This document shows positions 1 to 64,000 of a DNA stretch of 64,000 nt, piece after piece. A program made the translations under genes and the position numbers. The notes under the pieces were generated by a model. It was given only the letters and a program-made list of their open reading frames with translations. It was not told the DNA's origin and did not search any database. Source of the stretch: an uncultured Gemmiger sp. (GTDB lineage: Bacteria > Bacillota > Clostridia > Oscillospirales > Ruminococcaceae); contig CALXHQ010000007.1 in the NCBI GenBank assembly GCA_944388145.1, positions 61,789-125,788 on the forward strand, read 5' to 3'. How positions within the stretch are numbered: position 1 is the first letter of the stretch; each line of letters starts with the position of its first letter.

Positions 1-1723
1 AGGCGTCCTCCCCGTTGAAAAAGCCGCCGTAGCCGCGGGCCACATGGGCCGTCAGCTCGTAGTTATAGTAGTACCAGCGGGTGGCGTCATCGCCCTGGCT
101 GATGACCAGCACCGTGTCGTCCCAGTCCAGCACCTGGTTGGCGGCGGCGGCGCGGTTTTTCACGTCCTGCCGCAGCAGGTAGCGGCTGTCGCTGTTGGTC
201 CAGAAACCGGATACCGGCACACCCCGCCAGGCAAAAAGCACCGCCACACAAGCGGACGCGCCCAGCAGCGCCAAATTGCCCAGCCGGGCAAAGCGGGCGC
301 CGGAACTCTCCCGCTCCGCGGCCGAGCGGCCCAGCAGGCAGAGCATGGCCAGCATCCACCCCTGCAGGTAGGGACCGATGTACCGGTCAAAATCCTGCAG
401 GGCGTAGGCCTCCACGTCCGAGAAGTTGTAGCAGTACAAAATCAAGTGGAACAGGTAGAAGGCGGCGAAGCAGAAGGCAAGCCCTGCCCAGGCTGCCGCC
501 ACGCGGCGGCGGGCCGCCCCCCTGCCGGCAAAGAGAAACGCCGCGGCCGCCACCAGGGTGATGGCCGCCACGGCCAGCACCGGCGGCCCGACCAGGCAGA
601 CATCCCGGGTAAAGAAGGCATCCGCCATCAGGCCCATCAGGTCGGCAAATTTCTGGGTGCGGCCGATACCAAAAAGCTGTGCCAGACCGCCAAGCACCAC
701 CTGGCCGTAGCTCAGTCCGCCGCTGCCCACGGAGGCACCGGTGGTTTCCAGGTGGGCGGCGGTGTACCAGTTCCAGCTGAGGAAAGCCGCCAGTACCGGC
801 ACCGCAAGCAGCACCGCCCGGCCCACTGCGCCGCCGAAAAAGCGGCCGCGGCCCAGCTGTTTCCATGCCCGGCCAAACAGCAGGTCCAGGAAGATCACAA
901 ACACGGCGATCAGCGCGTAGGCAAAGCCCATGTCCTTGGCCAGCGTCAAGAGTGCCAGCGGCAGAGCGGTGAACAGCACGCCCTGCCAGCCCGGCCCCAC
1001 GGCAAACCACAGGCCGAGCACGCCGCCGAACAACAGCGCCAGCGGCACATCGGCCATGGCGTTGGCATAGACGGTGCTGGCGGTGCCCACCGGCACCACA
1101 CTGAAGAAAAACGGCAGCAGCACGCCGCCCGCCAGCACGGCAACCGTGTGGGGCCAGCGGCGGCGCGGCATGGCAGAGGCCGCGGCCAGGCAGGCCATCA
1201 GCAGCATATCGTAGGCGGCAAGGCACTGCCACTCACCAAAATCAGGCGCAAAGCCCTGCACAAAGCAGGACACCAGCCCCAGCCCCGGCAGGCCGCTGTA
1301 CGCCCGCAGGTTGACAGGGTCGGCGGGATAAAGCATATTCTTTTCTTTGAGCATCTTGGCCGCCATGCCCCAGAAGGTGAACTCGTCCCATTCCACAAAC
1401 ATGGGCTGCAATACGGCAAACAGCAGCCAGACCACCAGTGAGGCCGCCGCAAAAAACAGCAGGCCCGGGCTGGCAGCGGCTGCGCGCAGCCGCTGCACCC
1501 CGGCCCGCAGGCCGAGCAGGACAGCCCCGGCCAGCAGCGCCAGATAGCAAAGCCACAGTGCCCCCTGCAGCACACCCAGGTAACCGCCAATCAGCAGCAG
1601 GCAGGCCGCCCCGGCAAAGATGGGCAGCGGGAACACCGCTGCATCCTGCCCGGTGGCCGCCGCCAGCGCCACGGACGCTGCACAGATGAGCACAAGCACT
1701 AGGATACCGGTAAGCAGGGACAT
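1..1723 (-). CDS. Polytopic membrane protein, glycosyltransferase-like, 3' part outside window
   Basis: The frame is open from the ATG at 1723 to the window edge (about 574 codons) and has no stop here. The start follows a tgaaaggaggc ribosome site. The protein is a string of hydrophobic helices rich in Ala/Leu. After about 110 residues it has the sequence FVEWDEFTFWGMAAKML, an acidic motif in the first outer loop of the kind seen in GT-C type glycosyltransferases and related Firmicute membrane proteins. The next gene upstream is another large membrane protein (DUF2142 type) and then a nucleotide-sugar dehydratase, which suggests a surface glycan locus. The exact substrate is unknown, and the glycosyltransferase assignment is inference from topology, motif and neighbours. 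Confidence 0.7.
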   Translation of the reverse strand, partial: MSLLTGILVLVLICAASVALAAATGQDAAVFPLPIFAGAACLLLIGGYLGVLQGALWLCYLALLAGAVLLGLRAGVQRLRAAAASPGLLFFAAASLVVWLLFAVLQPMFVEWDEFTFWGMAAKMLKEKNMLYPADPVNLRAYSGLPGLGLVSCFVQGFAPDFGEWQCLAAYDMLLMACLAAASAMPRRRWPHTVAVLAGGVLLPFFFSVVPVGTASTVYANAMADVPLALLFGGVLGLWFAVGPGWQGVLFTALPLALLTLAKDMGFAYALIAVFVIFLDLLFGRAWKQLGRGRFFGGAVGRAVLLAVPVLAAFLSWNWYTAAHLETTGASVGSGGLSYGQVVLGGLAQLFGIGRTQKFADLMGLMADAFFTRDVCLVGPPVLAVAAITLVAAAAFLFAGRGAARRRVAAAWAGLAFCFAAFYLFHLILYCYNFSDVEAYALQDFDRYIGPYLQGWMLAMLCLLGRSAAERESSGARFARLGNLALLGASACVAVLFAWRGVPVSGFWTNSDSRYLLRQDVKNRAAAANQVLDWDDTVLVISQGDDATRWYYYNYELTAHVARGYGGFFNGEDA

Positions 1724-1768
1724 GGGCGGGCCTCCTTTCAGGCAGGATCAAGTCGGAAGGGATTGCTT

Positions 1769-3421
1769 TTACCCCGGGATGGTTGCAATAGGGCCGATGA
1801 AGTAGTGCTGGAACAGCAGCACCGCGCCCAGCGCCGCACAGGGCGCGAAGATGCGCAGCGCCCAGCGCTCGGCCCTGCGGTGGGTAAGGTTTGCCGACAG
1901 AGCGCGCCGCAGCGGCGCCGCCAGCAGCATGGCCGCCAGCAAAAACACCGGCAGGAAATACCGGGCCTGCAGCCCCACAATGCGAACCATCGTCACCGGC
2001 GTGTAGGTGATATACATGGCGGTCATCATGCCCACGGCGTACACCGCGGCAAACGCCGCCAGCGGCACCACGCGCCGCCGGGTGATGGTCTGCCCCCGCC
2101 CGGCCGACAATACCGCCGCCACAAGCAGCAGCGCCGGGCCCAGCAGGTTCAGCAGCGGGATGGGCAGGTCTTTCCAGCCGAACAGGCCCAGCTGCCCCAC
2201 AAAAAAGTCGTTCTCGTACAGTGTGCCCAGCAGGACCGCCAGGTAACGCAGCGGATTTTTCAAAATAAAAAGCAGCTGCTCCAGCTGGTTCACGTCCTCG
2301 CCGCCCATGCGGCCGATGGTGCCGTAATTGTAGCGGAAGGCTGCGCCGTACCACTCCACAAAGCGGGTCACTGCCAGTGACGCGGCCAGCATACCCGCTG
2401 TCCAGTGCCAGCGGCGGCCGCGGGCGCAGAACGCCTCCCGCAGCAGGATCAGCGGCAGGAACGCCCACAGCAGGTTGATGTAGGGCTTGGCAATGTTCAC
2501 CCAGACGCAGGCCGCCGCGTAGAGGGCCGCATCGCCGGTGGTCCAGGTGCGGCGAGTCAGCTGGGCAAGCATCAGGTAGTAGCAGCCCAGCAGCGCTGCG
2601 TCGTAGCTCAGGCTGGCGCCCATCCACAGCGAGAGCGGCAGCAGCATGACGCAGAGAAAGGCGGGGCGGAACTTCTGCGCCCGGCGCAGCGCCAGGTAGC
2701 ACAGCGCCGTGTAGACCGCCAAGTTGGCAATGCGCCCGCCGTACAGGCACCCCAGCGCGCCAAGGCCCAGCAGCCGCGCCACAAACATGCCAAAGGCCCC
2801 GGGAAGAAAGGGCAGCACCATAAAGCTGACCGGCTCCTTGACCGGGGTGGTATCCGGAGTATTCAGGTATTCGGCAAAGCTGTCAGCCACGCTCTGCACG
2901 GGACCGTCCTCGCCCTGCTGTTTCAGGGCATAGCCGGCGGTGGAATAGGCTTCCACCTCGCCGGTTGTGGCATCCTCCTCCACACCGGCGGAGGTGTGGG
3001 CGTTGACCCACGCCCCGGGGAAGGCATGGTACAGCGCAGCCACGTCATCGGGGTAGGTGCGGTCGGCGTCAAAGTCGAACCGGCCCATGCTGATGGCGTA
3101 GGTGCGCAGAAAATGCTCCGACTCATCGGGGGCCTGCATCGGCGGGTTGGCAAAGGTGAACAGCAGCCCGCACACGGCAATGCAGGCTGCCGCCCGGGCG
3201 GCAAAGCTGCGCAGACCGTAGTGCAGGATGCCCGCCGCGGCCACCGCCGCCAGGCAGGCCAGCACACAGCCGCCGGTGACCAGCACCGGCGAGACGCGGG
3301 CATCCAGATAGTAGAACACTCGCCAGTAGTAGGCCCAGGCCACGCCGGCCAGCGCCGCCACCACGGCGGCGGCAACCCACAGCACAGCCGGCTTTTTTGC
3401 CAGTTTTTTCAGCATGGTCAT
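1769..3421 (-). CDS. DUF2142-type polytopic membrane protein
   Basis: 550 residues with about a dozen hydrophobic segments and a large extracytoplasmic loop early on. The text ANPPMQAPDESEHFLRTYA (about residues 90-110) is the DxxxH-like motif typical of DUF2142 proteins, which sit in polysaccharide and teichoic acid loci. The ATG shares one base with the TAA of the upstream dehydratase gene, so the two are translationally coupled. A second possible start (MLKK) lies two codons in. The gene for another membrane protein follows 45 bases downstream, so the three leftward genes look like one operon. The role is probably transfer or assembly of a surface glycan; this is not proven by the sequence. 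Confidence 0.75.
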   Translation of the reverse strand: MTMLKKLAKKPAVLWVAAAVVAALAGVAWAYYWRVFYYLDARVSPVLVTGGCVLACLAAVAAAGILHYGLRSFAARAAACIAVCGLLFTFANPPMQAPDESEHFLRTYAISMGRFDFDADRTYPDDVAALYHAFPGAWVNAHTSAGVEEDATTGEVEAYSTAGYALKQQGEDGPVQSVADSFAEYLNTPDTTPVKEPVSFMVLPFLPGAFGMFVARLLGLGALGCLYGGRIANLAVYTALCYLALRRAQKFRPAFLCVMLLPLSLWMGASLSYDAALLGCYYLMLAQLTRRTWTTGDAALYAAACVWVNIAKPYINLLWAFLPLILLREAFCARGRRWHWTAGMLAASLAVTRFVEWYGAAFRYNYGTIGRMGGEDVNQLEQLLFILKNPLRYLAVLLGTLYENDFFVGQLGLFGWKDLPIPLLNLLGPALLLVAAVLSAGRGQTITRRRVVPLAAFAAVYAVGMMTAMYITYTPVTMVRIVGLQARYFLPVFLLAAMLLAAPLRRALSANLTHRRAERWALRIFAPCAALGAVLLFQHYFIGPIATIPG

Positions 3422-4404
3422 TACAGGATATACTGGCCGACCTTGTAGTCGCCCAGGTGGGTGCGCAGGAACTCAATGGTCTCGGCCAGGCCCTGCTCAA
3501 AGGTGTACCTGGGCGCCCAGCCGGTCATTTTGCGCAGCTTGGTGGCATCGCCCAGCAGGCGGTTGACCTCGCTCTTTTCGGGGCGCAGACGCTCAGCCTC
3601 GCAGACAATGCGGGCGGCGGGGTTGATCTGGGCGATCAGCTCGTTGGCCAGATCCCCAATGGAGTGCTCCACGCCGGTGGCAATGTTCAGTTCCTGGCCG
3701 ATGGCCGCGTCGCAGTCAGCAATGGCCATAAAGCCGGCGGCGGTGTCCTTGACATAGTTAAAGTCGCGGGTGGGCGTCAGGTTGCCCAGCTTCAGCTCGG
3801 TCTGGCCGGCCAGCAGCTGGGTGATGATGGTGGGAATGATCGCCCGTCCCGACTGCCGGGGGCCGTAGGTGTTGAAGGGCCGCACGATGGAAACCGGCAG
3901 GTCAAAGCTGCGGTAGAAGCTCTCGGCCAGGCGGTCGGCGCCGATCTTGGTGGCAGAGTAGGGACTCTGTCCCTGGAAGGGGTGGTGCTCATCAATGGGC
4001 ACATACTGAGCGGTGCCGTAAACCTCGCTGGTGGAGGTGACCAGCACCCGCTGGGTGCCCAGCTCCCGGGCGGCGTTGAGCACGTTCAGCGTGCCCTTGA
4101 TGTTGGTATCCACATAGCTGTCCGGACTGTGGTAGGAAAAGGGAATGGCGATCAGCGCCGCCAGGTGGAACACCCTCTCCTGCCCGCGCATAGCGGTGCG
4201 CACGCCGTTGGGGTCGCGCACGTCGCCCATAAAGATGTCGATCTCGTTTTTGATCTCGGGGGGTAGGGTGTCGATCCAGCCCAGGGACCCGAAGGAATTG
4301 TACAGGCAGAAAGCGCGGACCTTCTCGCCCCGCTTAACCAGTTCCTCGGTCAGGTGGCTGCCGATAAAACCGTCGGCGCCGGTAACCATTACGGTATGTG
4401 CCAT
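3421..4404 (-). CDS. NAD-dependent 4,6-dehydratase, LegB-like SDR
   Basis: Extended short-chain dehydrogenase of 327 residues. Residues 5-14 read VMVTGADGFI, the Rossmann glycine motif. STSEVYG and YSATK supply the Ser/Tyr/Lys catalytic set, and RPFNTYGPRQ is a conserved substrate-loop block. The overall text resembles LegB, the GlcNAc-nucleotide 4,6-dehydratase of legionaminic acid synthesis, more than GDP-mannose dehydratase. The start at 4404 was chosen because AAAGGAG lies nine bases upstream; the longer open frame to 4485 has no such site. First gene of an operon with the two membrane proteins downstream. Other nucleotide-sugar dehydratase or epimerase activities cannot be excluded. Confidence 0.8.
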   Translation of the reverse strand: MAHTVMVTGADGFIGSHLTEELVKRGEKVRAFCLYNSFGSLGWIDTLPPEIKNEIDIFMGDVRDPNGVRTAMRGQERVFHLAALIAIPFSYHSPDSYVDTNIKGTLNVLNAARELGTQRVLVTSTSEVYGTAQYVPIDEHHPFQGQSPYSATKIGADRLAESFYRSFDLPVSIVRPFNTYGPRQSGRAIIPTIITQLLAGQTELKLGNLTPTRDFNYVKDTAAGFMAIADCDAAIGQELNIATGVEHSIGDLANELIAQINPAARIVCEAERLRPEKSEVNRLLGDATKLRKMTGWAPRYTFEQGLAETIEFLRTHLGDYKVGQYIL

Positions 4405-4608
4405 GGTGCAGTTCTCCTTTGTGTTGGTTTGGCGCCCAAACGGGCGCCCGCTGTTCCTTTTATATAAAGGTGGAAAAAGTTGCATTTGGATTACAAATCA
4501 GTATAACCGATTTTGCCGCCCATTTCAACCGCGGCAGGTTCCGCAGGCTCTGCGGCGCGAAAAAAAGCAGATTTTCGCTTTTTTGTGGCGGGGCAGGGGT
4601 GTTTGTGG

Positions 4609-4614
4609 TATACT
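4609..4614 (+). promoter_or_regulatory. Extended -10 for the DegV gene
   Basis: TATACT preceded by TGTGG (TGN-type extended -10), 76 bases before the DegV start. No good -35 is visible at 16-18 bases, as is common with extended -10 promoters. Confidence 0.45.
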
Positions 4615-4689
4615 GGAATTACTGTAAGCCGCCCCTATCTGCGGGGCAAAAAAACGTCCGGCACCGGGCCGGAGAAAGAGAGTGTCGCC

Positions 4690-5577
4690 ATGGCCAACTA
4701 CATTTTGAGCTGCTGCTCCACTGCCGACCTGACGCCGGAGCACTTCCAGGCGCGGGACATCCATTACACCTGCTTCCATTATTCGCTGGACGGGGTGCCG
4801 CACACCGACGACCTGGGCAAAAGCATGCCGCTGGACCAGTTCTACGCCGCCATGGTCAACGGCGCCGAGACCAAGACCTCCCAGCTGAACGCCGACGAGT
4901 TCATCGCCTACTTCACCCCGTTTTTGGAGCAGGGGCTGGACATTTTGCACCTGACACTGTCCAGCGGCATCTCCGGCGTGGTGAACTCGGCCAACCTGGC
5001 CCGGGAGGAACTGGCAGAAAAATACCCTGACCGCAAAATCTACATTGTAGATTCGTTGTCCGCCTCCTCCGGCACCGGGCTGTTCATGGACCGGCTGGCC
5101 GATCTGCGGGACGAGGGCAAAACCATCGACGAGGTTTACCAGTGGGCGATGGACAACCGCCTGAAGCTGCACCACTGGTTCTTCTCCAGCGATCTGACCT
5201 TCTTTGTCAAGGGCGGGCGCATCACCAAGGCGGCGGGGTGGTTCGGCACTGCGCTGAAGATCTGCCCCCTGCTGAACGTGGACAGCCAGGGCCGGCTGAT
5301 TCCCCGCAAAAAGTGCCGCGGCAAAAAGCGCGCCATGGAGGAATGCGTCAAGATGATGGAGCAGCACGCCGAGGGCGGACTGGACTATGCGGGCAAATGC
5401 TACATCTCCCACTCGGCCTGCCCGGAGGACGCCAGGGCCGTGGCCGCCATGGTGGAGGCAAGGTTCCCCCGCCTGAACGGCCGGGTGGAGATCAATTTCA
5501 TCGGCACCACCATCGGCTGCCACACCGGTCCCGGCACCGTGGCGCTGTTCTTCTGGGGCGACGAACGGAAGGACTGA
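4690..5577 (+). CDS. DegV family fatty-acid-binding protein
   Basis: 295 residues with the two-domain DegV fold. CSTADL near the N-terminus replaces the usual DS(S/T)ADL. KTSQLNADEF, LSSGISGVVNSA and VDSLSASSGTG follow in family order, and FVKGGRITKAAG is the conserved central block. DegV (FakB-type) proteins hold a fatty acid for phosphorylation by the FakA kinase; no fakA is nearby. ATG 4690 has ggagaaagag upstream, while the open frame before it lacks family similarity. A second DegV gene lies at 32705-33559, so the genome encodes at least two with probably different acyl preferences. Confidence 0.88.
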   Translation: MANYILSCCSTADLTPEHFQARDIHYTCFHYSLDGVPHTDDLGKSMPLDQFYAAMVNGAETKTSQLNADEFIAYFTPFLEQGLDILHLTLSSGISGVVNSANLAREELAEKYPDRKIYIVDSLSASSGTGLFMDRLADLRDEGKTIDEVYQWAMDNRLKLHHWFFSSDLTFFVKGGRITKAAGWFGTALKICPLLNVDSQGRLIPRKKCRGKKRAMEECVKMMEQHAEGGLDYAGKCYISHSACPEDARAVAAMVEARFPRLNGRVEINFIGTTIGCHTGPGTVALFFWGDERKD

Positions 5578-5654
5578 CAGCCCCCTCCCCACCATGGATG
5601 CGGCTGTTGCGCGGCAGGCCGCTGGTCACTGGACCGGCGGCCTGCCGCGCTTGC

Positions 5655-6197
5655 TTATTGGGTTTCCGCTGCCAGTTCCAGCGGCGGCTGGGCGGCGTGT
5701 TCCGCCGCACAGGCCACATAGCCGGCGGTGTTGCGGATATTCATCTCCAACTGTTCCGGCCGGACCGGACCGCGCACCTTGGCAGGCACCCCCATCGCCA
5801 CGGTGTACGGCGGCACCACAAAGCCCTCGGTCACCAGAGCGCCCGCAGCCACAATGCTGCCCCGGCCGATGACCGCCCTGTTGAGCACCGTGGCGTGCAT
5901 ACCGATCAGGGCGTCCTCCTCCACCGTACAGCCGTGCACCACCGCGCTGTGGCCCACCGTGACGTTTTTGCCGATGGTCAGCGGGTGGCCGGCGTCGGTA
6001 TGCAGCACCGCGTTGTCCTGGATGTTGCTGCCCTGCCCCACCGTGATGCGGTCATGGTCGGCCCGCAGCACCGCGCCATAAAAAACGCTGGACTCCGGCT
6101 CGAGGTGCACATCCCCGATGAGGACGGCATTCTCGGCCACAAAGGCCGGGTGGTCCAGCTGCGGCTGCACGCCGTCAAACGCCTTGCAGAGTGCCAT
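5655..6197 (-). CDS. Gamma carbonic anhydrase family protein
   Basis: 180 residues forming a left-handed beta-helix with hexapeptide repeats (VLIGDV, SSVFYGAVLRAD, ALIGMHATVL, SIVAAGALV). His66 (NAVLHTD), His83 and His88 (VGHSAVVHG) match the three zinc ligands of the gamma class, and Arg/Asp in LRADHDRI are also conserved. Such proteins (YrdA/CaiE type) may have carbonic anhydrase or acyltransferase-like roles; activity is not assured. Start 6197 has ggggaggg upstream. It is divergent from the HAD gene, with back-to-back promoters in the 144-base gap. Confidence 0.88.
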   Translation of the reverse strand: MALCKAFDGVQPQLDHPAFVAENAVLIGDVHLEPESSVFYGAVLRADHDRITVGQGSNIQDNAVLHTDAGHPLTIGKNVTVGHSAVVHGCTVEEDALIGMHATVLNRAVIGRGSIVAAGALVTEGFVVPPYTVAMGVPAKVRGPVRPEQLEMNIRNTAGYVACAAEHAAQPPLELAAETQ

Positions 6198-6225
6198 TGT
6201 ATTTTCCCTCCCCTTTTCTGTTTCC

Positions 6226-6254
6226 ATTGTACACCGCCATGCTGCCCCTGCCAA
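6226..6254 (-). promoter_or_regulatory. Promoter of the gamma carbonic anhydrase gene
   Basis: Reading leftward: TTGGCA (6249-6254), 17 bases, TACAAT (6226-6231). The start codon is 29 bases downstream. Confidence 0.6.
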
Positions 6255-6263
6255 GGGGCTGTG

Positions 6264-6292
6264 TTGCACTGCGGTGGGCCCTGTGGTACAAT
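6264..6292 (+). promoter_or_regulatory. Promoter of the HAD hydrolase gene
   Basis: TTGCAC (6264-6269), 17-base spacer, TACAAT (6287-6292), 50 bases before the HAD start codon. It lies back to back with the leftward promoter of the neighbouring gene. Confidence 0.65.
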
Positions 6293-6341
6293 TTTGAGCG
6301 AAAAACGTGCAACTGCGGAAGATTGACAGGGAGGGTTCCCC

Positions 6342-7133
6342 ATGATTCGAATGGTATGCAGTGACCTGGACGGCACGCTGCTGCAATACGGCAAACAGTG
6401 GCTGGAGGGCGAGATCTTTGACCAGATCCGCGCGCTGGCCGCCCACGGCATTCGGTTCTGCCCGGCCAGCGGCCGCCAGTACACCAGCGAGCGCAAGCTG
6501 TTTGCGCCGGTGGCGGAGCATTGCGTCTTTTTGTGTGAGAACGGCGCCGTGCTGTTTGACGGCGGGCGGGTGATTGCCAAAACCCCCATGCCCCGGCAGA
6601 TGGCCGAGGCGATCGCCTGGGATTTCTGGAACAACAGCGACGGCAAGGGCGAGGTGATGCTCTCGGGCGAGAATACCAGCTACCTGATGAGCCGCGGCCT
6701 GGGCATGGTGGACCGTATCCGGTTCATCGGCAACAACTATACCCTAATCACCGATCCGGCTCGGGTGCCGGAGGAGATCGTCAAGGTGTCGGTCTATTTT
6801 GACGAAGGCGTGGACGCCTTTACCGACCGCTTTGTTCCCCGCTGGAAGAACGCCAACTGCGCCGTAGCCGGCCCCAAATGGATCGATACCACGCTGGCCA
6901 ACAAGGGCACCGGCGTGCAGGCTTTGTGCCGGGCACTGGGGCTTTCCCCCGACGAGGTGATGGCCTTCGGCGACAACTACAACGATGTGGCCATGCTGGA
7001 CCTGGTGGGGCTGCCCTACATTATGGACAGCGCCGCCCCCGCGCTGCGGGCGCGCTACCCCCGCCACACCCCCCGCCCGGAGGATACCCTGGCCCGGCTG
7101 CTGCGGGAGCTGGACGCTGAACCTGCCCGTTGA
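6342..7133 (+). CDS. HAD superfamily hydrolase, Cof type
   Basis: 263 residues. Motif I is SDLDGTL with Asp8 and Asp10. The central cap is the C2 alpha/beta type. Motif III/IV is NKGTG then VMAFGDNYNDVAML (about residues 203-219), which holds the Mg-binding aspartates. These features define the Cof/YidA-like sugar-phosphate phosphatases. Substrate is unknown. The ribosome site gacaggga precedes the ATG. A long hairpin terminator follows before the HPr gene, so it is probably monocistronic. Confidence 0.88.
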   Translation: MIRMVCSDLDGTLLQYGKQWLEGEIFDQIRALAAHGIRFCPASGRQYTSERKLFAPVAEHCVFLCENGAVLFDGGRVIAKTPMPRQMAEAIAWDFWNNSDGKGEVMLSGENTSYLMSRGLGMVDRIRFIGNNYTLITDPARVPEEIVKVSVYFDEGVDAFTDRFVPRWKNANCAVAGPKWIDTTLANKGTGVQALCRALGLSPDEVMAFGDNYNDVAMLDLVGLPYIMDSAAPALRARYPRHTPRPEDTLARLLRELDAEPAR

Positions 7134-7258
7134 TCCAGGCACATTGTACAAGTTCTCCGCCTGCAACTTATGCAGTTTGCCAGTTTTGCAGGGAACAGGC
7201 GGCATTACCCGGCAGATATCCGGTCAAAAGTCGCTTCAAAGGGCCTTACAGATTGTCG

Positions 7259-7313
7259 AAGCCGGTCATCTTTGTGCATTTTTTGTATCAATGCACAAAG
7301 ATGGCCGGTTTTG
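7259..7313 (+). terminator. Intrinsic terminator after the HAD gene
   Basis: Stem 7259-7279 / 7291-7311 (about 20 pairs with G-U wobbles) around an 11-base loop, ending in TTTTG. It separates the HAD gene from the HPr promoter. Confidence 0.75.
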
Positions 7314-7327
7314 CTATGGATTTTCAG

Positions 7328-7356
7328 TTGACGATGCGCGCAGAAAATGGTACTAT
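7328..7356 (+). promoter_or_regulatory. Promoter of the HPr gene
   Basis: TTGACG (7328-7333), 17 bases, TACTAT (7351-7356), 59 bases before the start codon. Confidence 0.7.
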
Positions 7357-7414
7357 TACTGTGTAACGAAGTCCGGTCCGATGTGTACGGGTCGATGATT
7401 GGGAGGTCATTTCT

Positions 7415-7672
7415 ATGAAACAGTTTGAGTATACCATCCAGGAGGCCGTGGGCATCCACGCACGCCCCGCCGGCCTGCTGGTCAAGGAGTGCAAAAAGTA
7501 TAAGAGCACCATCACCATCGCCAAGGGCGACCGTTCGGTCAATGCGCTGAAGCTGATGGCCCTGATGGGCATGGGCGTCAAGTGCGGCGACACCGTCACT
7601 GTGACGGTGGAGGGCGAGGACGAGGATACCGCCGCCCCCGCGCTGGAGGCCTTCTTCAAAGAGCATCTGTAA
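7415..7672 (+). CDS. ptsH: PTS phosphocarrier protein HPr
   Basis: 85 residues, the usual HPr length. VGIHARPAG places the phosphoryl-accepting His at position 15 with Arg17 and Pro18, the site charged by enzyme I. Aligning without gaps to Bacillus subtilis HPr numbering, position 46 is Lys (NALKLMALMG) and not the regulatory Ser46 phosphorylated by HPr kinase. The transport function is intact on sequence, but the Ser46-P/CcpA signalling role is not supported for this copy. The ribosome site is ttgggaggtc. Enzyme I follows 252 bases downstream. Confidence 0.92.
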   Translation: MKQFEYTIQEAVGIHARPAGLLVKECKKYKSTITIAKGDRSVNALKLMALMGMGVKCGDTVTVTVEGEDEDTAAPALEAFFKEHL

Positions 7673-7713
7673 TCTCGGCAACGGAGCCGGTTACAGGCAA
7701 CTGCCGCACGGAC

Positions 7714-7776
7714 AGCGGCTGCCCACTGGCTGACCACGCCCCCTTTGGCGCGTGCGGCCGTCGGCAGCCGCTTTTT
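7714..7776 (+). terminator. Hairpin between ptsH and ptsI (terminator or attenuator)
   Basis: Perfect 10-base arms agcggctgcc (7714-7723) and ggcagccgct (7763-7772) followed by TTTTGT. A second possible pair, ccgcacg (7704-7710) with cgtgcgg (7751-7757), overlaps it topologically. The two could be alternative folds that adjust ptsI read-through. No separate ptsI promoter is obvious. Confidence 0.5.
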
Positions 7777-7924
7777 GTATGGGCGTATCCGACCATTCCC
7801 GGGTTTCCTGCACCAAAAAGCCGCGTTTGCCGCGCGGCAGGTTCAGCAAGCACCCGTCACGTTGGATGGGTTGGATACAGCCACAGATTCCCGCCTTGCG
7901 GGATCGGATAAGGAGAGAGGTACT

Positions 7925-9604
7925 ATGATCACCATTCAGGGCAAAGGTGTATCGGCCGGCGTCGGGGTCGGACCACTGTATTTCTATCACCGCGCAAAAA
8001 CCACCATCAAGCGCTATCACGTGGAGGATGTGGACGCCGAGTGGCACCGCTTTAAGGGGGCGCAGACTGCCGCCATTGAGCAGCTGGGCGAGCTGGCGGA
8101 CAAGGCCCGCGCCGAGGCCGGCGACGAGGCCGCCATGCTGTTTGAAACCCACCAGATGATGGCGGAGGACCTGGACTACGAGGAGGCCATCGAGCAGCAG
8201 ATCAAGGAGGAGAAAAACAACGCCGAGGCTGCCGTGACTGACGTGGCCGCCCAGTTTGCCGAGATGTTCGCCTCGATGGAGGACAGCTACATGCAGGCCC
8301 GCGCCGCCGACGTGAAGGACGTTTCCAACCGCATTTTGGGTATTTTGGCCGGCGTGGCGGCCGGCGGCATTGCCAGCGAGGTGCCGGTGATCCTGGCCGC
8401 CGACGACCTAGCCCCCTCCGAGACGGTGCAGCTGGACAAGAGCAAGATTTTGGGCTTTATCACCGCCGGCGGGTCCGGCTCCAGCCACACCGCCATTCTG
8501 GCTCGCACCATGGGCATTCCCGCCATTGTGGGCGTGGGCAACGCCCTGAAGCCGGAATACGAGGGGCGCCCGGTCATCATTGACGGCGGCACCGGCAATG
8601 TGGTTATTGACCCCGATGACATGACCCGCGACCGCCTGCTGAAAAAGCGGGAGGAGGAACTGCGCCTGCAGCGCCTGCTGGAATCGCTGAAAGGCCAGCC
8701 CAACATCACCAAGGACGGCAAGAGCATCCGCATCTATTGCAACATCGGCAGCCCCGAGGATGTACACGCCGTGCAGGTGAACGACGGCGGCGGCATCGGC
8801 CTGTTCCGCAGCGAGTTCCTCTACCTGAACGGTGAGGACTATCCCACCGAGGAACAGCAGTTTGAGGCTTACAAACAGGTGCTCTCTGACATGGAGGGCA
8901 AGGAAGTCATCATCCGCACCTGCGACATCGGTGCCGACAAGCAGATCGGCTACTTCAACCTGCCCAAGGAGGAAAACCCCGCCATGGGCATGCGCGCTTT
9001 GCGCATCAGCCTGACCCGCCCCGACTTTTTCAAGACCCAGCTGCGTGCGCTGTACCGGGCTTCCGCCTACGGCAAGCTGGGCATCATGTTCCCCATGGTC
9101 ACCAGCGTCTGGGAGGTCCGTGAGGCCAAAAAGATCTGTGAGAACGTCAAAAACGAGCTGAAAGCCGAGGGCATCCCTTACAGCGAGAATGTCCAGATCG
9201 GCATCATGATCGAGACGCCCGCCGCCGCCATCATGTCCGACCGTCTGGCCAAAGAGGTGGACTTCTTCAGCTGCGGCACCAACGACCTGACCCAGTACAC
9301 CCTGGCCTGTGACCGCCAGAACAATGATCTGGGCCGCTTTTACGACCCGCACCATCCGGCAGTGCTGCGCCTGCTGAAACTGGTGGCCGACAACGCCCAC
9401 AAAAACGGCATCTGGGTGGGCATCTGCGGTGAGCTGGGCGCCGACCTGACCCTGACCGAGACTTTCCTGGCCATCGGCATCGACGAGCTGTCGGTCAGCC
9501 CCCGCGCGGTGCTGCCGCTGCGCAACGCCGTGCGCATGACCGACACCCGCGAGTCCAGCCCCCGCATTTTGGAGGCGCTGGGCAGCGAGTATCATCACAC
9601 CTGA
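7925..9604 (+). CDS. ptsI: PTS enzyme I (phosphoenolpyruvate-protein phosphotransferase)
   Basis: 559 residues, slightly shorter than the usual 570. The N-terminal HPr-binding helical domain leads to GGSGSSHTAILART with active His188. The C-terminal PEP-binding barrel carries GIGLFRSEFLY, GADKQIGYF, GIMIETPAAA, FSCGTNDLTQY and GICGELG. It transfers phosphate from PEP to HPr in the cytoplasm and serves the trehalose PTS encoded at 17975-19381. ATG 7925 was chosen because aaggagag lies eight bases upstream; the open frame reaches back to 7745 without a ribosome site. Confidence 0.95.
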   Translation: MITIQGKGVSAGVGVGPLYFYHRAKTTIKRYHVEDVDAEWHRFKGAQTAAIEQLGELADKARAEAGDEAAMLFETHQMMAEDLDYEEAIEQQIKEEKNNAEAAVTDVAAQFAEMFASMEDSYMQARAADVKDVSNRILGILAGVAAGGIASEVPVILAADDLAPSETVQLDKSKILGFITAGGSGSSHTAILARTMGIPAIVGVGNALKPEYEGRPVIIDGGTGNVVIDPDDMTRDRLLKKREEELRLQRLLESLKGQPNITKDGKSIRIYCNIGSPEDVHAVQVNDGGGIGLFRSEFLYLNGEDYPTEEQQFEAYKQVLSDMEGKEVIIRTCDIGADKQIGYFNLPKEENPAMGMRALRISLTRPDFFKTQLRALYRASAYGKLGIMFPMVTSVWEVREAKKICENVKNELKAEGIPYSENVQIGIMIETPAAAIMSDRLAKEVDFFSCGTNDLTQYTLACDRQNNDLGRFYDPHHPAVLRLLKLVADNAHKNGIWVGICGELGADLTLTETFLAIGIDELSVSPRAVLPLRNAVRMTDTRESSPRILEALGSEYHHT

Positions 9605-9633
9605 ACCACCCAGCCTGACTGCTGTATACAAAA

Positions 9634-9673
9634 GCCCGGACGCTGACCCCTGTGGTCAGCGTCCGGGCCTTTT
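9634..9673 (+). terminator. Terminator after ptsI
   Basis: Perfect 15-pair stem 9634-9648 / 9654-9668 with a five-base loop and CTTTTT. It may also stop the converging exonuclease gene. Confidence 0.85.
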
Positions 9674-9691
9674 TGAATGGATTGCAGGCGG

Positions 9692-10447
9692 TTACAGGTC
9701 AATCTCCAGCAGCACCGGGCAGTGGTCGGAGCCGTAGATGTCCGGCAGGATGGATGCCTCCCGGATGCGGCCGGTCACCCGGTTGGACACGATGAAATAG
9801 TCGATACGCCATCCCGCGTTGCGCTCCCGCGCCTTGAAGCGCATGCTCCACCAGCTATATGCGCCGGTGGTGTCCGGGTGCAGGTAACGGAAAGTGTCGG
9901 TAAAACCGGCAGCCAGCAGCTCAGTCATTTTGCCCCGCTCCTGGTCGGAGAAGCCCGCCGCCCCCCGGTTGGGGCCGGGGTTTTTCAGGTCGATCTCGTT
10001 GTGGGCCACGTTCATGTCGCCGCACAGCACCACCGGCTTTTGGGCATCCAGCCCCAGCAGATAGGCGCGCAGGTCATCCTCCCACCGCATGCGGTAATCG
10101 ATGCGGGCCAGACCCTCCTGGGCGTTGGGCACATAGACGTTGACCAGGTAAAAGCCGGGGTATTCCAGCGTGATGGCGCGGCCCTCGTGGCTGTGCTCCT
10201 CCACGCCGATGCCGTAATGGACCGACAGCGGCTGCTGTTTGGTCCAGACCGCCGTGCCGGAGTAGCCCTTTCTCTCGGCGGAATAGATGTACTCGGTGTA
10301 GCCTTCGGGGGCGAAATCCGCCTGGCCGGGCTGCATTTTGGTTTCCTGGATGCAGAAGGCATCGGCATCCAAGCTGGCAAATGCCTCGGCAAAGCCCTTT
10401 TTCAGGCAGGCGCGCAGGCCGTTCACATTCCAGCTGATCAGTTTCAT
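9692..10447 (-). CDS. Exodeoxyribonuclease III family (AP endonuclease)
   Basis: 251 residues. MKLISWNVNGLRACLKKGF has the metal/phosphate Asn7, FCIQETKMQ the catalytic Glu, CGDMNVAHNEID the Asp/Asn pair, and YGSDHCPV the terminal Asp-His. This is the ExoIII/ExoA arrangement for base excision repair, cutting 5' to abasic sites. ATG 10447 has aaggaggttt upstream. It lies downstream of a MATE gene in the same direction, with a 243-base gap that I treat as separate. Confidence 0.92.
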   Translation of the reverse strand: MKLISWNVNGLRACLKKGFAEAFASLDADAFCIQETKMQPGQADFAPEGYTEYIYSAERKGYSGTAVWTKQQPLSVHYGIGVEEHSHEGRAITLEYPGFYLVNVYVPNAQEGLARIDYRMRWEDDLRAYLLGLDAQKPVVLCGDMNVAHNEIDLKNPGPNRGAAGFSDQERGKMTELLAAGFTDTFRYLHPDTTGAYSWWSMRFKARERNAGWRIDYFIVSNRVTGRIREASILPDIYGSDHCPVLLEIDL

Positions 10448-10690
10448 GGGAAACCTCCTTGTGAGAGCGGGATGTCCGGGATGAGAAATTTCAATGATTG
10501 ATGAGAAATGCGGAACTTTGGTGCGGCTGTTCCGCCTGCGATCGAATCCGGGCAGGCGCAGTTCGGGTACCACCCGGAAAGGTGCCCCCTTCACCAAGCG
10601 GACGCTTGCCGCATCGTTTTTCGAGCCTGCGCCCGCGTACGGACCACCGCAATTTCCAAATTCTCATTCCTGATGAAAACAGAAGTGTGA
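10448..10690. other. Intergenic gap with a degenerate repeat
   Basis: No gene seen. It contains repeated bits of the type atgagaaat and a 34-base segment at 10623-10656 that recurs in diverged form at 37115-37147. No clear terminator or promoter was found. Confidence 0.35.
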
Positions 10691-12052
10691 TCACCCGGCG
10701 GCTTTGGCGGGCACGGCGCGGGCCTTCCACCCGCCGCGGGCAAACCGGATGACGAAGCAGAGCACACGGCAGACCCAGTCAATGACCATGGCGATCCAGA
10801 CGCCCACCGCGCCCATCTGCATATTGACGCAAAGAATGTAGGAGAAGCCCAGCCGCCAGACAACCATCGACACCACCGACACCGCCATGGTGAACCGCAC
10901 ATCGTTGGCTGCGCGCAGGGCGTTGGGCAACACAAAGCCCGCCGGCCACAGCAAAATGCCGCAGCCGCAGTGGATGATGACCAACAGCCGCGCCAGCTGG
11001 TCGGTCTCGGGCGAGAGGGTGTACAGCTGCATCAAAAGCGGCAGGCCCAGAATCACCAGTGCATTGGCCGCGCCCTGGACGATGTAGTCCCACAGCATCA
11101 GCTTTTTGGTGTAATAGACCGCCTGGTCCGTGTCACCGGCGCCGATGCAGCGGCCCACCACAGTGATCATGGCTAGACCCATGGCCTGGCCGATGATGCA
11201 GCCCACATTGTCCAGATTGTTGGCCACCGCATTGGCCGAAATGTGCACCGTGCCAAACAGCGAGATCATACTGACCACCAGTACCCGCCCCAGCTGGAAG
11301 AGGCTGTTTTCCAGCGCCGAAGGGATGCCGATGTACAGGATGTTGCGGACCATAACCAGGCGGGGACGAAAGACATTGTCCAGCGTGACGCGGGCCGGGT
11401 TGTCGTGGCGGTTGGTCATGGTCAGGATCAGCACCGCGCCCACCGCACGGGAGACCAGCGTGGGCACCGCCACGCCGGCAACCCCCATCTTCAGCACAAA
11501 GACGCAGAAGGCATTGCCGCAGACGTTGATCAGATTCATCAGCAGACTGACCCGCATGGACACTGCGCTGTTGCCCACCGACCGGAAAATGGCTGCACCC
11601 GCGTTGTACAGCGCCAGAAACGGGTAGGACAGGCCGGTGATGAGGAAGTAGGTCATGGCCGCAGCCATAACGTCGTCCTCGATTTGGCCGAAGAACAACC
11701 GCAGCATCCCCTGGCGGAACACCAGGCAGAAAGCCATGACCGCCAGCCCCAGCACCCCGCTGAGCGCCACCAGCTGGCCGGCACTGCGGCGGGCATCGTC
11801 GGGATGCCTGGCGCCCAGGAACTGGCTGGTAACCACCGCGCCGCCGGTGGCCAGCGCCGCAAAAACGTTGATGATCAGGTTGTTGATCATGTCCACCAGC
11901 GAGACGCCGGAGATGGCGGCCTCGCCCACGCTGGAAACCATGACGGTGTCCGACATGCCCACCAGGGCGGAAAGCGCCTGCTCGATGACCAGCGGCCACA
12001 GCAGGCGCAGCAGCTGGCCGTTGGTAAACTGCTTTTCCAGTTTTGTTTGCAT
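10691..12052 (-). CDS. MATE family efflux transporter
   Basis: 453 residues with about twelve membrane segments in two homologous halves. LLWPLVIEQALSALVGMSDTVMVSSVGEAAISGVSL is spread over the typical MATE opening, LATGGAVVTSQFLGA follows, and QAMGLAMITVVGRCIGAGD is the matching block of the second half. It probably exports drugs or metabolites with Na+ or H+ exchange. ATG 12052 begins the family homology. The ribosome site is weak (agagga about 15 bases off), and a TATACT lies near 12163 on this strand. Confidence 0.88.
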   Translation of the reverse strand: MQTKLEKQFTNGQLLRLLWPLVIEQALSALVGMSDTVMVSSVGEAAISGVSLVDMINNLIINVFAALATGGAVVTSQFLGARHPDDARRSAGQLVALSGVLGLAVMAFCLVFRQGMLRLFFGQIEDDVMAAAMTYFLITGLSYPFLALYNAGAAIFRSVGNSAVSMRVSLLMNLINVCGNAFCVFVLKMGVAGVAVPTLVSRAVGAVLILTMTNRHDNPARVTLDNVFRPRLVMVRNILYIGIPSALENSLFQLGRVLVVSMISLFGTVHISANAVANNLDNVGCIIGQAMGLAMITVVGRCIGAGDTDQAVYYTKKLMLWDYIVQGAANALVILGLPLLMQLYTLSPETDQLARLLVIIHCGCGILLWPAGFVLPNALRAANDVRFTMAVSVVSMVVWRLGFSYILCVNMQMGAVGVWIAMVIDWVCRVLCFVIRFARGGWKARAVPAKAAG

Positions 12053-12221
12053 CTTCTGTTTTTGATTCCTCTTTCCCTTTGGGGCACAGCCCCCACCAAT
12101 CCCGCGCCGGCTCCCGTCAGGGCGGAACCGCTCCCTCAAAAGCGCCGGGGATTTTCAGATACACTTCAGTATATCACCCCGTCGGAACGGCTGCAAGCCG
12201 CCCGGACCGCCCCACCGGCGC

Positions 12222-12258
12222 AAAAAGCCCGGACCGGCGTGGATACGCCGGTCCGGGC
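12222..12258 (-). terminator. Terminator of the sigma-factor operon
   Basis: Perfect 13-pair stem 12227-12239 / 12246-12258 with a six-base loop. On the leftward strand it ends in five Ts. Confidence 0.8.
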
Positions 12259-12282
12259 GGATGGTGCGGAAAAGCAGACGGG

Positions 12283-13158
12283 TCAATCAAGGGAATCGGC
12301 GGTTTCGCCGGTGGCAAACGGGGCCTCTTCATCGAACTGGGCCAGATAGCGGTTCAGTTCGGCTTCGCTGTCAAAGGAGGCCTGGTCATACCAGATGCAG
12401 CTGTCGGTGCTGTCGGCCAGCTGTTCGGCAGTCTGGCCGGTCTCCCACGGGCCGGACACGGTCAGCGTGTAGCTGCGGGAAAAATCGGGATGTGCCTCTT
12501 TGCCGGGCTGGGAGAATTGGTAACCGGTATAGGGCAGGCCCGCCGACTGGGCCGCGTCCAAAACGCTGCGGCAAACCGTGGCGAACTGCTGGCGGTCAGC
12601 ACAATCCCCGTCCAGCGTGACAAAGGCCCAAACCTCGTCGCAGTCGTTCAGCAATTCCGTCAGGTCCGCATCTGCCGGTATCAGCCGACGGAGCTCCAGG
12701 CTGCTTTCCACCGAGCGGATGGCGGTCAGATCCTTCAGTGCGGCGTAGCTCTGCGTGTCCAATTGCTGTCGCAGCCGCTGTTCGGCATAGCTGGTTTCCA
12801 GCACACGGCCCACCAGTGCACAGCCCCCGACCCCCACCAGCAGCAGGAAACAAACCACCATGCCGAGAAAGTCGTACTTGAGCTTCACATCCGGGCGGGC
12901 GGCGTAGACCAGCACCTCGATGCCCAGCGCCACCAGGATGAGCGGCGCAAAGCGCAGCACCCGCCAAAGGTCCAGCGCCGGCAGGAAAAGCGACAGCACC
13001 AGCAGTGCCCCGGCCAGTACCAGCACCACGCCAAAGGTGAAGGTGCCCACCCGGCGCACTTTGCGGGGGCAGGCGCCGGCGGCCTGCGGGGCGGTTTCAG
13101 GCGCGGTGTGCCCGGTCTCCCGGGTATCCGGCGCGGCATGTTGTTTTGGATCGTTCAT
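12283..13158 (-). CDS. Membrane protein, fourth gene of ECF sigma operon
   Basis: 291 residues, not recognised as a named family. The N-terminus is cytoplasmic and Pro/Ala-rich (about 38 residues). Three hydrophobic segments follow (FTFGVVLVLAGALLVLSLF, FAPLILVALGIEVLVYAA, FLGMVVCFLLLVGVGG), then about 170 hydrophilic residues that would lie outside the membrane. The first two helices resemble the LiaI/PspC-neighbour type of small envelope-stress proteins. ATG 13158 follows gggaggtaccccc. It is 17 bases after the preceding membrane gene and ends at a strong terminator, so it is probably a target or modulator within the sigma operon. Confidence 0.7.
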   Translation of the reverse strand: MNDPKQHAAPDTRETGHTAPETAPQAAGACPRKVRRVGTFTFGVVLVLAGALLVLSLFLPALDLWRVLRFAPLILVALGIEVLVYAARPDVKLKYDFLGMVVCFLLLVGVGGCALVGRVLETSYAEQRLRQQLDTQSYAALKDLTAIRSVESSLELRRLIPADADLTELLNDCDEVWAFVTLDGDCADRQQFATVCRSVLDAAQSAGLPYTGYQFSQPGKEAHPDFSRSYTLTVSGPWETGQTAEQLADSTDSCIWYDQASFDSEAELNRYLAQFDEEAPFATGETADSLD

Positions 13159-13175
13159 GGGGGTACCTCCCAGTC

Positions 13176-13895
13176 TCAGCCGGCAAAGTGGCCGGCATCG
13201 GTGTCATCTGTCAGGGGAGAATCGGATGCGGAGGATTCCGCATCCGAACGAGGGTCCCCCTCGTTCGCGGCGGGGCGGCGCACCCCCACCCGGGGCCACT
13301 GGGGCGCGGCAGAGCCGGCGGCGTCATCCTGGCCGGGCTGAAAGTCCGGGGAGCCGGCGGCGTCATCCTGGCCGGGCTGAAAGTCCGGGGAGCCGCCGGT
13401 GAAGGGTGGGATTCTGTCCGAGCCGCTGCCGCCGTGCCGCCCGAACAACAGCCAGCAGCCGGCGGCAATCAGCAGGCCCGCCACCACCAGGGTGGGCACA
13501 ATATCGGCCGCGTACCAGCCCAAAACATAGATGATAACAGGCTCCACAAGCGAGCTGTACAGCGCCCAGACGCCCAGGGCGATCAGCGCCCAGCCCAGCA
13601 GCCGGCGGCCGGTGGGCAGCATCCCCCGCAGGGATTCCAAGCCGTCCAGCAGCAACAGCGAATCCTCCCGTGGGGTGCCTTGGGTCATGCGCCGGATCAG
13701 GTCGTAGGTGTCAAAAAAGCTGTACATCCAGACAATCGGGCAGATCAGCACCAGCGGGCCGATGATGGCACTGAGCCCAAACCCCAGGCAAAACAGTGCC
13801 AGAAGCGACAGTCCCCGCTGCATATAGCCGTAATACATCTGGCCGGCGCCGGGGATACAGGCAAACAAAAAGGTCAAAAATCCGTTCTTCTTCAT
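13176..13895 (-). CDS. TM2-like membrane protein, third gene of ECF sigma operon
   Basis: 239 residues. MKKNGFLTFLFACIPGAGQMYYGYMQRG resembles the TM2-domain opening (PGxGQxYxG). Two helices follow, then two more (LLGWALIALGVWALYSSL, YAADIVPTLVVAGLLIAAG). The C-terminal tail is acidic and carries a 13-residue tandem duplication (GSPDFQPGQDDAA twice) from a 39-base DNA repeat. Start 13895 has gggggag upstream. It lies five bases after the anti-sigma gene stop, in one transcript with sigma and anti-sigma. Function unknown. Confidence 0.72.
   Translation of the reverse strand: MKKNGFLTFLFACIPGAGQMYYGYMQRGLSLLALFCLGFGLSAIIGPLVLICPIVWMYSFFDTYDLIRRMTQGTPREDSLLLLDGLESLRGMLPTGRRLLGWALIALGVWALYSSLVEPVIIYVLGWYAADIVPTLVVAGLLIAAGCWLLFGRHGGSGSDRIPPFTGGSPDFQPGQDDAAGSPDFQPGQDDAAGSAAPQWPRVGVRRPAANEGDPRSDAESSASDSPLTDDTDAGHFAG
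13313..13396. repeat. 39-base tandem repeat inside a coding sequence
   Basis: Two identical 39-base units (13313-13351 and 13352-13390) and the start of a third. In frame, they duplicate 13 residues in the acidic tail of the membrane protein at 13176-13895. Confidence 0.9.
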
Positions 13896-13900
13896 AATGG

Positions 13901-14467
13901 TTACTCCCCCCTGGCGGGCTGCGTACCGCCGGTTTGCTGGCTGCCGGGTTCCTCCGGCTGCAATCTCAACTGGGCAAAGCCGCTTTGTACCGTGTCCTGC
14001 ACATCGTCCAGCAGGCCCTCGGCGGCCTGACCGATCCTGCCAAACAGTTCCTGCAAGCTTTGGCTGACGCTGAACGCCGGCTGCTGGGGCAGGTCCCGGT
14101 GTGCCGCGCGGGCAGTACCGGTGGTTGGCCCGAAAACCCCAAAGCTCCACAGCACAAGGGTCAGCAGAATAGCCGCCACAATGGATACATACTTGTTGGT
14201 GAACAGGCGGATGGAACGCATCCGCAGCAGGTCCTGCACCTGCGGTACCAGGTTGCGGGCCGGGGTCAGCAGCGCCTGGGGCACTGCCTCCAGCCAGTCG
14301 GTGTAGCGTTTGAGGCAGGCATTGCAGAAGCTGAGATGCTCGGCGGCCTCCAAGCTGCCCAGCTCATCCAGGCGGCCGGTTTCCATGGCGTCCAGGCCGG
14401 ACCCGGTCAGATGCCCGCTGCTGTCAAACAGATTGTCGTTGTCAAATGGAACCAGGGAATTTTGCAT
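13901..14467 (-). CDS. Anti-sigma factor with zinc-finger-like N-terminus
   Basis: 188 residues. EHLSFCNACLKRYTDWL (about residues 43-59) fits the His-x3-Cys-x2-Cys zinc anti-sigma motif. One transmembrane helix lies at about residues 93-113 (YVSIVAAILLTLVLWSFGVFG), and a Gln-rich extracytoplasmic tail follows. The start codon directly abuts the stop of the sigma factor gene upstream, the classic sigma/anti-sigma pair. It would hold the sigma factor at the membrane until a surface signal is received. The signal is unknown. Confidence 0.82.
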   Translation of the reverse strand: MQNSLVPFDNDNLFDSSGHLTGSGLDAMETGRLDELGSLEAAEHLSFCNACLKRYTDWLEAVPQALLTPARNLVPQVQDLLRMRSIRLFTNKYVSIVAAILLTLVLWSFGVFGPTTGTARAAHRDLPQQPAFSVSQSLQELFGRIGQAAEGLLDDVQDTVQSGFAQLRLQPEEPGSQQTGGTQPARGE

Positions 14468-14989
14468 TTACACCTGCCTCCTTTCCTGAATTTGTTGCCG
14501 AAGGATCACTTTGGCCCGGAATACCTGGTTCTGCACCGTTTTTTCCGGCCGGCCCAACAGCTGGGCGATCAGCGCCACCGTCTTGTGCTCCAGCAGGTAC
14601 ATGGTGGCCACCCTGCCGTAAGGTTCCCGCAGGTTGCGGATCATGGCCTGCAGGGCCTCGGCCTCGTCCCGGGCGATCATCGCCTCCTCGGGGTTGCGGG
14701 CCTCGGCAGGCGGAATGCCGCGGGGTTCCGGCAGCTGGTCGTCCTGCTGGGCCTGTACCCGGCGTACCCAGGCGCTTTTCAAGTGGTCCTTGCACTTGTT
14801 GCTGGCCACCCGCACCAACCACTGCCGGTAGTAGGCCGGGTCGCACTGATCAATGTGGGCGTACGCTGCCAAAAAGGTATCCTGGGTCAGGTCCTCGGCG
14901 GTGTGGGGGTTGTGTACAAACTGGTAGCACACGGTGTACACCAGCCGCTGATACTGCTGCATCAACTGGGCAAATTCCTCATTTTTCAG
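14468..14989 (-). CDS. ECF-type RNA polymerase sigma factor, probable CTG start
   Basis: About 173 residues from Leu-Lys-Asn-Glu at 14989. Region 2 reads QQYQRLVYTVCYQFVHN and AEDLTQDTFLAAY. Region 4 reads REPYGRVATMYLLEHKTVALIAQLLGRPEKTVQNQVFRAK. No ATG, GTG or TTG lies in frame near the family start; the only one is a TTG at 15139, 150 bases upstream with no ribosome site. A CTG at 14989 sits six bases after GGGGGGA, so a CTG start is the best reading. It heads an operon with its anti-sigma factor and two membrane proteins and probably directs its own transcription. The N-terminus is uncertain. Confidence 0.82.
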   Translation of the reverse strand: MKNEEFAQLMQQYQRLVYTVCYQFVHNPHTAEDLTQDTFLAAYAHIDQCDPAYYRQWLVRVASNKCKDHLKSAWVRRVQAQQDDQLPEPRGIPPAEARNPEEAMIARDEAEALQAMIRNLREPYGRVATMYLLEHKTVALIAQLLGRPEKTVQNQVFRAKVILRQQIQERRQV

Positions 14990-15095
14990 CTGGCATCCCC
15001 CCTGTGGCGTTCTTTGGGGGCGCGCCGCAAAAAGTACCGCAACCGGCAGTGTTCCCCCTGCAAGCCCTGCAATGGGCTCATCTGACCATACTACG

Positions 15096-15136
15096 AACGG
15101 GTGCCGCCATTTTTTGCAGGCTGCACCCGTTTTTTT
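15096..15136. terminator. Hairpin between glycosyltransferase and sigma genes
   Basis: Arms aacgggtgc (15096-15104) and gcacccgtt (15123-15131). The T-run follows on the + strand, where no gene precedes it. On the leftward strand it lies 18 bases after the glycosyltransferase stop but lacks a U-tract. Confidence 0.4.
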
Positions 15137-15148
15137 CAAATTTTTTAG

Positions 15149-16138
15149 TCAGGTAATGTTCAGCGCCCGCTGTACCCGGTAGACAATGTAGCGCAACAGC
15201 CCGGCGATCAGGCTGCACTCCACCCACAGGTAGTTGGGCAGGTTATGCCAGGCAAATTTTGGTTTTTGGAGTTTGGGCAGCGCTGCTTTGGCCTCGGCAT
15301 AGCCCTTGGCGTAGTCATCGCCAAAGCCCCGGTGGCGGAACATGGCCACCTTGAGCAGATAGCCCAGCGCCATGGGGATAAAGTTCACCACCAACATCCC
15401 CACCGGCTGGTTTTTGTAAGGCAGCAGGATGCTGTTGCGGCCGCTCTGAATGCTTTTGAAGGGGTTGTAGCGCACCGCGCCGGTGGTGGCGCCGCAGATG
15501 TGGCGGCAGCGGGCGGTGGGACAGTAGACATTTTTGTAGCCGAAGTTGTTGGCGCGCCAGCTCAGATCCACATCCTCGTAGTAGGCAAAAAACAATTCGT
15601 CAAAAACGCCGATTTTATCCAAAACGGATTTTCGGTAGAGGGCCGCGCCCCCGCAGGCGGAAAAGATGCGGCAGGGTTTTGTGTAGCGGCTGGCCTTCAG
15701 GCCATCCCCCCGCTTGCAGGCAAAGCCCAAAATCGTCACATAGTCGCCGGCATCGTCGGCCAGTTCCGGCTCATAGTAGCGCAGCATCAAACTGGAGACA
15801 GCAAAAATTTTCGGGTCTGCAGCGGCGGTTTTCAGCAGTTCGGCCAGCCAGTCCGGCTCGGCGAAGGCATCATTATTAAACAGCGCCACATATTCGCCTT
15901 TGGCAATGGCAATCCCCTGGTTCACCGCGTGGGAAAACCCGGTGTTGCGGTCGTTCTCAATCAGGGTGTAGCCGGGTCGGCCGCAGTAGCTGCGGGCGAT
16001 GGTCAGGCTTTCGTCGGTGGAGCCGTTGTCAACGACGATCAGCTCAAAGTCCTGCTCGGTTTGGGCCCAGATGGATTCGATGGAATCCTTCAGCCAGCCG
16101 GCGCCATTCAGGTTGGGGATGATAACGCTTGCTTTCAC
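15149..16138 (-). CDS. Family 2 glycosyltransferase
   Basis: 329 residues. MKASVIIPNLNGAGWLKDSI and VDNGSTDES form the GT-A nucleotide-binding start. ALFNNDAFAEPDWL holds the metal-binding acidic motif. GGAALYRKSVLDKIGVFDELFFAYYEDVDLSWR, seen in two parts, is the acceptor/catalytic Glu-Asp block of rhamnosyl-type GT2 enzymes. A hydrophobic C-terminal segment suggests membrane association. The gene starts 15 bases after an Lrp-type regulator gene and is likely cotranscribed. It probably builds a surface glycan; the sugar is unknown. Confidence 0.88.
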   Translation of the reverse strand: MKASVIIPNLNGAGWLKDSIESIWAQTEQDFELIVVDNGSTDESLTIARSYCGRPGYTLIENDRNTGFSHAVNQGIAIAKGEYVALFNNDAFAEPDWLAELLKTAAADPKIFAVSSLMLRYYEPELADDAGDYVTILGFACKRGDGLKASRYTKPCRIFSACGGAALYRKSVLDKIGVFDELFFAYYEDVDLSWRANNFGYKNVYCPTARCRHICGATTGAVRYNPFKSIQSGRNSILLPYKNQPVGMLVVNFIPMALGYLLKVAMFRHRGFGDDYAKGYAEAKAALPKLQKPKFAWHNLPNYLWVECSLIAGLLRYIVYRVQRALNIT

Positions 16139-16153
16139 GGATGCACCTCGTTT

Positions 16154-16582
16154 TCAAAAAGACAGCGGCCGGTCCACCGGCGTGTTCAGGATAATTTGGG
16201 TGTTGGTGGAGCCCAGCTTTTGTACCCGGGTCAGCAGATGCTCCAGGTCATCGATGTTTTCACAGCTGACCTTGGCGATAAAGTTATAGCTGCCGGTCAC
16301 CTTCCAGCATTGCAGCACCCGGGGGTCCCGTTCGGCCAGGGCGAGAAAGCCGTCGCGGCTGTCGGCGTTCACCGAGACCGAGACCAGCGCCTGGACCCGG
16401 GCTTCCTCACCGGGCTGATGGAGGATGACGGTGTACCCGCCGATGACTCCCTCGGTCTCCAGGCGGCGGATGCGGCTGGAAACCGCCGGGCTGGTCAGAT
16501 TGACCTGTTCGGCAATCTCCTTCACCGGCATCCGGGCATTTTTTGTAAGCAGATGGACAATTTTTCGGTCCAAATCATCCAT
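16154..16582 (-). CDS. Lrp/AsnC family transcriptional regulator
   Basis: 142 residues. MDDLDRKIVHLLTKNARMPVKEIAEQ then SPAVSSRIRRLETEGVIGGYTV form the winged helix-turn-helix, and the rest is the RAM ligand-binding domain (ALVSVSVNAD, VTGSYNFIAKVSC). These regulators sense amino acids and often control their own gene. ATG 16582 is 11 bases after GGAGG. A TTG three codons earlier would be too close to it. A promoter lies about 140 bases upstream. Confidence 0.9.
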   Translation of the reverse strand: MDDLDRKIVHLLTKNARMPVKEIAEQVNLTSPAVSSRIRRLETEGVIGGYTVILHQPGEEARVQALVSVSVNADSRDGFLALAERDPRVLQCWKVTGSYNFIAKVSCENIDDLEHLLTRVQKLGSTNTQIILNTPVDRPLSF

Positions 16583-16723
16583 ATTCGACAATTCCTCCCC
16601 TATTTTTGTTCAATGCAGACAAAAAAAATAAAATTAAGAAAAGCATCCTTGGCTGAATTGCTAAAGACGATATTTCAAAGATTTGAGGCATCAAACTAAA
16701 TTTATTTAAGTGTTTCTCTGTCC

Positions 16724-16752
16724 ATTATAATGAAACCAAAACAAAAAAGCAA
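16724..16752 (-). promoter_or_regulatory. Promoter of the Lrp-type gene
   Basis: Leftward TTGCTT (16747-16752), 17 bases, TATAAT (16724-16729). The AT-rich 5' leader of about 135 bases is long enough to hold autoregulatory sites. Confidence 0.65.
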
Positions 16753-16761
16753 GCAGCGGAT

Positions 16762-16789
16762 TTGACATTGTAAGAAATCGGAGTATACT
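16762..16789 (+). promoter_or_regulatory. Promoter of a candidate small RNA
   Basis: TTGACA (16762-16767), 16 bases, TATACT (16784-16789). It is one of the strongest promoter matches in the window, with no ORF directly behind it. Confidence 0.65.
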
Positions 16790-16795
16790 TAAGGC

Positions 16796-16884
16796 ATAAA
16801 CCAAAGACAACTTCTCACCTTTATATACTTTCCCACCCCTCTATGCACAAAGGCCCATCCTTCACAGGATGGGCCTTTGTGTTT
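16796..16884 (+). ncRNA. Candidate trans-acting small RNA, about 90 nt
   Basis: The predicted transcript runs from a near-consensus promoter to a perfect 15-pair terminator (16846-16860 / 16867-16881, loop ttcaca, then TTT). The first 50 bases are C/U-rich and poorly structured, with CTCACCTTT and TCCCACCCCTC. Such stretches suit pairing with G-rich ribosome sites. No coding frame of note is inside. No database check was possible. Confidence 0.55.
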
Positions 16885-16932
16885 GTCCGGCATGCGTCCG
16901 CCCGTACGCGCCGCCGCGGGGCGGCCGCCTTC

Positions 16933-16961
16933 TGTACAAATGTATACGTATATGTTATGAT
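16933..16961 (+). promoter_or_regulatory. treR promoter with repressor palindrome in the spacer
   Basis: TGTACA (16933-16938) and TATGAT (16956-16961) are 17 bases apart. Positions 16940-16955 (ATGTATACGTATATGT) are a 14/16 match to the perfect palindrome at 17909-17924, so the repressor would sit between -35 and -10 and control its own gene. Confidence 0.7.
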
Positions 16962-16998
16962 AAAATCAGTTTCATTTTCGTACAGGAAGGAAATTTCC

Positions 16999-17715
16999 AT
17001 GGCAAGCAAACACATCCTTGTATCCAACGATCTGGCCACCCGTATCCAGAGCGGCATGTACCCGGCGGGCAGCCGGATGCCGTCAGAGAGTCAGCTCATC
17101 CAGGAATACGGCGTCAGCCGGGACACACTGCGCAAAGCACTGGCCGTGCTGGAACAGGAGGGGTATATCCAAAAGGCCCGCGGCCGGGAGGCCCTGGTGC
17201 TGGACCGGGAAAAGGTGGTTTTTCCGGTGTCGGGGCTGACCAGCTTTCAGGAGCTGGCCGAGGCCGAGGGCTACCACACCCGCACCCGGGTGGTGGTGCT
17301 GGAGTCGGTGCGGGGCAACCGGGAACTGATGAAGGCACTGGATATCACCCGCGACGAGGAGGCCTGGCGGCTGTACCGTGTGCGGGAGATTGAGGGCGAG
17401 CGGGTAATCCTGGACAAGGACTTTCTCAGCCGGAAATATGTGCCCCGGCTGCGGGAGGAAAACTGCACCGGGTCGCTGTACCGCTACCTGGAGGGGGAAC
17501 TGGGCTTGAAGATCGGCTGCGCCCAGAAGGAGATCACGGCCTGCCGCCCCACCGAGGAGGACCGCCGCTACCTGGACGTGGGCAAAAACGATATCGTCAT
17601 CGTGGTACGCAGCTATGTCTATCTGGAAAGCGGGGCACTGTTCCAGCACACCGAATCCCGCCACCGGTGGGACCGGTTCCGCTTTGTGGACTTTGCCCGC
17701 CGGGTCAGGGTCTGA
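16999..17715 (+). CDS. treR: Trehalose operon repressor, GntR/TreR family
   Basis: 238 residues. The winged-helix N-terminus includes DLATRIQSGMYPAGSRMPSE and YGVSRDTLRKALAVLEQEGYIQK. The C-terminal UTRA effector domain contains LTSFQELAEAEGYHTRT and FQHTESRHRWDRFRFVDFARR, typical of TreR, which responds to trehalose 6-phosphate. ATG 16999 follows aggaagg. It sits directly before the trehalose PTS and phosphotrehalase genes. Its likely operators (ATATACGTATAT palindromes) lie in both promoters. Confidence 0.9.
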   Translation: MASKHILVSNDLATRIQSGMYPAGSRMPSESQLIQEYGVSRDTLRKALAVLEQEGYIQKARGREALVLDREKVVFPVSGLTSFQELAEAEGYHTRTRVVVLESVRGNRELMKALDITRDEEAWRLYRVREIEGERVILDKDFLSRKYVPRLREENCTGSLYRYLEGELGLKIGCAQKEITACRPTEEDRRYLDVGKNDIVIVVRSYVYLESGALFQHTESRHRWDRFRFVDFARRVRV

Positions 17716-17864
17716 GCTCCGGGGCGTTGCCCGCGGCCATACAAGTGGTCCCACCTGTCTGCTTTTCGTCCGTTAATCGACATTTTTTGTTTGCTGCGCG
17801 TCGTCTGTTTGCACAAAGCAGGCGGCGCGCATTTGTGTGTTCCGCCAAAGTTTTTCCTGCGCTC

Positions 17865-17893
17865 CGGACAAACATATACGCATATGTTACCAT
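17865..17893 (+). promoter_or_regulatory. Promoter/operator 1 of the trehalose PTS gene
   Basis: CGGACA (17865-17870), 17 bases, TACCAT (17888-17893). The near-palindrome AACATATACGCATATGTT (17871-17888) fills the spacer exactly, the same geometry as the treR promoter. Confidence 0.7.
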
Positions 17894-17908
17894 ACATTCA
17901 GGGCAACA

Positions 17909-17924
17909 ACATATACGTATATGT
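17909..17924 (+). promoter_or_regulatory. Trehalose operator 2, perfect palindrome
   Basis: ACATATACGTATATGT, a perfect 16-base palindrome just past the expected start of the treP transcript and centred 37 bases after operator 1. It is likely a second TreR dimer site. Confidence 0.75.
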
Positions 17925-17974
17925 ATGCGTATAGGCTGTTGCAAAACACGTATAGGCTTGAAGGAGCGAGTATC

Positions 17975-19381
17975 ATGGGTAAATTTGCAGCGGATGCCGA
18001 ACAGCTGCTGAAGCTGGTCGGCGGGAAAGAGAACATTAGTGCCGTGACCCACTGCATGACGCGTATGCGCTTTGTGCTGACAGACCCCGCCAAGGCGGAT
18101 GTGACGGCCATCGAGGCGCTGCCCAGCGTCAAGGGCAGTTTCACCCAGGCGGGGCAGTTCCAGGTCATCATCGGCAACGATGTGGCGGAATTTTTTGACG
18201 AGTTCACCAAGGTTTCCGGCATTGAGGGCGTAAGCAAGGACGCCGCCAAAAAAGCCGCGAAAACCAATCAGACCCCCATCCAGCGGGCGATGGCCAACCT
18301 GGCCGAGATCTTTGCCCCGCTGATCCCCGCCCTGATTGTCGGCGGCCTGATCTTGGGCTTCCGCAGCTTTATTGGCGAGGTGAACCTGTTTGCGGACGGC
18401 ACCCAGTCGCTGGCCGATACCTCCCAGTTCTGGGCCGGCATGTACGATTTCCTCTGGCTGATCGGCGAGGCGGTGTTCCACTTCCTGCCGGTGGCGATCT
18501 GCTGGTCGGTGGTCAAAAAGATGGGCGGCACTGAGGTGCTGGGCATCATCCTGGGCGTCTGCCTGGTCTCGCCCCAGCTGCTGAACGCCTACTCAGTCGC
18601 CACCGCCACCGACATCCCGGTGTGGGATTTCGGTTTCTTCACTGTGGAGAAGATCGGCTATCAGGCACAGGTCATCCCCGCCATGCTGGCCGCCTTCGTG
18701 CTGGTCTATCTGGAGCGCTTTTTCAAGAAGATCACGCCGGAATACATCTCGATGATCGTGGTGCCCTTCTTCTCACTGGTATTGTCGGTCATCATCGCCC
18801 ATACTGTCGTCGGCCCCATCGGCTGGCGCATCGGCGACGCCATCTCCAACGTGGTCTACGCCGGTCTGACCGGCAACCTGCGCTGGATCTTCGCCCCCAT
18901 CTTCGGTTTCCTGTACGCGCCGCTGGTGATCACCGGCCTGCACCATATGACCAACGCCATCGACACCACGCTGGCCAACCAGTTTGAGGGCACCATGCTG
19001 TGGCCGATGATCGCTCTGTCCAACATTGCGCAGGCCTCTGCCGTACTGGCCATGATTGTGCTGCAGAAAAATGAGCGCGACCGCCAGGTTTCCATCCCCG
19101 CCTGCATCTCCGGCTACATGGGTGTCACCGAGCCGGCCCTGTTCGGCGTCAACCTAAAAGCCGGCTTCCCCTTCGTCTGCGGCATGATCGGCTCCGCCAT
19201 TGCCGCCACCATCTCGGTGGGCAGCAGCGTCATGGCCTTCTCGGTGGGTGTGGGCGGCCTGCCCGGATTTTTGTCCATCATGCCCCAGTACTGGCTGCCC
19301 TTCTTTATTTCCATGGGCGTGGCCATCGTGGTCCCCTTTGTGCTGACGCTGATCGTCGGCAAAAAGAAGGGCGTGCACTAA
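17975..19381 (+). CDS. treP: PTS trehalose-specific transporter, EIIBC
   Basis: 468 residues. The EIIB domain (1-85) carries the phosphorylated Cys27 in VTHCMTRMRFVL. The EIIC domain follows, with about ten membrane segments and the family motifs GLHHMTNAID and GYMGVTEPALFGV. It imports trehalose as the 6-phosphate using phosphate from HPr and a EIIA. There is no EIIA domain here or nearby, so a glucose-type EIIA from elsewhere must serve. ATG 17975 has aaggagcg upstream. The phosphotrehalase gene follows 59 bases on. Confidence 0.93.
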   Translation: MGKFAADAEQLLKLVGGKENISAVTHCMTRMRFVLTDPAKADVTAIEALPSVKGSFTQAGQFQVIIGNDVAEFFDEFTKVSGIEGVSKDAAKKAAKTNQTPIQRAMANLAEIFAPLIPALIVGGLILGFRSFIGEVNLFADGTQSLADTSQFWAGMYDFLWLIGEAVFHFLPVAICWSVVKKMGGTEVLGIILGVCLVSPQLLNAYSVATATDIPVWDFGFFTVEKIGYQAQVIPAMLAAFVLVYLERFFKKITPEYISMIVVPFFSLVLSVIIAHTVVGPIGWRIGDAISNVVYAGLTGNLRWIFAPIFGFLYAPLVITGLHHMTNAIDTTLANQFEGTMLWPMIALSNIAQASAVLAMIVLQKNERDRQVSIPACISGYMGVTEPALFGVNLKAGFPFVCGMIGSAIAATISVGSSVMAFSVGVGGLPGFLSIMPQYWLPFFISMGVAIVVPFVLTLIVGKKKGVH

Positions 19382-19440
19382 GCCGCCGGACCTCTCTTCA
19401 AACCCATTGCCATCCCGCATGAAAGGAGTGCGCTGAACCT

Positions 19441-21096
19441 ATGAAACAGTCGGAACTGGCCGGCAAGGTTGTATACCAGATCTATGTCAAGAGCTTTCAG
19501 GATTCCAACGGCGACGGCATCGGCGATCTGCCGGGCGTCACCAGCCGGCTGGACTATCTGGCCGGGCTGGGGGTGGACTACCTGTGGCTGACCCCCATCT
19601 ACCCCTCCCCCCAGCGGGACAACGGCTACGATGTGGCCGACTACCGCGCCATCAATCCCCAGTACGGCACCATGCAGGACTTTGAGACGCTGTGTGCCGA
19701 GGCGGAAAAGCGTGGCATCGGCATCATGCTGGACATGGTGTTCAACCACACTTCCACCGCCCATGAATGGTTCCAAAAAGCCATTGCCGGCGACAAGAAA
19801 TACCAGGACTACTACATCTGGCGCGACGGCGTTCCCGGCGTTCTGCCCACCAACTGGGAGTCCAAGTTCGGTGGTCCGGCCTGGCAGTGGCAGGAGCAGG
19901 TGGGCAAATATTACCTGCACCTGTTCGATGTAACCCAGGCTGATCTGAACTGGGAAAATCCGGAGGTTCGCCGGGAATTGTACGACATCCTGCATTTTTG
20001 GCGGGGAAAGGGGGTCCGCGCCTTCCGCTTCGACGTGGTCAACCTGATCTCCAAGCCGGATGTGTTCCAGGACGACGACCGGGGCGACGGGCGGCGCTTT
20101 TACACCGACGGTCCCCGCATCCACCAGTACCTGAAGGAGCTGCACGCCCAGGGCTTTGGCGATGACGCCGTGACGGTGGGTGAAATGTCCTCCACCAGCC
20201 TGGACAACTGTGTGCGCTACACCAACCCCGATGAGCGGGAGCTGTCGATGGTGTTCAGCTTCCACCACCTGAAAACCGACTACAAAAACGGGGACAAATG
20301 GCAGCTGGAGCCCAACCGCTTTGGCGAGCTGAAAGCCCTTTTGGACAAATGGCAGCTGGGCATGCAGGCCGGCGGCGGCTGGAACGCGGTGTTCTGGTGC
20401 AACCACGACCAGCCCCGGCCGGTCAGCCGCTTTGGCGACGAGGGCCGCTACCGCGAGGTCTCGGCCAAGATGCTGGCCACCGCCATCCACATGCTGCGGG
20501 GCACCCCCTACATCTACCAGGGCGAGGAGCTGGGCATGACCAACGCCCATTTCACCCGCCTGGACCAGTACCGGGACGTGGAAAGCACCAACCGCTACCA
20601 CATCCTGAAAGAGCAGGGCGTGCCGGAGGAAGAGATCTTCCGCATCCTGGGCGCCCGCAGCCGGGACAACGGCCGCACCCCCATGCAGTGGACGGCCGGT
20701 CCCAACGGCGGCTTTACCACCGGCACCCCCTGGCTGTCCGTCAACGAGAACAGCAGCACCATCAATGCGGCGGCCTGCCTGGCCGATCCGGATTCCATCC
20801 TGCATTACTACCGGAAACTGGTGGCACTGCGCAAGCAGCATCCGGTGATCCAAACCGGCACGTATGCCCCGTTGGCCACCGGCAGCGCCAACGTTTACGC
20901 CTACACCCGCACGCTGGGCGGCGAAACGCTGGTGGTAGCCTGCAACTTTTATGCGGAGCCCGCTGTTGTCACCCTGCCCGACCTGCCCGGCACCCCGGAG
21001 CGGCTGATCGGCAACTGGGACGCACAGCCCTACGCCGAAACCATGACGCTGCGCCCCTATGAGGCTGTTGTTTACCGCTTTGCCGGGCAGCAGTAA
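19441..21096 (+). CDS. treC: Alpha,alpha-phosphotrehalase (GH13)
   Basis: 551 residues, usual length. The GH13 barrel shows FNHTSTAHEW, FRFDVVNLI with nucleophile Asp198, VGEMSS with acid/base Glu248, and CNHDQPRP with Asp323. These match TreC/TreA enzymes that split trehalose 6-phosphate into glucose and glucose 6-phosphate. The start has gaaaggagtg upstream. It is the last gene of the tre operon, ending at a G/C hairpin near 21124-21170. A general oligo-1,6-glucosidase is possible from sequence alone, but the context decides. Confidence 0.93.
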   Translation: MKQSELAGKVVYQIYVKSFQDSNGDGIGDLPGVTSRLDYLAGLGVDYLWLTPIYPSPQRDNGYDVADYRAINPQYGTMQDFETLCAEAEKRGIGIMLDMVFNHTSTAHEWFQKAIAGDKKYQDYYIWRDGVPGVLPTNWESKFGGPAWQWQEQVGKYYLHLFDVTQADLNWENPEVRRELYDILHFWRGKGVRAFRFDVVNLISKPDVFQDDDRGDGRRFYTDGPRIHQYLKELHAQGFGDDAVTVGEMSSTSLDNCVRYTNPDERELSMVFSFHHLKTDYKNGDKWQLEPNRFGELKALLDKWQLGMQAGGGWNAVFWCNHDQPRPVSRFGDEGRYREVSAKMLATAIHMLRGTPYIYQGEELGMTNAHFTRLDQYRDVESTNRYHILKEQGVPEEEIFRILGARSRDNGRTPMQWTAGPNGGFTTGTPWLSVNENSSTINAAACLADPDSILHYYRKLVALRKQHPVIQTGTYAPLATGSANVYAYTRTLGGETLVVACNFYAEPAVVTLPDLPGTPERLIGNWDAQPYAETMTLRPYEAVVYRFAGQQ

Positions 21097-21123
21097 CCGA
21101 TCTCGCCATCCCCACCCATGATA

Positions 21124-21170
21124 CCCCCGCCCTGCCGGATGTTTGTCTCCGTCGGGGCGGGGCTTTTTTG
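21124..21170 (+). terminator. Terminator of the tre operon
   Basis: Stem of cccccgccctgccgga with tccgtcggggcggggc, followed by TTTTTT. Confidence 0.75.
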
Positions 21171-21255
21171 CTGCCCCCTGCCGCGCTTTTCCGAAAACGC
21201 CCGCCCCCGGAGGATGGTATTGTCCTTTGCGGCGAGCACATTTTTCTTTTTGGTA

Positions 21256-21307
21256 TTGACAAGTTTCCTTGTCAATGGTAAGATGATGTTGACAAGGATA
21301 GTTGTCA
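21256..21307 (+). promoter_or_regulatory. Promoter and inverted-repeat operators of the XRE gene
   Basis: TTGACA (21256-21261), 17 bases, TAAGAT (21279-21284). TTGACAAG / CTTGTCAA (21256-21263 / 21268-21275) is a perfect inverted repeat over the -35. A second, TGACAA / TTGTCA (21290-21295 / 21302-21307), covers the transcript start. It is probably a self-repression site of the XRE protein. Confidence 0.65.
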
Positions 21308-21346
21308 TTTCGACAAAGAAACACGTCAATACCGGGAGGGATGCAG

Positions 21347-21577
21347 ATGCCGCTTTACAACCGACTGAAAGAGTACCGGGCCCGGCTGGGGGTCAACCAG
21401 CAGCAGATGGGCGCCATGGCCGGGGTCTCGCGCCAGACCATCAGCCAGATTGAGCGGGGGGACTATTCCCCCTCGGTGACACTGGCGCTGAAGCTGGCCA
21501 AGCTCTGCGGCGTGGCCGTGGAGGACATCTTTACCTATGAGGAGGAAACCGACCATGAAAACCAACCACAACCCTGA
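21347..21577 (+). CDS. XRE family (Cro/CI-type) regulator
   Basis: 76 residues: one helix-turn-helix domain (LKEYRARLGVNQQQMGAMAGVSRQTISQIERGDYSPSV, shown over its length) and a short tail with the VEDIFTYEE ending of YozG-type regulators. ATG 21347 is seven bases after gggagg; another ATG at 21341 abuts the site. The downstream DUF3169 gene overlaps its end by 23 bases. Such XRE/DUF3169 pairs are common in Firmicutes, with unknown function. Confidence 0.87.
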   Translation: MPLYNRLKEYRARLGVNQQQMGAMAGVSRQTISQIERGDYSPSVTLALKLAKLCGVAVEDIFTYEEETDHENQPQP

Positions 21578-22340
21578 CCAGGTAACTCGCGACAACCGCA
21601 AAAACTGGCCAAAATTTGTTGCCATTTTGTTGGTCAGCGCTGCGGCCGGTGCCGTGCTGGGCGCCTGCGGGGTCATCCTGATGAACAGCGAATCCCTCTC
21701 CGCCGGACTGGAAGCCCTGAGCAAGGCCGCCGGCGCGGCGGCGCCCTTTACAGTGCTGCTGGCGGTACCCTTCTGGCTGGGTGGGCTGTACTGCTACCGG
21801 CGGGCAAAGGCCCTGTTTGCCCGCTGGGACGGCGAGGAGGAGGCCCTGCCTGAACAGGTAGAGCGCTGGCTGAACTGGGCGCTGGCCTGGCTGACCGCCA
21901 GCCAGGCGTTGGATTTCCTGTGCTTCGGCATCAATGCCTCGCTGGCGCCGCTGGGCTGCCTGGGAGAAGGGGTCATCCTTGTCTGCAGCCTGCAGATGCT
22001 GGTGATCCTGCTGGCCGGGATCTCGCTAAATGGCCGGGTGGTGGACCTGACCCGGCGGCTGAACCCGGAAAAGCAGGGCAGCGTGTACGACATAAAATTC
22101 CGCAAGAAATGGCTGGCCAGCTGCGATGAGGCCGAGCGCCAGCGCATTGGCCAGGCGGCCTACTCCAGCTATACCGTGTCGAGCAATACCGGGCTGTTTG
22201 TCTGGGCTGCGATGGTGGTGGTCAACCTGTTTGTGCCCATCGGGCCGCTGCCCATTATCGCGGTGATGATCCCCTGGGCCGCCGGGCAGTTCACCTACCT
22301 GGCCGAGTGCATCCGGGCGCAGGGTTCCCGCGATCAGTAA
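21555..22340 (+). CDS. DUF3169 family membrane protein
   Basis: 261 residues with six likely membrane helices in three hairpins. The N-terminal DNRKNWPKFVAILLVSAAAGAV and the Cys/Asp-rich mid-part (NPEKQGSVYDIKFRKKWLASCDEAERQ seen across 178-205) fit DUF3169. ATG 21555 lies within the end of the XRE gene, 14 bases after ggaggaaacc, so it is translationally coupled. Function unknown. A membrane partner regulated by the XRE protein is the usual guess. Confidence 0.75.
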   Translation: MKTNHNPDQVTRDNRKNWPKFVAILLVSAAAGAVLGACGVILMNSESLSAGLEALSKAAGAAAPFTVLLAVPFWLGGLYCYRRAKALFARWDGEEEALPEQVERWLNWALAWLTASQALDFLCFGINASLAPLGCLGEGVILVCSLQMLVILLAGISLNGRVVDLTRRLNPEKQGSVYDIKFRKKWLASCDEAERQRIGQAAYSSYTVSSNTGLFVWAAMVVVNLFVPIGPLPIIAVMIPWAAGQFTYLAECIRAQGSRDQ

Positions 22341-22359
22341 CCGGCAGCCCTAACCCATG

Positions 22360-22380
22360 TCCTTATAAAATCCTTAGAAT
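22360..22380 (+). promoter_or_regulatory. Direct-repeat activator site before the TraX-like gene
   Basis: TCCTTATAAAA TCCTTAGAAT contains two TCCTTA units spaced 11 bases, the spacing used by OmpR-type response regulators. The adjacent genes encode such a regulator and its kinase. A weak TTATGCT -10-like element follows. Confidence 0.4.
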
Positions 22381-22418
22381 CTCCTGTTATGCTGGTCCCG
22401 TACCAAACATAACAGGAG
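22381..22418 (+). promoter_or_regulatory. Hairpin covering the TraX gene ribosome site
   Basis: CTCCTGTTATG (22381-22391) and CATAACAGGAG (22408-22418) are perfect 11-base arms. The inner TGGT/ACCA can extend the stem. The right arm holds the AGGAGG ribosome site of the gene starting at 22428. Confidence 0.6.
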
Positions 22419-22427
22419 GTTTTTGTC

Positions 22428-23321
22428 ATGTCTCATCTTTCCGCTGCCGCACCGCGGACACTGTCCGTGCGGCCGGGGCTTTCCGGCACCGCCCTCAAGA
22501 CTCTTGCCCTGGTGCTGATGGTGCTGGACCACATCCACTACTTTTGCGAGTTTACCGGCCTGGTGCCGCTCTGGTTCACCCAGCTGGGGCGGCTGTCGGC
22601 GCCGCTGTTCCTGTTCTGCACGGTGGAGGGGTTTGCCCACACCCATGACCGGCGAAAATATTTCTGGCGGATCTGGCGCATCTCGGCGGGCATGGGCCTT
22701 TTGCAGTTTTTGATGATGTACGCCGGGTTCGCCAACCGCCCGGACGGCTTTGTACCGATGAATGCGATCTTTATGAATTTTGTCATCCTCATCCCCATCT
22801 GGCAGGGCATCGACTGGCTGCGGCAGCGGCGCATCCTGCGGGGGCTGGCGGCGGTGCTGATCCCGCTGGCCGGCTGGCCGGCGCTGTTCATCGCGCTGTA
22901 CCATGCGGCGGACCAAACGCCGCTGGCCTGGCTGCTGGATTCCATCCTGGCGGGCGCCGTCTACACCGTGCTGCCCAGCTGGACGTTCATCATGGACGGC
23001 GGCATCACCTACATTCTGATGGGCATTGTGCTCTACCTGCTGCGGCGGCACCGCGGCTGGCAGGCAGCGGCCTTTGTTGTGATGGAACTGCTGTTCTACC
23101 TGGCGCTGCCCATGCAGTACCTGATCGCCTCCGGCAGCTTTGCCCCCGGCCTGCTGTTCACCACCGCCTTCGAGTGGATGGGCGTATTTGCCGTTGTGCC
23201 CATGCTGCTGTATAATGGACAGCGCGGCCGGGGGATGAAACAGCTGTTCTATATTTTCTACCCCGCCCACGTCTATCTGCTGTACGCCCTGAGCTGGGCG
23301 GTACTGCTGCTGACCCGGTAA
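22428..23321 (+). CDS. TraX family membrane protein
   Basis: 297 residues with about nine helices. LKTLALVLMVLDHIHYFCE and RLSAPLFLFCTVEGFAHTHDRRKYF are the TraX signature; the F-plasmid TraX acetylates pilin, but chromosomal copies in Firmicutes are of unknown role and resemble acyltransferase-3 type membrane enzymes. It stands in front of a two-component system with only 62 bases between, so it is probably the system's target or partner. The ribosome site can be hidden in a hairpin. Confidence 0.85.
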   Translation: MSHLSAAAPRTLSVRPGLSGTALKTLALVLMVLDHIHYFCEFTGLVPLWFTQLGRLSAPLFLFCTVEGFAHTHDRRKYFWRIWRISAGMGLLQFLMMYAGFANRPDGFVPMNAIFMNFVILIPIWQGIDWLRQRRILRGLAAVLIPLAGWPALFIALYHAADQTPLAWLLDSILAGAVYTVLPSWTFIMDGGITYILMGIVLYLLRRHRGWQAAAFVVMELLFYLALPMQYLIASGSFAPGLLFTTAFEWMGVFAVVPMLLYNGQRGRGMKQLFYIFYPAHVYLLYALSWAVLLLTR

Positions 23322-23383
23322 CCACAGCCCCGCCTTGCCTGCCGCATCACCGCGGCGGGCTTTTGCGGCAAAAGGAGGTTTTT

Positions 23384-24049
23384 ATGGCACACATTCTTGC
23401 AGTGGATGACGACGCCGACCTGCGCGCGCTGCTGTGCACGGCGCTGGAGCGGGATGGCCACACGGTACAGCTGCTGCACAGCGGCGCCGAAGTAACACAA
23501 CAGCACTGTGCCTGGGCGGACTGCATCCTGCTGGACGTGATGATGCCCGGAGAGGATGGCTTTGCCACCTGCCGGCGCATCCGCAGCCTGGCGGGCTGCC
23601 CCATTCTGTTTCTGACCGCCCGCACCGCTGAGGAAGATATCCTGCGGGGGCTGGGCCTGGGCGGGGACGATTATCTGGCCAAGCCCTTCCGCATTGCCGA
23701 GCTGCGCGCCCGCGTCAACGCCCATCTGCGGCGGCAGAATCGTGCCCCGGCCCGCCGCATCTGCCGGGGTGGCGTCACCTTTGACCTGGCCGCCGGGGAA
23801 GCCTTTGCGGGGGAAGCCGCGCTGCGGCTGACCCGCGCCGAATACGCCATCTGCGAGCACCTGGCCCTGCACACCGGGCGCACCTTCTCGAAAGAGCAGA
23901 TCTACGAGGCCGTGTTCGGCTTTGAGGGCACAGCGGACGACTCGGCTGTCACCGAGCATGTCAAAAACATCCGCGCCAAGCTGCGGGCGTTCGGCCTGCA
24001 GCCCATTGAAACGGTTTGGGGGATCGGATACCGATGGAAAAGCGAGTAA
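23384..24049 (+). CDS. Response regulator, OmpR/PhoB type
   Basis: 221 residues. The receiver domain has acidic DDD at 8-10, phosphoacceptor Asp51 (ILLDVMMPGEDG), Thr in FLTART and Lys in LAKPF. The winged-helix output domain (from about 130) ends with DDSAVTEHVKNIRAKL and VWGIGYRW. Start 23384 follows aaaggaggttttt. The kinase gene overlaps its last 16 bases. A TCCTTA direct repeat before the TraX-like gene is a likely binding site. Confidence 0.93.
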   Translation: MAHILAVDDDADLRALLCTALERDGHTVQLLHSGAEVTQQHCAWADCILLDVMMPGEDGFATCRRIRSLAGCPILFLTARTAEEDILRGLGLGGDDYLAKPFRIAELRARVNAHLRRQNRAPARRICRGGVTFDLAAGEAFAGEAALRLTRAEYAICEHLALHTGRTFSKEQIYEAVFGFEGTADDSAVTEHVKNIRAKLRAFGLQPIETVWGIGYRWKSE

Positions 24050-25431
24050 ATCGGCCCGCGCATACCCTGGGCGGACTGCTGTTCGGCTATCTGGTGCGTA
24101 CCGGGCTTGCCTGCCTGGGGGCGGCGGCGGCCTGGTTTGCGCTGCTTCTGGTGCTCATCGAGGCGGGGTTCGTCCTGCCTGCCTACTCCGGGTCGGACGC
24201 CGCACTGCGGGCGATGGAGCTGCTGCCCGCCATGTCCGCCGACCATTTTGATCCGGATGCCCTGCCTGAGCTCTGCCGCTGGGTGCTGCTGGAAAATACC
24301 GTGCCGGACGCCGCCGCCAGCCGCGCGGATGTGCTGGCCACCAACATGACCGATGCCCAGCTGGACCTGGCACTGGTGCAGGGCACACTGCTTTTCAACA
24401 CCCAGTTTTATCGGGATGTGCAGTTGATTGACGGCACGCTCTGCCGTTTGCAGTATGATTTTTCGGTGCCGTATGCTGACCCGGCCCTGCGGCAGGTGCT
24501 GCCGGATTTTCAGATATTGTGGACGGTGCTGCTGGTACTGGCGCTGGCCGGGATGATTGCCTGGTCCACCCGCCGCACCGGCCGCCTGCTGCGGGCTGAA
24601 ACCGCCCGCCTGACCGACGCCTGCCGCCTGCTGGCTGCCGGGGATCTGTCTGGGCCGGTGCCCGGCCATTCCCCGGTGCGGGAGTTCGATGCGGCGCTGC
24701 GCACCATGGAAAGCCTGCGGGAGGGGCTGGCCGCCTCGCTGAAGGCGCAATGGGCGATGGAACAGCAGCGGAGCGAGCAGATTGCTGCGCTGGCCCATGA
24801 TCTGAAATCGCCGCTGGCCATCATCCAGGGCAATGCCGAGCTGCTGGCCGAGGACCACCTGCCGGACTCCCAGCGGCAGCCGGTGGAGGCCATCCTGCGG
24901 GGCGCCGCGCGGGCAGGGCAGTATCTTGCCGCCCTGCGGGCTGCCGCGGCGGACGAGCTGTCCCCCGCCCCGGCCCGGCCGGTGGATGCCGCGGCCTTTG
25001 CCGCAGCGCTGGCGGAAACCGGGCAGGCGCTCTGCGCACCGCCGGGGGTGCATTTTTTCTTCCGGAACCTGTTTGCCTCCGGCACTGTCCTGATGCTGCG
25101 GGAGCAGGTTTTCCACCGCGCAGTGGAAAACCTGCTGGCCAACGCCGCCCGCTTTGCCCCAAAGGGCAGTTGTGTAACATTGACCTGCCGCATGGAGGGC
25201 AGCTTTGCGCTGTTTGCCGTGCAGGACGAAGGCCCCGGCTTTCCGCCGGAGATCCTGCGGCAGGGCGGGCAGCTGCTTTCCACCGGGAACACCGCCCGGG
25301 CGGACGGTCACCAGGGGCTTGGGCTGTGGTTTGCCCGCAGAGCGGCGGAAAGCCACGGCGGCAGCCTGCTGCTGTCCAACCTCTGTACAGGGGGTGCGCT
25401 GGCCGTCCTTCGGCTGCCCGCCGGTGATTGA
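24034..25431 (+). CDS. Sensor histidine kinase
   Basis: 465 residues. Membrane helices lie at about 24-48 and 161-178 with a 110-residue sensor loop between them that I cannot assign. HAMP-like linker, then the H-box AALAHDLKSPLAIIQGN with His255, N-box HRAVENLLANAARFAP, and G-boxes DEGPGFPPEIL and QGLGLWFARR. Partner of the overlapping response regulator. The preceding TraX-like gene suggests an envelope signal. Confidence 0.92.
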   Translation: MEKRVNRPAHTLGGLLFGYLVRTGLACLGAAAAWFALLLVLIEAGFVLPAYSGSDAALRAMELLPAMSADHFDPDALPELCRWVLLENTVPDAAASRADVLATNMTDAQLDLALVQGTLLFNTQFYRDVQLIDGTLCRLQYDFSVPYADPALRQVLPDFQILWTVLLVLALAGMIAWSTRRTGRLLRAETARLTDACRLLAAGDLSGPVPGHSPVREFDAALRTMESLREGLAASLKAQWAMEQQRSEQIAALAHDLKSPLAIIQGNAELLAEDHLPDSQRQPVEAILRGAARAGQYLAALRAAAADELSPAPARPVDAAAFAAALAETGQALCAPPGVHFFFRNLFASGTVLMLREQVFHRAVENLLANAARFAPKGSCVTLTCRMEGSFALFAVQDEGPGFPPEILRQGGQLLSTGNTARADGHQGLGLWFARRAAESHGGSLLLSNLCTGGALAVLRLPAGD

Positions 25432-25533
25432 CGCCTGCTTTGGGCCATTTGTACCGCGTCCCGTGGTTTCTTGCGTGGGGACGCGGCTTTTTGCCGTGCC
25501 GGGTTTGCACATTTCGCACAACAGAAAAGCGAA

Positions 25534-25589
25534 TTTTGCGCAAAACTTTGGTAATTCCGGTTGAAACCTGACCGCAAAACAGGTACAAT
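25534..25589 (+). promoter_or_regulatory. Promoter of the sugar kinase gene with upstream palindrome
   Basis: TTGAAA (25561-25566), 17 bases, TACAAT (25584-25589). A perfect palindrome TTTTGCGCAAAA (25534-25545) lies just upstream of the -35 and may bind a regulator. Confidence 0.6.
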
Positions 25590-25647
25590 AAGGGTAATCA
25601 TACAACGTTCGGCCGTCCGCGGCCCCCGTAACTGAGGAGGTTATCCC

Positions 25648-26733
25648 ATGGAGAACTACAATCCCCTGCTGCGCGGCGTCAGCTCCAAAAAGTTCATCAC
25701 CATCGGTGAGATCATGCTGCGCCTGACCCCGCCCAACTACGAAAAGATCCGCATGGCTTCCAGCTTTGAGGCCAGCTACGGCGGCAGTGAGGCAAACATT
25801 GCCCTGGCGCTGGCCAACCTGGGCATTGACAGCACCTTCTTCAGCGTGGTGCCCAACAACAGCCTGGGCAAAAGCGCGGTGCGGTGGCTGCGCTCCAACG
25901 ACGTACACTGCACCCCGATGATCCTTTCCACCCCCGAGGAGACCCCCACCCACCGGCTGGGCACCTACTATCTGGAAACCGGCTACGGCATCCGCGCCAG
26001 CAAAGTCACCTACGACCGCAAACACAGCGCCTTTACCGAGTATGACTACTCCAACGTGGATATCGACGCCCTGCTGGACGGCTATGACTGGCTGCACCTG
26101 AGCGGCATCACCCCCGCCCTGGGCGAAAACTGCCGCAAGCTGGTGATGGACTGCCTGAAGGTTGCCCAGGAAAAGGGCATGACCGTCAGCTTTGACGGCA
26201 ATTTCCGCAGTGCGCTGTGGACCTGGGAGGAAGCCCGGGATTTCTGCACCGGGTGCCTGCCCTATGTGAACGTGCTGTTCGGCATTGAGCCCTACCACCT
26301 GTGGAAGGACGAGAACGACCACGCCAAGGGGGACTGGAAGGACGGCATCCCCCTGCAGCCCAGCTACGAGCAGGAGGACGAGGTATTCCAGCATTTCATT
26401 GAGAAATATCCCAACCTGACCTGCATTGCCCGCCATGTGCGGTATGCCCACTCCGGCAGCGAGAACAGCCTGAAAGCCTTTATGTGGTATGATGGCCATA
26501 CCTTTGAGAGCAAACTGTTCACCTTCAATATCCTGGACCGGGTAGGCGGCGGCGACGCCTTTGCCAGCGGGCTGATCTACGCCATGATGAACAACTACCG
26601 TGCCATGGACATGATCAACTTTGCGGTGGCCAGCAGCGCCATCAAGCACACCATCCACGGTGACGCCAACATCACCGACGATGCCAACACCATCCGCCAG
26701 CTGATGAACATGAACTACGACATCAAGCGCTGA
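25648..26733 (+). CDS. PfkB family sugar kinase, probable 2-dehydro-3-deoxygluconokinase
   Basis: 361 residues. KFITIGEIMLRLTPP is a KdgK-type start, SYGGSEANIALALANLG the sugar-binding Gly-rich block, and DRVGGGDAFASGLIYA the PfkB signature 2 with catalytic Asp. Clostridial KdgK proteins have this length and opening. It phosphorylates KDG to KDPG in hexuronate breakdown, although no uronate genes are beside it. Another keto-sugar substrate is possible. It has its own promoter and a terminator, so it is monocistronic. Start has gaggaggtta upstream. Confidence 0.82.
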   Translation: MENYNPLLRGVSSKKFITIGEIMLRLTPPNYEKIRMASSFEASYGGSEANIALALANLGIDSTFFSVVPNNSLGKSAVRWLRSNDVHCTPMILSTPEETPTHRLGTYYLETGYGIRASKVTYDRKHSAFTEYDYSNVDIDALLDGYDWLHLSGITPALGENCRKLVMDCLKVAQEKGMTVSFDGNFRSALWTWEEARDFCTGCLPYVNVLFGIEPYHLWKDENDHAKGDWKDGIPLQPSYEQEDEVFQHFIEKYPNLTCIARHVRYAHSGSENSLKAFMWYDGHTFESKLFTFNILDRVGGGDAFASGLIYAMMNNYRAMDMINFAVASSAIKHTIHGDANITDDANTIRQLMNMNYDIKR

Positions 26734-26747
26734 GCACTTTTTACAGC

Positions 26748-26789
26748 AAAGCCCCCTTGTTTCCGTTATGGAAGCAAGGGGGCTTTCTC
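26748..26789. terminator. Convergent terminator between sugar kinase and galM
   Basis: Arms aaagcccccttg (26748-26759) and caagggggcttt (26775-26786), perfect 12 pairs with T/A tracts usable in both directions. Confidence 0.8.
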
Positions 26790-26819
26790 TGTTTAAGGGG
26801 CTGTCCCGGCACAGGCGGC

Positions 26820-27872
26820 TCAGTCGGCGGCAATATCGAACTTGTACACCGTCGTCTCGTCGTAGGTCTGGTCGGGCAGCAGGGTGCAGTCGGGGAAATC
26901 GGGGTGGTTGGGGCTGTCGGGGAAATTCTGGGTCTCCAGGCAGACACCGTCCCGCTGGGCGTAGCGGGCGTCATCCTTGCAGGCGGTAACCGGCGCCAGG
27001 TAGTTGGCCGTGTACAGCTGCACCGCCGGCTGGGTGGTCAGCGTTTCCATACGGATACCGGTTTCGGGGCCGACCAGCCAGGCGGCATGGCGCAGGCCGG
27101 TGTCCGGCAGCAGGTAGCAGTGGTCGTAGCCTTTGCCCTGGATCAGTGCCGGATAGCCCGCACTGATATCCCGGCCCAGCGTCTTTTCCTCGTTAAAATC
27201 CATGGGCGTCCCCGCCACCGGGATGCGGGCGCCAGTGGGGATGCTGGCATCGTCAGTTTCCAGATACTCGGGGCTTTCCAACGTCAGTCGGTGGCCCAGC
27301 ACACTGCCGGAGGCATGGCCGTTCAGGTTGAAGTAGCTGTGGTTGGTGATGTTGATGACGGTAGGCGCGTTCGAGGTGGCATAGTACCGGATGACCAGTG
27401 CACTGCCGGCCAGCGAATACTGCACCTCCAGCTGGACGTTGCCCGGGAAGCCGTCGGTGCCGTCGGGGCTTTCCGCGGTCAGGCGGACGGCGGCCTCCTC
27501 GTCCTCCACCGGCTCCATGGCAAAGACAGTGCGGGCAAACCCGTGCAGGCCGCTGTGCAGGCAATTGCCCTTCTCGTTGGCGGTGACATGGTACTCCTGC
27601 TCGTACAGATAGAACGCCGCCCCGCCGATGCGGTTGGCAAAACGTCCCACAACCGAGCCCATGGCGTCGCCGGCATTAAGCTCGTAATCGGGCACAGTGG
27701 GGTAGCCCAGCACCACATCCACCGGGCTGCCGTTTTTATCCTTCACGTACAGGCGGTGCAGGATGGCGCCGTAGCCAATGATGTGGGCTTCCAGCCGGTC
27801 ATTTTTCAGGATGGCCAGGCGGACGGGGGTGCCGTCGGTGGCATGGCCAAAGTCAGAAATCGTCACGGACAT
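26820..27872 (-). CDS. galM: Aldose 1-epimerase (mutarotase)
   Basis: 350 residues. FGHATDGTPVRLAILKND opens the beta-sandwich. VVGRFANRIGGA is the GalM Asn-Arg motif, NCLHSGLHGFARTVF has the first catalytic His, TNHSYFNLNGHASGSVLGH has the second, and the base Glu lies near QNFPDSPNHPDFP. It interconverts sugar anomers. Start has aaggaggtat. It is 51 bases downstream of a TrpR/YerC-type regulator and probably in the same transcript. Confidence 0.92.
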   Translation of the reverse strand: MSVTISDFGHATDGTPVRLAILKNDRLEAHIIGYGAILHRLYVKDKNGSPVDVVLGYPTVPDYELNAGDAMGSVVGRFANRIGGAAFYLYEQEYHVTANEKGNCLHSGLHGFARTVFAMEPVEDEEAAVRLTAESPDGTDGFPGNVQLEVQYSLAGSALVIRYYATSNAPTVINITNHSYFNLNGHASGSVLGHRLTLESPEYLETDDASIPTGARIPVAGTPMDFNEEKTLGRDISAGYPALIQGKGYDHCYLLPDTGLRHAAWLVGPETGIRMETLTTQPAVQLYTANYLAPVTACKDDARYAQRDGVCLETQNFPDSPNHPDFPDCTLLPDQTYDETTVYKFDIAAD

Positions 27873-27923
27873 TCAAGATACCTCCTTGCTGCGGCGGACC
27901 GCAGGATGTGGTGCAGTGCAGGA

Positions 27924-28256
27924 TCAGTCCGCCCCGGTTTGCTCTGCCGGCGCGTCCTCGGCCAGATCATGGCGGACACTGGCGGCCACGGCGCCGGTTC
28001 CATAGTTGAGCATCCGGTTCACGCGGGAGACAGTGGCGCTGGAAGCGCCGGTTTCCTTGCGGATCTCGGCATAGACCTTGCCCTGCAGCAGGCACTTGGC
28101 CACATCGTAGCGCTGTTCCAGGGTGCGCAGCTCTGTCACGGCGCACAGGTCGTCAAAAAAGCGGATGCAGTCGTCCAGACTGTCCAGCCGCAGGATGGCC
28201 TGGTACAGTGCCAGGCTGCGGGGATCCCTTTCCCCCGGGTTCTTTTGGGTGCGCAT
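27924..28256 (-). CDS. TrpR/YerC/YecD family regulator
   Basis: 110 residues. DPRSLALYQAILRLDSLDDCIRFFDDLCAVTELRTLEQRYDVAKCLL then YAEIRKETGASSATVSRVNRMLNYG forms a TrpR-like helix-turn-helix, matching YerC/YecD of Firmicutes. ATG 28256 has aaaggagggg seven bases off; a second ATG 11 codons upstream has none. Located before galM. The target is unknown. Confidence 0.87.
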   Translation of the reverse strand: MRTQKNPGERDPRSLALYQAILRLDSLDDCIRFFDDLCAVTELRTLEQRYDVAKCLLQGKVYAEIRKETGASSATVSRVNRMLNYGTGAVAASVRHDLAEDAPAEQTGAD

Positions 28257-28403
28257 CGGCAGCCCCTCCTTTGTTTTGAAACATGCCAAGCCCGCAGGCC
28301 ACAGATTTCACGCTTTAGAGCAAAAAAGCAGCTGGCCCGCGGCAAAGTTTGGTTCCGCTCGCCGGCAAGGGGACGGAACCCTGTGTGGTGTTGCACAAAA
28401 AAG

Positions 28404-28467
28404 CCCGGGCGCACCGCGGCGGCCGGGTGGTTATTAGTATTGTACCAGCCGGCGGGGGGCAAGTCAA
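28404..28467 (-). promoter_or_regulatory. Promoter of the YerC-galM transcript with promoter-proximal hairpin
   Basis: Leftward TTGACT (28462-28467), 17 bases, TACAAT (28439-28444). Almost at once comes a small CCCGG/CCGGG hairpin (28404-28427) and six Ts (28397-28402), then a 140-base leader before the start. The hairpin may act as an early terminator. Confidence 0.5.
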
Positions 28468-28606
28468 GGCAGGGGACGCCTTCCGTTTGCTTGCAGGCAG
28501 GTTATTCGGACTCTTCCGCATTGCCCACCGCCTGCGGATGTGGTATCATGAAAGACAGAAATTGGCCCCGCCGGCCATGCCGCGGGGCGTCAAGGATGTG
28601 GGGTAT

Positions 28607-29881
28607 ATGGAAAAACGAATCACGGAGCGGGTGCTGGTCCAGCTGCGGCGCTGGCGCCGGATCCTGGTCCTGGCGGTGATCGCCGCCGGGCTGGGCGTGC
28701 TGGCCGGACTGCTGGATGCGGTATTTGGCCGGGGCATCCTGGCGGTGACCGCCCTGCGGGAGAGGTATCCCCTGCTGCTGGCCGGGCTGCCGGCGGCAGG
28801 GCTTTTGATCGTGTTTGTCTACCGCAAATGGGGCGGCGACTGCGGCAGAGGCATGGGCCTGGTGTTCGACGCCGTAGCCGGCCGGCGGCAGGGCGTGCCA
28901 AAGCGGCTGATCCCGCTGGCCATCGGGGCCACCTGGGTCACCCACCTGTTCGGCGGCAGCGTCGGGCGGGAGGGCGTGGCGGTGCAGGTGTCGGCCTCTG
29001 CGGCCAGCCTGCTGCTGCCCGGCCTGCGCACTGCCCGGGCCAAACGCCACCTGCTGATCGCGGCGGTGGCGGCGGGCTTTTCCGGGCTGTTCCGCACCCC
29101 CATTGCGGCGGTGTTTTTTGCGCTGGAGCTGTTCCACGCGGGCGTGATGGAGTACGACGCGCTGCTGCCCGCCATTGTGGCCTCGCTGGTGGCCACGGCG
29201 GTCAGCGGTGCGCTGGGCGTCACCCCCGGCAAGGCGGTACTGGGCGCCGCTCCCCTGCCTTCCACCCCGGACACGCTGGTGGTGCTGGCGCTGCTGGGCC
29301 TTGTCAGTGGCCTGGCTGGCTGGCTGTTTGTCACGCTGCTGCATGGTCTGAAGGACCGGTTTGGCCGCTGGATGCCCAACCCCTACCTGCGCATTGCGCT
29401 GGTGGGCGCGCTGGTGGCGGTGTTCGGTCTGGCCACCGCCGGGCGGTATAACGGCCTGAGCGAGGAGCTTTCGGCCACCGCCCTGGCCGGTGGTACGCTG
29501 TATGTCTGGGACTGGCTGGCCAAGCTGGTGCTGACGGCAGTCTGCCTGGCGGCGGGCTTCCAGGGCGGCGAGGTTGCCCCGCTGTTCACCATCGGCGCAG
29601 CGCTGGGCGCGGTGCTGGCCGGGCCGCTGGGACTGCCGGTGGGGCTGGCCGCGGCGCTGGGCTATTCGGCGGTGTTTGCCGCCGGCACCAACACGCTGAT
29701 CGCCCCCATTCTGGTGGGGCTGGAACTGTTCGGCGGCCAGTATTTCGGCTGCTTTTTCCTGGTGTGCGGGGTTGCCTATGTCTGCAACGGCGGACATTCG
29801 ATCTATCCCCAGACCCGCCTGCCCGACCCCTGGCACAAGCCGGCCCGGGCGGCAAACCACAAGACGGAGGCTGAGCCCTGA
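28607..29881 (+). CDS. ClC family chloride channel or Cl-/H+ antiporter
   Basis: 424 residues, ten or more helices. The family filter motifs are present: FGGSVGREGVAVQ (gating Glu retained, Pro of GREGP replaced by Val), AAGFSGLFRTPIAAVFFALE, and AAGFQGGEVAPLFTIGAALGA. This fits the YfbK-like voltage-gated ClC group. ATG 28607 begins the homology and has only a weak aaggatg site. The stop codon shares a base with the rmuC start. Confidence 0.87.
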   Translation: MEKRITERVLVQLRRWRRILVLAVIAAGLGVLAGLLDAVFGRGILAVTALRERYPLLLAGLPAAGLLIVFVYRKWGGDCGRGMGLVFDAVAGRRQGVPKRLIPLAIGATWVTHLFGGSVGREGVAVQVSASAASLLLPGLRTARAKRHLLIAAVAAGFSGLFRTPIAAVFFALELFHAGVMEYDALLPAIVASLVATAVSGALGVTPGKAVLGAAPLPSTPDTLVVLALLGLVSGLAGWLFVTLLHGLKDRFGRWMPNPYLRIALVGALVAVFGLATAGRYNGLSEELSATALAGGTLYVWDWLAKLVLTAVCLAAGFQGGEVAPLFTIGAALGAVLAGPLGLPVGLAAALGYSAVFAAGTNTLIAPILVGLELFGGQYFGCFFLVCGVAYVCNGGHSIYPQTRLPDPWHKPARAANHKTEAEP

Positions 29882-31293
29882 TGGAAGTTTTGCTGTGTAT
29901 TGTTTTGGCGCTGGCGGTGGCCGGCGACATCATGCTGGCGGTGGTACTGCTGCGCCAGTCCCGTCGGACGGATGGCCGCCGGGATGACGGGCTGTTACAG
30001 GATATCCGGGACACGGTAGAGCAGGAAACCGACCTGCTGGCCGACCAGCTGCGCACCGTGCAGGGGGAGATCAGCCGCAACACCGCCGCCTCGGTGCGGG
30101 ACCTGGGCACCATGCTGGCCGAGGCGCAGCGGCAGGGGGCATCCAGTTCCACGTCCCGGCTGGAGGCCATCGACCGGGCCGGCGCCGCCCGCCAGAAGGC
30201 CGCCAACGACGCCATGCTGGCCCAACTGACCCTGCTGGAAAACCGGCTGAAAAACCTGGAGGACACAAACGCCAACCGGCTGGAGACGATGCGCGGCGCC
30301 CTGCGCCAGGGCATGGACGCCATCCGCACCGACAATAACAAAAAGCTGGACGAGATCCGCGGCACGGTGGAGGAGAAATTGCAGTCCACCCTGCAAAGCC
30401 GCATTTCCGAGTCCTTCCGCACCGTCAGCAGCCAGCTGGAACAGGTGTACAAGGGCCTGGGCGAGATGCAGAGCCTGGCCGCCGACGTGGGCAGCCTGAA
30501 ACAGGTGCTGAGCGGCGTGAAAACCCGCGGCATTCTGGGTGAGGTACAGCTGGGGGCCATTTTGCGGGAGATCCTGGCCTCCGGCCAATATGAGGAAAAC
30601 GTGGCCACCGTGCCGGGCAGTGCCAACCGGGTGGAGTTTGCGGTGCGGCTGCCGGGGCCGGACGGCAATGTCTACCTGCCCATCGACGCCAAGTTCCCCG
30701 GCGATACCTACGCCCAGCTGCAGCAGGCGCGGGAGCAGGGCGATCCGGCCGCCATACAGGCGGCGCAGAAGCGCTTGCTGGCCGTGCTGCGGCAGGAGGC
30801 CAAGGACATCCACGACAAGTACATCGAGGTGCCCTACACCACCAACTTCGGCGTGCTGTTTCTGCCCTTTGAGGGGCTGTATGCCGAGGTGGTCAGCAGC
30901 GGCGTGACCGAGAGTTTGCAGCGGGAGTACCAGATCAGCGTGGCGGGCCCCTCCACCATGGCGGCACTTTTGAATGCGCTGCAGATGGGCTTCCGCACGC
31001 TGGCAATCCAGAAGCGCTCCGGCGAGGTGTGGACGGTACTGGCCGCCGTCAAGACTGAGTTTGAAAAGTTTGGTGCCGGGCTGCAAGCGATGCAGCGCCA
31101 CCTGAACCAGACCGGCAGCGATTTGGAAGAGCTGATCGGCACGCGTAGTCGGGCCATTACCCGCAAGCTGGAACAGGTGCAGACGCTGGAACCCGACCAG
31201 GCCGCCGACCTGCTGGGCCTGGCGGAGGACACGGCCGCCCCGGGCGCGGCCCCCGCGCAGCCAAGGCTGAGACGGCGCGGGCCCGCCCTGTAA
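29881..31293 (+). CDS. rmuC: DNA recombination protein RmuC
   Basis: 470 residues. N-terminal membrane anchor (2-22), long coiled coil (about 30-200, many Gln/Glu/Leu heptads), then the nuclease-like RmuC domain: GILGEVQLGAILREIL, LPIDAKFPGDTY, YTTNFGVLFLPFEGLYAEV and GPSTMAALLNALQMGFRTLAI. The family limits inversions at short repeats. The ATG overlaps the ClC stop by one base, with GGAGG inside that gene. A 24-pair hairpin follows. Confidence 0.93.
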   Translation: MEVLLCIVLALAVAGDIMLAVVLLRQSRRTDGRRDDGLLQDIRDTVEQETDLLADQLRTVQGEISRNTAASVRDLGTMLAEAQRQGASSSTSRLEAIDRAGAARQKAANDAMLAQLTLLENRLKNLEDTNANRLETMRGALRQGMDAIRTDNNKKLDEIRGTVEEKLQSTLQSRISESFRTVSSQLEQVYKGLGEMQSLAADVGSLKQVLSGVKTRGILGEVQLGAILREILASGQYEENVATVPGSANRVEFAVRLPGPDGNVYLPIDAKFPGDTYAQLQQAREQGDPAAIQAAQKRLLAVLRQEAKDIHDKYIEVPYTTNFGVLFLPFEGLYAEVVSSGVTESLQREYQISVAGPSTMAALLNALQMGFRTLAIQKRSGEVWTVLAAVKTEFEKFGAGLQAMQRHLNQTGSDLEELIGTRSRAITRKLEQVQTLEPDQAADLLGLAEDTAAPGAAPAQPRLRRRGPAL

Positions 31294-31316
31294 CCGCAGG
31301 CGGCTGCAACAGGCAA

Positions 31317-31369
31317 ACAAGCAGGCAGAAGGCCGCCGCGCAGCCCGCGGCGGCCTTCTGCCTGCTTGT
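31317..31369. terminator. Very stable hairpin after rmuC
   Basis: Perfect 24-pair stem 31317-31340 / 31346-31369 with a five-base loop; no good T-run on either side. It probably acts between the convergent rmuC and small membrane protein genes. Confidence 0.65.
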
Positions 31370-31393
31370 ATCGCCGGTGATTTTACTTGCATT

Positions 31394-31813
31394 TTACTTG
31401 CTTGGCTTGCCGCCTTTCAGCGCCCACAGGCCGCGCACAAGGGCGACCGCCGCGCCGGCGACGCACGCCAGAAACAGCACCGGAACCGCCCACTTTGCCG
31501 CCGTGCCGGGCAACGAAACAATGGCCTGCACCAGCTTTTGCGGTATGCCAAAATTGCCCCAGAGGATTTGCAGGAGCGAGTTGTAGAGCAGGTTTCCTTC
31601 CGCCGCAAACTCGCACAGTTTCAGGGCGGCGGCCAGGCACAGCGGGGCGCACAGCCGGTTGGACAGCGTCGCCTGGCCGCCCCTGGCCTCCCACCGGCTG
31701 CCAAGATAGAGCAGCAGCACAGCCACTAGGCAGACGGCGGCCGCCGCCAGGAACGCGGCGCACAGCACAAACCACTCGCGGCTTTGCAGCGGTTTTTTCA
31801 TCGGATTGTCCAT
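31394..31813 (-). CDS. Small membrane protein, unknown family
   Basis: 139 residues with three clear hydrophobic segments (FVLCAAFLAAAAVCLVAVLL, LCAPLCLAAALKLCEFAA, WAVPVLFLACVAGAAVALV) and a basic C-terminus. Not recognised. The start at 31813 has aaagagg ten bases upstream; MKKP four codons in is an alternative. It is read from an AT-rich divergent region shared with the DUF308 gene. Confidence 0.65.
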   Translation of the reverse strand: MDNPMKKPLQSREWFVLCAAFLAAAAVCLVAVLLLYLGSRWEARGGQATLSNRLCAPLCLAAALKLCEFAAEGNLLYNSLLQILWGNFGIPQKLVQAIVSLPGTAAKWAVPVLFLACVAGAAVALVRGLWALKGGKPSK

Positions 31814-32120
31814 TGTATCGCCTCTTTACTTTTCACGGATTTTGTAAAGTATAGCCGTGACCATTTGAAATATGTTGTCGGCAATGGCAAGCATTAGAAG
31901 CCGCCCTGCTATACTCTATATTATAGTATATAATATTTTTTTACTTTTCAATTATTTTTTATTATATTTCGCCGCCAAACGGTGCGTGATTTCATTTATG
32001 TGAAAGTCAGCAAAACTTTTCCGCAGAGAAGCCGAACTGTGGTATACTATAGGAAATGGATAGACCGCCGCGCCTTGCCGGCGCCGGGCGGCACGATTTC
32101 CGCAGAAAGGATGTACGCTT
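31814..32120. promoter_or_regulatory. AT-rich divergent promoter region
   Basis: No gene in these 307 bases. 31915-31970 is strongly AT-rich (tatattatagtatataata), unlike the GC-rich surroundings. An extended -10 (TGG-TATACT, 32043-32048) serves the DUF308 gene on the right. Confidence 0.5.
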
Positions 32121-32639
32121 ATGAAACAGATCCGTTGGGACCGCCTGCTGACCCCCATCATTGGCATCGTGCTGGGCATCTACCTGGTGGCACGGCCCAA
32201 CTCCGCCACCGGTGCGCTCTGCTCACTGATCGGGTGGCTGATCCTGCTGGCCGGCATTGCCGGCATCATCAACGCCGTGTCCTTCCAGCACGCCACCATG
32301 CTGGAAAGCCCCCTGCTGCCCTTCAGCGTGGTGGGCACGGTGATCGGTCTGTTTATCGTGGTGCAGCCCGGCATCCTGGCCAGTATCGTCAGCCTGATCA
32401 TCTGCATTTTCCTGCTGATCGAGGGCGCCAGCAGTTTGCAGGCCGCCATGCGCCGCCACGCCTGGGGCGACCCGCTGTGGCTGGTGCCGCTGGTGGTTGG
32501 CATCCTGTCGCTGATCGTGGGCCTGTGGATGCTGTTTGCCCCGCTGGAGTCCGCCGTGCTGATGATGCAGGTTACCGGCGTGTCGCTGATCGTCAGCGGC
32601 ATTGTCAACCTGCTGGCGACACTGTTCGGCCAGCGCTGA
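32121..32639 (+). CDS. DUF308 / HdeD-like membrane protein
   Basis: 172 residues with six helices in three similar hairpins (LLTPIIGIVLGIYLVARPNSA, SLIGWLILLAGIAGIINAV, and so on), the DUF308 repeat pattern of HdeD-type proteins. In enterobacteria HdeD relates to acid resistance, but its role here is unknown. The start has aaaggatg upstream. A DegV gene follows 65 bases on and may share the transcript. Confidence 0.82.
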   Translation: MKQIRWDRLLTPIIGIVLGIYLVARPNSATGALCSLIGWLILLAGIAGIINAVSFQHATMLESPLLPFSVVGTVIGLFIVVQPGILASIVSLIICIFLLIEGASSLQAAMRRHAWGDPLWLVPLVVGILSLIVGLWMLFAPLESAVLMMQVTGVSLIVSGIVNLLATLFGQR

Positions 32640-32704
32640 GCCCGCGCTGCGCTTTTGCCCCCCATTTCAGGGCTTTTGCCCGGTACAAAAAAGGAGATTC
32701 CGCC

Positions 32705-33559
32705 ATGATCCGTATCCTGACCGATTCCGCCGCTGACCTGACCGAGAAGGACGCAGCCGCCATCCCGGGGCTGTGCATCGTACCGCTGAACGTCACCTTT
32801 GAGGACGGCGAGACCATCCGCGACGGCGTGGACATGACCCGCGCTGAGTTCTATGAGCGTCTGGCGGGGGAGGGCAAACTGCCCCGCACCAGCCAGCCCT
32901 CCCCCGACGACTTTATCCGGGAGTTTGAGGCCGCCAAGGCCGCCGGCGACGAGGTGGTGGCCATCCTGATCTCCTCCAAGCTGTCGGGCACCTTCCAGTG
33001 CGCCCAGCTGGCCGCCGAGGAGTGCGAGTTCCACGACGTGTACTTTGTGGATACGGACACCGCCAGCCCCGGTGAGTATATCCTGATCCGCGAGGCCGTC
33101 CGGCTGCGTGAGGAGGGCATCAGCGCCGCCGAGATTGCCGCCCAGCTGGATCTGCTGAAAAAGCGCATCCGCATTCTGGCCGTGGTGGACAGTCTGAAGC
33201 ACCTGCACAAGGGCGGGCGGCTGCCCGCCGCTGTGGCGCTGGTGGGCGGCGCGCTGGGCATCAAGCCGGTGCTGTCGGTGTATGAGGGCAAGGTCCACCT
33301 GGCGGACAAGGCCCGCGGCCGCCCCGGAGCTTACGTGGCCATGTTCAAGCAGTTGGAAAAAATGGGCGGCATCGACCCCGACTACGACCACGTGCTGGTC
33401 TATTCCAGCGACCGCCTGGTGCTGAACCCCATCCAGCATTATGTGACCCATATCCTCAAGCTGCCCGCCGGGCACATCAGCCAGATCGGCTCGGTGATCG
33501 GCACCCACATCGGCCCCGACGCCGCAGGGATCGCCTTTGTCATCCCGCCCAAGGACTGA
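32705..33559 (+). CDS. DegV family fatty-acid-binding protein
   Basis: 284 residues. It starts IRILTDSAADL, the canonical DegV opening, with RTSQPSPDDF and ISSKLSGTFQCAQLAA in the lipid-binding loop, VDTDTASPGEYIL, and LKHLHKGGRLPAAVALVGGALGIKPVL. It is predicted to carry acyl chains for FakA-type phosphorylation. ATG 32705 has aaaaggagat. The open frame continues far upstream but overlaps the DUF308 gene and is noncoding there. Second DegV of the window. Confidence 0.92.
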   Translation: MIRILTDSAADLTEKDAAAIPGLCIVPLNVTFEDGETIRDGVDMTRAEFYERLAGEGKLPRTSQPSPDDFIREFEAAKAAGDEVVAILISSKLSGTFQCAQLAAEECEFHDVYFVDTDTASPGEYILIREAVRLREEGISAAEIAAQLDLLKKRIRILAVVDSLKHLHKGGRLPAAVALVGGALGIKPVLSVYEGKVHLADKARGRPGAYVAMFKQLEKMGGIDPDYDHVLVYSSDRLVLNPIQHYVTHILKLPAGHISQIGSVIGTHIGPDAAGIAFVIPPKD

Positions 33560-33577
33560 ATTTTACAGAAAGTACAC

Positions 33578-33626
33578 AAGAACCCCGCCGGCAGGAAATC
33601 ATCCTGTGCCGGCGGGGTTCTTGCTT
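33578..33626. terminator. Convergent terminator between DegV and glgB
   Basis: Arms aagaaccccgccggc (33578-33592) and gccggcggggttctt (33608-33622), perfect 15 pairs; T-run to the right and a shorter one to the left. Confidence 0.85.
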
Positions 33627-33650
33627 TTTAAGGAAGAAATTGAGGGATGG

Positions 33651-35444
<1,794 letters not shown>

Positions 35445-35538
35445 TGCTGTCAGCTCCCTTTTGCGGTTGCGGCAGGGCGGCTGGACAGCCGGCCGCCCGA
35501 TGCCGTATAATAAGACAAATTCATATTTTCTGTATGTC

Positions 35539-35567
35539 ATTATACACCGTGTCCAACATTTTGCCCA
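35539..35567 (-). promoter_or_regulatory. Promoter of glgB
   Basis: Leftward TGGGCA (35562-35567), 17 bases, TATAAT (35539-35544), giving a leader of about 90 bases. Confidence 0.6.
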
Positions 35568-35627
35568 CCATCAATTTCCAGCATGTGTTGGATAACCCAC
35601 AATTGTCGGAATTTGTAGGGGTGTGCC

Positions 35628-36155
35628 ATGGATCTGCGCAAAAAGAAAAGTGAGAAGGCCATCACCGATGCTTTTTTGGCCCTGCGTGCCCGCAAACCGC
35701 TGGAAAAGATCACCGTGCGGGAGCTGTGCCAGCGGGCGCAGGTCAACCGTTCCACCTTTTACGCCCATTATCAGGACGTGTACGACCTGTCTGACCGGCT
35801 GGAAAACCAGGCTGTACAGGCGGTGCTGGCGTCAATCCGCCACCCGGAAGCCATGCTGACAGACACCGTGCGGTTTACGCGGGAGCTGTTTGCTGCCTTT
35901 GCCCCGCAGGAGCGGCGGCTGAACATCCTGTTTTCCGGGCAGCGGCGGGATCTGCTCAGCGCCAAGATTGCCGCCGCCCTGATGGAGCTGACCTATCAGC
36001 AGTACCCCGAGCGGCGGGAGGATCTGGAGTTTCGCATCTCGCTGACCTTCCGCATCTACGGCGGGTACTATGCCTTTGCCGAGAATCGCCGCTACGGCGA
36101 GGCTCAGGTCATCGAGGCCATCGGCCGCCTGAGCCGGGAACAGGATACCCGCTGA
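35628..36155 (+). CDS. TetR family transcriptional regulator
   Basis: 175 residues. KAITDAFLALRARKPLEKITVRELCQRAQVNRSTFYAHYQDVYDLSDRLE, seen over residues 10-59, is the TetR/AcrR helix-turn-helix of the small Firmicute type (DhaS-like). The C-terminal ligand domain is short. Divergent from glgB, with 183 bases between starts. Target unknown, but the shared upstream region makes glgB a candidate. Confidence 0.85.
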   Translation: MDLRKKKSEKAITDAFLALRARKPLEKITVRELCQRAQVNRSTFYAHYQDVYDLSDRLENQAVQAVLASIRHPEAMLTDTVRFTRELFAAFAPQERRLNILFSGQRRDLLSAKIAAALMELTYQQYPERREDLEFRISLTFRIYGGYYAFAENRRYGEAQVIEAIGRLSREQDTR

Positions 36156-36161
36156 AACGTC

Positions 36162-36213
36162 AAAAACGCCGTCTCTCCCCTGCCGGTTTTGGCAGGTAAG
36201 GGACGGCGTTTTT
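36162..36213. terminator. Convergent terminator between TetR and ZIP genes
   Basis: Arms aaaaacgccgtc (36162-36173) and gacggcgttttt (36202-36213), with an inner CCTGCC/GGCAGG stem. It works in both directions. Confidence 0.85.
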
Positions 36214-36228
36214 CGTGTTCAGTGTCGG

Positions 36229-37053
36229 TCAGCCCAGGAACACGTCCAGCATCATCATAGTCAAAAAGCCGGCCAGCACACTGATGGTTCCGGCGTTGGA
36301 ATGCTCGCCCAGGCGGGCCTCGGGGATCAGCTCTTCCACCACCACATACAGCATGGCCCCGGCGGCAAAGGCCAGCAGCCAGGGCATCACGGCCAGCAGC
36401 CGCCCGGCGATCAGCACAGTCAGGATGCCGAACACCGGCTCCACCACACCGGACAGCGCGCCACAGACAAAGGCCTTGCCGGTGCCCACGCCCTGGGCCT
36501 TCAGCGGCAGCGAGACTGCGGCCCCCTCAGGGAAGTTTTGCAGCGCCATGCCCAGTGCCAGCGCCACCGCCCCGGCAAAGGCCCCTTTGTCGGGGTTGGC
36601 AGCCGCCACCGAGAAGGTCAGCGCCACAGCCATGCCTTCGGGGATATTGTGCAGCGTCACCGCCAGCACAATCATGGTGGTGCGCTTCAGGTGGGCGGGC
36701 AGGCCCTCCGGCTTATCGCTGCCAAGGTGCAGGTGGGGCATCAGCCGGTCCATCATCCAGAGGAACGCCGCCCCCAGCACAAAGCCGCCACAGACCGGCA
36801 GGCCCACGGCCAGCGCCTGCGGCGTACCGGGGGCAGCCTGCTGCCCGGCTTGTTCCATGGCGGGGATCAGCAGGCTCCACACCGAGGCAGCCACCATCAC
36901 CCCCGCCGCAAAGCCGAGGAATAGCTTCTGGGCCAGGGGGGACAGTTCCCGCCGGAAGAAAAACACCATCGCGGCACCCAGCACGGTGGCCAGGCAGGTG
37001 AACCCGGTGCCCAGCGCCGCGTAGGCCAGTTCCCGTTGAAACATTTGATCCAT
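36229..37053 (-). CDS. ZIP family metal transporter
   Basis: 274 residues, eight helices. VTLHNIPEGMAVALTF and MALQNFPEGAAVSLPL are the paired metal-binding helices IV and V of the ZIP family. EELIPEA and HSNAGT near the end resemble the ZupT/gufA group. It probably imports Zn2+ or other divalent metals. The cytoplasmic His cluster (MPHLHLGSD) lies in the loop between helices. Start has aaggaggaaa upstream. Confidence 0.88.
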   Translation of the reverse strand: MDQMFQRELAYAALGTGFTCLATVLGAAMVFFFRRELSPLAQKLFLGFAAGVMVAASVWSLLIPAMEQAGQQAAPGTPQALAVGLPVCGGFVLGAAFLWMMDRLMPHLHLGSDKPEGLPAHLKRTTMIVLAVTLHNIPEGMAVALTFSVAAANPDKGAFAGAVALALGMALQNFPEGAAVSLPLKAQGVGTGKAFVCGALSGVVEPVFGILTVLIAGRLLAVMPWLLAFAAGAMLYVVVEELIPEARLGEHSNAGTISVLAGFLTMMMLDVFLG

Positions 37054-37231
37054 CGGTTTTCCTCCTTGTTGGGCAAAAACGGGAATCAGGAGAAGTTAGG
37101 ATTTCAACCTATTTGAGCGTGCGAAGCGCGCGGACCGCCGCAATTTCTCATTGCTCATTCGGGATTCCTCATTTTCCCATCGATTCCTGATTTTTCCCCA
37201 CCATTCCCCATGGCTTTTCAACCGTTTTCCG
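37054..37231. other. Intergenic gap with a degenerate repeat
   Basis: No gene seen. 37115-37147 resembles 10623-10656. The rest is simple T/C-rich sequence (repeated tcatt/ttcc bits). Confidence 0.35.
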
Positions 37232-38788
37232 TCAGAACAGCGGCGCCATGGTGCGCAGCACGGCGGACAGCAATGTGCCGAAAAAGCTGGTGCGGCAATC
37301 GTTCAGCGTAACGGCGCGGCATTTGGATTCCAGCTCCAGCATATCGGCGTGAATGTCCTTCAGCGCGCTGCACCCGTACAGCAGGGTACTGCACTCAAAA
37401 TGCAGGTACAGGCTACGGTAGTCCAGATTGATGGACCCCACCGCGGCGATGCGGTCATCCACCAGCCAGGTCTTGCTGTGCAGGAACCCCGGCGTATAGC
37501 TGAAGATCTTGACCCCACCTTCCAACAGCGGCGGGAAATAGCTGCGGGTCAGCTGGTAGGCCACCTTTTTGTCGGGGATGCCGGGGGTATAGATGCGCAC
37601 GTCCACCCCCCGTTTGGCGGCCAGGCAGAGTGCTGTCTGAATCTCATTGTTCAAAATCAGATAGGGCGTGGTGATGAACAGGCTGTGCTGCGCCTGGTTG
37701 ATCAGTTCCAGGTAGGTGTTCTGAGAGACGCTCTCCCGATCCACCGGGCTGTCCGCGAAGGGCTGCACCAGACCGTCGGCGGCAAAGGGGGTTTTGACGT
37801 GGCTTTCGGGTCGGAAATGCTCAAACTCGCGGTCGGTGGGGCGGTTGGCGTTCCAAAACTCCAGAAACATGATGGTAAAGCTCCAGGCGGCATCGCCCTG
37901 CAGCCGCACACCGGTGTCCCGCCAGTGGCCGAACCGCTCCAGCTGGTTGATATACTCATCCGCCAGGTTCGCGCCGCCCGAGAAAGCGGTGTGACCGTCA
38001 ATCACCATGATCTTGCGATGGTCCCGGTTGTTCATGACCAGATTGATCACCGGCACAAACGGGTTGAAGGGAAAGCAGTGGATGCCCTCCTCCTCCAACT
38101 TGCTCCAGTAACCCACCGGCAGCACGCTGACGCTGCCCACGTCGTCGTAGATAACGCGCACATCCACGCCCTGGGCGGCTTTGCGCTTGAGAATCTCATG
38201 GATCTGGCCCCACATTTTGCCCAGGCCGATGATAAAAAACTCGATAAAAATAAAATGCTTGGCGCTTTCCAGCGCAGGCAGCATATCGGCGAACATATCT
38301 TCGCCCAGAGGATAGTATTTCACGCCGGTGTTGGAAAATACCGGGTAGGGCCCCTGCCGGCTGAGGTAGCCGGCAGTCAGCGCACCGCGGGGGTCTTGGC
38401 GCTGCAGCTGAGCCAGGGGTTCCTCCTTTTGCCGGAGCAGCGGATGGATGCGCAGGCTGGCATCCTCCAACCTGCGGCGCAGCCGGAAGGCCGGGCGCTT
38501 GTTGCCCCACAACAGGTAGAGGATGCCGCCCTGCACCGGCATGATCATAAACAGGGCCATCCAGCTGATCTTGAACTCGGGCAGGATATAATCCAGCCGG
38601 ATCAGCAAAAGGCACATGATAACGCTGAACCCGATGCAGATGCCGTTGATCCAGGGGGCGTAGTCAGTCAGGCGGGAAAAGAGGAAGGCGATCCAGAGGA
38701 CCTGGCTGAGCAGCAACAGCCCGGTGATGACCAGTCGGCTGAACACCGCGCGGTACAGCCGTTTGGCGAACAATGTGATCTTACGCAA
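37232..38788 (-). CDS. cls: Cardiolipin synthase, two-HKD phospholipase D type
   Basis: 518 residues from TTG 38788, which lies eight bases after AAAGGAG; an ATG at 38845 has no ribosome site. Two N-terminal helices come first (VITGLLLLSQVLWIAFLF, INGICIGFSVIMCLLLI), then a third. The first HKD motif is NRDHRKIMVIDGHTAFSGG, and the second is FLHSKTWLVDDRIAAVGSINLD. It joins two phosphatidylglycerols into cardiolipin at the membrane. Monocistronic. Confidence 0.92.
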   Translation of the reverse strand: MRKITLFAKRLYRAVFSRLVITGLLLLSQVLWIAFLFSRLTDYAPWINGICIGFSVIMCLLLIRLDYILPEFKISWMALFMIMPVQGGILYLLWGNKRPAFRLRRRLEDASLRIHPLLRQKEEPLAQLQRQDPRGALTAGYLSRQGPYPVFSNTGVKYYPLGEDMFADMLPALESAKHFIFIEFFIIGLGKMWGQIHEILKRKAAQGVDVRVIYDDVGSVSVLPVGYWSKLEEEGIHCFPFNPFVPVINLVMNNRDHRKIMVIDGHTAFSGGANLADEYINQLERFGHWRDTGVRLQGDAAWSFTIMFLEFWNANRPTDREFEHFRPESHVKTPFAADGLVQPFADSPVDRESVSQNTYLELINQAQHSLFITTPYLILNNEIQTALCLAAKRGVDVRIYTPGIPDKKVAYQLTRSYFPPLLEGGVKIFSYTPGFLHSKTWLVDDRIAAVGSINLDYRSLYLHFECSTLLYGCSALKDIHADMLELESKCRAVTLNDCRTSFFGTLLSAVLRTMAPLF

Positions 38789-38845
38789 GGGGGGTCTCCT
38801 TTTTTTCAGAAGTCGGGCGGTGGGACGCAGCTGTTCCCGCCGCAT

Positions 38846-39206
38846 CCTATGCCCGGCAGCGGGGCAATGGTTCCGCCCCGCTCTGGTATCCCTACTGTAT
38901 CACTATGGCGCGAGAAATGCAATATTTTGGCGGCTGCACGGCCTTGCGGCCGGTGCTCCCCGCCGCGGCGCATTCAAACGCCGCAGTGTACAAGCCCTGT
39001 TTGCCAGCACGTCTTTTTTCGTATATGAATTTTATATCCGAAAAAATGTGACGTATTTTCGTTATTTTGTTTCACTTTTAGCACTCCGCAAAAGAAAGTG
39101 CTAAAAATTCACATTTTGTTCATTCTTTGTTCATAAAGTGGCGGTATGATAAAATTGTCGAAAGGAAAAAGCCCCAAGACAAAAACCAAACAACGCAAAA
39201 TACCGG
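38846..39206. promoter_or_regulatory. Promoter region of hsp20
   Basis: No gene here. Besides the CIRCE element (39078-39104), TATGAT at 39145-39150 is the likely -10; the -35 is poor. 38846-39070 holds nothing I can name. Confidence 0.5.
39078..39104 (+). promoter_or_regulatory. CIRCE element (HrcA operator)
   Basis: TTAGCACTC, nine bases, AAGTGCTAA: 17 of 18 arm bases match the CIRCE consensus TTAGCACTC-N9-GAGTGCTAA. It lies upstream of the hsp20 -10, so HrcA probably represses the gene at normal temperature. Confidence 0.88.
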
Positions 39207-39341
39207 CGCAAAGCGTGTGTGACATCGGAAAACAAAGCTTTGCAACAACTGCGCCGCATCGCAAAACCGCCGCAAGGCAGCGGGCCTAGGGTATACCTGA
39301 TGCATGGCAATCTCCGTCCCGCAGCAGTTGTTCCCGCTTTG
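39207..39341 (+). ncRNA. Structured hsp20 5' leader, copy A of a shared motif
   Basis: The closing stem CAAAGCG (39209-39215) pairs with CGCTTTG (39335-39341). The inner stem AACAACTGC (39244-39252) pairs with GCAGTTGTT (39324-39332). Between them lie GTGACAT and AACAAAG blocks and GGGTATACC, which recur in the leader at 59397-59540. The leader is about 245 bases long before the hsp20 start. Confidence 0.5.
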
Positions 39342-39395
39342 TTGGCTGACGGCACCGCACAGCAAGCCGCCGATTTAAAAAAGGAGAAATGACTT

Positions 39396-39809
39396 ATGGC
39401 TCTTCTGATGGATCGTCGTTACAATCCCTTCCGTGACTTTGAGGATATCAACCGCGCCTTCTTCGGCGACAATTCGCTGGCCGAGTTCAAAACCGACATC
39501 CGTGATGTGGGGGATGGTTTCCTGCTGGAGGCCGACCTGCCCGGTTTCAAGAAGGAGGACATCAAGCTTTCGCTGAACGGCGACACGCTCACCATCAAGG
39601 CGACCCGCCACAGCGACTTTGAGGATCAGGATAAAAAGGCCCACTACCTGCGCTGCGAGCGCAACTACGGCACTTACAGCCGCAGCTTCGATGTGACTGG
39701 CGTGGATGTGAGCAAGATCAGCGCCAGCTACAACGATGGCGTGCTGAGTGTCCGCCTGCCCAAGCAGGGCCCCAAGGAGCCGGAAAACCACACCATCACC
39801 ATTGAATAA
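39396..39809 (+). CDS. hsp20: Small heat shock protein, Hsp20 family
   Basis: 137 residues. N-terminal MALLMDRRYNPFRDFEDI is typical of clostridial Hsp18. The alpha-crystallin domain runs from DIRDVGDGFLLEADLPGFKKEDIKLSL (read over 34-60) to GVLSVRLPK, and a short tail follows. It holds unfolded proteins for refolding. The start has aaaaggagaa upstream. It is controlled by CIRCE and perhaps by its long folded leader. A convergent terminator follows. Confidence 0.93.
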   Translation: MALLMDRRYNPFRDFEDINRAFFGDNSLAEFKTDIRDVGDGFLLEADLPGFKKEDIKLSLNGDTLTIKATRHSDFEDQDKKAHYLRCERNYGTYSRSFDVTGVDVSKISASYNDGVLSVRLPKQGPKEPENHTITIE

Positions 39810-39874
39810 CCTGCACAGCCACGGGTTCTCTCCCCACAGCAAGTGAATTTCCCGCGTTAATTTCTGGTAAGCAG

Positions 39875-39912
39875 CAAACAGCCCGAAGGCATCAGCCTTC
39901 GGGCTGTTTGTA
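39875..39912. terminator. Convergent terminator between hsp20 and Gfo/Idh gene
   Basis: Perfect 15-pair stem 39875-39889 / 39896-39910 with A and T at its ends. Confidence 0.85.
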
Positions 39913-39935
39913 TCTCTGTGCCTCTGTGCGGCCGG

Positions 39936-40910
39936 TCACCCCTGCGCGCCGGCACTGCGGTGCAGCTGGTCCAGCAGATCCATCACCGCCAGAGTACGGC
40001 GGCGGGCCTGGGCCTCCTCTGCCCGGTCGCCATTTTCGATCATGCGGGCAAAGGCGGCAAACTCATAGGCCATGCGGTGGCGGGTCTTTTTGGGTGCATA
40101 CAGCCGGTCCCCACCGCCGTGCACCGCCCAGACCTCCTCCAGGGCGTTGGTGCCGCCCCGCAGCACCAGCCGGCCCTGCGGTCCCTGGATCACACATCCG
40201 TTCTCTCCGTCTGCATCCTTGGCTGCCAGGCAGGCCGCCGAAACATCGGGGTATTCCAGCACGGCCAGCCCCGAGATGTCAATTCCGTTGGCCGCCCGGG
40301 TGGGATGGTAGACCGCCCGCTGCGGTGTCCCCAACAGCCCCCACAGATAGTGCAGGTTGTAGACGTTCATATCGTTCAGCGCGCCGCCGTGGCAGGCCGG
40401 GTCAAAGGTGGTGTTCCAAACGCCCTGGCAAAATTCATTGTAGCGGCGGCTGCGGGCACAGAAGCTGGCCATTGCGCCGTGCACCGGACCGATTGCCGGC
40501 AGTTGTTCCAGCAGAAAGCGGTACTCCGGCAGGTAGGGGGTGGTGATGGCTTCAAACAGCATGACTCCCTTCGCGTCCGCCAGGGCAAACAGGTCACGGG
40601 CCTCGGCCGCGGTCACGGTGAAGGGCTTTTCCAGGATTACGTGGTAGCCTGCCTCCAGCACCCGCCGGGCAGTGGCATAGTGCAGGTGGTTGGCCGTGCC
40701 GATGTAGACCGCATCAAAGCCGCCAGCGTCCAACAGCGCAGCCTCGTCGGTGTAGATGGTGCCGATGGGATACTGCGCCGCCCACGCCTCCGCCTTGGGG
40801 CGGCTCTGCGGCCGACAGCAGAGTGCCGTGACCGTAACCTCCGGCAGGTCCTGCAGGATGGTGACAAACTCCGCCACAATGCGGCTGGTTGAGACAATGG
40901 CCACTTTCAT
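39936..40910 (-). CDS. Gfo/Idh/MocA family oxidoreductase
   Basis: 324 residues. Rossmann start MKVAIVSTSRIVAEFV (degenerate Gly motif), VYIGTANHLHYATARRVLEAGYHVILEKPFTVTAAEA with the family EKP Lys, and a C-terminal alpha/beta dimer domain. These NAD(P) enzymes act on sugars, inositols or related alcohols; the substrate is not predictable here. Last gene of the leftward gpsA operon, 156 bases after gpsA. The ribosome site is aaggagag. Confidence 0.87.
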   Translation of the reverse strand: MKVAIVSTSRIVAEFVTILQDLPEVTVTALCCRPQSRPKAEAWAAQYPIGTIYTDEAALLDAGGFDAVYIGTANHLHYATARRVLEAGYHVILEKPFTVTAAEARDLFALADAKGVMLFEAITTPYLPEYRFLLEQLPAIGPVHGAMASFCARSRRYNEFCQGVWNTTFDPACHGGALNDMNVYNLHYLWGLLGTPQRAVYHPTRAANGIDISGLAVLEYPDVSAACLAAKDADGENGCVIQGPQGRLVLRGGTNALEEVWAVHGGGDRLYAPKKTRHRMAYEFAAFARMIENGDRAEEAQARRRTLAVMDLLDQLHRSAGAQG

Positions 40911-41066
40911 AGTCTTCTCTCCTTATTCCGGGGTGAAAGCGCCGCCCTGCTGCCGGCAGCGCGGCGCTGCTGTGCCCACAGCGGTTTTGCAGCAGCCGGG
41001 CCAAAACTTCCTGCCCGGCTGAAACGCGGCGGGACCAGGCTGAACTCGCCCGGCCCCGCCGTCCTC

Positions 41067-42071
41067 TTATTCCTGTTTCAGGTTGCGGCCCATCAGGGCG
41101 TCCACCGCATCCCGGGCATCCATCTTGCCGGAGAGGATGGCATCCACCACATCCACAATGGGCATTTCCACCTTGTATTTCTTTTCCAGTTCCTTGGCGG
41201 CAGGCAGGGCGTTGATGCCCTCCACCACCTGGCCCACTTCCTCCTTTGCCTGTTCGGCGGAGGCGCCATGACCGATAAGCATACCGGCGTGCAGGTTGCG
41301 GCTGTGCATACTGGTACAGGTGACAATCAGATCTCCCATGCCGGAAAGCCCGGCAAACGTCTCGGGCTTGCAGCCCATGGCGATGCCCAGGCGGGACAGC
41401 TCGGCGTTACCGCGGGTGATCAGGGCCGCCTTGGCATTATCGCCATAACCCAGCCCCATGGCGATGCCCACCGACAGAGCGATCACATTTTTGATGGCGC
41501 CGCCCAGCTCGGTGCCCAGGCGGTCGGTGTTGGTGTAAACCCGGAAATTGGGATTGTTAAAGATCCGCTGGACCCTGCGGGCTGCGTCGCTGTCACCGGA
41601 AGCCGCCACAATGGCGGTGGGCAGGTCGCGGGCAACCTCCTCCGCATGGGTGGGGCCGGACAGCGCCACCACCCGGCAGGCTTCGTGGCCCGGCAGGCGG
41701 GACAGCTCATCCTCGATGACCTCGGACATTGTTTTCAGGGTCCCCTGCTCCATGCCCTTTGCCACATCCACAATCAGCTGTCCATCCGCAATGTGGGGCG
41801 CCGCCTTTTTGGCGGTGGACCGCACAAACACGGAGGGCACCGCAAACAGCAACACATCCCGGCCGGCGCACAGCTGTGCAAGGTCCGGGGTATAGTGCAT
41901 GGTGTCCGGCAGTTCCATACCGGGCAGGTTGGGGTGACGATGGGTCGCCTCAAGATGGGTCAGTTCCTTGGGCAGCGCGCTCCAGACTGTGACATCCTTG
42001 CCGTGAACGGCCAGCATGCGGGCCAGGGCGATCCCCCAGGTGCCCGCACCCAAAACTCCGATTTTGGTCAT
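41067..42071 (-). CDS. gpsA: Glycerol-3-phosphate dehydrogenase [NAD(P)+]
   Basis: 334 residues. IGVLGAGTWGIALARMLA is the Rossmann motif. VVALSGPTHAEEVARDLPTAIVAA, ELGGAIKNVIALSVGIAMGLGYGDNAKAALITRG (catalytic Lys, read over its length) and FAGLSGMGDLIVTCTSMHSRN are GpsA signatures. It reduces dihydroxyacetone phosphate to sn-glycerol 3-phosphate for phospholipid synthesis. The start has gaaggagaac. It is 36 bases after the phosphoesterase gene. Confidence 0.95.
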   Translation of the reverse strand: MTKIGVLGAGTWGIALARMLAVHGKDVTVWSALPKELTHLEATHRHPNLPGMELPDTMHYTPDLAQLCAGRDVLLFAVPSVFVRSTAKKAAPHIADGQLIVDVAKGMEQGTLKTMSEVIEDELSRLPGHEACRVVALSGPTHAEEVARDLPTAIVAASGDSDAARRVQRIFNNPNFRVYTNTDRLGTELGGAIKNVIALSVGIAMGLGYGDNAKAALITRGNAELSRLGIAMGCKPETFAGLSGMGDLIVTCTSMHSRNLHAGMLIGHGASAEQAKEEVGQVVEGINALPAAKELEKKYKVEMPIVDVVDAILSGKMDARDAVDALMGRNLKQE

Positions 42072-42107
42072 TGCGTTCTCCTTCCATGATGGATCGCCGC
42101 GGCGGGC

Positions 42108-42770
42108 TCAGTCGCCCACCGGCCGGTGGTGGAACAGCCGCTGCCACAGGTTGGCCGGCTCCGGTCGGCGCTGCGGCAGGTCCAGTTCAACCACATAGCG
42201 CTGAAATGTATTGACGATCCGCGTGGTGTTGTAGATGTGTTCCCGTGGGATGTTGGCACCGTAGCTCAGATGGATATGGCCATGCAGCATCAGCGGCGGC
42301 CTGTAAGCATCCAACAGCTCCCGAAAGACCGTAAACCCCCGGTGGGCGGGGTCGCTCATATCGCCGTAGCCATGTACGGTGGTGTGGGTGACCAGCACAT
42401 CAAAGCCGCCCATGCGGTCGATGCGGCCGCGCAGGTGCCGGATGCGCTTTTTCATCTCCGCCTCAGTAAACTGCCAGGCGCCGGCGCGGTAGCGGCAGCT
42501 GCCGCCCAGCCCCACAAAGCGGACCCCCTGATAGGTGTAGACCTGATCGTCGATGCAGATGGTGCCTTCGGGCGGTTTGCGGTCATAACTTTCATCATGG
42601 TTGCCATGCACATAGATCACCGGCACATGGGCCATGGTGGCCAAAAAAGACAGATAGTTGGCATCCAGGTCGCCGCAGCCGACGATCAGGTCAATGCCCA
42701 GTAATTTTTCCGGCCTGAAGTAATCCCACAGACCCTTGGATTCCTCATCCGCCACAGCCAGGATTCTCAT
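42108..42770 (-). CDS. Metallophosphoesterase
   Basis: 220 residues. LIVGCGDLDANYLSFL, VHGNHDES, GLGGSCRY, LVTHTTVHGYGD and LHGHIHLSYG carry the calcineurin-type metal ligands. GHIHLSYG and the small size recall YfcE/Rv0805-like phosphodiesterases. The ATG overlaps the upstream ParB-like/BMP gene by four bases (ATGA), so the two are translationally coupled and probably work together. Confidence 0.87.
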   Translation of the reverse strand: MRILAVADEESKGLWDYFRPEKLLGIDLIVGCGDLDANYLSFLATMAHVPVIYVHGNHDESYDRKPPEGTICIDDQVYTYQGVRFVGLGGSCRYRAGAWQFTEAEMKKRIRHLRGRIDRMGGFDVLVTHTTVHGYGDMSDPAHRGFTVFRELLDAYRPPLMLHGHIHLSYGANIPREHIYNTTRIVNTFQRYVVELDLPQRRPEPANLWQRLFHHRPVGD

Positions 42771-44728
42771 ACTTCCCGCGCCTCCTTGGGCAGGTGCTCC
42801 CGGTGGATGCCCTGCACCCGATACATGGGCCGGGCTTCCTCGGTCAGCTCGTTATATTCCGGGATATGTCCCTCGACGGCATCACAAAGCCAGTCCATGT
42901 GGAGGATCTCCTCCGGTGCAAAACCGTGCAGGCCATCGTTTTTCAGGCTGCCGTCCTGCGCAACGATATGGCAGGCAAAGGGATCGATGCTGCCGGCGAT
43001 GATGCCGCTGCGCAGGATCGACGCCAGATGCCGCAGGTCATGGGGCAGCTCCCGGCTGAACAGCACGTCGATCACGCCGCTGTTCATCCCCCACCAGTAG
43101 TTGACCACCTTGCCGTCGGTGCCGGATTTGTCCACCTTCCAGCTGCCGTCCAGCACGCTGCGGACCACATGCTCATAGAACTGGCCCCAATGCCAGAAGG
43201 GTGATGCCAGGTCCTGCAGCACGCCGCCGGGGCGCACCTGGAAGATGCCGTACTCCCGGCTGGGATGGCCGGGGGCCGGGGTGTCCCGGCCCGAGATGAC
43301 GGTGATGCCCTTTTGGGCAAAGGTTTTGAGCGGATCGCCGGGCAGGCAGGTCCACTGCAGATCAATCTTGACCCGGGGGTTGGTCATGCGGGCCCCCAGT
43401 GCAAAGGCGTTGATATCGGCGGGCATGCCCAGCATGGGATAGCTGGCCACAAAGCCCACCTTGTCGTTGGCCGCCATAGCCCCGGCGATGGCGCCGGTGA
43501 TGAACTTGGCCTCGTAGATGCGGCTGTAATAGGTGCGGATGCTGGCATAGGGCAAATCCATCGAGCAGTTGAGGATACGCACCTCCGGGTGGCGCACTGC
43601 CACCCGCAGGCTGGCGGCCGCCAGCTTGGGGGTTGTGGTAAAGATCAGCGTGGCGCCGTCCGTGATGGCCTGCTCAATGAGCTGTTCGTCGTTTTTGCCC
43701 GGCTCGGCATTGTTGTAGGCAACGGTTTCCACCTTGCCGGCAAAAACCTGGCCGACCTGGTTGCGGCCAAACTCGTGGGCGTTGGTCCAGGTACTGGTTG
43801 TGGGGGTGCGCTCGTTGACAAAGGCCACCTTGAGGTGGCTGGGCTCGACAGCCAGTTTGACCGGCAAAATGCGCTTGATCAGCGGTTTTTCCGGCGGGGC
43901 GGCGGGCACCGTGCTCACCTGCCTGGCATCCGGCCGGGCCAGGGCCAGCACGTCGTCCCAGGCAGCATCCAGGTGGGCTGCCAGCTGTGCCGGGGTATCG
44001 TCCAGCAGGGTCTGGTAGCTGTACACCTGCAGCAGCATCACCAGCACGTCGCCGGGCGTGATCTCCATTTTGTCAGCGCCGCGGTCGCGGCAGGCCTTGC
44101 GGATGCGCACCAGCAGCGAGCGCACATTGGCCCGGTCGTCGTCGGTCCAGGCTTCCTCCTGCTGCTTGCCCATGGCGGCCTGCAGCTTGGCATAGCCGCC
44201 CTCCCGGGTGAGCTGCAGCTCATACATCTTGCTCAGGGAGAAAAACTCCATGAACTCATAATAGGCGCGGATCGCCGGGCGGTCCGCATACTTGGGCACA
44301 ATGCGGATGACGTTGGCCGTGATGGAAGCCGCGTCGAAATATTTCATCACGCTGACCCGCTTGTTGCCCTCCTGGACATAGAAGCTGCCCAGATACTCAT
44401 AACAGCGGACAGGGTCACGGATGCCTTCCTCCACATGGGCCACACACAGGCTGATCCACTTGCCGGCAAACTCGGTGCCGGGTTCCAGCAGTGGCATAAA
44501 GTTGGCCGAGAAGGCCGCCGTGCGGCCGGCCGTCTTGGTGCCGACCACCTGCTCCAGCGGCACATCCACAATGCCGATGGGCAGCTGTGCTTCCACACTG
44601 GCATTTTCCAGGATGTCGTCCAGAACCGGGAGATACGGGTAACGGCCGCTGACAATGGCCTCGCGGTATTCACGCATACCGCGGCGCCGGGCCTGATTGT
44701 ATAGTTCTGCTGCTTCACTACGGGTCAA
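42767..44728 (-). CDS. ParB/Srx-like domain fused to BMP-family ligand-binding domain
   Basis: 653 residues from TTG 44728, eight bases after AGGGGGC; a GTG at 44794 has no site. The N-terminal part (about 1-160) reads like a ParB/sulfiredoxin fold, with VPLEQVVGTKTAGR and LGSFYVQEGNKRVSVMKYFDA in place of ParB's GERR block. A helical middle follows. From about residue 290 comes a PnrA/Med (BMP) sugar/nucleoside-binding fold (LKVAFVNERTPTTSTWTNAHEFGR, GATLIFTTTPKLA, MAANDKVGFVASYPMLGMPADINAFALGA in parts). No signal peptide or lipobox is seen, so it looks cytoplasmic, unlike transport BMP proteins. Function unknown; nucleoside sensing is inference. Confidence 0.75.
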   Translation of the reverse strand: MTRSEAAELYNQARRRGMREYREAIVSGRYPYLPVLDDILENASVEAQLPIGIVDVPLEQVVGTKTAGRTAAFSANFMPLLEPGTEFAGKWISLCVAHVEEGIRDPVRCYEYLGSFYVQEGNKRVSVMKYFDAASITANVIRIVPKYADRPAIRAYYEFMEFFSLSKMYELQLTREGGYAKLQAAMGKQQEEAWTDDDRANVRSLLVRIRKACRDRGADKMEITPGDVLVMLLQVYSYQTLLDDTPAQLAAHLDAAWDDVLALARPDARQVSTVPAAPPEKPLIKRILPVKLAVEPSHLKVAFVNERTPTTSTWTNAHEFGRNQVGQVFAGKVETVAYNNAEPGKNDEQLIEQAITDGATLIFTTTPKLAAASLRVAVRHPEVRILNCSMDLPYASIRTYYSRIYEAKFITGAIAGAMAANDKVGFVASYPMLGMPADINAFALGARMTNPRVKIDLQWTCLPGDPLKTFAQKGITVISGRDTPAPGHPSREYGIFQVRPGGVLQDLASPFWHWGQFYEHVVRSVLDGSWKVDKSGTDGKVVNYWWGMNSGVIDVLFSRELPHDLRHLASILRSGIIAGSIDPFACHIVAQDGSLKNDGLHGFAPEEILHMDWLCDAVEGHIPEYNELTEEARPMYRVQGIHREHLPKEAREV

Positions 44729-44800
44729 AACTACCGCCCCCTGTTTATGATGAAATGACACGTGCGATGGCTGCGCACCGGCGGAACGCCCCACCGGCGA

Positions 44801-44876
44801 AAAAACCTCCGCAACCGGCAGGGCATCAGCCGGGATAACCGGCCGTATGACGCCCCGCGCACCGCGGAGGTTTTTA
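44801..44876 (-). terminator. Terminator of the HU gene
   Basis: Arms gcggaggttttt / aaaaacctccgc (44864-44875 and 44801-44812) with GC-rich inner sequence that can pair further. The leftward U-tract is present. Confidence 0.7.
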
Positions 44877-44882
44877 CGGGAA

Positions 44883-45158
44883 TTACTTGCCCACTTTTTC
44901 TTTCAGGCGGCCACTCGCCTTAAAGCCGGGGATCGCGGTGGGCTCCAGCTGGCTGGCAACCTTGGTTTTGGGGTTGGTGAAGCTTTTGGTGCGGCGCTGG
45001 CGCATCTCAAAGCGGCCAAAACCCGCGATCGTCACCTTCTCGCCCTGCTTGAGGGTTTCGCCGATGGTATCGAAGATGCCGTCCATCACGGTCTCGACTT
45101 CATTGGCGGAAAAACCGGTATCCCCGGCCACTTTGGTAATCAACTGAGATCTTGTCAT
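44883..45158 (-). CDS. hup: HU family DNA-binding protein
   Basis: 91 residues, the standard HU length. MTRSQLITKVAGDTGFSANEVE opens the helical dimer core. GEKVTIAGFGRFEMRQRRTK and NPKTKVASQLEPTAIPGFKAS form the beta-arm with the intercalating Pro region slightly altered (NPKTKVA for NPxTGE). It compacts and bends DNA. It has its own promoter about 270 bases upstream and a terminator. Confidence 0.93.
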   Translation of the reverse strand: MTRSQLITKVAGDTGFSANEVETVMDGIFDTIGETLKQGEKVTIAGFGRFEMRQRRTKSFTNPKTKVASQLEPTAIPGFKASGRLKEKVGK

Positions 45159-45430
45159 ATTTCCCTGCTCCCTGAATCCATCTATGAGATACGTTCCGCG
45201 CCTGGCGCGGAAGCTGCGGTCCGCAGCCCCGGGGGTATATCGGCAACACTTCCGGCACTGTACAATCCCTCAAAAGGCGGTGGCGGCCGGGCACTCTCCA
45301 TCCGGGAATCCGGCAGGTATCCCCGCGATTTGGCGCCCCTATATCCGCACCTTTTTTCGATTGTTCGCGCGTTTGATGGACCTGATACACCTTGGGGGCT
45401 TTGCGGCCACATTACAATTTAACGTATCAT
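45159..45430 (-). other. Long 5' leader of the HU gene
   Basis: About 265 transcribed bases without a gene between the TATAAT at 45431 and the HU start. It is GC-rich with several short hairpins (gcgcctggcgc, ccgcagccccggggg). I cannot assign a known regulatory RNA. Confidence 0.4.
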
Positions 45431-45459
45431 ATTATAGAAAAATCAGGGCCGGCAGGCAA
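45431..45459 (-). promoter_or_regulatory. Promoter of the HU gene
   Basis: Leftward TTGCCT (45454-45459), 17 bases, TATAAT (45431-45436). Confidence 0.7.
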
Positions 45460-45611
45460 GTATTTTTTTGCAAAAAGAGCGTCACCCGGCAAAAAATCGT
45501 CATTTCCGATAAAATCATCCGCTGTGGGGCGCCGCTTTTCTGTGTTTTGCGGATTGCCAAATCTTGAACACGGTGATCAAAGATATCCATTTTGCCGCCG
45601 GGCAGCACTGC

Positions 45612-48845
<3,234 letters not shown>

Positions 48846-48849
48846 TGTT

Positions 48850-49971
48850 TCACAGCCCTCCTTTGGCTTGCTTCATCCGCTCCACAAAGCGGTCGAACAG
48901 ATACTCGGTGTCCTTGGGGCCGCCGCTGGCCTCGGGGTGGAACTGCACAGTAAAGCAGTTCCACTTGGTGTAGGCGACGCCCTCGCAGGTTTTGTCGTTG
49001 GCGTTCACATGGCTGACCGCGCCCACATCGGCGGGCAGGGTCTCCCCCATCACCGCGTAGCCGTGGTTCTGGCTGGTGATGAAGGTGCGGCCGGTGGCAA
49101 ACTCGGTGGCAGGCTGGTTGGCGCCGCGGTGGCCGTATTTCAGCTTGGTGGTCTTGGCGCCGGCGGCCAGGGCGGTCAGCTGGTGGCCCAGGCAGATGCC
49201 GAAGGTGGGGATGCCGGTGTCCAGCATCTCGCGGATGTTGTGGATGATCTCCACGTTCTCGGCCGGGTCGCCGGGGCCGTTGGAGAGCATCAGGCCGTCG
49301 GCGTGCAGGGCGGCCAGGTCGGCCGCGGTGGCGGTGCCGGGCAGCACCGTGACACGGCAGCCGCGCTTGCGCAGGCAGCGGACAATATTTTTCTTGCAGC
49401 CCAGGTCCAGCAGCGCCACGTTCAGGGGCTGCTCGCCCTCGGCCAGGCCGCCGGTGGGCTCGAAGGTGGCGGGCTCCCTGCAGGTGACCGAGATCACTGC
49501 GTCGGTGACGGCGTAGGGCTTGATCTCGGCCATCAGGGCAGCCAGCTTTTCGGCATCGGCGCCGGGGTCAAACTCGGTGGTGATGGCGCCGTTCATGACG
49601 CCGCTCTCCCGCAGGATGCGGGTCAGGCGGCGGGTATCGATGCCCTCAATGCCGATGACCCGGTTTTTCTTCAAAAACTCGTCCAGCGTCATCTCGCAGC
49701 GGAAGTTGCTGGGGGCGGTGCAGGCCTCGCGGACGATATAGCCCCTGGCCCAGACGCGGTCGCTTTCCATGTCCTCGCTGTTCATGCCATAGTTGCCGAT
49801 CAGCGGGTAGGTCTGGGTGATGATCTGGCCGTAGTAGCTGGGATCGGTGAGAGTCTCCTCAAAGCCGACCATACCGGTGGCAAACACGACCTCGCCGACA
49901 GTGGTGCCGGGACAGCCGACGCTCTTGCCGGTAAAGACCATGCCGTTTGCCAAAACAAGATATGCGTTCAT
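48850..49971 (-). CDS. carA: Carbamoyl-phosphate synthase small subunit
   Basis: 373 residues. The N-terminal CPSase domain contains MVGFEETLTDPSYYGQIIT and SNFRC. The C-terminal class I glutamine amidotransferase has nucleophile Cys in PTFGICLGHQL and the His/Glu pair in VQFHPEASGGP. It supplies ammonia to CarB. The start follows aagggaagg. It lies 262 bases after pyrE with a hairpin-rich gap. Confidence 0.96.
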   Translation of the reverse strand: MNAYLVLANGMVFTGKSVGCPGTTVGEVVFATGMVGFEETLTDPSYYGQIITQTYPLIGNYGMNSEDMESDRVWARGYIVREACTAPSNFRCEMTLDEFLKKNRVIGIEGIDTRRLTRILRESGVMNGAITTEFDPGADAEKLAALMAEIKPYAVTDAVISVTCREPATFEPTGGLAEGEQPLNVALLDLGCKKNIVRCLRKRGCRVTVLPGTATAADLAALHADGLMLSNGPGDPAENVEIIHNIREMLDTGIPTFGICLGHQLTALAAGAKTTKLKYGHRGANQPATEFATGRTFITSQNHGYAVMGETLPADVGAVSHVNANDKTCEGVAYTKWNCFTVQFHPEASGGPKDTEYLFDRFVERMKQAKGGL

Positions 49972-50035
49972 GTTACCTTCCCTTCCATTGAGTGCAGAAT
50001 AGCAGGGCTTCCCACTTTCGCAAAAATTTCAAATT

Positions 50036-50145
50036 TGTCCGTGCCGGCGGACACGCGCCGACGGCACGGACACCGACAGGGAAATTTCAGCCAAAATTGT
50101 GTGCGAGGAGCGATAGCGATGAGTGCGCGATTTTGACTGAAATTT
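50036..50145. repeat. Two large inverted repeats between pyrE and carA
   Basis: Perfect arms tgtccgtgccg / cggcacggaca (50036-50046 / 50062-50072) and 16-base arms 50082-50097 / 50130-50145 (AAATTTCAG..., one G-U). They resemble a dispersed palindromic element inserted in the operon and may act as processing or partial termination sites. Confidence 0.6.
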
Positions 50146-50233
50146 TGTCGAAAAGGGAATCCAAAGGGGAAAACGCGGAGGATTGGCGCAGCCAACCCGC
50201 AGCGTTGTCCTCTTTGCAGGCGCAAAGCGCCTG

Positions 50234-50830
50234 TCACAGCGTCTGCTTTGCCTGCTCTTTCATTTTGCGGCTGCCCAGGTGGACCAGCGGCAGCTTGCCC
50301 TCCTTGCAGATGGGGCATTCCTCGGGCAGGTAGTTGGGCAGGTCCAGCTTGAGGGCGCTGGCCAGGATGGGGATCGGGGACGGGGCCTCGGCGCGGGTGC
50401 GGTCCACCACGCAGACGATGCCCAGGCACTCGCAGCCGGCCTCCTCAATGACCTTCTTGGTCTCAAGGGAGGAGATGCCAGTGGTGACCACGTCCTCGGC
50501 GATGATGCACTTCTCGCCGGGATGCAGGGCAAACCGCTTCAGGGTCATCACGTTGTCCACCCGCTCGGTGAAGATGGCGCGCTTGCCCAGCTGGCGGCCC
50601 AGCTCGTAGGCGTAAACGATGCCGCCCATGGCGGGCCCGACGATGACATCCACATCCAGATCCTTGATCTTGTCCGCCACAACAGACATCACCTCGGCGC
50701 ACTTGTCCGGATACTGCTGCAGATAGGCCATCTGGCAGTATGCGCCGGAATGGCGGCCGCTGGACAGCAGAAAATGGCCTTCCAGGAAGGCTTCGCATTC
50801 TTTCAAAATTTCTTTGGGATCCCTTGCCAT
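50234..50830 (-). CDS. pyrE: Orotate phosphoribosyltransferase
   Basis: 198 residues. GHFLLSSGRHSGAYCQMA, VIVGPAMGGIVYAYELGR and the PRPP motif CIIAEDVVTTGISSLET match PyrE. The C-terminus has CPICKEGK, a Cys pair common in clostridial forms. It converts orotate and PRPP to OMP. The start has gatggaggta. It has its own likely promoter (50898-50927) and may also be read from upstream pyr genes. Confidence 0.95.
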   Translation of the reverse strand: MARDPKEILKECEAFLEGHFLLSSGRHSGAYCQMAYLQQYPDKCAEVMSVVADKIKDLDVDVIVGPAMGGIVYAYELGRQLGKRAIFTERVDNVMTLKRFALHPGEKCIIAEDVVTTGISSLETKKVIEEAGCECLGIVCVVDRTRAEAPSPIPILASALKLDLPNYLPEECPICKEGKLPLVHLGSRKMKEQAKQTL

Positions 50831-50897
50831 CGTTTTACCTCCATCAATACCTGCGTACGGCCGCGGTTGCGGCCATTTTTTGCATTATATTTGAATT

Positions 50898-50978
50898 ATT
50901 GTATCACAATCGGGAATATTGCTGCAACACATTCCATAAAAATGCGCAGTTTATTCATAAATCATGCATTTTTATGCA
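50898..50978 (-). promoter_or_regulatory. pyrE-carAB promoter with ARG-box-like site
   Basis: Leftward TTGCAG (50922-50927), 18 bases, TACAAT (50898-50903). TGCATTTTTATGCA (50965-50978) has the ArgR box form TGNAT-N4-ATNCA and lies upstream of the -35; a weaker half-match (TGAATAAACTGCGCA) adjoins it. Confidence 0.45.
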
Positions 50979-51038
50979 CTCGTTCTGTATTGCCTGCGGG
51001 TGCGGCCTGTTCCCTGCCCTGCCGGCGCTTTGGCGCGC

Positions 51039-51944
51039 TCAGCGGGCACAGCCGCGGACCTCGTCCAGGGTGGCCACGCCGTGGGCGTCCATCCACGCGC
51101 CGATCTCGCGGGTGATGCGGGCGCAGGCGCCCGGGTCCATGAAGTTGGCGGTGCCCACCTGTACCAGCGTGGCGCCGGCCATGATGAACTCCAGCGCATC
51201 ACGGCCGGTCAGGATGCCGCCCAGGCCCACCACCGGGATTTGGACGGCGCCCACCGCCTGCCAGACCATGCGCAGCGCGATGGGACGCACCGCCGGGCCG
51301 GACAGGCCGGCAAAGATGTTGTCAAACACCGGGCGGCGCTTTTCCAGGTCAATGGCGCAGGCCTGGAAGGTGTTGCACAGGCTGATGGCGTCAGCGCCGG
51401 CGGCCTCCACCGCCTTGCTCATCTCGGCGATGTCCTCGGCCTGGGGGCTGAGCTTGACCACCAGCGGCTTGGTGCAGCACTTGCGCACGGCCGCGACCAC
51501 GCCCGACGCATCGGCGCAGTGGATGCCGTAGGCCAGGCCGCCCTGCTTGACGTTGGGGCAGCTGATGTTCAGCTCGATGAAATCCACGTCCGTTTCGGAC
51601 AGGCGGCGGGCACCCTCGCAGTATTCCTCCACGCTGTGGCCGCCCAGGTTGGCCCAGGCGGTGGTGCCAAGGCGTTTCATTACCGGCAGCTCATGCTGGA
51701 TGAAGTGGTCCACACCGGGGTTTTGCAGGCCAATGGAATTCATCAGGCCGGAGGGCGTCTCCAGCAGGCGCTCGCCCTTGTTGCCGGGCTGGCCGTTGAG
51801 GGTCAGCCCCTTGCCCGAGATACCGCCCAAAAGGCTCAGGTCCTCGATGGCGGCGTACTCCTCGCCAAAGCCGAAGGTGCCGGAGGCCGCCACCACCGGG
51901 CCGGCCAGGGTCTTGCCCAGGAAATTCACACGCAGGTCGCTCAC
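51039..51944 (-). CDS. pyrD: Dihydroorotate dehydrogenase B, catalytic subunit
   Basis: 301 residues. LAGPVVAASGTFGFGEEYA, SIGLQNPGVDHF, INISCPNVKQGG written as LNISCPNVKQGG (active-site Cys of class 1B), VKLSPQAEDI, and VGLGGILTGRDALEFIMAGATLVQVGT in parts. This FMN enzyme passes electrons to PyrK and then NAD. It starts with GTG whose TGA overlaps the pyrK stop by four bases. Confidence 0.96.
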   Translation of the reverse strand: MSDLRVNFLGKTLAGPVVAASGTFGFGEEYAAIEDLSLLGGISGKGLTLNGQPGNKGERLLETPSGLMNSIGLQNPGVDHFIQHELPVMKRLGTTAWANLGGHSVEEYCEGARRLSETDVDFIELNISCPNVKQGGLAYGIHCADASGVVAAVRKCCTKPLVVKLSPQAEDIAEMSKAVEAAGADAISLCNTFQACAIDLEKRRPVFDNIFAGLSGPAVRPIALRMVWQAVGAVQIPVVGLGGILTGRDALEFIMAGATLVQVGTANFMDPGACARITREIGAWMDAHGVATLDEVRGCAR

Positions 51945-52711
51945 AGCTCAAACACCTCCTCGGCGGGGAATACGGGGCCATCCTTGCAGACGGTCTTGGG
52001 GCCAACTTTGGTGTGGCAGGTGCAGCCCAGGCAGGCGCCCAGGCCGCAGGCCATCTTGTTTTCCAGGCTGGCCAGGCAGGGGGTGCCGGCGGCCTGGCAC
52101 AGTTTGGCCACGCCGCGCATCATCACGCCGGGGCCGCAGGTCAGCACCAGGCCGTAGGCGGCGGGGTCCAGCAGGTCGGTGACCAGGCCGTGGTGCCCCA
52201 CCGCGCCGGTGTCGGTGGCAATGTCGATTTTGGCGCAGTAAGGCTCGAATGCCTCCAGGCCGTAGACCTTGTCCCGGAAGCCCACCATCAGGTCGGGCCG
52301 GCAGCCCGCGGCGGACAGCTCCTTGCAGAGCAGCAGCAGCGGCGCGGTGCCGATGCCGCCGCCCACCACAGCCACTTTGCCGGCTTTAGCGGCGGCTGCC
52401 GCGTCAAAGCCGTTGCCGCAGGGGCCGGTCAGGGTCAGCGTCTGGCCCCAGGCCAGGTGGGCCAGCTTCTGGGTGCCCTCGCCCTTGATCTGGTACAGGA
52501 AGGTCAGGGTGCGCTCCTGTTCGTCCACGTCATGGACGCTGATGGGCCGGGAGAGCAGCGGGCTCTCGCTGGCAGCCCAGGCGCGCAGCATATAGAACTG
52601 GCCGGCATGGGGCATGGGGCCTTCCTGGGGCAGCGCCACGGTCAGGCGGCGGATATCCGGCGCCAGCGCCTTCTGGCGCAGCACACGGACGTTACAGCTT
52701 GTTGCACTCAC
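51941..52711 (-). CDS. pyrK: Dihydroorotate dehydrogenase B, electron transfer subunit
   Basis: 256 residues. FAD domain (LLSRPISVHDVDE), NAD domain (VVGGGIGTAPLLLLCKEL), and a C-terminal 2Fe-2S cluster from CGLGACLGCTC plus VCKDGPVF. It connects PyrD to NAD+. GTG start at 52711 lies inside the end of pyrF (20-base overlap), so the two are translationally coupled. Confidence 0.95.
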   Translation of the reverse strand: MSATSCNVRVLRQKALAPDIRRLTVALPQEGPMPHAGQFYMLRAWAASESPLLSRPISVHDVDEQERTLTFLYQIKGEGTQKLAHLAWGQTLTLTGPCGNGFDAAAAAKAGKVAVVGGGIGTAPLLLLCKELSAAGCRPDLMVGFRDKVYGLEAFEPYCAKIDIATDTGAVGHHGLVTDLLDPAAYGLVLTCGPGVMMRGVAKLCQAAGTPCLASLENKMACGLGACLGCTCHTKVGPKTVCKDGPVFPAEEVFEL

Positions 52712-53552
52712 TCTGGATATCCTCCCTCATACGCACACATTCGTTGTAGGCGGCCTCGTCAAAGGCGACACCGGGCTGCTTTTTCCAGGCCAGCAGGATG
52801 CCGCGGCTGGAGTTGACCACGCCGCCGTTGCCCTGCTTCATGTACAAGGCGATGTCGGCGGCCTTGCCGCCCTGGGCGCCGTAGCCGGGGATCAGGAAGA
52901 AGGTGTCCGGGTAGCGGGCGCGGATCTCGGCGGCCTCCTCGCCGGTGGTGCCGCCGATGACCAGGCCGATGGAGGAGTAGCCCCGCTCGCCCATGTAATC
53001 GGCGCCCAGTTTGGTCATGGCGTCGCCCACCATGGTGTAGACGGTGCGGCCGTCGGCCAGGGACTGATACTCAAAATCCACGCGGCCGGGGTTGGAGGTG
53101 CGGCAGAGCACAAACACGCCCTTGCCCTGGTCCTTGCAGTAGGGCAGGTAGGGGCTGATGGAGTCCAGGCCCATGTAGGGGGCCAGGGTGATGATGTCGG
53201 CCTCGAAATCGCCGGTGAAGTGGGCCTTGGCGTACATCTCGGCGGTCTTGGCGATATCGCCGCGCTTGATGTCGGCAATGACCGGCAGGCCGGTGGCACG
53301 GGCCAGCTTGAGGGTCTGCTGGTAGGCCAGCATGCCGTCCATGCCCAGCGACTCATAGTAGGCGACCTGCACCTTGTAGCAGCCGGCAACGCCCTTGGTA
53401 GCGTCAATCAGGCGGCGGTTGAAGGCCACAATGTTCTCGCCGGCGGTCAGGGCGGTGTCGGTCTCGGGCAGGTAGGAGAGTTCGGTGTCCAGCCCGACGC
53501 AGACGGGGCCGTTTTTCGCAACGCTGTCGTACAGCTTGTCCATGTTTGTCAT
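52692..53552 (-). CDS. pyrF: Orotidine 5'-phosphate decarboxylase, type 2
   Basis: 286 residues. VCVGLDTELSYLPE, YKVQVAYYESLG, PVIADIKRGDIAKTA (the Asp-Lys-Asp active site) and LVIGGTTGEEAAEIR with FLIPGYGAQGG. The size and IKRGDI block mark the longer type 2 PyrF found in clostridia. It makes UMP. Start preceded by gggagatgct. It is 105 bases after pyrC. Confidence 0.95.
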   Translation of the reverse strand: MTNMDKLYDSVAKNGPVCVGLDTELSYLPETDTALTAGENIVAFNRRLIDATKGVAGCYKVQVAYYESLGMDGMLAYQQTLKLARATGLPVIADIKRGDIAKTAEMYAKAHFTGDFEADIITLAPYMGLDSISPYLPYCKDQGKGVFVLCRTSNPGRVDFEYQSLADGRTVYTMVGDAMTKLGADYMGERGYSSIGLVIGGTTGEEAAEIRARYPDTFFLIPGYGAQGGKAADIALYMKQGNGGVVNSSRGILLAWKKQPGVAFDEAAYNECVRMREDIQSECNKL

Positions 53553-53657
53553 TTACAGCATCTCCCTTTTTTATATATCGTGTTTGTTCTGTTCAAGTCG
53601 TTTCCCGGCCGGGAAGTTTCCGATTCCATGCGGGGTGAGGAATCAGGGATTCCGGGT

Positions 53658-54854
53658 TCAGCCCGTGAACTCCGGGCTGCGGTAGGTTTCGCGGCCGGCC
53701 TTCATCGTCAGCATGATTTTGCCGTAGAAGCTCTGTCCGTCGTAGGGGCAGTTTTTGCTCTTGGAGTGGAGCTTTTCTGCGTCCACGGTGAACATGTGGT
53801 CGATGTCCACCAGCACCAGGTCGGCGTCGAAGCCGGGGGCGATCAGGCCCTTGGTGGGCAGGTTCATCACGGCGGCGGGGCCGGCGCTCATCAGGGCGCT
53901 CAGGTGCTCCAGCGGCAGGCCGCATTCCCGGCAGAGCTTGGTGTAGCAGACCGCGAAGGCGGTCTCCAGCCCCACCATGCCGGCGGCGCCTTTGGCCTTG
54001 TCCTCGGCGGTGTGGGGGGCGTGGTCGGTGCCGATGCAGCTGACCACACCGTCCCGGATGGCCTTGACCAGGGCGTCCACGTCGTCGGCCTTGCGGATGG
54101 GCGGGTTGACCTTGTACTGCAGGCGGGTATCGTCAAACCACAGGTGGTGGGGGGTCACCTCGCAGGTGACGCGGCCGCCGCGGTACTGGCTTTCCCGGAT
54201 GGCGCGGACGGCCTCCTTGGTGGAGACATGGCACATGTGCAGCCGGGTGCCGTAATACTCGGCCAGGTGGCAGTTGCGCACTGTCTCGATATTCTCAGCC
54301 AGGCGGTAGTCCCAGGGGCTGATTTCCCGGTCCTCGGCGTGGGACATGACCACCAGGCCGCGGTCGGTGGCGATGGCAAAAGCCCGGGCCATAACCGCGT
54401 TGTCCATGACGCCGTTGCCGTCCTCGCTGATATAGCGCAGGTCATCCGGCAGGGTGAGCAGGTGGTCGAGGGTCTTGCCGTCAAAATCCCGGGTGATGGA
54501 GACGCACTGGTTCACGTCGCACAGGCCGATCTCCTTGGCCTTGTCCATCACGCTGTGGGCGATCTCGGCCGAGGAGCAGACCGGCTTGGTGTTGGGCATC
54601 AGGTTGACGAAGGTATAGCCGCCCGCGGCCGCCGCGGCACTGCCGGTGGCGATGTCCTCCTTGTACTCAAAACCGGGGGTGCGCCAATGGCAGTGGGTGT
54701 CGATGAAGGCGGGCAGCACCGTCAGCCCTTTGGCGTCCAGCACAGGCTCGCCCTCCGGCGTGGGCAGGCCGATGCCCACCGCGCGGATGCTGCCGTCCTT
54801 GACCCAGACCTCACAGGGGGCGCCGTTGGCGTCTTTCGCATTTTTCAGGATCAT
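53658..54854 (-). CDS. pyrC: Dihydroorotase
   Basis: 398 residues. PAFIDTHCHWRTPGFEYKED has the metal-binding His-x-His and substrate Arg. LMPNTKP, MSHAEDRE, MCHVSTKEAVRAIR, CEVTPHHLWF and CIGTDHAPH complete the amidohydrolase set. It interconverts carbamoyl aspartate and dihydroorotate. First structural gene of the pyr block. It starts 37 bases after an attenuator-type terminator and has aatggaggaa upstream. Confidence 0.95.
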   Translation of the reverse strand: MILKNAKDANGAPCEVWVKDGSIRAVGIGLPTPEGEPVLDAKGLTVLPAFIDTHCHWRTPGFEYKEDIATGSAAAAAGGYTFVNLMPNTKPVCSSAEIAHSVMDKAKEIGLCDVNQCVSITRDFDGKTLDHLLTLPDDLRYISEDGNGVMDNAVMARAFAIATDRGLVVMSHAEDREISPWDYRLAENIETVRNCHLAEYYGTRLHMCHVSTKEAVRAIRESQYRGGRVTCEVTPHHLWFDDTRLQYKVNPPIRKADDVDALVKAIRDGVVSCIGTDHAPHTAEDKAKGAAGMVGLETAFAVCYTKLCRECGLPLEHLSALMSAGPAAVMNLPTKGLIAPGFDADLVLVDIDHMFTVDAEKLHSKSKNCPYDGQSFYGKIMLTMKAGRETYRSPEFTG

Positions 54855-54891
54855 GCTTTTCCTCCATTTTCCGTACTACCGTCATATGGGC

Positions 54892-54921
54892 AAAAAAAAA
54901 CTTTTCCCCGAAAGGAAAAGT
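54892..54921 (-). terminator. Attenuator of the pyr operon
   Basis: On the leftward strand ACTTTTCC, six-base loop, GGAAAAGT (54921-54900), then nine Ts. It lies between the pyr promoter and pyrC, so read-through is needed for pyr expression. Its first base is the last base of the leader peptide stop. Confidence 0.8.
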
Positions 54922-55007
54922 CAAACAGAAACACCTGCAAAAGGAAACACCGCCGCCATACCGCACTGCAATCCGCTGGAATACCAGAACCGGGAAATAC
55001 GGGTCAT
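54921..55007 (-). CDS. 28-residue pyr leader peptide
   Basis: A short frame, ATG at 55005-55007 and TGA at 54921-54923. AAGGAG (55016-55021) lies eight bases upstream, as strong as the site of any structural gene. It starts MTRISRFWYSSG and ends VFPFAGVSV. The A of the stop is the first base of the attenuator stem, so a ribosome finishing the peptide would cover the left arm. The last part of the mRNA is very U-rich, like the UTP-sensitive pause region of the E. coli pyrBI leader. Inferred role: UTP-responsive transcription-translation coupling. Confidence 0.7.
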   Translation of the reverse strand: MTRISRFWYSSGLQCGMAAVFPFAGVSV

Positions 55008-55066
55008 GGCGGGTGCTCCTTCCTGCAAAATGGCGCAGCGATACCATCGCCGCACAGATTTTTTAT

Positions 55067-55095
55067 AGTTTAACACAGCCGGCCCCTGCTGTCAA
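55067..55095 (-). promoter_or_regulatory. Promoter of the pyr operon
   Basis: Leftward TTGACA (55090-55095), 17 bases, TAAACT (55067-55072). The transcript would start near 55060 and reach the leader peptide ATG within about 55 bases. Confidence 0.65.
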
Positions 55096-55227
55096 CTGCG
55101 AACCGGTGGCAGACACAGGCGTTTTGTGGGGCGGTAAACGCAAAAAGCGCGCCGGAGCAAATGCTCCGGCGCGCTGCCGTATCAGATTCAGTTGTGCTAG
55201 GGCTGTATCGGTACGGGGAGAAGTGGT

Positions 55228-57324
55228 TTACTGTTCGTTACGCTTGCGCAGGACAACCAGGCCGCAGACAGCACCGGCGGCCACAATGGCCACAACGATC
55301 AGCGCGCCCAAGGGCAGAGAGTCGCTGGTCTGCGGGATGGTGCTGGTGGCAGCAGGCGTTGCAGTGGGCGCAGCGCCCCAGGTGCCGTTGGCAATGCCCT
55401 CGGCAATATCGGGATGCTCGTCCGGGGTCGGGGTACCAGTCACGGTGACCGTGGTGGTCTCGGGGCAGCTGACATAGAACACTGCCTTGTTTGCCTGGCC
55501 TTCAGCGAGGGTCCAACCGGCGGTCGTCTCATTCGCCACATACACAAGCTGGACAGTCCAAGTGGAAGCAGCGCCACTGGCCAAGGTATGGGTCAGGCCG
55601 GTGTTCATGTTATCGTTGTAGTGCTGAACATACGGGTCACTGTTGACTGTGACGGTGGCGGTAGCACCGTTACCCAGCGCATCCGCCTTGGTGGCGTCCA
55701 CTACGACATTATAGCTGTTTTCCAGCAGATCGGTGTGGTCAGTAGCGTGGTTGGCATTGGTGGTGCACTGAACCTCAGCATCCAGCAGAGTATTCAGTTC
55801 ATCGTAGGTGGGGTCAGCGGGGGTCAAAGCCTTAACCTCATAGGAAACAGTGGGCTTCGGGAATTCCATAGAACCTTGTTCACCGGTGGTAGAGGTGTAG
55901 TCCAGCTTGGCCTCCTCATTGGTGGGCACGGTGTAATTGCCAGGGTCGGTCGCTTTGCTGACCAGCTTGACAGTGTAGGTCAGCTGAACCCGATTGGCAT
56001 TCTCAACGGGAGTATTGATTTTCCAAGTGAAAGTCTTGCTGGCGGCATCGTAAGTAACCGTGTAGGGATAGCTACCGTCCGCATTAACATCGCCAAAGTT
56101 GACAGTGTTACCATTATTGTCAACTGTGCGCTTCAACTGATCTTGGCCAACAGTCAGGTTAAAACTGTTGATGTCCGCCAGCTCGAAGTCCTTGTAGATG
56201 GTATCGGTGACGGTGCCGTTCGCAAGTGCATAAATGATATTGCTTTTGACATTATTAAACATACCCGTGGTGTCAGCAGGAACAGCACTAGAGTAGCCGC
56301 CTAAGCTAGACAAGTTTTCGACCCACTTGGGTCCCCAAGGATAGGAAACAGCATAGTCCTGCTCAGCATAAGCGTAGGCATTATAATCAGCCGCAACAAT
56401 ATCCTTCCACACAGTAGCTGCCATATAAACAGCTATGTCATTTGCATTGCCATGCTGTGTCAATTCCTCGCCGGGGATGTAGTCGCCCTCTTTAAAATCG
56501 GCGTTCAGGTAGGTAGAGTCAGCCCCCTGACCTTTTACATCCGGCTGATACTGGCCTTTACCATACACATGCTGATACGTTACTGCGTCTTCACCGTACT
56601 GGGTATGGTTGGTCATCCATACTGCCATATTGCTGAATTCATCATAGTATGCATCAACGTTGGGGTGATGAGCCTGCATCATATCGTTGCCTGCGTTCAA
56701 AGATTCTTCCATATTACCGTTCTGCTCACTGTAAACGGTATAGATGTCGGAACCATCCGCTGTGCGGCCATCGCCCCACAGATAGGTTACGCCATCCGTC
56801 ACAAGAACAAGATGCTTGGCAGCTGCATCAACCGAGGCATCTGCATCCAGCAATTCTTTGCCCGCCTTCAAACCGGCATAAATGTTTGTGCCGCTGGAAG
56901 TTTCGGCCATCAAAGCATTACGGATCGTGTCGTAGCTATCTTCATTCAGCTCAGTAAGGGGGACGCTCTCGTACACCGACTTATTGAATACGACAACGCC
57001 AACCTGGATGCGGTTTTCGCCAACACGGGTCATCAGCTCATCCAGCATTGCGGCAGCAGCCTCACGAATATCAATGCTAACCGACTTATCCAGGACAAAA
57101 ACCACGTCGGAAACAGTTTGATCCTCCTCTGCACCAATAGTAAGAGTTACCTTGGTCTGATCATTTTCATCCAAATCTGTGGCCGTCTTATTAATTGTGA
57201 CACCGTTTTTGGTAACGGGGCCGTTGGTTGTGGTTTCCTCGGCAAACGCCGCCGCGGGCACCATGGCCGCGCACATTGCCAGCGCACAAATGGCGCTGAC
57301 AATGCGCTTTGCTTTCTTTTTCAT
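55228..57324 (-). CDS. Secreted, wall-anchored von Willebrand factor A domain protein
   Basis: 698 residues. Signal peptide 1-28 (basic MKKKAKR, hydrophobic core, AFA-EE). The VWA domain begins VVFVLDKSVSID with MIDAS residues Asp79, Ser81 and Ser83, then SSGTNIYAGL and LVTDG. Beta-sandwich, adhesin-like repeats follow (SVEYxV/VTVTG stretches). The C-terminus is IPQTSDSLPLGALIVV... with an Arg/Lys tail: a sortase-type anchor with Ser where LPxTG has Gly. ATG 57324 follows aagggggaaa. Base composition is lower in GC than the flanking genes. Probable adhesin or pilin-like surface protein. Confidence 0.88.
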   Translation of the reverse strand: MKKKAKRIVSAICALAMCAAMVPAAAFAEETTTNGPVTKNGVTINKTATDLDENDQTKVTLTIGAEEDQTVSDVVFVLDKSVSIDIREAAAAMLDELMTRVGENRIQVGVVVFNKSVYESVPLTELNEDSYDTIRNALMAETSSGTNIYAGLKAGKELLDADASVDAAAKHLVLVTDGVTYLWGDGRTADGSDIYTVYSEQNGNMEESLNAGNDMMQAHHPNVDAYYDEFSNMAVWMTNHTQYGEDAVTYQHVYGKGQYQPDVKGQGADSTYLNADFKEGDYIPGEELTQHGNANDIAVYMAATVWKDIVAADYNAYAYAEQDYAVSYPWGPKWVENLSSLGGYSSAVPADTTGMFNNVKSNIIYALANGTVTDTIYKDFELADINSFNLTVGQDQLKRTVDNNGNTVNFGDVNADGSYPYTVTYDAASKTFTWKINTPVENANRVQLTYTVKLVSKATDPGNYTVPTNEEAKLDYTSTTGEQGSMEFPKPTVSYEVKALTPADPTYDELNTLLDAEVQCTTNANHATDHTDLLENSYNVVVDATKADALGNGATATVTVNSDPYVQHYNDNMNTGLTHTLASGAASTWTVQLVYVANETTAGWTLAEGQANKAVFYVSCPETTTVTVTGTPTPDEHPDIAEGIANGTWGAAPTATPAATSTIPQTSDSLPLGALIVVAIVAAGAVCGLVVLRKRNEQ

Positions 57325-57555
57325 TTGGTTTCCCCCTTGTAAAGAGTATATGGCTGCCCGGGCGGACAGCCGCCGATTCGGCAGGCGGACAAAACCGCCT
57401 GCTTTTCCGTTTTCTTCCCCTGCCGGCGGCCAGCACATTCCGCACAGACAAAGTTCTGAATCCGGACACAAGTGAAACGGCATTTGAATTCCGTTTCGCC
57501 AAAAACTCCGCTTTCCCCGGATTTTGGTCCGGTAAAGCAGAAATTTACATTTCAT

Positions 57556-57584
57556 ATGGTAGCACCAGACCCTGCAAAAATCAA
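57556..57584 (-). promoter_or_regulatory. Promoter of the VWA protein gene
   Basis: Leftward TTGATT (57579-57584), 17 bases, TACCAT (57556-57561). The 225-base leader contains strong hairpins, such as gcaggcgg / ccgcctgc. Confidence 0.6.
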
Positions 57585-57833
57585 GCCGATTGCGGCAGGT
57601 TTTTGCTTTTTCCCGTCAAAAATGTCATCGGTTTATCGCGGTGTTTTTGGGAAATTTTCCCGTTTGGGGCAGTTTGTCGGCGGCTACCCGCGTTCTTTAC
57701 CGTTTCTTTACACAGTCCTGCCTGTTCCGGCGTCCGCAGGCAAGGGCGGCAGGCAGTCCTTCTTTCCGGTCCGCCGCCCTCCAGATTCTATTTTACAGAA
57801 CTATTCTTTCTGTTTGCTTCCCGCTGTAAAAGG
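57585..57833. other. Intergenic region without a recognised gene
   Basis: About 250 bases between the trpS terminator and the VWA promoter. It is T-rich in part (tttttgctttttcccg). No convincing coding frame or repeat found. Confidence 0.4.
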
Positions 57834-57874
57834 CCGGGCCTCCGCCCGCGCTTCCGGCGCAGGCAGAGGCCCGG
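57834..57874 (-). terminator. Terminator of trpS
   Basis: GC-rich stem of about 16 pairs (CCGGGCCTC...GAGGCCCGG, 57834-57874) and CTTTT on the leftward side. Confidence 0.8.
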
Positions 57875-57903
57875 TCCTTTGTATTCTGTTTGCGGCCTTC
57901 CGC

Positions 57904-58950
57904 TCAGCGCTCGGGCTGCAGCAGGCCGATCTTGCGGTAAACCTTGGCAACCATCCGGTCGGCCAGGCGGGAAGCCCGCGCCGCGCCGTCCTTCAGCACA
58001 CCGTCCACATAGGCCTTGTCGGCTAAAATGCGGTTGAACTCGGTGCGAATGGGGTCCAGGGCGTCGGCCACTGTTTCGGCCACCGCCAGTTTGAAGTCGC
58101 CGTAGCCTTTGCCGGCAAACTCGGCCTCAATCTCCTCCATCGACTTGCCGGTGAAGGTGGAGTAAATCGCCATCAGGTTGGAGACGCCGGGCTTGTTTGC
58201 CGCGTCATAGCGGACCGAACCCTCCGAGTCGGTGACGGCGCGCTTGAATTTGCGCACAATGGTGTCCCGGTCATCGGTCATCAGCACAAAGCTGTTGACG
58301 TTGGGGTCGGACTTGCTCATCTTCTTGGTGGGCTCTGCCAGAGACATGATGCGGGCGCCGGCCTTGGGCACGTAGCCGTCCGGCAGGGTGAAGGTGGGCC
58401 CGTACAGGTTGTTGAAGCGCTGAGCAATGTCGCGGGTGATTTCCAGGTGCTGGGTCTGGTCCTCGCCCACCGGCACCAGGTCGGCGTTGTAGATCAGGAT
58501 ATCCGCCGCCATCAGCACCGGATAGGTGAACAGGCCGCCGTTGACGTTGTCGGGGTGTTTGGCGCTCTTGTCCTTGAACTGGGTCATGCGGGTCAGCTGG
58601 CCATACTGGGTATTGCAGGCCAGCACCCAGGCCAGCTGGGTGTGGGAGGGCACATGGCTCTGGACAAACAGCACACTGTTGACCGGGTCAATGCCGGCGG
58701 CCAGCAGCAGGGCGGACAGTTCCCGGGTACGGCGGCGCAGGGCAGCGGGCTCCTCCCGCACCGTCAGAGAATGCAGATCGGCCACCATATACAGGCAGTC
58801 GTAATCCTTCTGCAGAAGCGCCCAGTTGCGCACCGCGCCCACATAGTTGCCCAGGGTGGGGGTGCCGGTGGGCTGGATGCCGGACAAAATCCGCTTGCGC
58901 TTGGGCTGGGCCTGCTGGGTCTGGTTCTGATTCTGATTGGTTTCGGACAT
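57904..58950 (-). CDS. trpS: Tryptophanyl-tRNA synthetase
   Basis: 348 residues. A Gln/Asn-rich N-terminal tail precedes RILSGIQPTGTPTLGNYVGAV (HIGH-type motif, here TLGN), MAADILIYNADLVPVGEDQTQHLE, and the KMSKSDPN signature. It charges tRNA-Trp. ATG 58950 has aaaggaggta. Its leader is a T-box riboswitch, so expression rises when uncharged tRNA-Trp accumulates. Confidence 0.96.
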   Translation of the reverse strand: MSETNQNQNQTQQAQPKRKRILSGIQPTGTPTLGNYVGAVRNWALLQKDYDCLYMVADLHSLTVREEPAALRRRTRELSALLLAAGIDPVNSVLFVQSHVPSHTQLAWVLACNTQYGQLTRMTQFKDKSAKHPDNVNGGLFTYPVLMAADILIYNADLVPVGEDQTQHLEITRDIAQRFNNLYGPTFTLPDGYVPKAGARIMSLAEPTKKMSKSDPNVNSFVLMTDDRDTIVRKFKRAVTDSEGSVRYDAANKPGVSNLMAIYSTFTGKSMEEIEAEFAGKGYGDFKLAVAETVADALDPIRTEFNRILADKAYVDGVLKDGAARASRLADRMVAKVYRKIGLLQPER

Positions 58951-58984
58951 GGGGTGTACCTCCTTTGGTTTTGTGCGAGGGCAT

Positions 58985-59306
58985 AAAAAAACTGCCCCCG
59001 GCACAGTACAACGTGCACAAGGACAGGGAAATTTTCCTGCGGTACCACCTTGTTTGCCGCGGTTTGCGCGGCCTCTCAGTGAGACGGGTGCCGGCAACGG
59101 CGCAGCGTCTCGGCCCGGTAACGGGGGCTGCCGTCAGCAGATACTGGGCCGGATGCCCGGCCGTTCCCCGCCGCCCTCCGCGAACCATTTGTCTGCCCTG
59201 TTTCCCGCCCGGTTTTCAGCGCCCCGGGCTCTCTGTGGGGGCATGGTGCAGTTTTACTTTCGCGTCTGCGGTTTTGACAAAGCCCTGCAGCTGCATGGCT
59301 TTATAA
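58985..59306 (-). promoter_or_regulatory. Trp T-box riboswitch upstream of trpS
   Basis: The leftward leader carries CAGAGAGCCC...GCTGAAAACCGGG (distal Stem I signature), a TGG candidate specifier at 59187-59185, the T-box AAGGTGGTACCGCAGG (59052-59037), and a terminator hairpin ending in seven Ts (58985-58991). trpS follows, which fits a Trp specifier. Confidence 0.88.
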
Positions 59307-59311
59307 AAGGT

Positions 59312-59340
59312 ATTCTGGCACAAGCCAGGGCGTTTGTCAA
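59312..59340 (-). promoter_or_regulatory. Promoter of the trpS leader
   Basis: Leftward TTGACA (59335-59340), 17 bases, CAGAAT (59312-59317). Confidence 0.6.
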
Positions 59341-59349
59341 GTGTGCAGC

Positions 59350-59378
59350 TTGCAGTGAACCGATGAATATGCTACATT
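59350..59378 (+). promoter_or_regulatory. Promoter of the DUF1349 gene
   Basis: TTGCAG (59350-59355), 17 bases, TACATT (59373-59378), giving a leader of about 210 bases. Confidence 0.6.
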
Positions 59379-59396
59379 TAATAGTAGGAGACAGAA

Positions 59397-59540
59397 CCGG
59401 AAAGCGTAAGTGACATAAGAGAACAAAGATCCCGGAGAAACCGCACGGCACCGCAAAATTGCCCAAAAGTGGCGGATGTAAGGCAGAAAGGTGTGGGAAT
59501 ACCCGGGGTATACCCCCGCGCAGCAAATGTCGCTTTGCGG
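59397..59540 (+). ncRNA. Structured 5' leader of the DUF1349 gene, copy B of a shared motif
   Basis: CCGGAAAGCG (59397-59406) pairs with CGCTTTGCGG (59531-59540), nine of ten pairs. Inside are AAAGCGT, GTGACAT, AACAAAG, GCACCGCAAAA, AAGGCAG and GGGTATACC in the same order as in the hsp20 leader. Confidence 0.5.
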
Positions 59541-59596
59541 CCCTGTTTCTTATGGAACAGCGCATGAGGGATTGCCTGATTTGGAGGTATTTTGCA

Positions 59597-60214
59597 ATGG
59601 AACCGTTTGACACTTCCCGCCTGGTGTGGACCCGTGAGCCGTCCGCCTCGCTGATCGCCCCCGACCGCATTGAGATCGTCACCAAGCCCCACACCGACCT
59701 GTGGCAGCGCACCTACTACCATTTCCGCAACGACACCGCCCCGGTACTGCAGATGACCACCGGGGAGCAGTATTTCTCTTTTATCGTCAAGACCGAGTTT
59801 GACTCCAAGGTCCGGTTTGACCAGTGCGGCGTGGTGCTGTATCTGGACAGTGAAAACTGGCTGAAGGGCTCCATTGAGTACGAGAACGAGAGCTTCCAGC
59901 ATTTGGGCAGCGTGGTGACCAACCATGGCTACTCCGACTGGGCCACCACCGAGATCCCCACCGGCATCAAATCCATGTGGTACCGGCTGAGCCGCCGGGG
60001 CAGCGATTTCTGCATCGACTGCTCCGAGGACGGCAAGACCTGGCGTCAGATGCGTATCTGCCACCTGTGGGAGGGCAGCGGCCCTGTATCCTTCGGCATC
60101 TACGCCGCCAGCCCGGAGGAGTCCTGCTTTAAGGCAGTGTTCACCCACATGCAGCTGACCGAGTGCCAGTGGAAGGCCCACGACGGCCAGCAGCCGGACA
60201 AGGACGAGCTGTAA
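59597..60214 (+). CDS. DUF1349 family protein
   Basis: 205 residues, a concanavalin-like beta-sandwich. HTDLWQRTYYHFRNDTAPVL, VRFDQCGVVLYLDSENWLKGSIEYENES, SDWATTEI and DFCIDCSEDGKTWRQMRICHL (each in parts) match DUF1349/YoaB-type cytoplasmic proteins, possibly glycan or sugar binding. No signal peptide. ATG 59597 has ttggaggtat upstream. The long structured leader suggests post-transcriptional control. Confidence 0.85.
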   Translation: MEPFDTSRLVWTREPSASLIAPDRIEIVTKPHTDLWQRTYYHFRNDTAPVLQMTTGEQYFSFIVKTEFDSKVRFDQCGVVLYLDSENWLKGSIEYENESFQHLGSVVTNHGYSDWATTEIPTGIKSMWYRLSRRGSDFCIDCSEDGKTWRQMRICHLWEGSGPVSFGIYAASPEESCFKAVFTHMQLTECQWKAHDGQQPDKDEL

Positions 60215-60297
60215 CTCTCCCCTGCCGCGCGGCTGCATTCAGGCACAGCAAACAGCCATGCCCGGATTTTGTTTTTCCTGCAAATTGCAGGTTTGAC

Positions 60298-60326
60298 TTG
60301 CATTTTAGGGCAGAGTTTGCTATAAT
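60298..60326 (+). promoter_or_regulatory. Promoter of a candidate small RNA before tRNA-Arg
   Basis: TTGCAT (60298-60303), 17 bases, TATAAT (60321-60326). An alternative -35, TTGACT, lies five bases further upstream. Confidence 0.6.
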
Positions 60327-60332
60327 ACAGTT

Positions 60333-60433
60333 TGTTACGCAGATCCTCCGTCAGAAGGCAGAGATGGAAACCAAATTGGGCATCGCCTGAACAGAGGGCG
60401 GTTTCTATGGATTGCCGCAAGAGGCAATTTTTG
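60333..60433 (+). ncRNA. Candidate small RNA, about 100 nt
   Basis: It runs from a consensus-like promoter to a hairpin ATTGCC-GCAAGA-GGCAAT (60411-60428) with TTTTTG. Inner hairpins include CGCC/GGCG. An 8-codon frame (ATG at 60364) exists but lacks a good ribosome site. No known family recognised. Confidence 0.45.
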
Positions 60434-60453
60434 TCGGATCTGTATTTCATTTT

Positions 60454-60541
60454 CAAAATCCCATACGATGGATCTCGTCCCAGTGACGATTTTCATACAT
60501 GTGCGGTTGTAGCTCAGCTGGATAGATCGTTCGGCTCCGAC
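60454..60541 (+). repeat. Direct repeat copy 1, upstream region plus 5' half of tRNA-Arg
   Basis: 88 bases with four mismatches to 60670-60757, offset 216. It stops exactly in the anticodon loop. Confidence 0.85.
60503..60541 (+). pseudogene. Partial tRNA-Arg (5' half only)
   Basis: Identical to the first 39 bases of the intact tRNA-Arg: acceptor strand, D arm, anticodon stem and loop to CTCCGAC. After this the sequence diverges, so no tRNA can fold. Likely a scar of recombination. Confidence 0.85.
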
Positions 60542-60619
60542 AACTGTGACGCGGCGGCATGGTTTGCTGATTTTTGGCGATGTTCTGTTTGAAAATTCAG
60601 TGCCGCGCCAATTTCCCTG

Positions 60620-60632
60620 GTGGTCTGACCAC
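60620..60632. promoter_or_regulatory. Perfect 13-base palindrome GTGGTCTGACCAC
   Basis: The form resembles FadR/GntR-type operators (TGGTCNGACCA). A further GACCACCA follows 8 bases on. No gene is placed to use it now; it lies between the tRNA half-copies. Confidence 0.35.
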
Positions 60633-60669
60633 GAATTGACCACCATGTACGTTTCACCCCAATCTTTCA

Positions 60670-60757
60670 CAAAATTTCATACGATGAATCTCGTCCCAGC
60701 GACGATTTTCATACATGTGCGGTTGTAGCTCAGCTGGATAGATCGTTCGGCTCCGAC
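60670..60757 (+). repeat. Direct repeat copy 2, with intact tRNA-Arg 5' half
   Basis: Partner of the repeat at 60454-60541. It continues into the complete tRNA. Confidence 0.85.
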
Positions 60758-60795
60758 CCGAAAGGCCGCAGGTTCGAATCCTGTCAGCCGCACCA
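60719..60795 (+). tRNA. tRNA-Arg (anticodon CCG)
   Basis: 77 bases. The acceptor stem GCGGTTG / CAGCCGC has one G-U. The anticodon stem TTCGG / CCGAA has loop CTCCGAC, giving anticodon CCG. The T arm is GCAGG-TTCGAAT-CCTGT, and CCA is encoded. The D stem (GCTC/GATC) has one mismatch. A strong terminator follows. An integrase gene is 415 bases downstream, so the tRNA is probably the attachment site. Confidence 0.95.
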
Positions 60796-60798
60796 AAA

Positions 60799-60833
60799 AA
60801 TGTCGCTGTATTGCCGTACAGCGACATTTTTAT
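60799..60833 (+). terminator. Terminator of tRNA-Arg
   Basis: AATGTCGCTGTA / TACAGCGACATT, 12 perfect pairs (60799-60810 / 60817-60828), then TTTATTTT. Confidence 0.88.
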
Positions 60834-60837
60834 TTTG

Positions 60838-60927
60838 TCATGGTTCGTGCTTGTCGATCCACTTTGTGACAATGTACGCTGCAATGTTGGCCATGACAGA
60901 TACAACAAAACTGATAAGATAGTCCAT
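60838..60927 (-). CDS. 29-residue hydrophobic peptide, type I toxin-like
   Basis: ATG at 60925-60927, TGA at 60838-60840. It starts MDYLISFVVSVMANIAAYIV and ends with a charged WIDKHEP-type tail: one membrane helix, then Lys/Asp/His, the layout of small phage- and element-borne membrane peptides and type I toxins. The ribosome site is weak (aagggcgg). The first 18 coding bases are one arm of a 19-base inverted repeat (60907-60925 / 60976-60994), which could lock the start in RNA. The toxin role is inference. Confidence 0.55.
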   Translation of the reverse strand: MDYLISFVVSVMANIAAYIVTKWIDKHEP

Positions 60928-60994
60928 AGGGAACCGCCCTTCTGTGCCGGTTTATTTAGCTAGCAGTTGGCGCAGGGACTATTTTATCAGTTTT
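60907..60994. repeat. 19-base inverted repeat over the small peptide start
   Basis: AAAACTGATAAGATAGTCC and GGACTATTTTATCAGTTTT, 50-base spacer, one mismatch that is G-U in a rightward RNA. A rightward transcript would end in seven Ts. Confidence 0.8.
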
Positions 60995-61209
60995 TTTGTT
61001 TTGCTGGGAATTTTGCGGCTACAACCGAGTGTTGATCTGTTCCTTTGCCCAATTTGTAGGGGCCTGCTCGCACTGGCACCCGCAGGCACGTTTCGGAGGC
61101 CAAAGACCGCCAGGTCCGGCTCTTGGGCAGGAAATTGGCCCGCGACCTTGGCAGCTGCCAGCATGGCTTCGGTTTTTAGGCTACGATGCCACTATAGACT
61201 TCTATAGCC
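60995..61209. other. Gap between small peptide and integrase
   Basis: No convincing gene. CGGTTGTAGC of the tRNA (60720-60729) recurs inverted at 61017-61026, possibly part of an attachment or arm site. Confidence 0.35.
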
Positions 61210-62382
61210 TTACAACCCCATCACCTCCCCCAACTTCTCCTGCGCATCCCGCTTCTTCTTGTCGAACGCATGGGCATAAATGTCCAGCGTTGTACTGGCC
61301 TGGGAATGGCCCAGCAGACTGGCTACTGTCCGCACATCTACGCCCTGGGCAATCAACAAACTGGCGTTCGTGTGCCGAAGGCTGTGTACATTCAGATTTT
61401 CCGGCAGGCCGCTCTGGCGCAAGATCTTCTTGAAGCGGAATGTGAAGGTGGTCGGCACCATCGGGTCGCCGCTGGGCTGGCGAAACAGGTAGTCATCTTC
61501 CTGTAATATCTCATCATTCTGTTTGCGATCCCACGCGCATTGCTGCTTCCACGACTTCAATAATTTAGCCATTTCCTTGCTGACATACACCACCCGGTCA
61601 CCGCTGGCCGTCTTGGGCGGCTTCACGAAGATGGGTTCGTGGCTCAGTTTTACCACATTGCGTTGCACATGGATGCTGCGCTTCTTCCAGTTAATGTCCG
61701 ACCACCGCAGCCCGCAGGCTTCGCCCCGGCGCATCCCGGTAGCCAGCACCAGTTTGAAGTAGGTCTCGTATTTGAGGCTTTGCCCTTCCAATGCGGCAAT
61801 CAATCGCTGTACCAGTTCTTCGTCCGCCACCGGGCGCTCCTTCTTTTCGCCTTGCGGTTTGTACATTTTCCAGGCCGGGTTGTGTAACAAATACCCTTCC
61901 TCCACCGCGTCACTCAAGATGCTGCACAGGGTGTTGTGGATACCTTCCACCGACTTTTCGGCAAGCGGCTTCCCGTCGGTCAATTTGGGGGCCTTGCGCA
62001 TTTCCTCGTAAAAATTCCGGATGACCTCCTTGCGTAAATCAGTGAGCTTGTAGTGCCCCAGCGCAGGCAAGATACGCCGCACATCCTGCCGGTCACGGAA
62101 ATAAGTGGTTTTCGCCAGTTTTTTCGGTGCCACCTCTGCCAGCCAGTGGTCGATGTATTTTGCCAGTGTGATGCTCTTGTTCACCGGCTCAGGAGTGTGG
62201 TGTACCTCCCGCTCGAACAGCACCGCCTGTTCCTGTAACCATTTCTCGCGTTGTTTCGGTTTTAGTTCCACCGGTGGATGTACTGTTTTCTGCACCGATT
62301 TCAGCCGGTTACCCTCATAGTCGTACCCGCGGGACACCACGATCAAATAGCTATTCTCTCCCCGTTTGCGAATGGATGCCAT
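61210..62382 (-). CDS. int: Tyrosine site-specific integrase
   Basis: 390 residues. N-terminal AP2-like arm-binding domain (MASIRKRGENSYLIVVSRGYD), SAM-like core-binding domain (ITLAKYIDHWL...), and catalytic domain with Arg in TGMRRGEACGLRW, His333-Arg336 (HSLRHTNASLL), His359 (LGHS) and nucleophile Tyr369 (LDIYAHAF). It resembles Tn916/phage-type integrases. It points toward the tRNA-Arg, the usual order for an integrated element. The start has agaaaggacg. Confidence 0.93.
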   Translation of the reverse strand: MASIRKRGENSYLIVVSRGYDYEGNRLKSVQKTVHPPVELKPKQREKWLQEQAVLFEREVHHTPEPVNKSITLAKYIDHWLAEVAPKKLAKTTYFRDRQDVRRILPALGHYKLTDLRKEVIRNFYEEMRKAPKLTDGKPLAEKSVEGIHNTLCSILSDAVEEGYLLHNPAWKMYKPQGEKKERPVADEELVQRLIAALEGQSLKYETYFKLVLATGMRRGEACGLRWSDINWKKRSIHVQRNVVKLSHEPIFVKPPKTASGDRVVYVSKEMAKLLKSWKQQCAWDRKQNDEILQEDDYLFRQPSGDPMVPTTFTFRFKKILRQSGLPENLNVHSLRHTNASLLIAQGVDVRTVASLLGHSQASTTLDIYAHAFDKKKRDAQEKLGEVMGL

Positions 62383-62469
62383 ACTGCCACGTCCTTTCTA
62401 ATGTGATTTGCTTTGGTTTGCCTTGGATACTTTTCTGCGTCTGGTCATTATTTTTGACCATCCGTACCA

Positions 62470-62581
62470 CAAAGCATACCAACCTCTGTGGCATATATCC
62501 ATCACCAAACCCAACAGACTTTGGAGGTAATACCGTCACACGATTCACCAGAACCAACAACGGCCCGGACTTTCCATCCGG
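62470..62581. repeat. 112-base direct repeat, copy 1
   Basis: Starts caaagcataccaacctct and ends tttccatccgg. Pairs with 63021-63132. It lies upstream of the integrase and downstream of the DUF6809 gene. Confidence 0.85.
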
Positions 62582-62582
62582 A

Positions 62583-62640
62583 CTAACGCATATGCAGAAA
62601 CGGCTGAACGCCAACCTGTGGCATTCAGCCTTTCTCCCTC
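62583..62640 (-). terminator. Terminator of the DUF6809-like gene
   Basis: Leftward AGGCTGAATGCC, loop, GGCGTTCAGCC then GTTTCT, just after the stop at 62648. Confidence 0.6.
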
Positions 62641-62647
62641 TTTTTAC

Positions 62648-62956
62648 TTATTCCTTACCAGGATCATCCGCTCCTTCTGTCTTGCATTTTGAGGAGATGC
62701 CGTAGAGTTCAGCCATGATGCCGATTCCCAGGCGAAGGCCTTCCCCAAAGTATGCCACCCCTTCCAGATGGAAAGAGTCTGAAAGCAAATCCCGATAGTG
62801 TTCCACCTTGCCATATTCTGCACGATTGAGTTCCTTCTGCAGCTCCAGGCTCAGGTCAGCAATTTCTCGACAAAGTTTCCTGTATGCTTCACTGCGTGGA
62901 ACCACCTGCTCATAGGGATAGACAGCACCGTCAAAAAGATCCATGATTATACCCAT
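62648..62956 (-). CDS. DUF6809-like small protein of the mobile element
   Basis: 102 residues, acidic and helical: MDLFDGAVYPYEQVVPRSEAYRKL, EIADLSLELQKELNRAEYGKVEHYRDLL, then FGEGLRLGIGIMAELYG. This order (short N-term, coiled middle, GLRLG helix) matches small DUF6809 proteins of clostridial mobile elements. Start 62956 (MGII) has aaggatgtgagg; MDLF four codons in is possible. Function unknown. Confidence 0.65.
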   Translation of the reverse strand: MGIIMDLFDGAVYPYEQVVPRSEAYRKLCREIADLSLELQKELNRAEYGKVEHYRDLLSDSFHLEGVAYFGEGLRLGIGIMAELYGISSKCKTEGADDPGKE

Positions 62957-63020
62957 TTCGCCTCACATCCTTTTCTTTGTCAATATGTCTTTGGTTCGGC
63001 ATCGTTTTCCGTTTGCACGG

Positions 63021-63132
63021 CAAAGCATACCAACCTCTGCGACAGATAGCTATCACCAAACCCAACAGACTTTGGCGGTATATTTGTCCGAACATCCACC
63101 AGAACCGACAACAGCCCGGACTTTCCAGCCGG
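63021..63132. repeat. 112-base direct repeat, copy 2
   Basis: Second copy of 62470-62581 with scattered changes. The right end holds a CAACAGCCCGG / CCGGGCTGTTG hairpin (63109-63139) that likely ends the gene at 63162-63476. Confidence 0.85.
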
Positions 63133-63161
63133 GCTGTTGTATATGTGTTAGGTGTGGCAGT

Positions 63162-63476
63162 TTACCCAAACGGCCAAAACGGCGGCTTCGCTTTCACCAG
63201 CTTGATTAGAGCCGCATCGGCTGCATCGGTGTATCCGCCTGCAGCGATGCGTGCATTGCGCAGATTGTTGAGCGAGTTGCGGGCCAGACGGAACTCTGCG
63301 CCGTTCAACGGCAGTTTGCCGGGCGGGGTATTATGCACTTTCATGATGAGCGCCGCGTGACGCTCATTCGGTCGCCCCGCCTCCCTGTTGGCACAGAAAT
63401 CCGAATACAATGCCCGCATCAGAATACTGCGGTTGTTGCGATCCATCTTCATAACGCGAATATCGTTCTTTCTCAT
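63162..63476 (-). CDS. Hypothetical basic protein of the mobile element
   Basis: 104 residues, strongly basic. MRKNDIRVMKMDRNNRSILMRALYSD, RHAALIMKVHNTPPGK, EFRLARNSLNNLRNARIAAGGYTDAADAALIKLVKAKP in parts. It resembles small regulatory or accessory proteins of Tn916-type elements, but I do not recognise a named family. ATG 63476 has cgggaggcaa; an upstream ATG at 63506 lacks a site. Confidence 0.65.
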   Translation of the reverse strand: MRKNDIRVMKMDRNNRSILMRALYSDFCANREAGRPNERHAALIMKVHNTPPGKLPLNGAEFRLARNSLNNLRNARIAAGGYTDAADAALIKLVKAKPPFWPFG

Positions 63477-63621
63477 GGTTGCCTCCCGTCCGTATAGAAA
63501 CCTCATATCCTGATTTCACACTACCACAACAGAGCGGATTTAGCTATTACAAAATGCAACAATCTTTCGCTGCCAAAGTTGGCCAAATTCCATCAGAAGC
63601 AACGATGCCTGGTTCTTTCCG

Positions 63622-63710
63622 TGACGATGATGACGGTAATGACGATACCGTTGGGGTACCCCTTGGCGGGGGATATACCAAAATCAGCGTCATCATCGTC
63701 ACGACCGTCA
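63622..63710. repeat. Inverted array of 9-bp iterons around a palindrome
   Basis: Left side: TGACGATGA, TGACGGTAA, TGACGATAC (63622-63648). Right side, on the other strand: TGACGGTCG, TGACGATGA, TGACGCTGA (63702-63710, 63693-63701, 63684-63692). In the middle, GGGGTACCCC is a perfect palindrome. A perfect 16-base inverted repeat (63620-63635 / 63688-63703) results. Confidence 0.8.
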
Positions 63711-63739
63711 TTTTCGCAGATAAAACAACAGGGAGGCCC

Positions 63740-63775
63740 GGAGCATAAGGCTTCCCTATTACTTTTTTCATTTTA
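63740..63775. terminator. Hairpin with T-run
   Basis: gggaggcc...ggcttccc-type stem followed by TTTTTT on the + strand and A-rich sequence on the other side. Confidence 0.35.
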
Positions 63776-63795
63776 CTGTCTATCTATAGATCGGC

Positions 63796-64000
63796 TTACC
63801 GGCTTCCCTCCTCAATCATTTTTTGCTCCCTATCCCAAGCAATAGCATCCGCCGGTTGCAACATCGTGTCCAGCAAGTCCGCCGCCTGCTCCTTGCAGGT
63901 ATCCTGCGGATGGCAGTAGGTGTGCTCGAGAAACGCGGTGTCCGCGTGGCCCAGCAGATCAGCGGTCACCTGTTTGCTGGTGCCGTGCTCCAGCAGGTAG
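63796..64000 (-). CDS. C-terminus of a second tyrosine recombinase, partial
   Basis: 68 codons are visible, read leftward from the window edge to TAA at 63796-63798. GTSKQVTADLLGHADTAFLEHTYCHP holds the LGH motif and the nucleophile Tyr of the integrase family. The tail is KEQAADLLDTML. The rest lies beyond 64000. It is distinct from the integrase at 61210-62382. Confidence 0.8.
   Translation of the reverse strand, partial: YLLEHGTSKQVTADLLGHADTAFLEHTYCHPQDTCKEQAADLLDTMLQPADAIAWDREQKMIEEGSR

Follow-up and report, generated by a model that had tools for sequence, protein, structure and literature searches.

The pyr operon and its leader

Seven pyrimidine genes lie in one direction, in the order pyrC-pyrF-pyrK-pyrD-pyrE-carA-carB, on the minus strand of the window, by which we mean the whole 64-kb stretch of DNA that was analysed. 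Before pyrC there are, in order, a promoter, a Shine-Dalgarno (SD) site, an open reading frame (ORF) of 28 codons and an intrinsic terminator (Table 1). The names pyrF, pyrK, pyrD and carB are presumed from general knowledge without a family search, and pyrE presumably from such knowledge together with its position. Named relatives of the window sequence place it in the genus Gemmiger or adjoining it; Gemmiger formicilis belongs to the NCBI family Oscillospiraceae, class Clostridia. On the 5' side of the pyr promoter, at 55228-57555 of the minus strand, a large ORF looks by eye like a surface protein of the von Willebrand factor A kind, with a sorting signal at its C-terminus. A tRNA gene at 60719-60792, followed by a tyrosine-recombinase-like ORF at 61210-62382, marks a possible integrated element, again judged by eye.

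Table 1. Positions of the leader elements and the pyr genes in the window
Feature	Position	Strand	Basis
Promoter, TTGACA (55095-55090), 17 nt, TAAACT (55072-55067)	55067..55095	-	consensus scan
SD core AAGGAG of the leader ORF	55016..55021	-	sequence
Leader ORF, 28 codons and TGA, MTRISRFWYSSGLQCGMAAVFPFAGVSV*	54921..55007	-	translation; frame kept in 38/38 distinct leaders
First of two U-rich tracts, GTGTTTCCTTTT, proposed to delay RNA polymerase	54939..54950	-	sequence; pausing role putative
Second U-rich tract, directly 5' of the stop codon	54924..54931	-	T fraction across 38 leaders
Intrinsic terminator, stem ACTTTTCC..GGAAAAGT (54921-54900) and nine Ts (54900-54892)	54892..54921	-	overlap with stop codon conserved
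GCCC immediately 3' of the T run, conserved	54888..54891	-	counts in relatives
pyrC, dihydroorotase, first structural gene, start 54854	53658..54854	-	NCBIfam TIGR00857 over cut-off
pyrF, orotidine-5'-phosphate decarboxylase (presumed)	52692..53552	-	ORF; homologue 3' of pyrC in relatives
pyrK, dihydroorotate dehydrogenase electron-transfer subunit (presumed)	51941..52711	-	ORF
pyrD, dihydroorotate dehydrogenase (presumed)	51039..51944	-	ORF
pyrE, orotate phosphoribosyltransferase (presumed)	50234..50830	-	PF00156 match at site; ORF
carA, carbamoyl-phosphate synthase small chain	48850..49971	-	PF00988 match; ORF
carB, carbamoyl-phosphate synthase large chain (presumed)	45612..48845	-	ORF

How closely are the leader ORF and the terminator joined? 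The TGA stop codon occupies 54923-54921, and its last base, A54921, is the first base of the stem, its partner being the T that opens the tail; the terminator scan extends the stem by one outer G.T pair, at 54922. The window leader folds better than its own shuffles (z -3.3), and an SD-led ORF ending at the stem arises by chance in 2.1% of dinucleotide-preserving shuffles. Of 204 terminator-like sites scanned in 864 kb of the same genome, three have a short SD-led ORF with its end at most 3 nt from the stem: the pyr leader, a TTG ORF of 13-14 codons (L150) and an ATG ORF of 55 codons (L153). The latter two are candidate sites, on the plus strand near 19049 and on the minus strand near 6317 respectively. 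No leader of the stem-base form was seen in the window's genome before upp or before pyrB, which lies apart from the operon (locus L135, contig C24 of G000).

The sequence after the T run is conserved. GCC follows it in 35 of 38 distinct leaders and in 12 of 19 chosen from other genera, compared with 41 of 530 runs of six or more Ts in 800 kb of the window's genome. The GCCC might base-pair with the terminator's 3' arm.

Conservation in Gemmiger and its neighbours

A full-length pyrC match was obtained in 32 of the 35 genomes of the genus, the window's own counted, and 30 of those loci were taken for comparison. The leader frame ends on the stem in all 30, with TGA in 28 and TAG and TAA in one each. 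When named genomes were added, Fournierella massiliensis (L088) among them, the set comprised 38 distinct leaders of 24 to 29 codons, 35 starting with ATG and three with GTG. Both the frame and the stop/stem overlap are kept in 38/38 (TGA 34, TAA 3, TAG 1), a count to be read with the kinship of the leaders, which are related by descent within a genus, so that neither codon nor frame counts are independent. The letters of the stop codon vary, its position does not. Gemmiger formicilis ATCC 27749 (L061) has this arrangement too. In 58 close pairs of leaders the differences are spread over the three codon positions at 30/32/39%, and the peptide is thus hardly constrained. Promoter hexamers similar to those of the window lie 5' of the relatives' leaders as judged by eye, and SD-like sites precede the leader starts, with poor spacing in L086 and L088.

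Some leaders were handled individually. L029 is omitted from the 38, as a 300-nt cut had removed its start. L014 and L015 were missed by the leader pattern and entered by hand, L057 and L058 were likewise missed, and the starts of L018, L022, L083, L085, L086 and L088 were assigned by hand. In Faecalibacterium sp. RGIG4595 (L085) the spacer between the leader with its terminator and the pyrC match is unusually long.

The first-pass annotation of this DNA had described the promoter, the 28-codon frame with its AAGGAG site, the hairpin with nine Ts, pyrC after it and the sharing of one base by stop codon and stem. All of these were recovered in that order on the minus strand, and the comparison of relatives, which it had proposed as a check, found the frame conserved together with the hairpin. 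Its remark that the mRNA before the terminator is U-rich also agrees with the counts that follow.

U-richness and codon choice

In the last 45 nt of the window ORF the T fraction is 0.42, a value reached by 0.3% of 45-nt segments drawn from the 268 coding sequences called in 400 kb of the same genome. The mean over the 38 leaders is 0.377, compared with 0.188 (sd 0.066) in the segments of these coding sequences. The T content of the leaders is highest between -35 and -31 relative to the stem; the tract of the window lies about 6 nt nearer, which reflects an alignment gap. Across the 38 leaders T also makes up 0.57-0.59 of the last 10 nt 5' of the stem, a stretch that takes in the stop codon. 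In the window's own terminator the 5' arm together with the loop has a T fraction of 0.5, a maximum among the 204 terminator-like sites that it shares with two others.

Codon choice follows the same direction. T-ending codons are strongly enriched for Pro (CCT 24/55, background 9%), Val (GTT 39/90, 11%) and Gly (GGT 50/102, 13%), and more weakly for Ala (GCT 18/117, 10%) and Phe (TTT 106/148, 56%). The peptide does not explain such a synonymous shift, strong in three amino acids and weak in two, which suggests selection on the U tracts at the nucleotide level. In several leaders a conserved hairpin (GGTGC..GCACC) was suspected by eye about the first of these tracts; the alignment fold gave only five pairs, those of the terminator, and we do not claim it.

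Terminator search across the family

The terminator pattern alone, with neither a leader nor a pyr gene required, was used as query against 297 genomes of the family (126 genera). It matched in 24 genomes of 10 genera, at one site per genome, and every one of the 24 sites lies directly 5' of pyrC (19) or pyrB (5). The pattern starts with an A where the stop codon ends, a bias towards TGA and TAA but not towards pyr genes; some of the 38 leaders come from six of these 24 genomes. Stop codon and stem share one base, the last of the former and the first of the latter, in 22 of the 24, and the stop abuts the stem in the other two, both of g105, as judged by eye with one site confirmed in the shuffle test. 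An earlier pattern starting with TGA matched in 28 of the 35 genomes of the genus and in none of 26 others, and a related pattern gave 0/226 in genomes from 25 other families of the order. Between genera the leader peptides are unrelated; the frame, the position of the stop and the U-richness persist. In 16 divergent leaders from 13 genera, chosen by hand, an SD-led ORF ends at the stem in 15, compared with 1-4% of shuffles; the SD spacing of the g37 leader is poor.

A pyrC at least 47% identical to that of the window occurs in 47 genomes of the family, and the survey of these covers the 24 pattern genomes, G008 (a variant stem, L015) and 22 examined upstream. Diverged stems are still overlapped at the base in g134 (3), g105 (1), g50 (4), g56 (1) and g49 (1, before pyrB). 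The stop lies within the hairpin in g73 (4) and g71 (1), and the ORF runs through the terminator, as E. coli pyrL does, in g102 (L236) and g112 (L235). In L225 the stop is about 12 nt 5' of the stem, L233 ends at a contig edge, and no leader was seen upstream in L230, L232 and L237, three of these 47 genomes. In total 35 leaders end at the stem base (overlapping or abutting), five inside the hairpin and two beyond it, i.e. 42 of 47. L230 (g148) and L232 (g140) are pyrB-led operons that have the window-type pyrC and no recognisable leader attenuator.

PyrR and the type of pyrC

According to a 2026 review (PMC13328217), pyr operons of Gram-positives are taken to be controlled through regulators such as PyrR. 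Is there such a regulator here? No gene of the window's genome passes the PyrR cut-off (best match E 2.5e-4). Eight Pribosyltran matches were found in it; four were classified (hpt, apt-like, upp and xpt), one is pyrE by position, and the uracil phosphoribosyltransferase is upp. PyrR over the cut-off was found in 0 of 35 Gemmiger genomes, some of them incomplete, versus 12 of 26 others, and in none of the 11 leader-bearing named genomes, at least five of which repeat the Gemmiger set. Across the family 120 of 297 genomes have it: 0 of the 24 pattern genomes versus 120 of the 273 others (Fisher p 3e-6 by genome and 0.001 by genus, from listings compared by hand and with relatedness ignored). 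The PyrR RNA motif (RF00515) gave no Rfam match in the window or the leader, a weak test which found the motif in one of five PyrR-bearing control loci. Within these bounds the first-pass annotation was right in noting neither a pyrR gene nor a PyrR-binding motif.

Loss of PyrR alone does not predict the leader, because no stem-base leader, the only form sought, was seen at 18 loci with the other pyrC type (L238-L255), all from genomes without a PyrR match. The type of pyrC itself tracks the regulator, as none of the 47 genomes with the window-type pyrC is among the 120 with PyrR (compared by hand). The window-type pyrC is about 50% identical to the pyrC of Clostridium, which there, as judged by eye, lies 3' of pyrB and a pyrI-like ORF, so the operon may have been exchanged.

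Distances between stop codons and terminators

In B. subtilis, RNA polymerase outruns the ribosomes and terminators lie a few nucleotides from stop codons, a short distance serving as the published proxy for this runaway transcription (PMC7858274). In 800 kb of the window's genome, 62 of 571 genes called with a home-made gene caller have a terminator within 150 nt of the stop. The distance is under 12 nt in one of the 62 and within 15 nt in six, with a median of 44. In Clostridium-type pyr loci (17 related loci) it is under 12 nt in 11 of 24 cases (p 1e-6), and in a small E. coli sample (90 kb) in one of nine. By this distance proxy the window's genome appears not to be of the runaway kind. 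The overlap of leader stop and terminator breaks the spacing rule of its own genome.

Discussion

What does the leader do? Probably it attenuates the de novo pyrimidine operon in a translation-coupled, UTP-responsive way, working like E. coli pyrBI and most likely sharing no descent with it. Read from the DNA, the locus has a translatable leader ORF, a stop codon on the terminator base, U tracts in the ORF and in the 5' arm, and no PyrR that we could find. We infer pausing, UTP dependence and the direction of control, the sensing of UTP from base composition and gene context. With abundant UTP, RNA polymerase would cross the U tracts fast and the first ribosome would lag behind, so that the terminator would fold and the transcript would end before pyrC. 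When UTP is scarce, the polymerase would hesitate at the U tracts and the leader ribosome would close up; on reaching the stop codon it would cover the stem's 5' arm and keep the hairpin from folding, and the polymerase would continue into pyrC-F-K-D-E-carAB. The delay of the polymerase would thus set whether a ribosome is present in time, and the leader peptide would be a by-product.

One step of this scheme has a counterpart in E. coli. When a stop codon that lay 28 bp ahead of a terminator was brought to 5 bp, termination fell from about 90% to under 10%, and the effect was abolished when the upstream gene was not translated (PMC4824070). Because a nearby stop lowers termination there, a ribosome at the leader stop would be expected to block the hairpin. 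UTP is the likely quantity measured because the U tracts lie in the leader, as they do in pyrBI.

The likeness to E. coli pyrBI and its leader pyrL extends to an SD-led leader ORF, an intrinsic terminator and a long U tail followed by pyr genes. The U-rich tract of pyrL codes for FFFP, that of the window leader for VFP, and VFFP is found in 19 of the 38 leaders; GCCC after the U tail is common to both (U8-GCCC in pyrL). The first-pass annotation had held that E. coli pyrBI uses exactly such coupling. The coupling of leader and terminator stands; the exactness does not, as PyrL (135 nt with its stop, annotated in K-12) reads across its terminator to a stop just ahead of pyrB, whereas the window ORF stops on the stem base. 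The two differ further in the U-rich terminator arm and in the operon pyrC-F-K-D-E-carAB found here. By eye there is no sequence relationship to pyrL beyond composition, and convergence with pyrBI is the most likely relation. E. coli pyrBI is also known for UTP-dependent start-site slippage; the first transcribed bases vary among the relatives here, and a slippage of that type forms no part of our reading. As for the annotation's reading as translation-coupled attenuation, the conserved frame and stop/stem overlap support it, and the sensing of UTP would be its more conjectural part.

Other known systems are less alike. PyrR-dependent attenuation in Bacillus shares terminator-based pyr control in Bacillota, but the leader here is translated, and neither the PyrR gene nor its motif was found. 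The trp, his and phe leaders share a short translated leader before a terminator; here the terminator is at the stop codon, and not, as there, more than 20 bp away (PMC4824070). The His leader peptides of bacilli, which Naville and Gautheret (2010, PMC2965389) presented as new in Firmicutes, for his genes, likewise replace another regulator; they carry a stretch of His codons, in which the window leader differs.

Might the same anatomy respond to another signal? The leader could report general translation capacity, that is ribosome supply or initiation rate, in which case UTP would have no particular role. What the anatomy strongly supports is only the occlusion of the hairpin by a ribosome (PMC4824070), and work on EF-P found that ribosome progress governs termination at the pyrL hairpin (PMC5021804). 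Against general capacity stand the occurrence of all 24 pattern sites at pyr operons and a U bias carried by synonymous codons and the terminator arm, and we regard this reading as unlikely. A sensor of the nascent peptide, which would arrest the ribosome in response to a small molecule, has in its favour the VFFP of half the leaders and variants of it in several more. Such a sensor calls for a conserved peptide, but the peptides are unrelated between genera and show little excess of third-position changes within close pairs, so that we give it only a slim chance.

Amino-acid attenuation, with Phe codons as the sensor for example, seems very improbable. Phe makes up 14.6% of leader residues versus 3.7% in background genes. 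Against this, the operon makes pyrimidines and the leader has no run of codons for an amino acid linked to it; Gly, Pro and Val codons are shifted to T-ending forms as well; in amino-acid attenuators a gap of more than 20 bp separates leader gene and terminator (PMC4824070); and no competing antiterminator was noticed, in weak tests where the alignment fold recovered five terminator pairs. It is just as hard to credit an ordinary stop beside an ordinary terminator, without regulation, as in organisms with runaway transcription. B. subtilis and the Clostridium-type pyr loci do have such short distances, but the window's genome has one in 62, and the stop keeps its position across genera before pyr genes. 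That a PyrR-type attenuation was missed by the searches, as the width of PyrR in the family and the low recovery of its RNA motif in controls might allow, is the least credible reading of all, given 0/35 Gemmiger genomes over the cut-off, a best E of 2.5e-4 in the window's own and a uracil phosphoribosyltransferase that is upp.

We return to the pyrBI-like attenuator. Full-text searches, in which subscription journals are mostly not covered, and the titles listed yielded no earlier report of such an element, so this would be a stem-base form of pyrBI-type attenuation that we did not find described before. On balance we lean, by a narrow measure, to the wider proposal that a PyrR-less clade of Clostridia evolved, independently of E. 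coli, a UTP sensor based on a race between ribosome and RNA polymerase, in which a ribosome that terminates at the base of the stem keeps the terminator from forming. Attenuation through coupling is not expected where RNA polymerase runs away from the ribosomes. This objection is weakened because only one of 62 ordinary terminators in the window's genome lies under 12 nt from a stop.

The finding suggests that a protein-free sensor takes the place of a PyrR-like regulator in one gut clade, and it offers a natural test of transcription-translation coupling outside the Proteobacteria. If the proposal is true, it requires close coupling of transcription and translation in these Gram-positives, which goes against the runaway view derived from B. 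subtilis, and the graded stop positions, at the stem base, inside the hairpin and in read-through, would record how such switches evolve.
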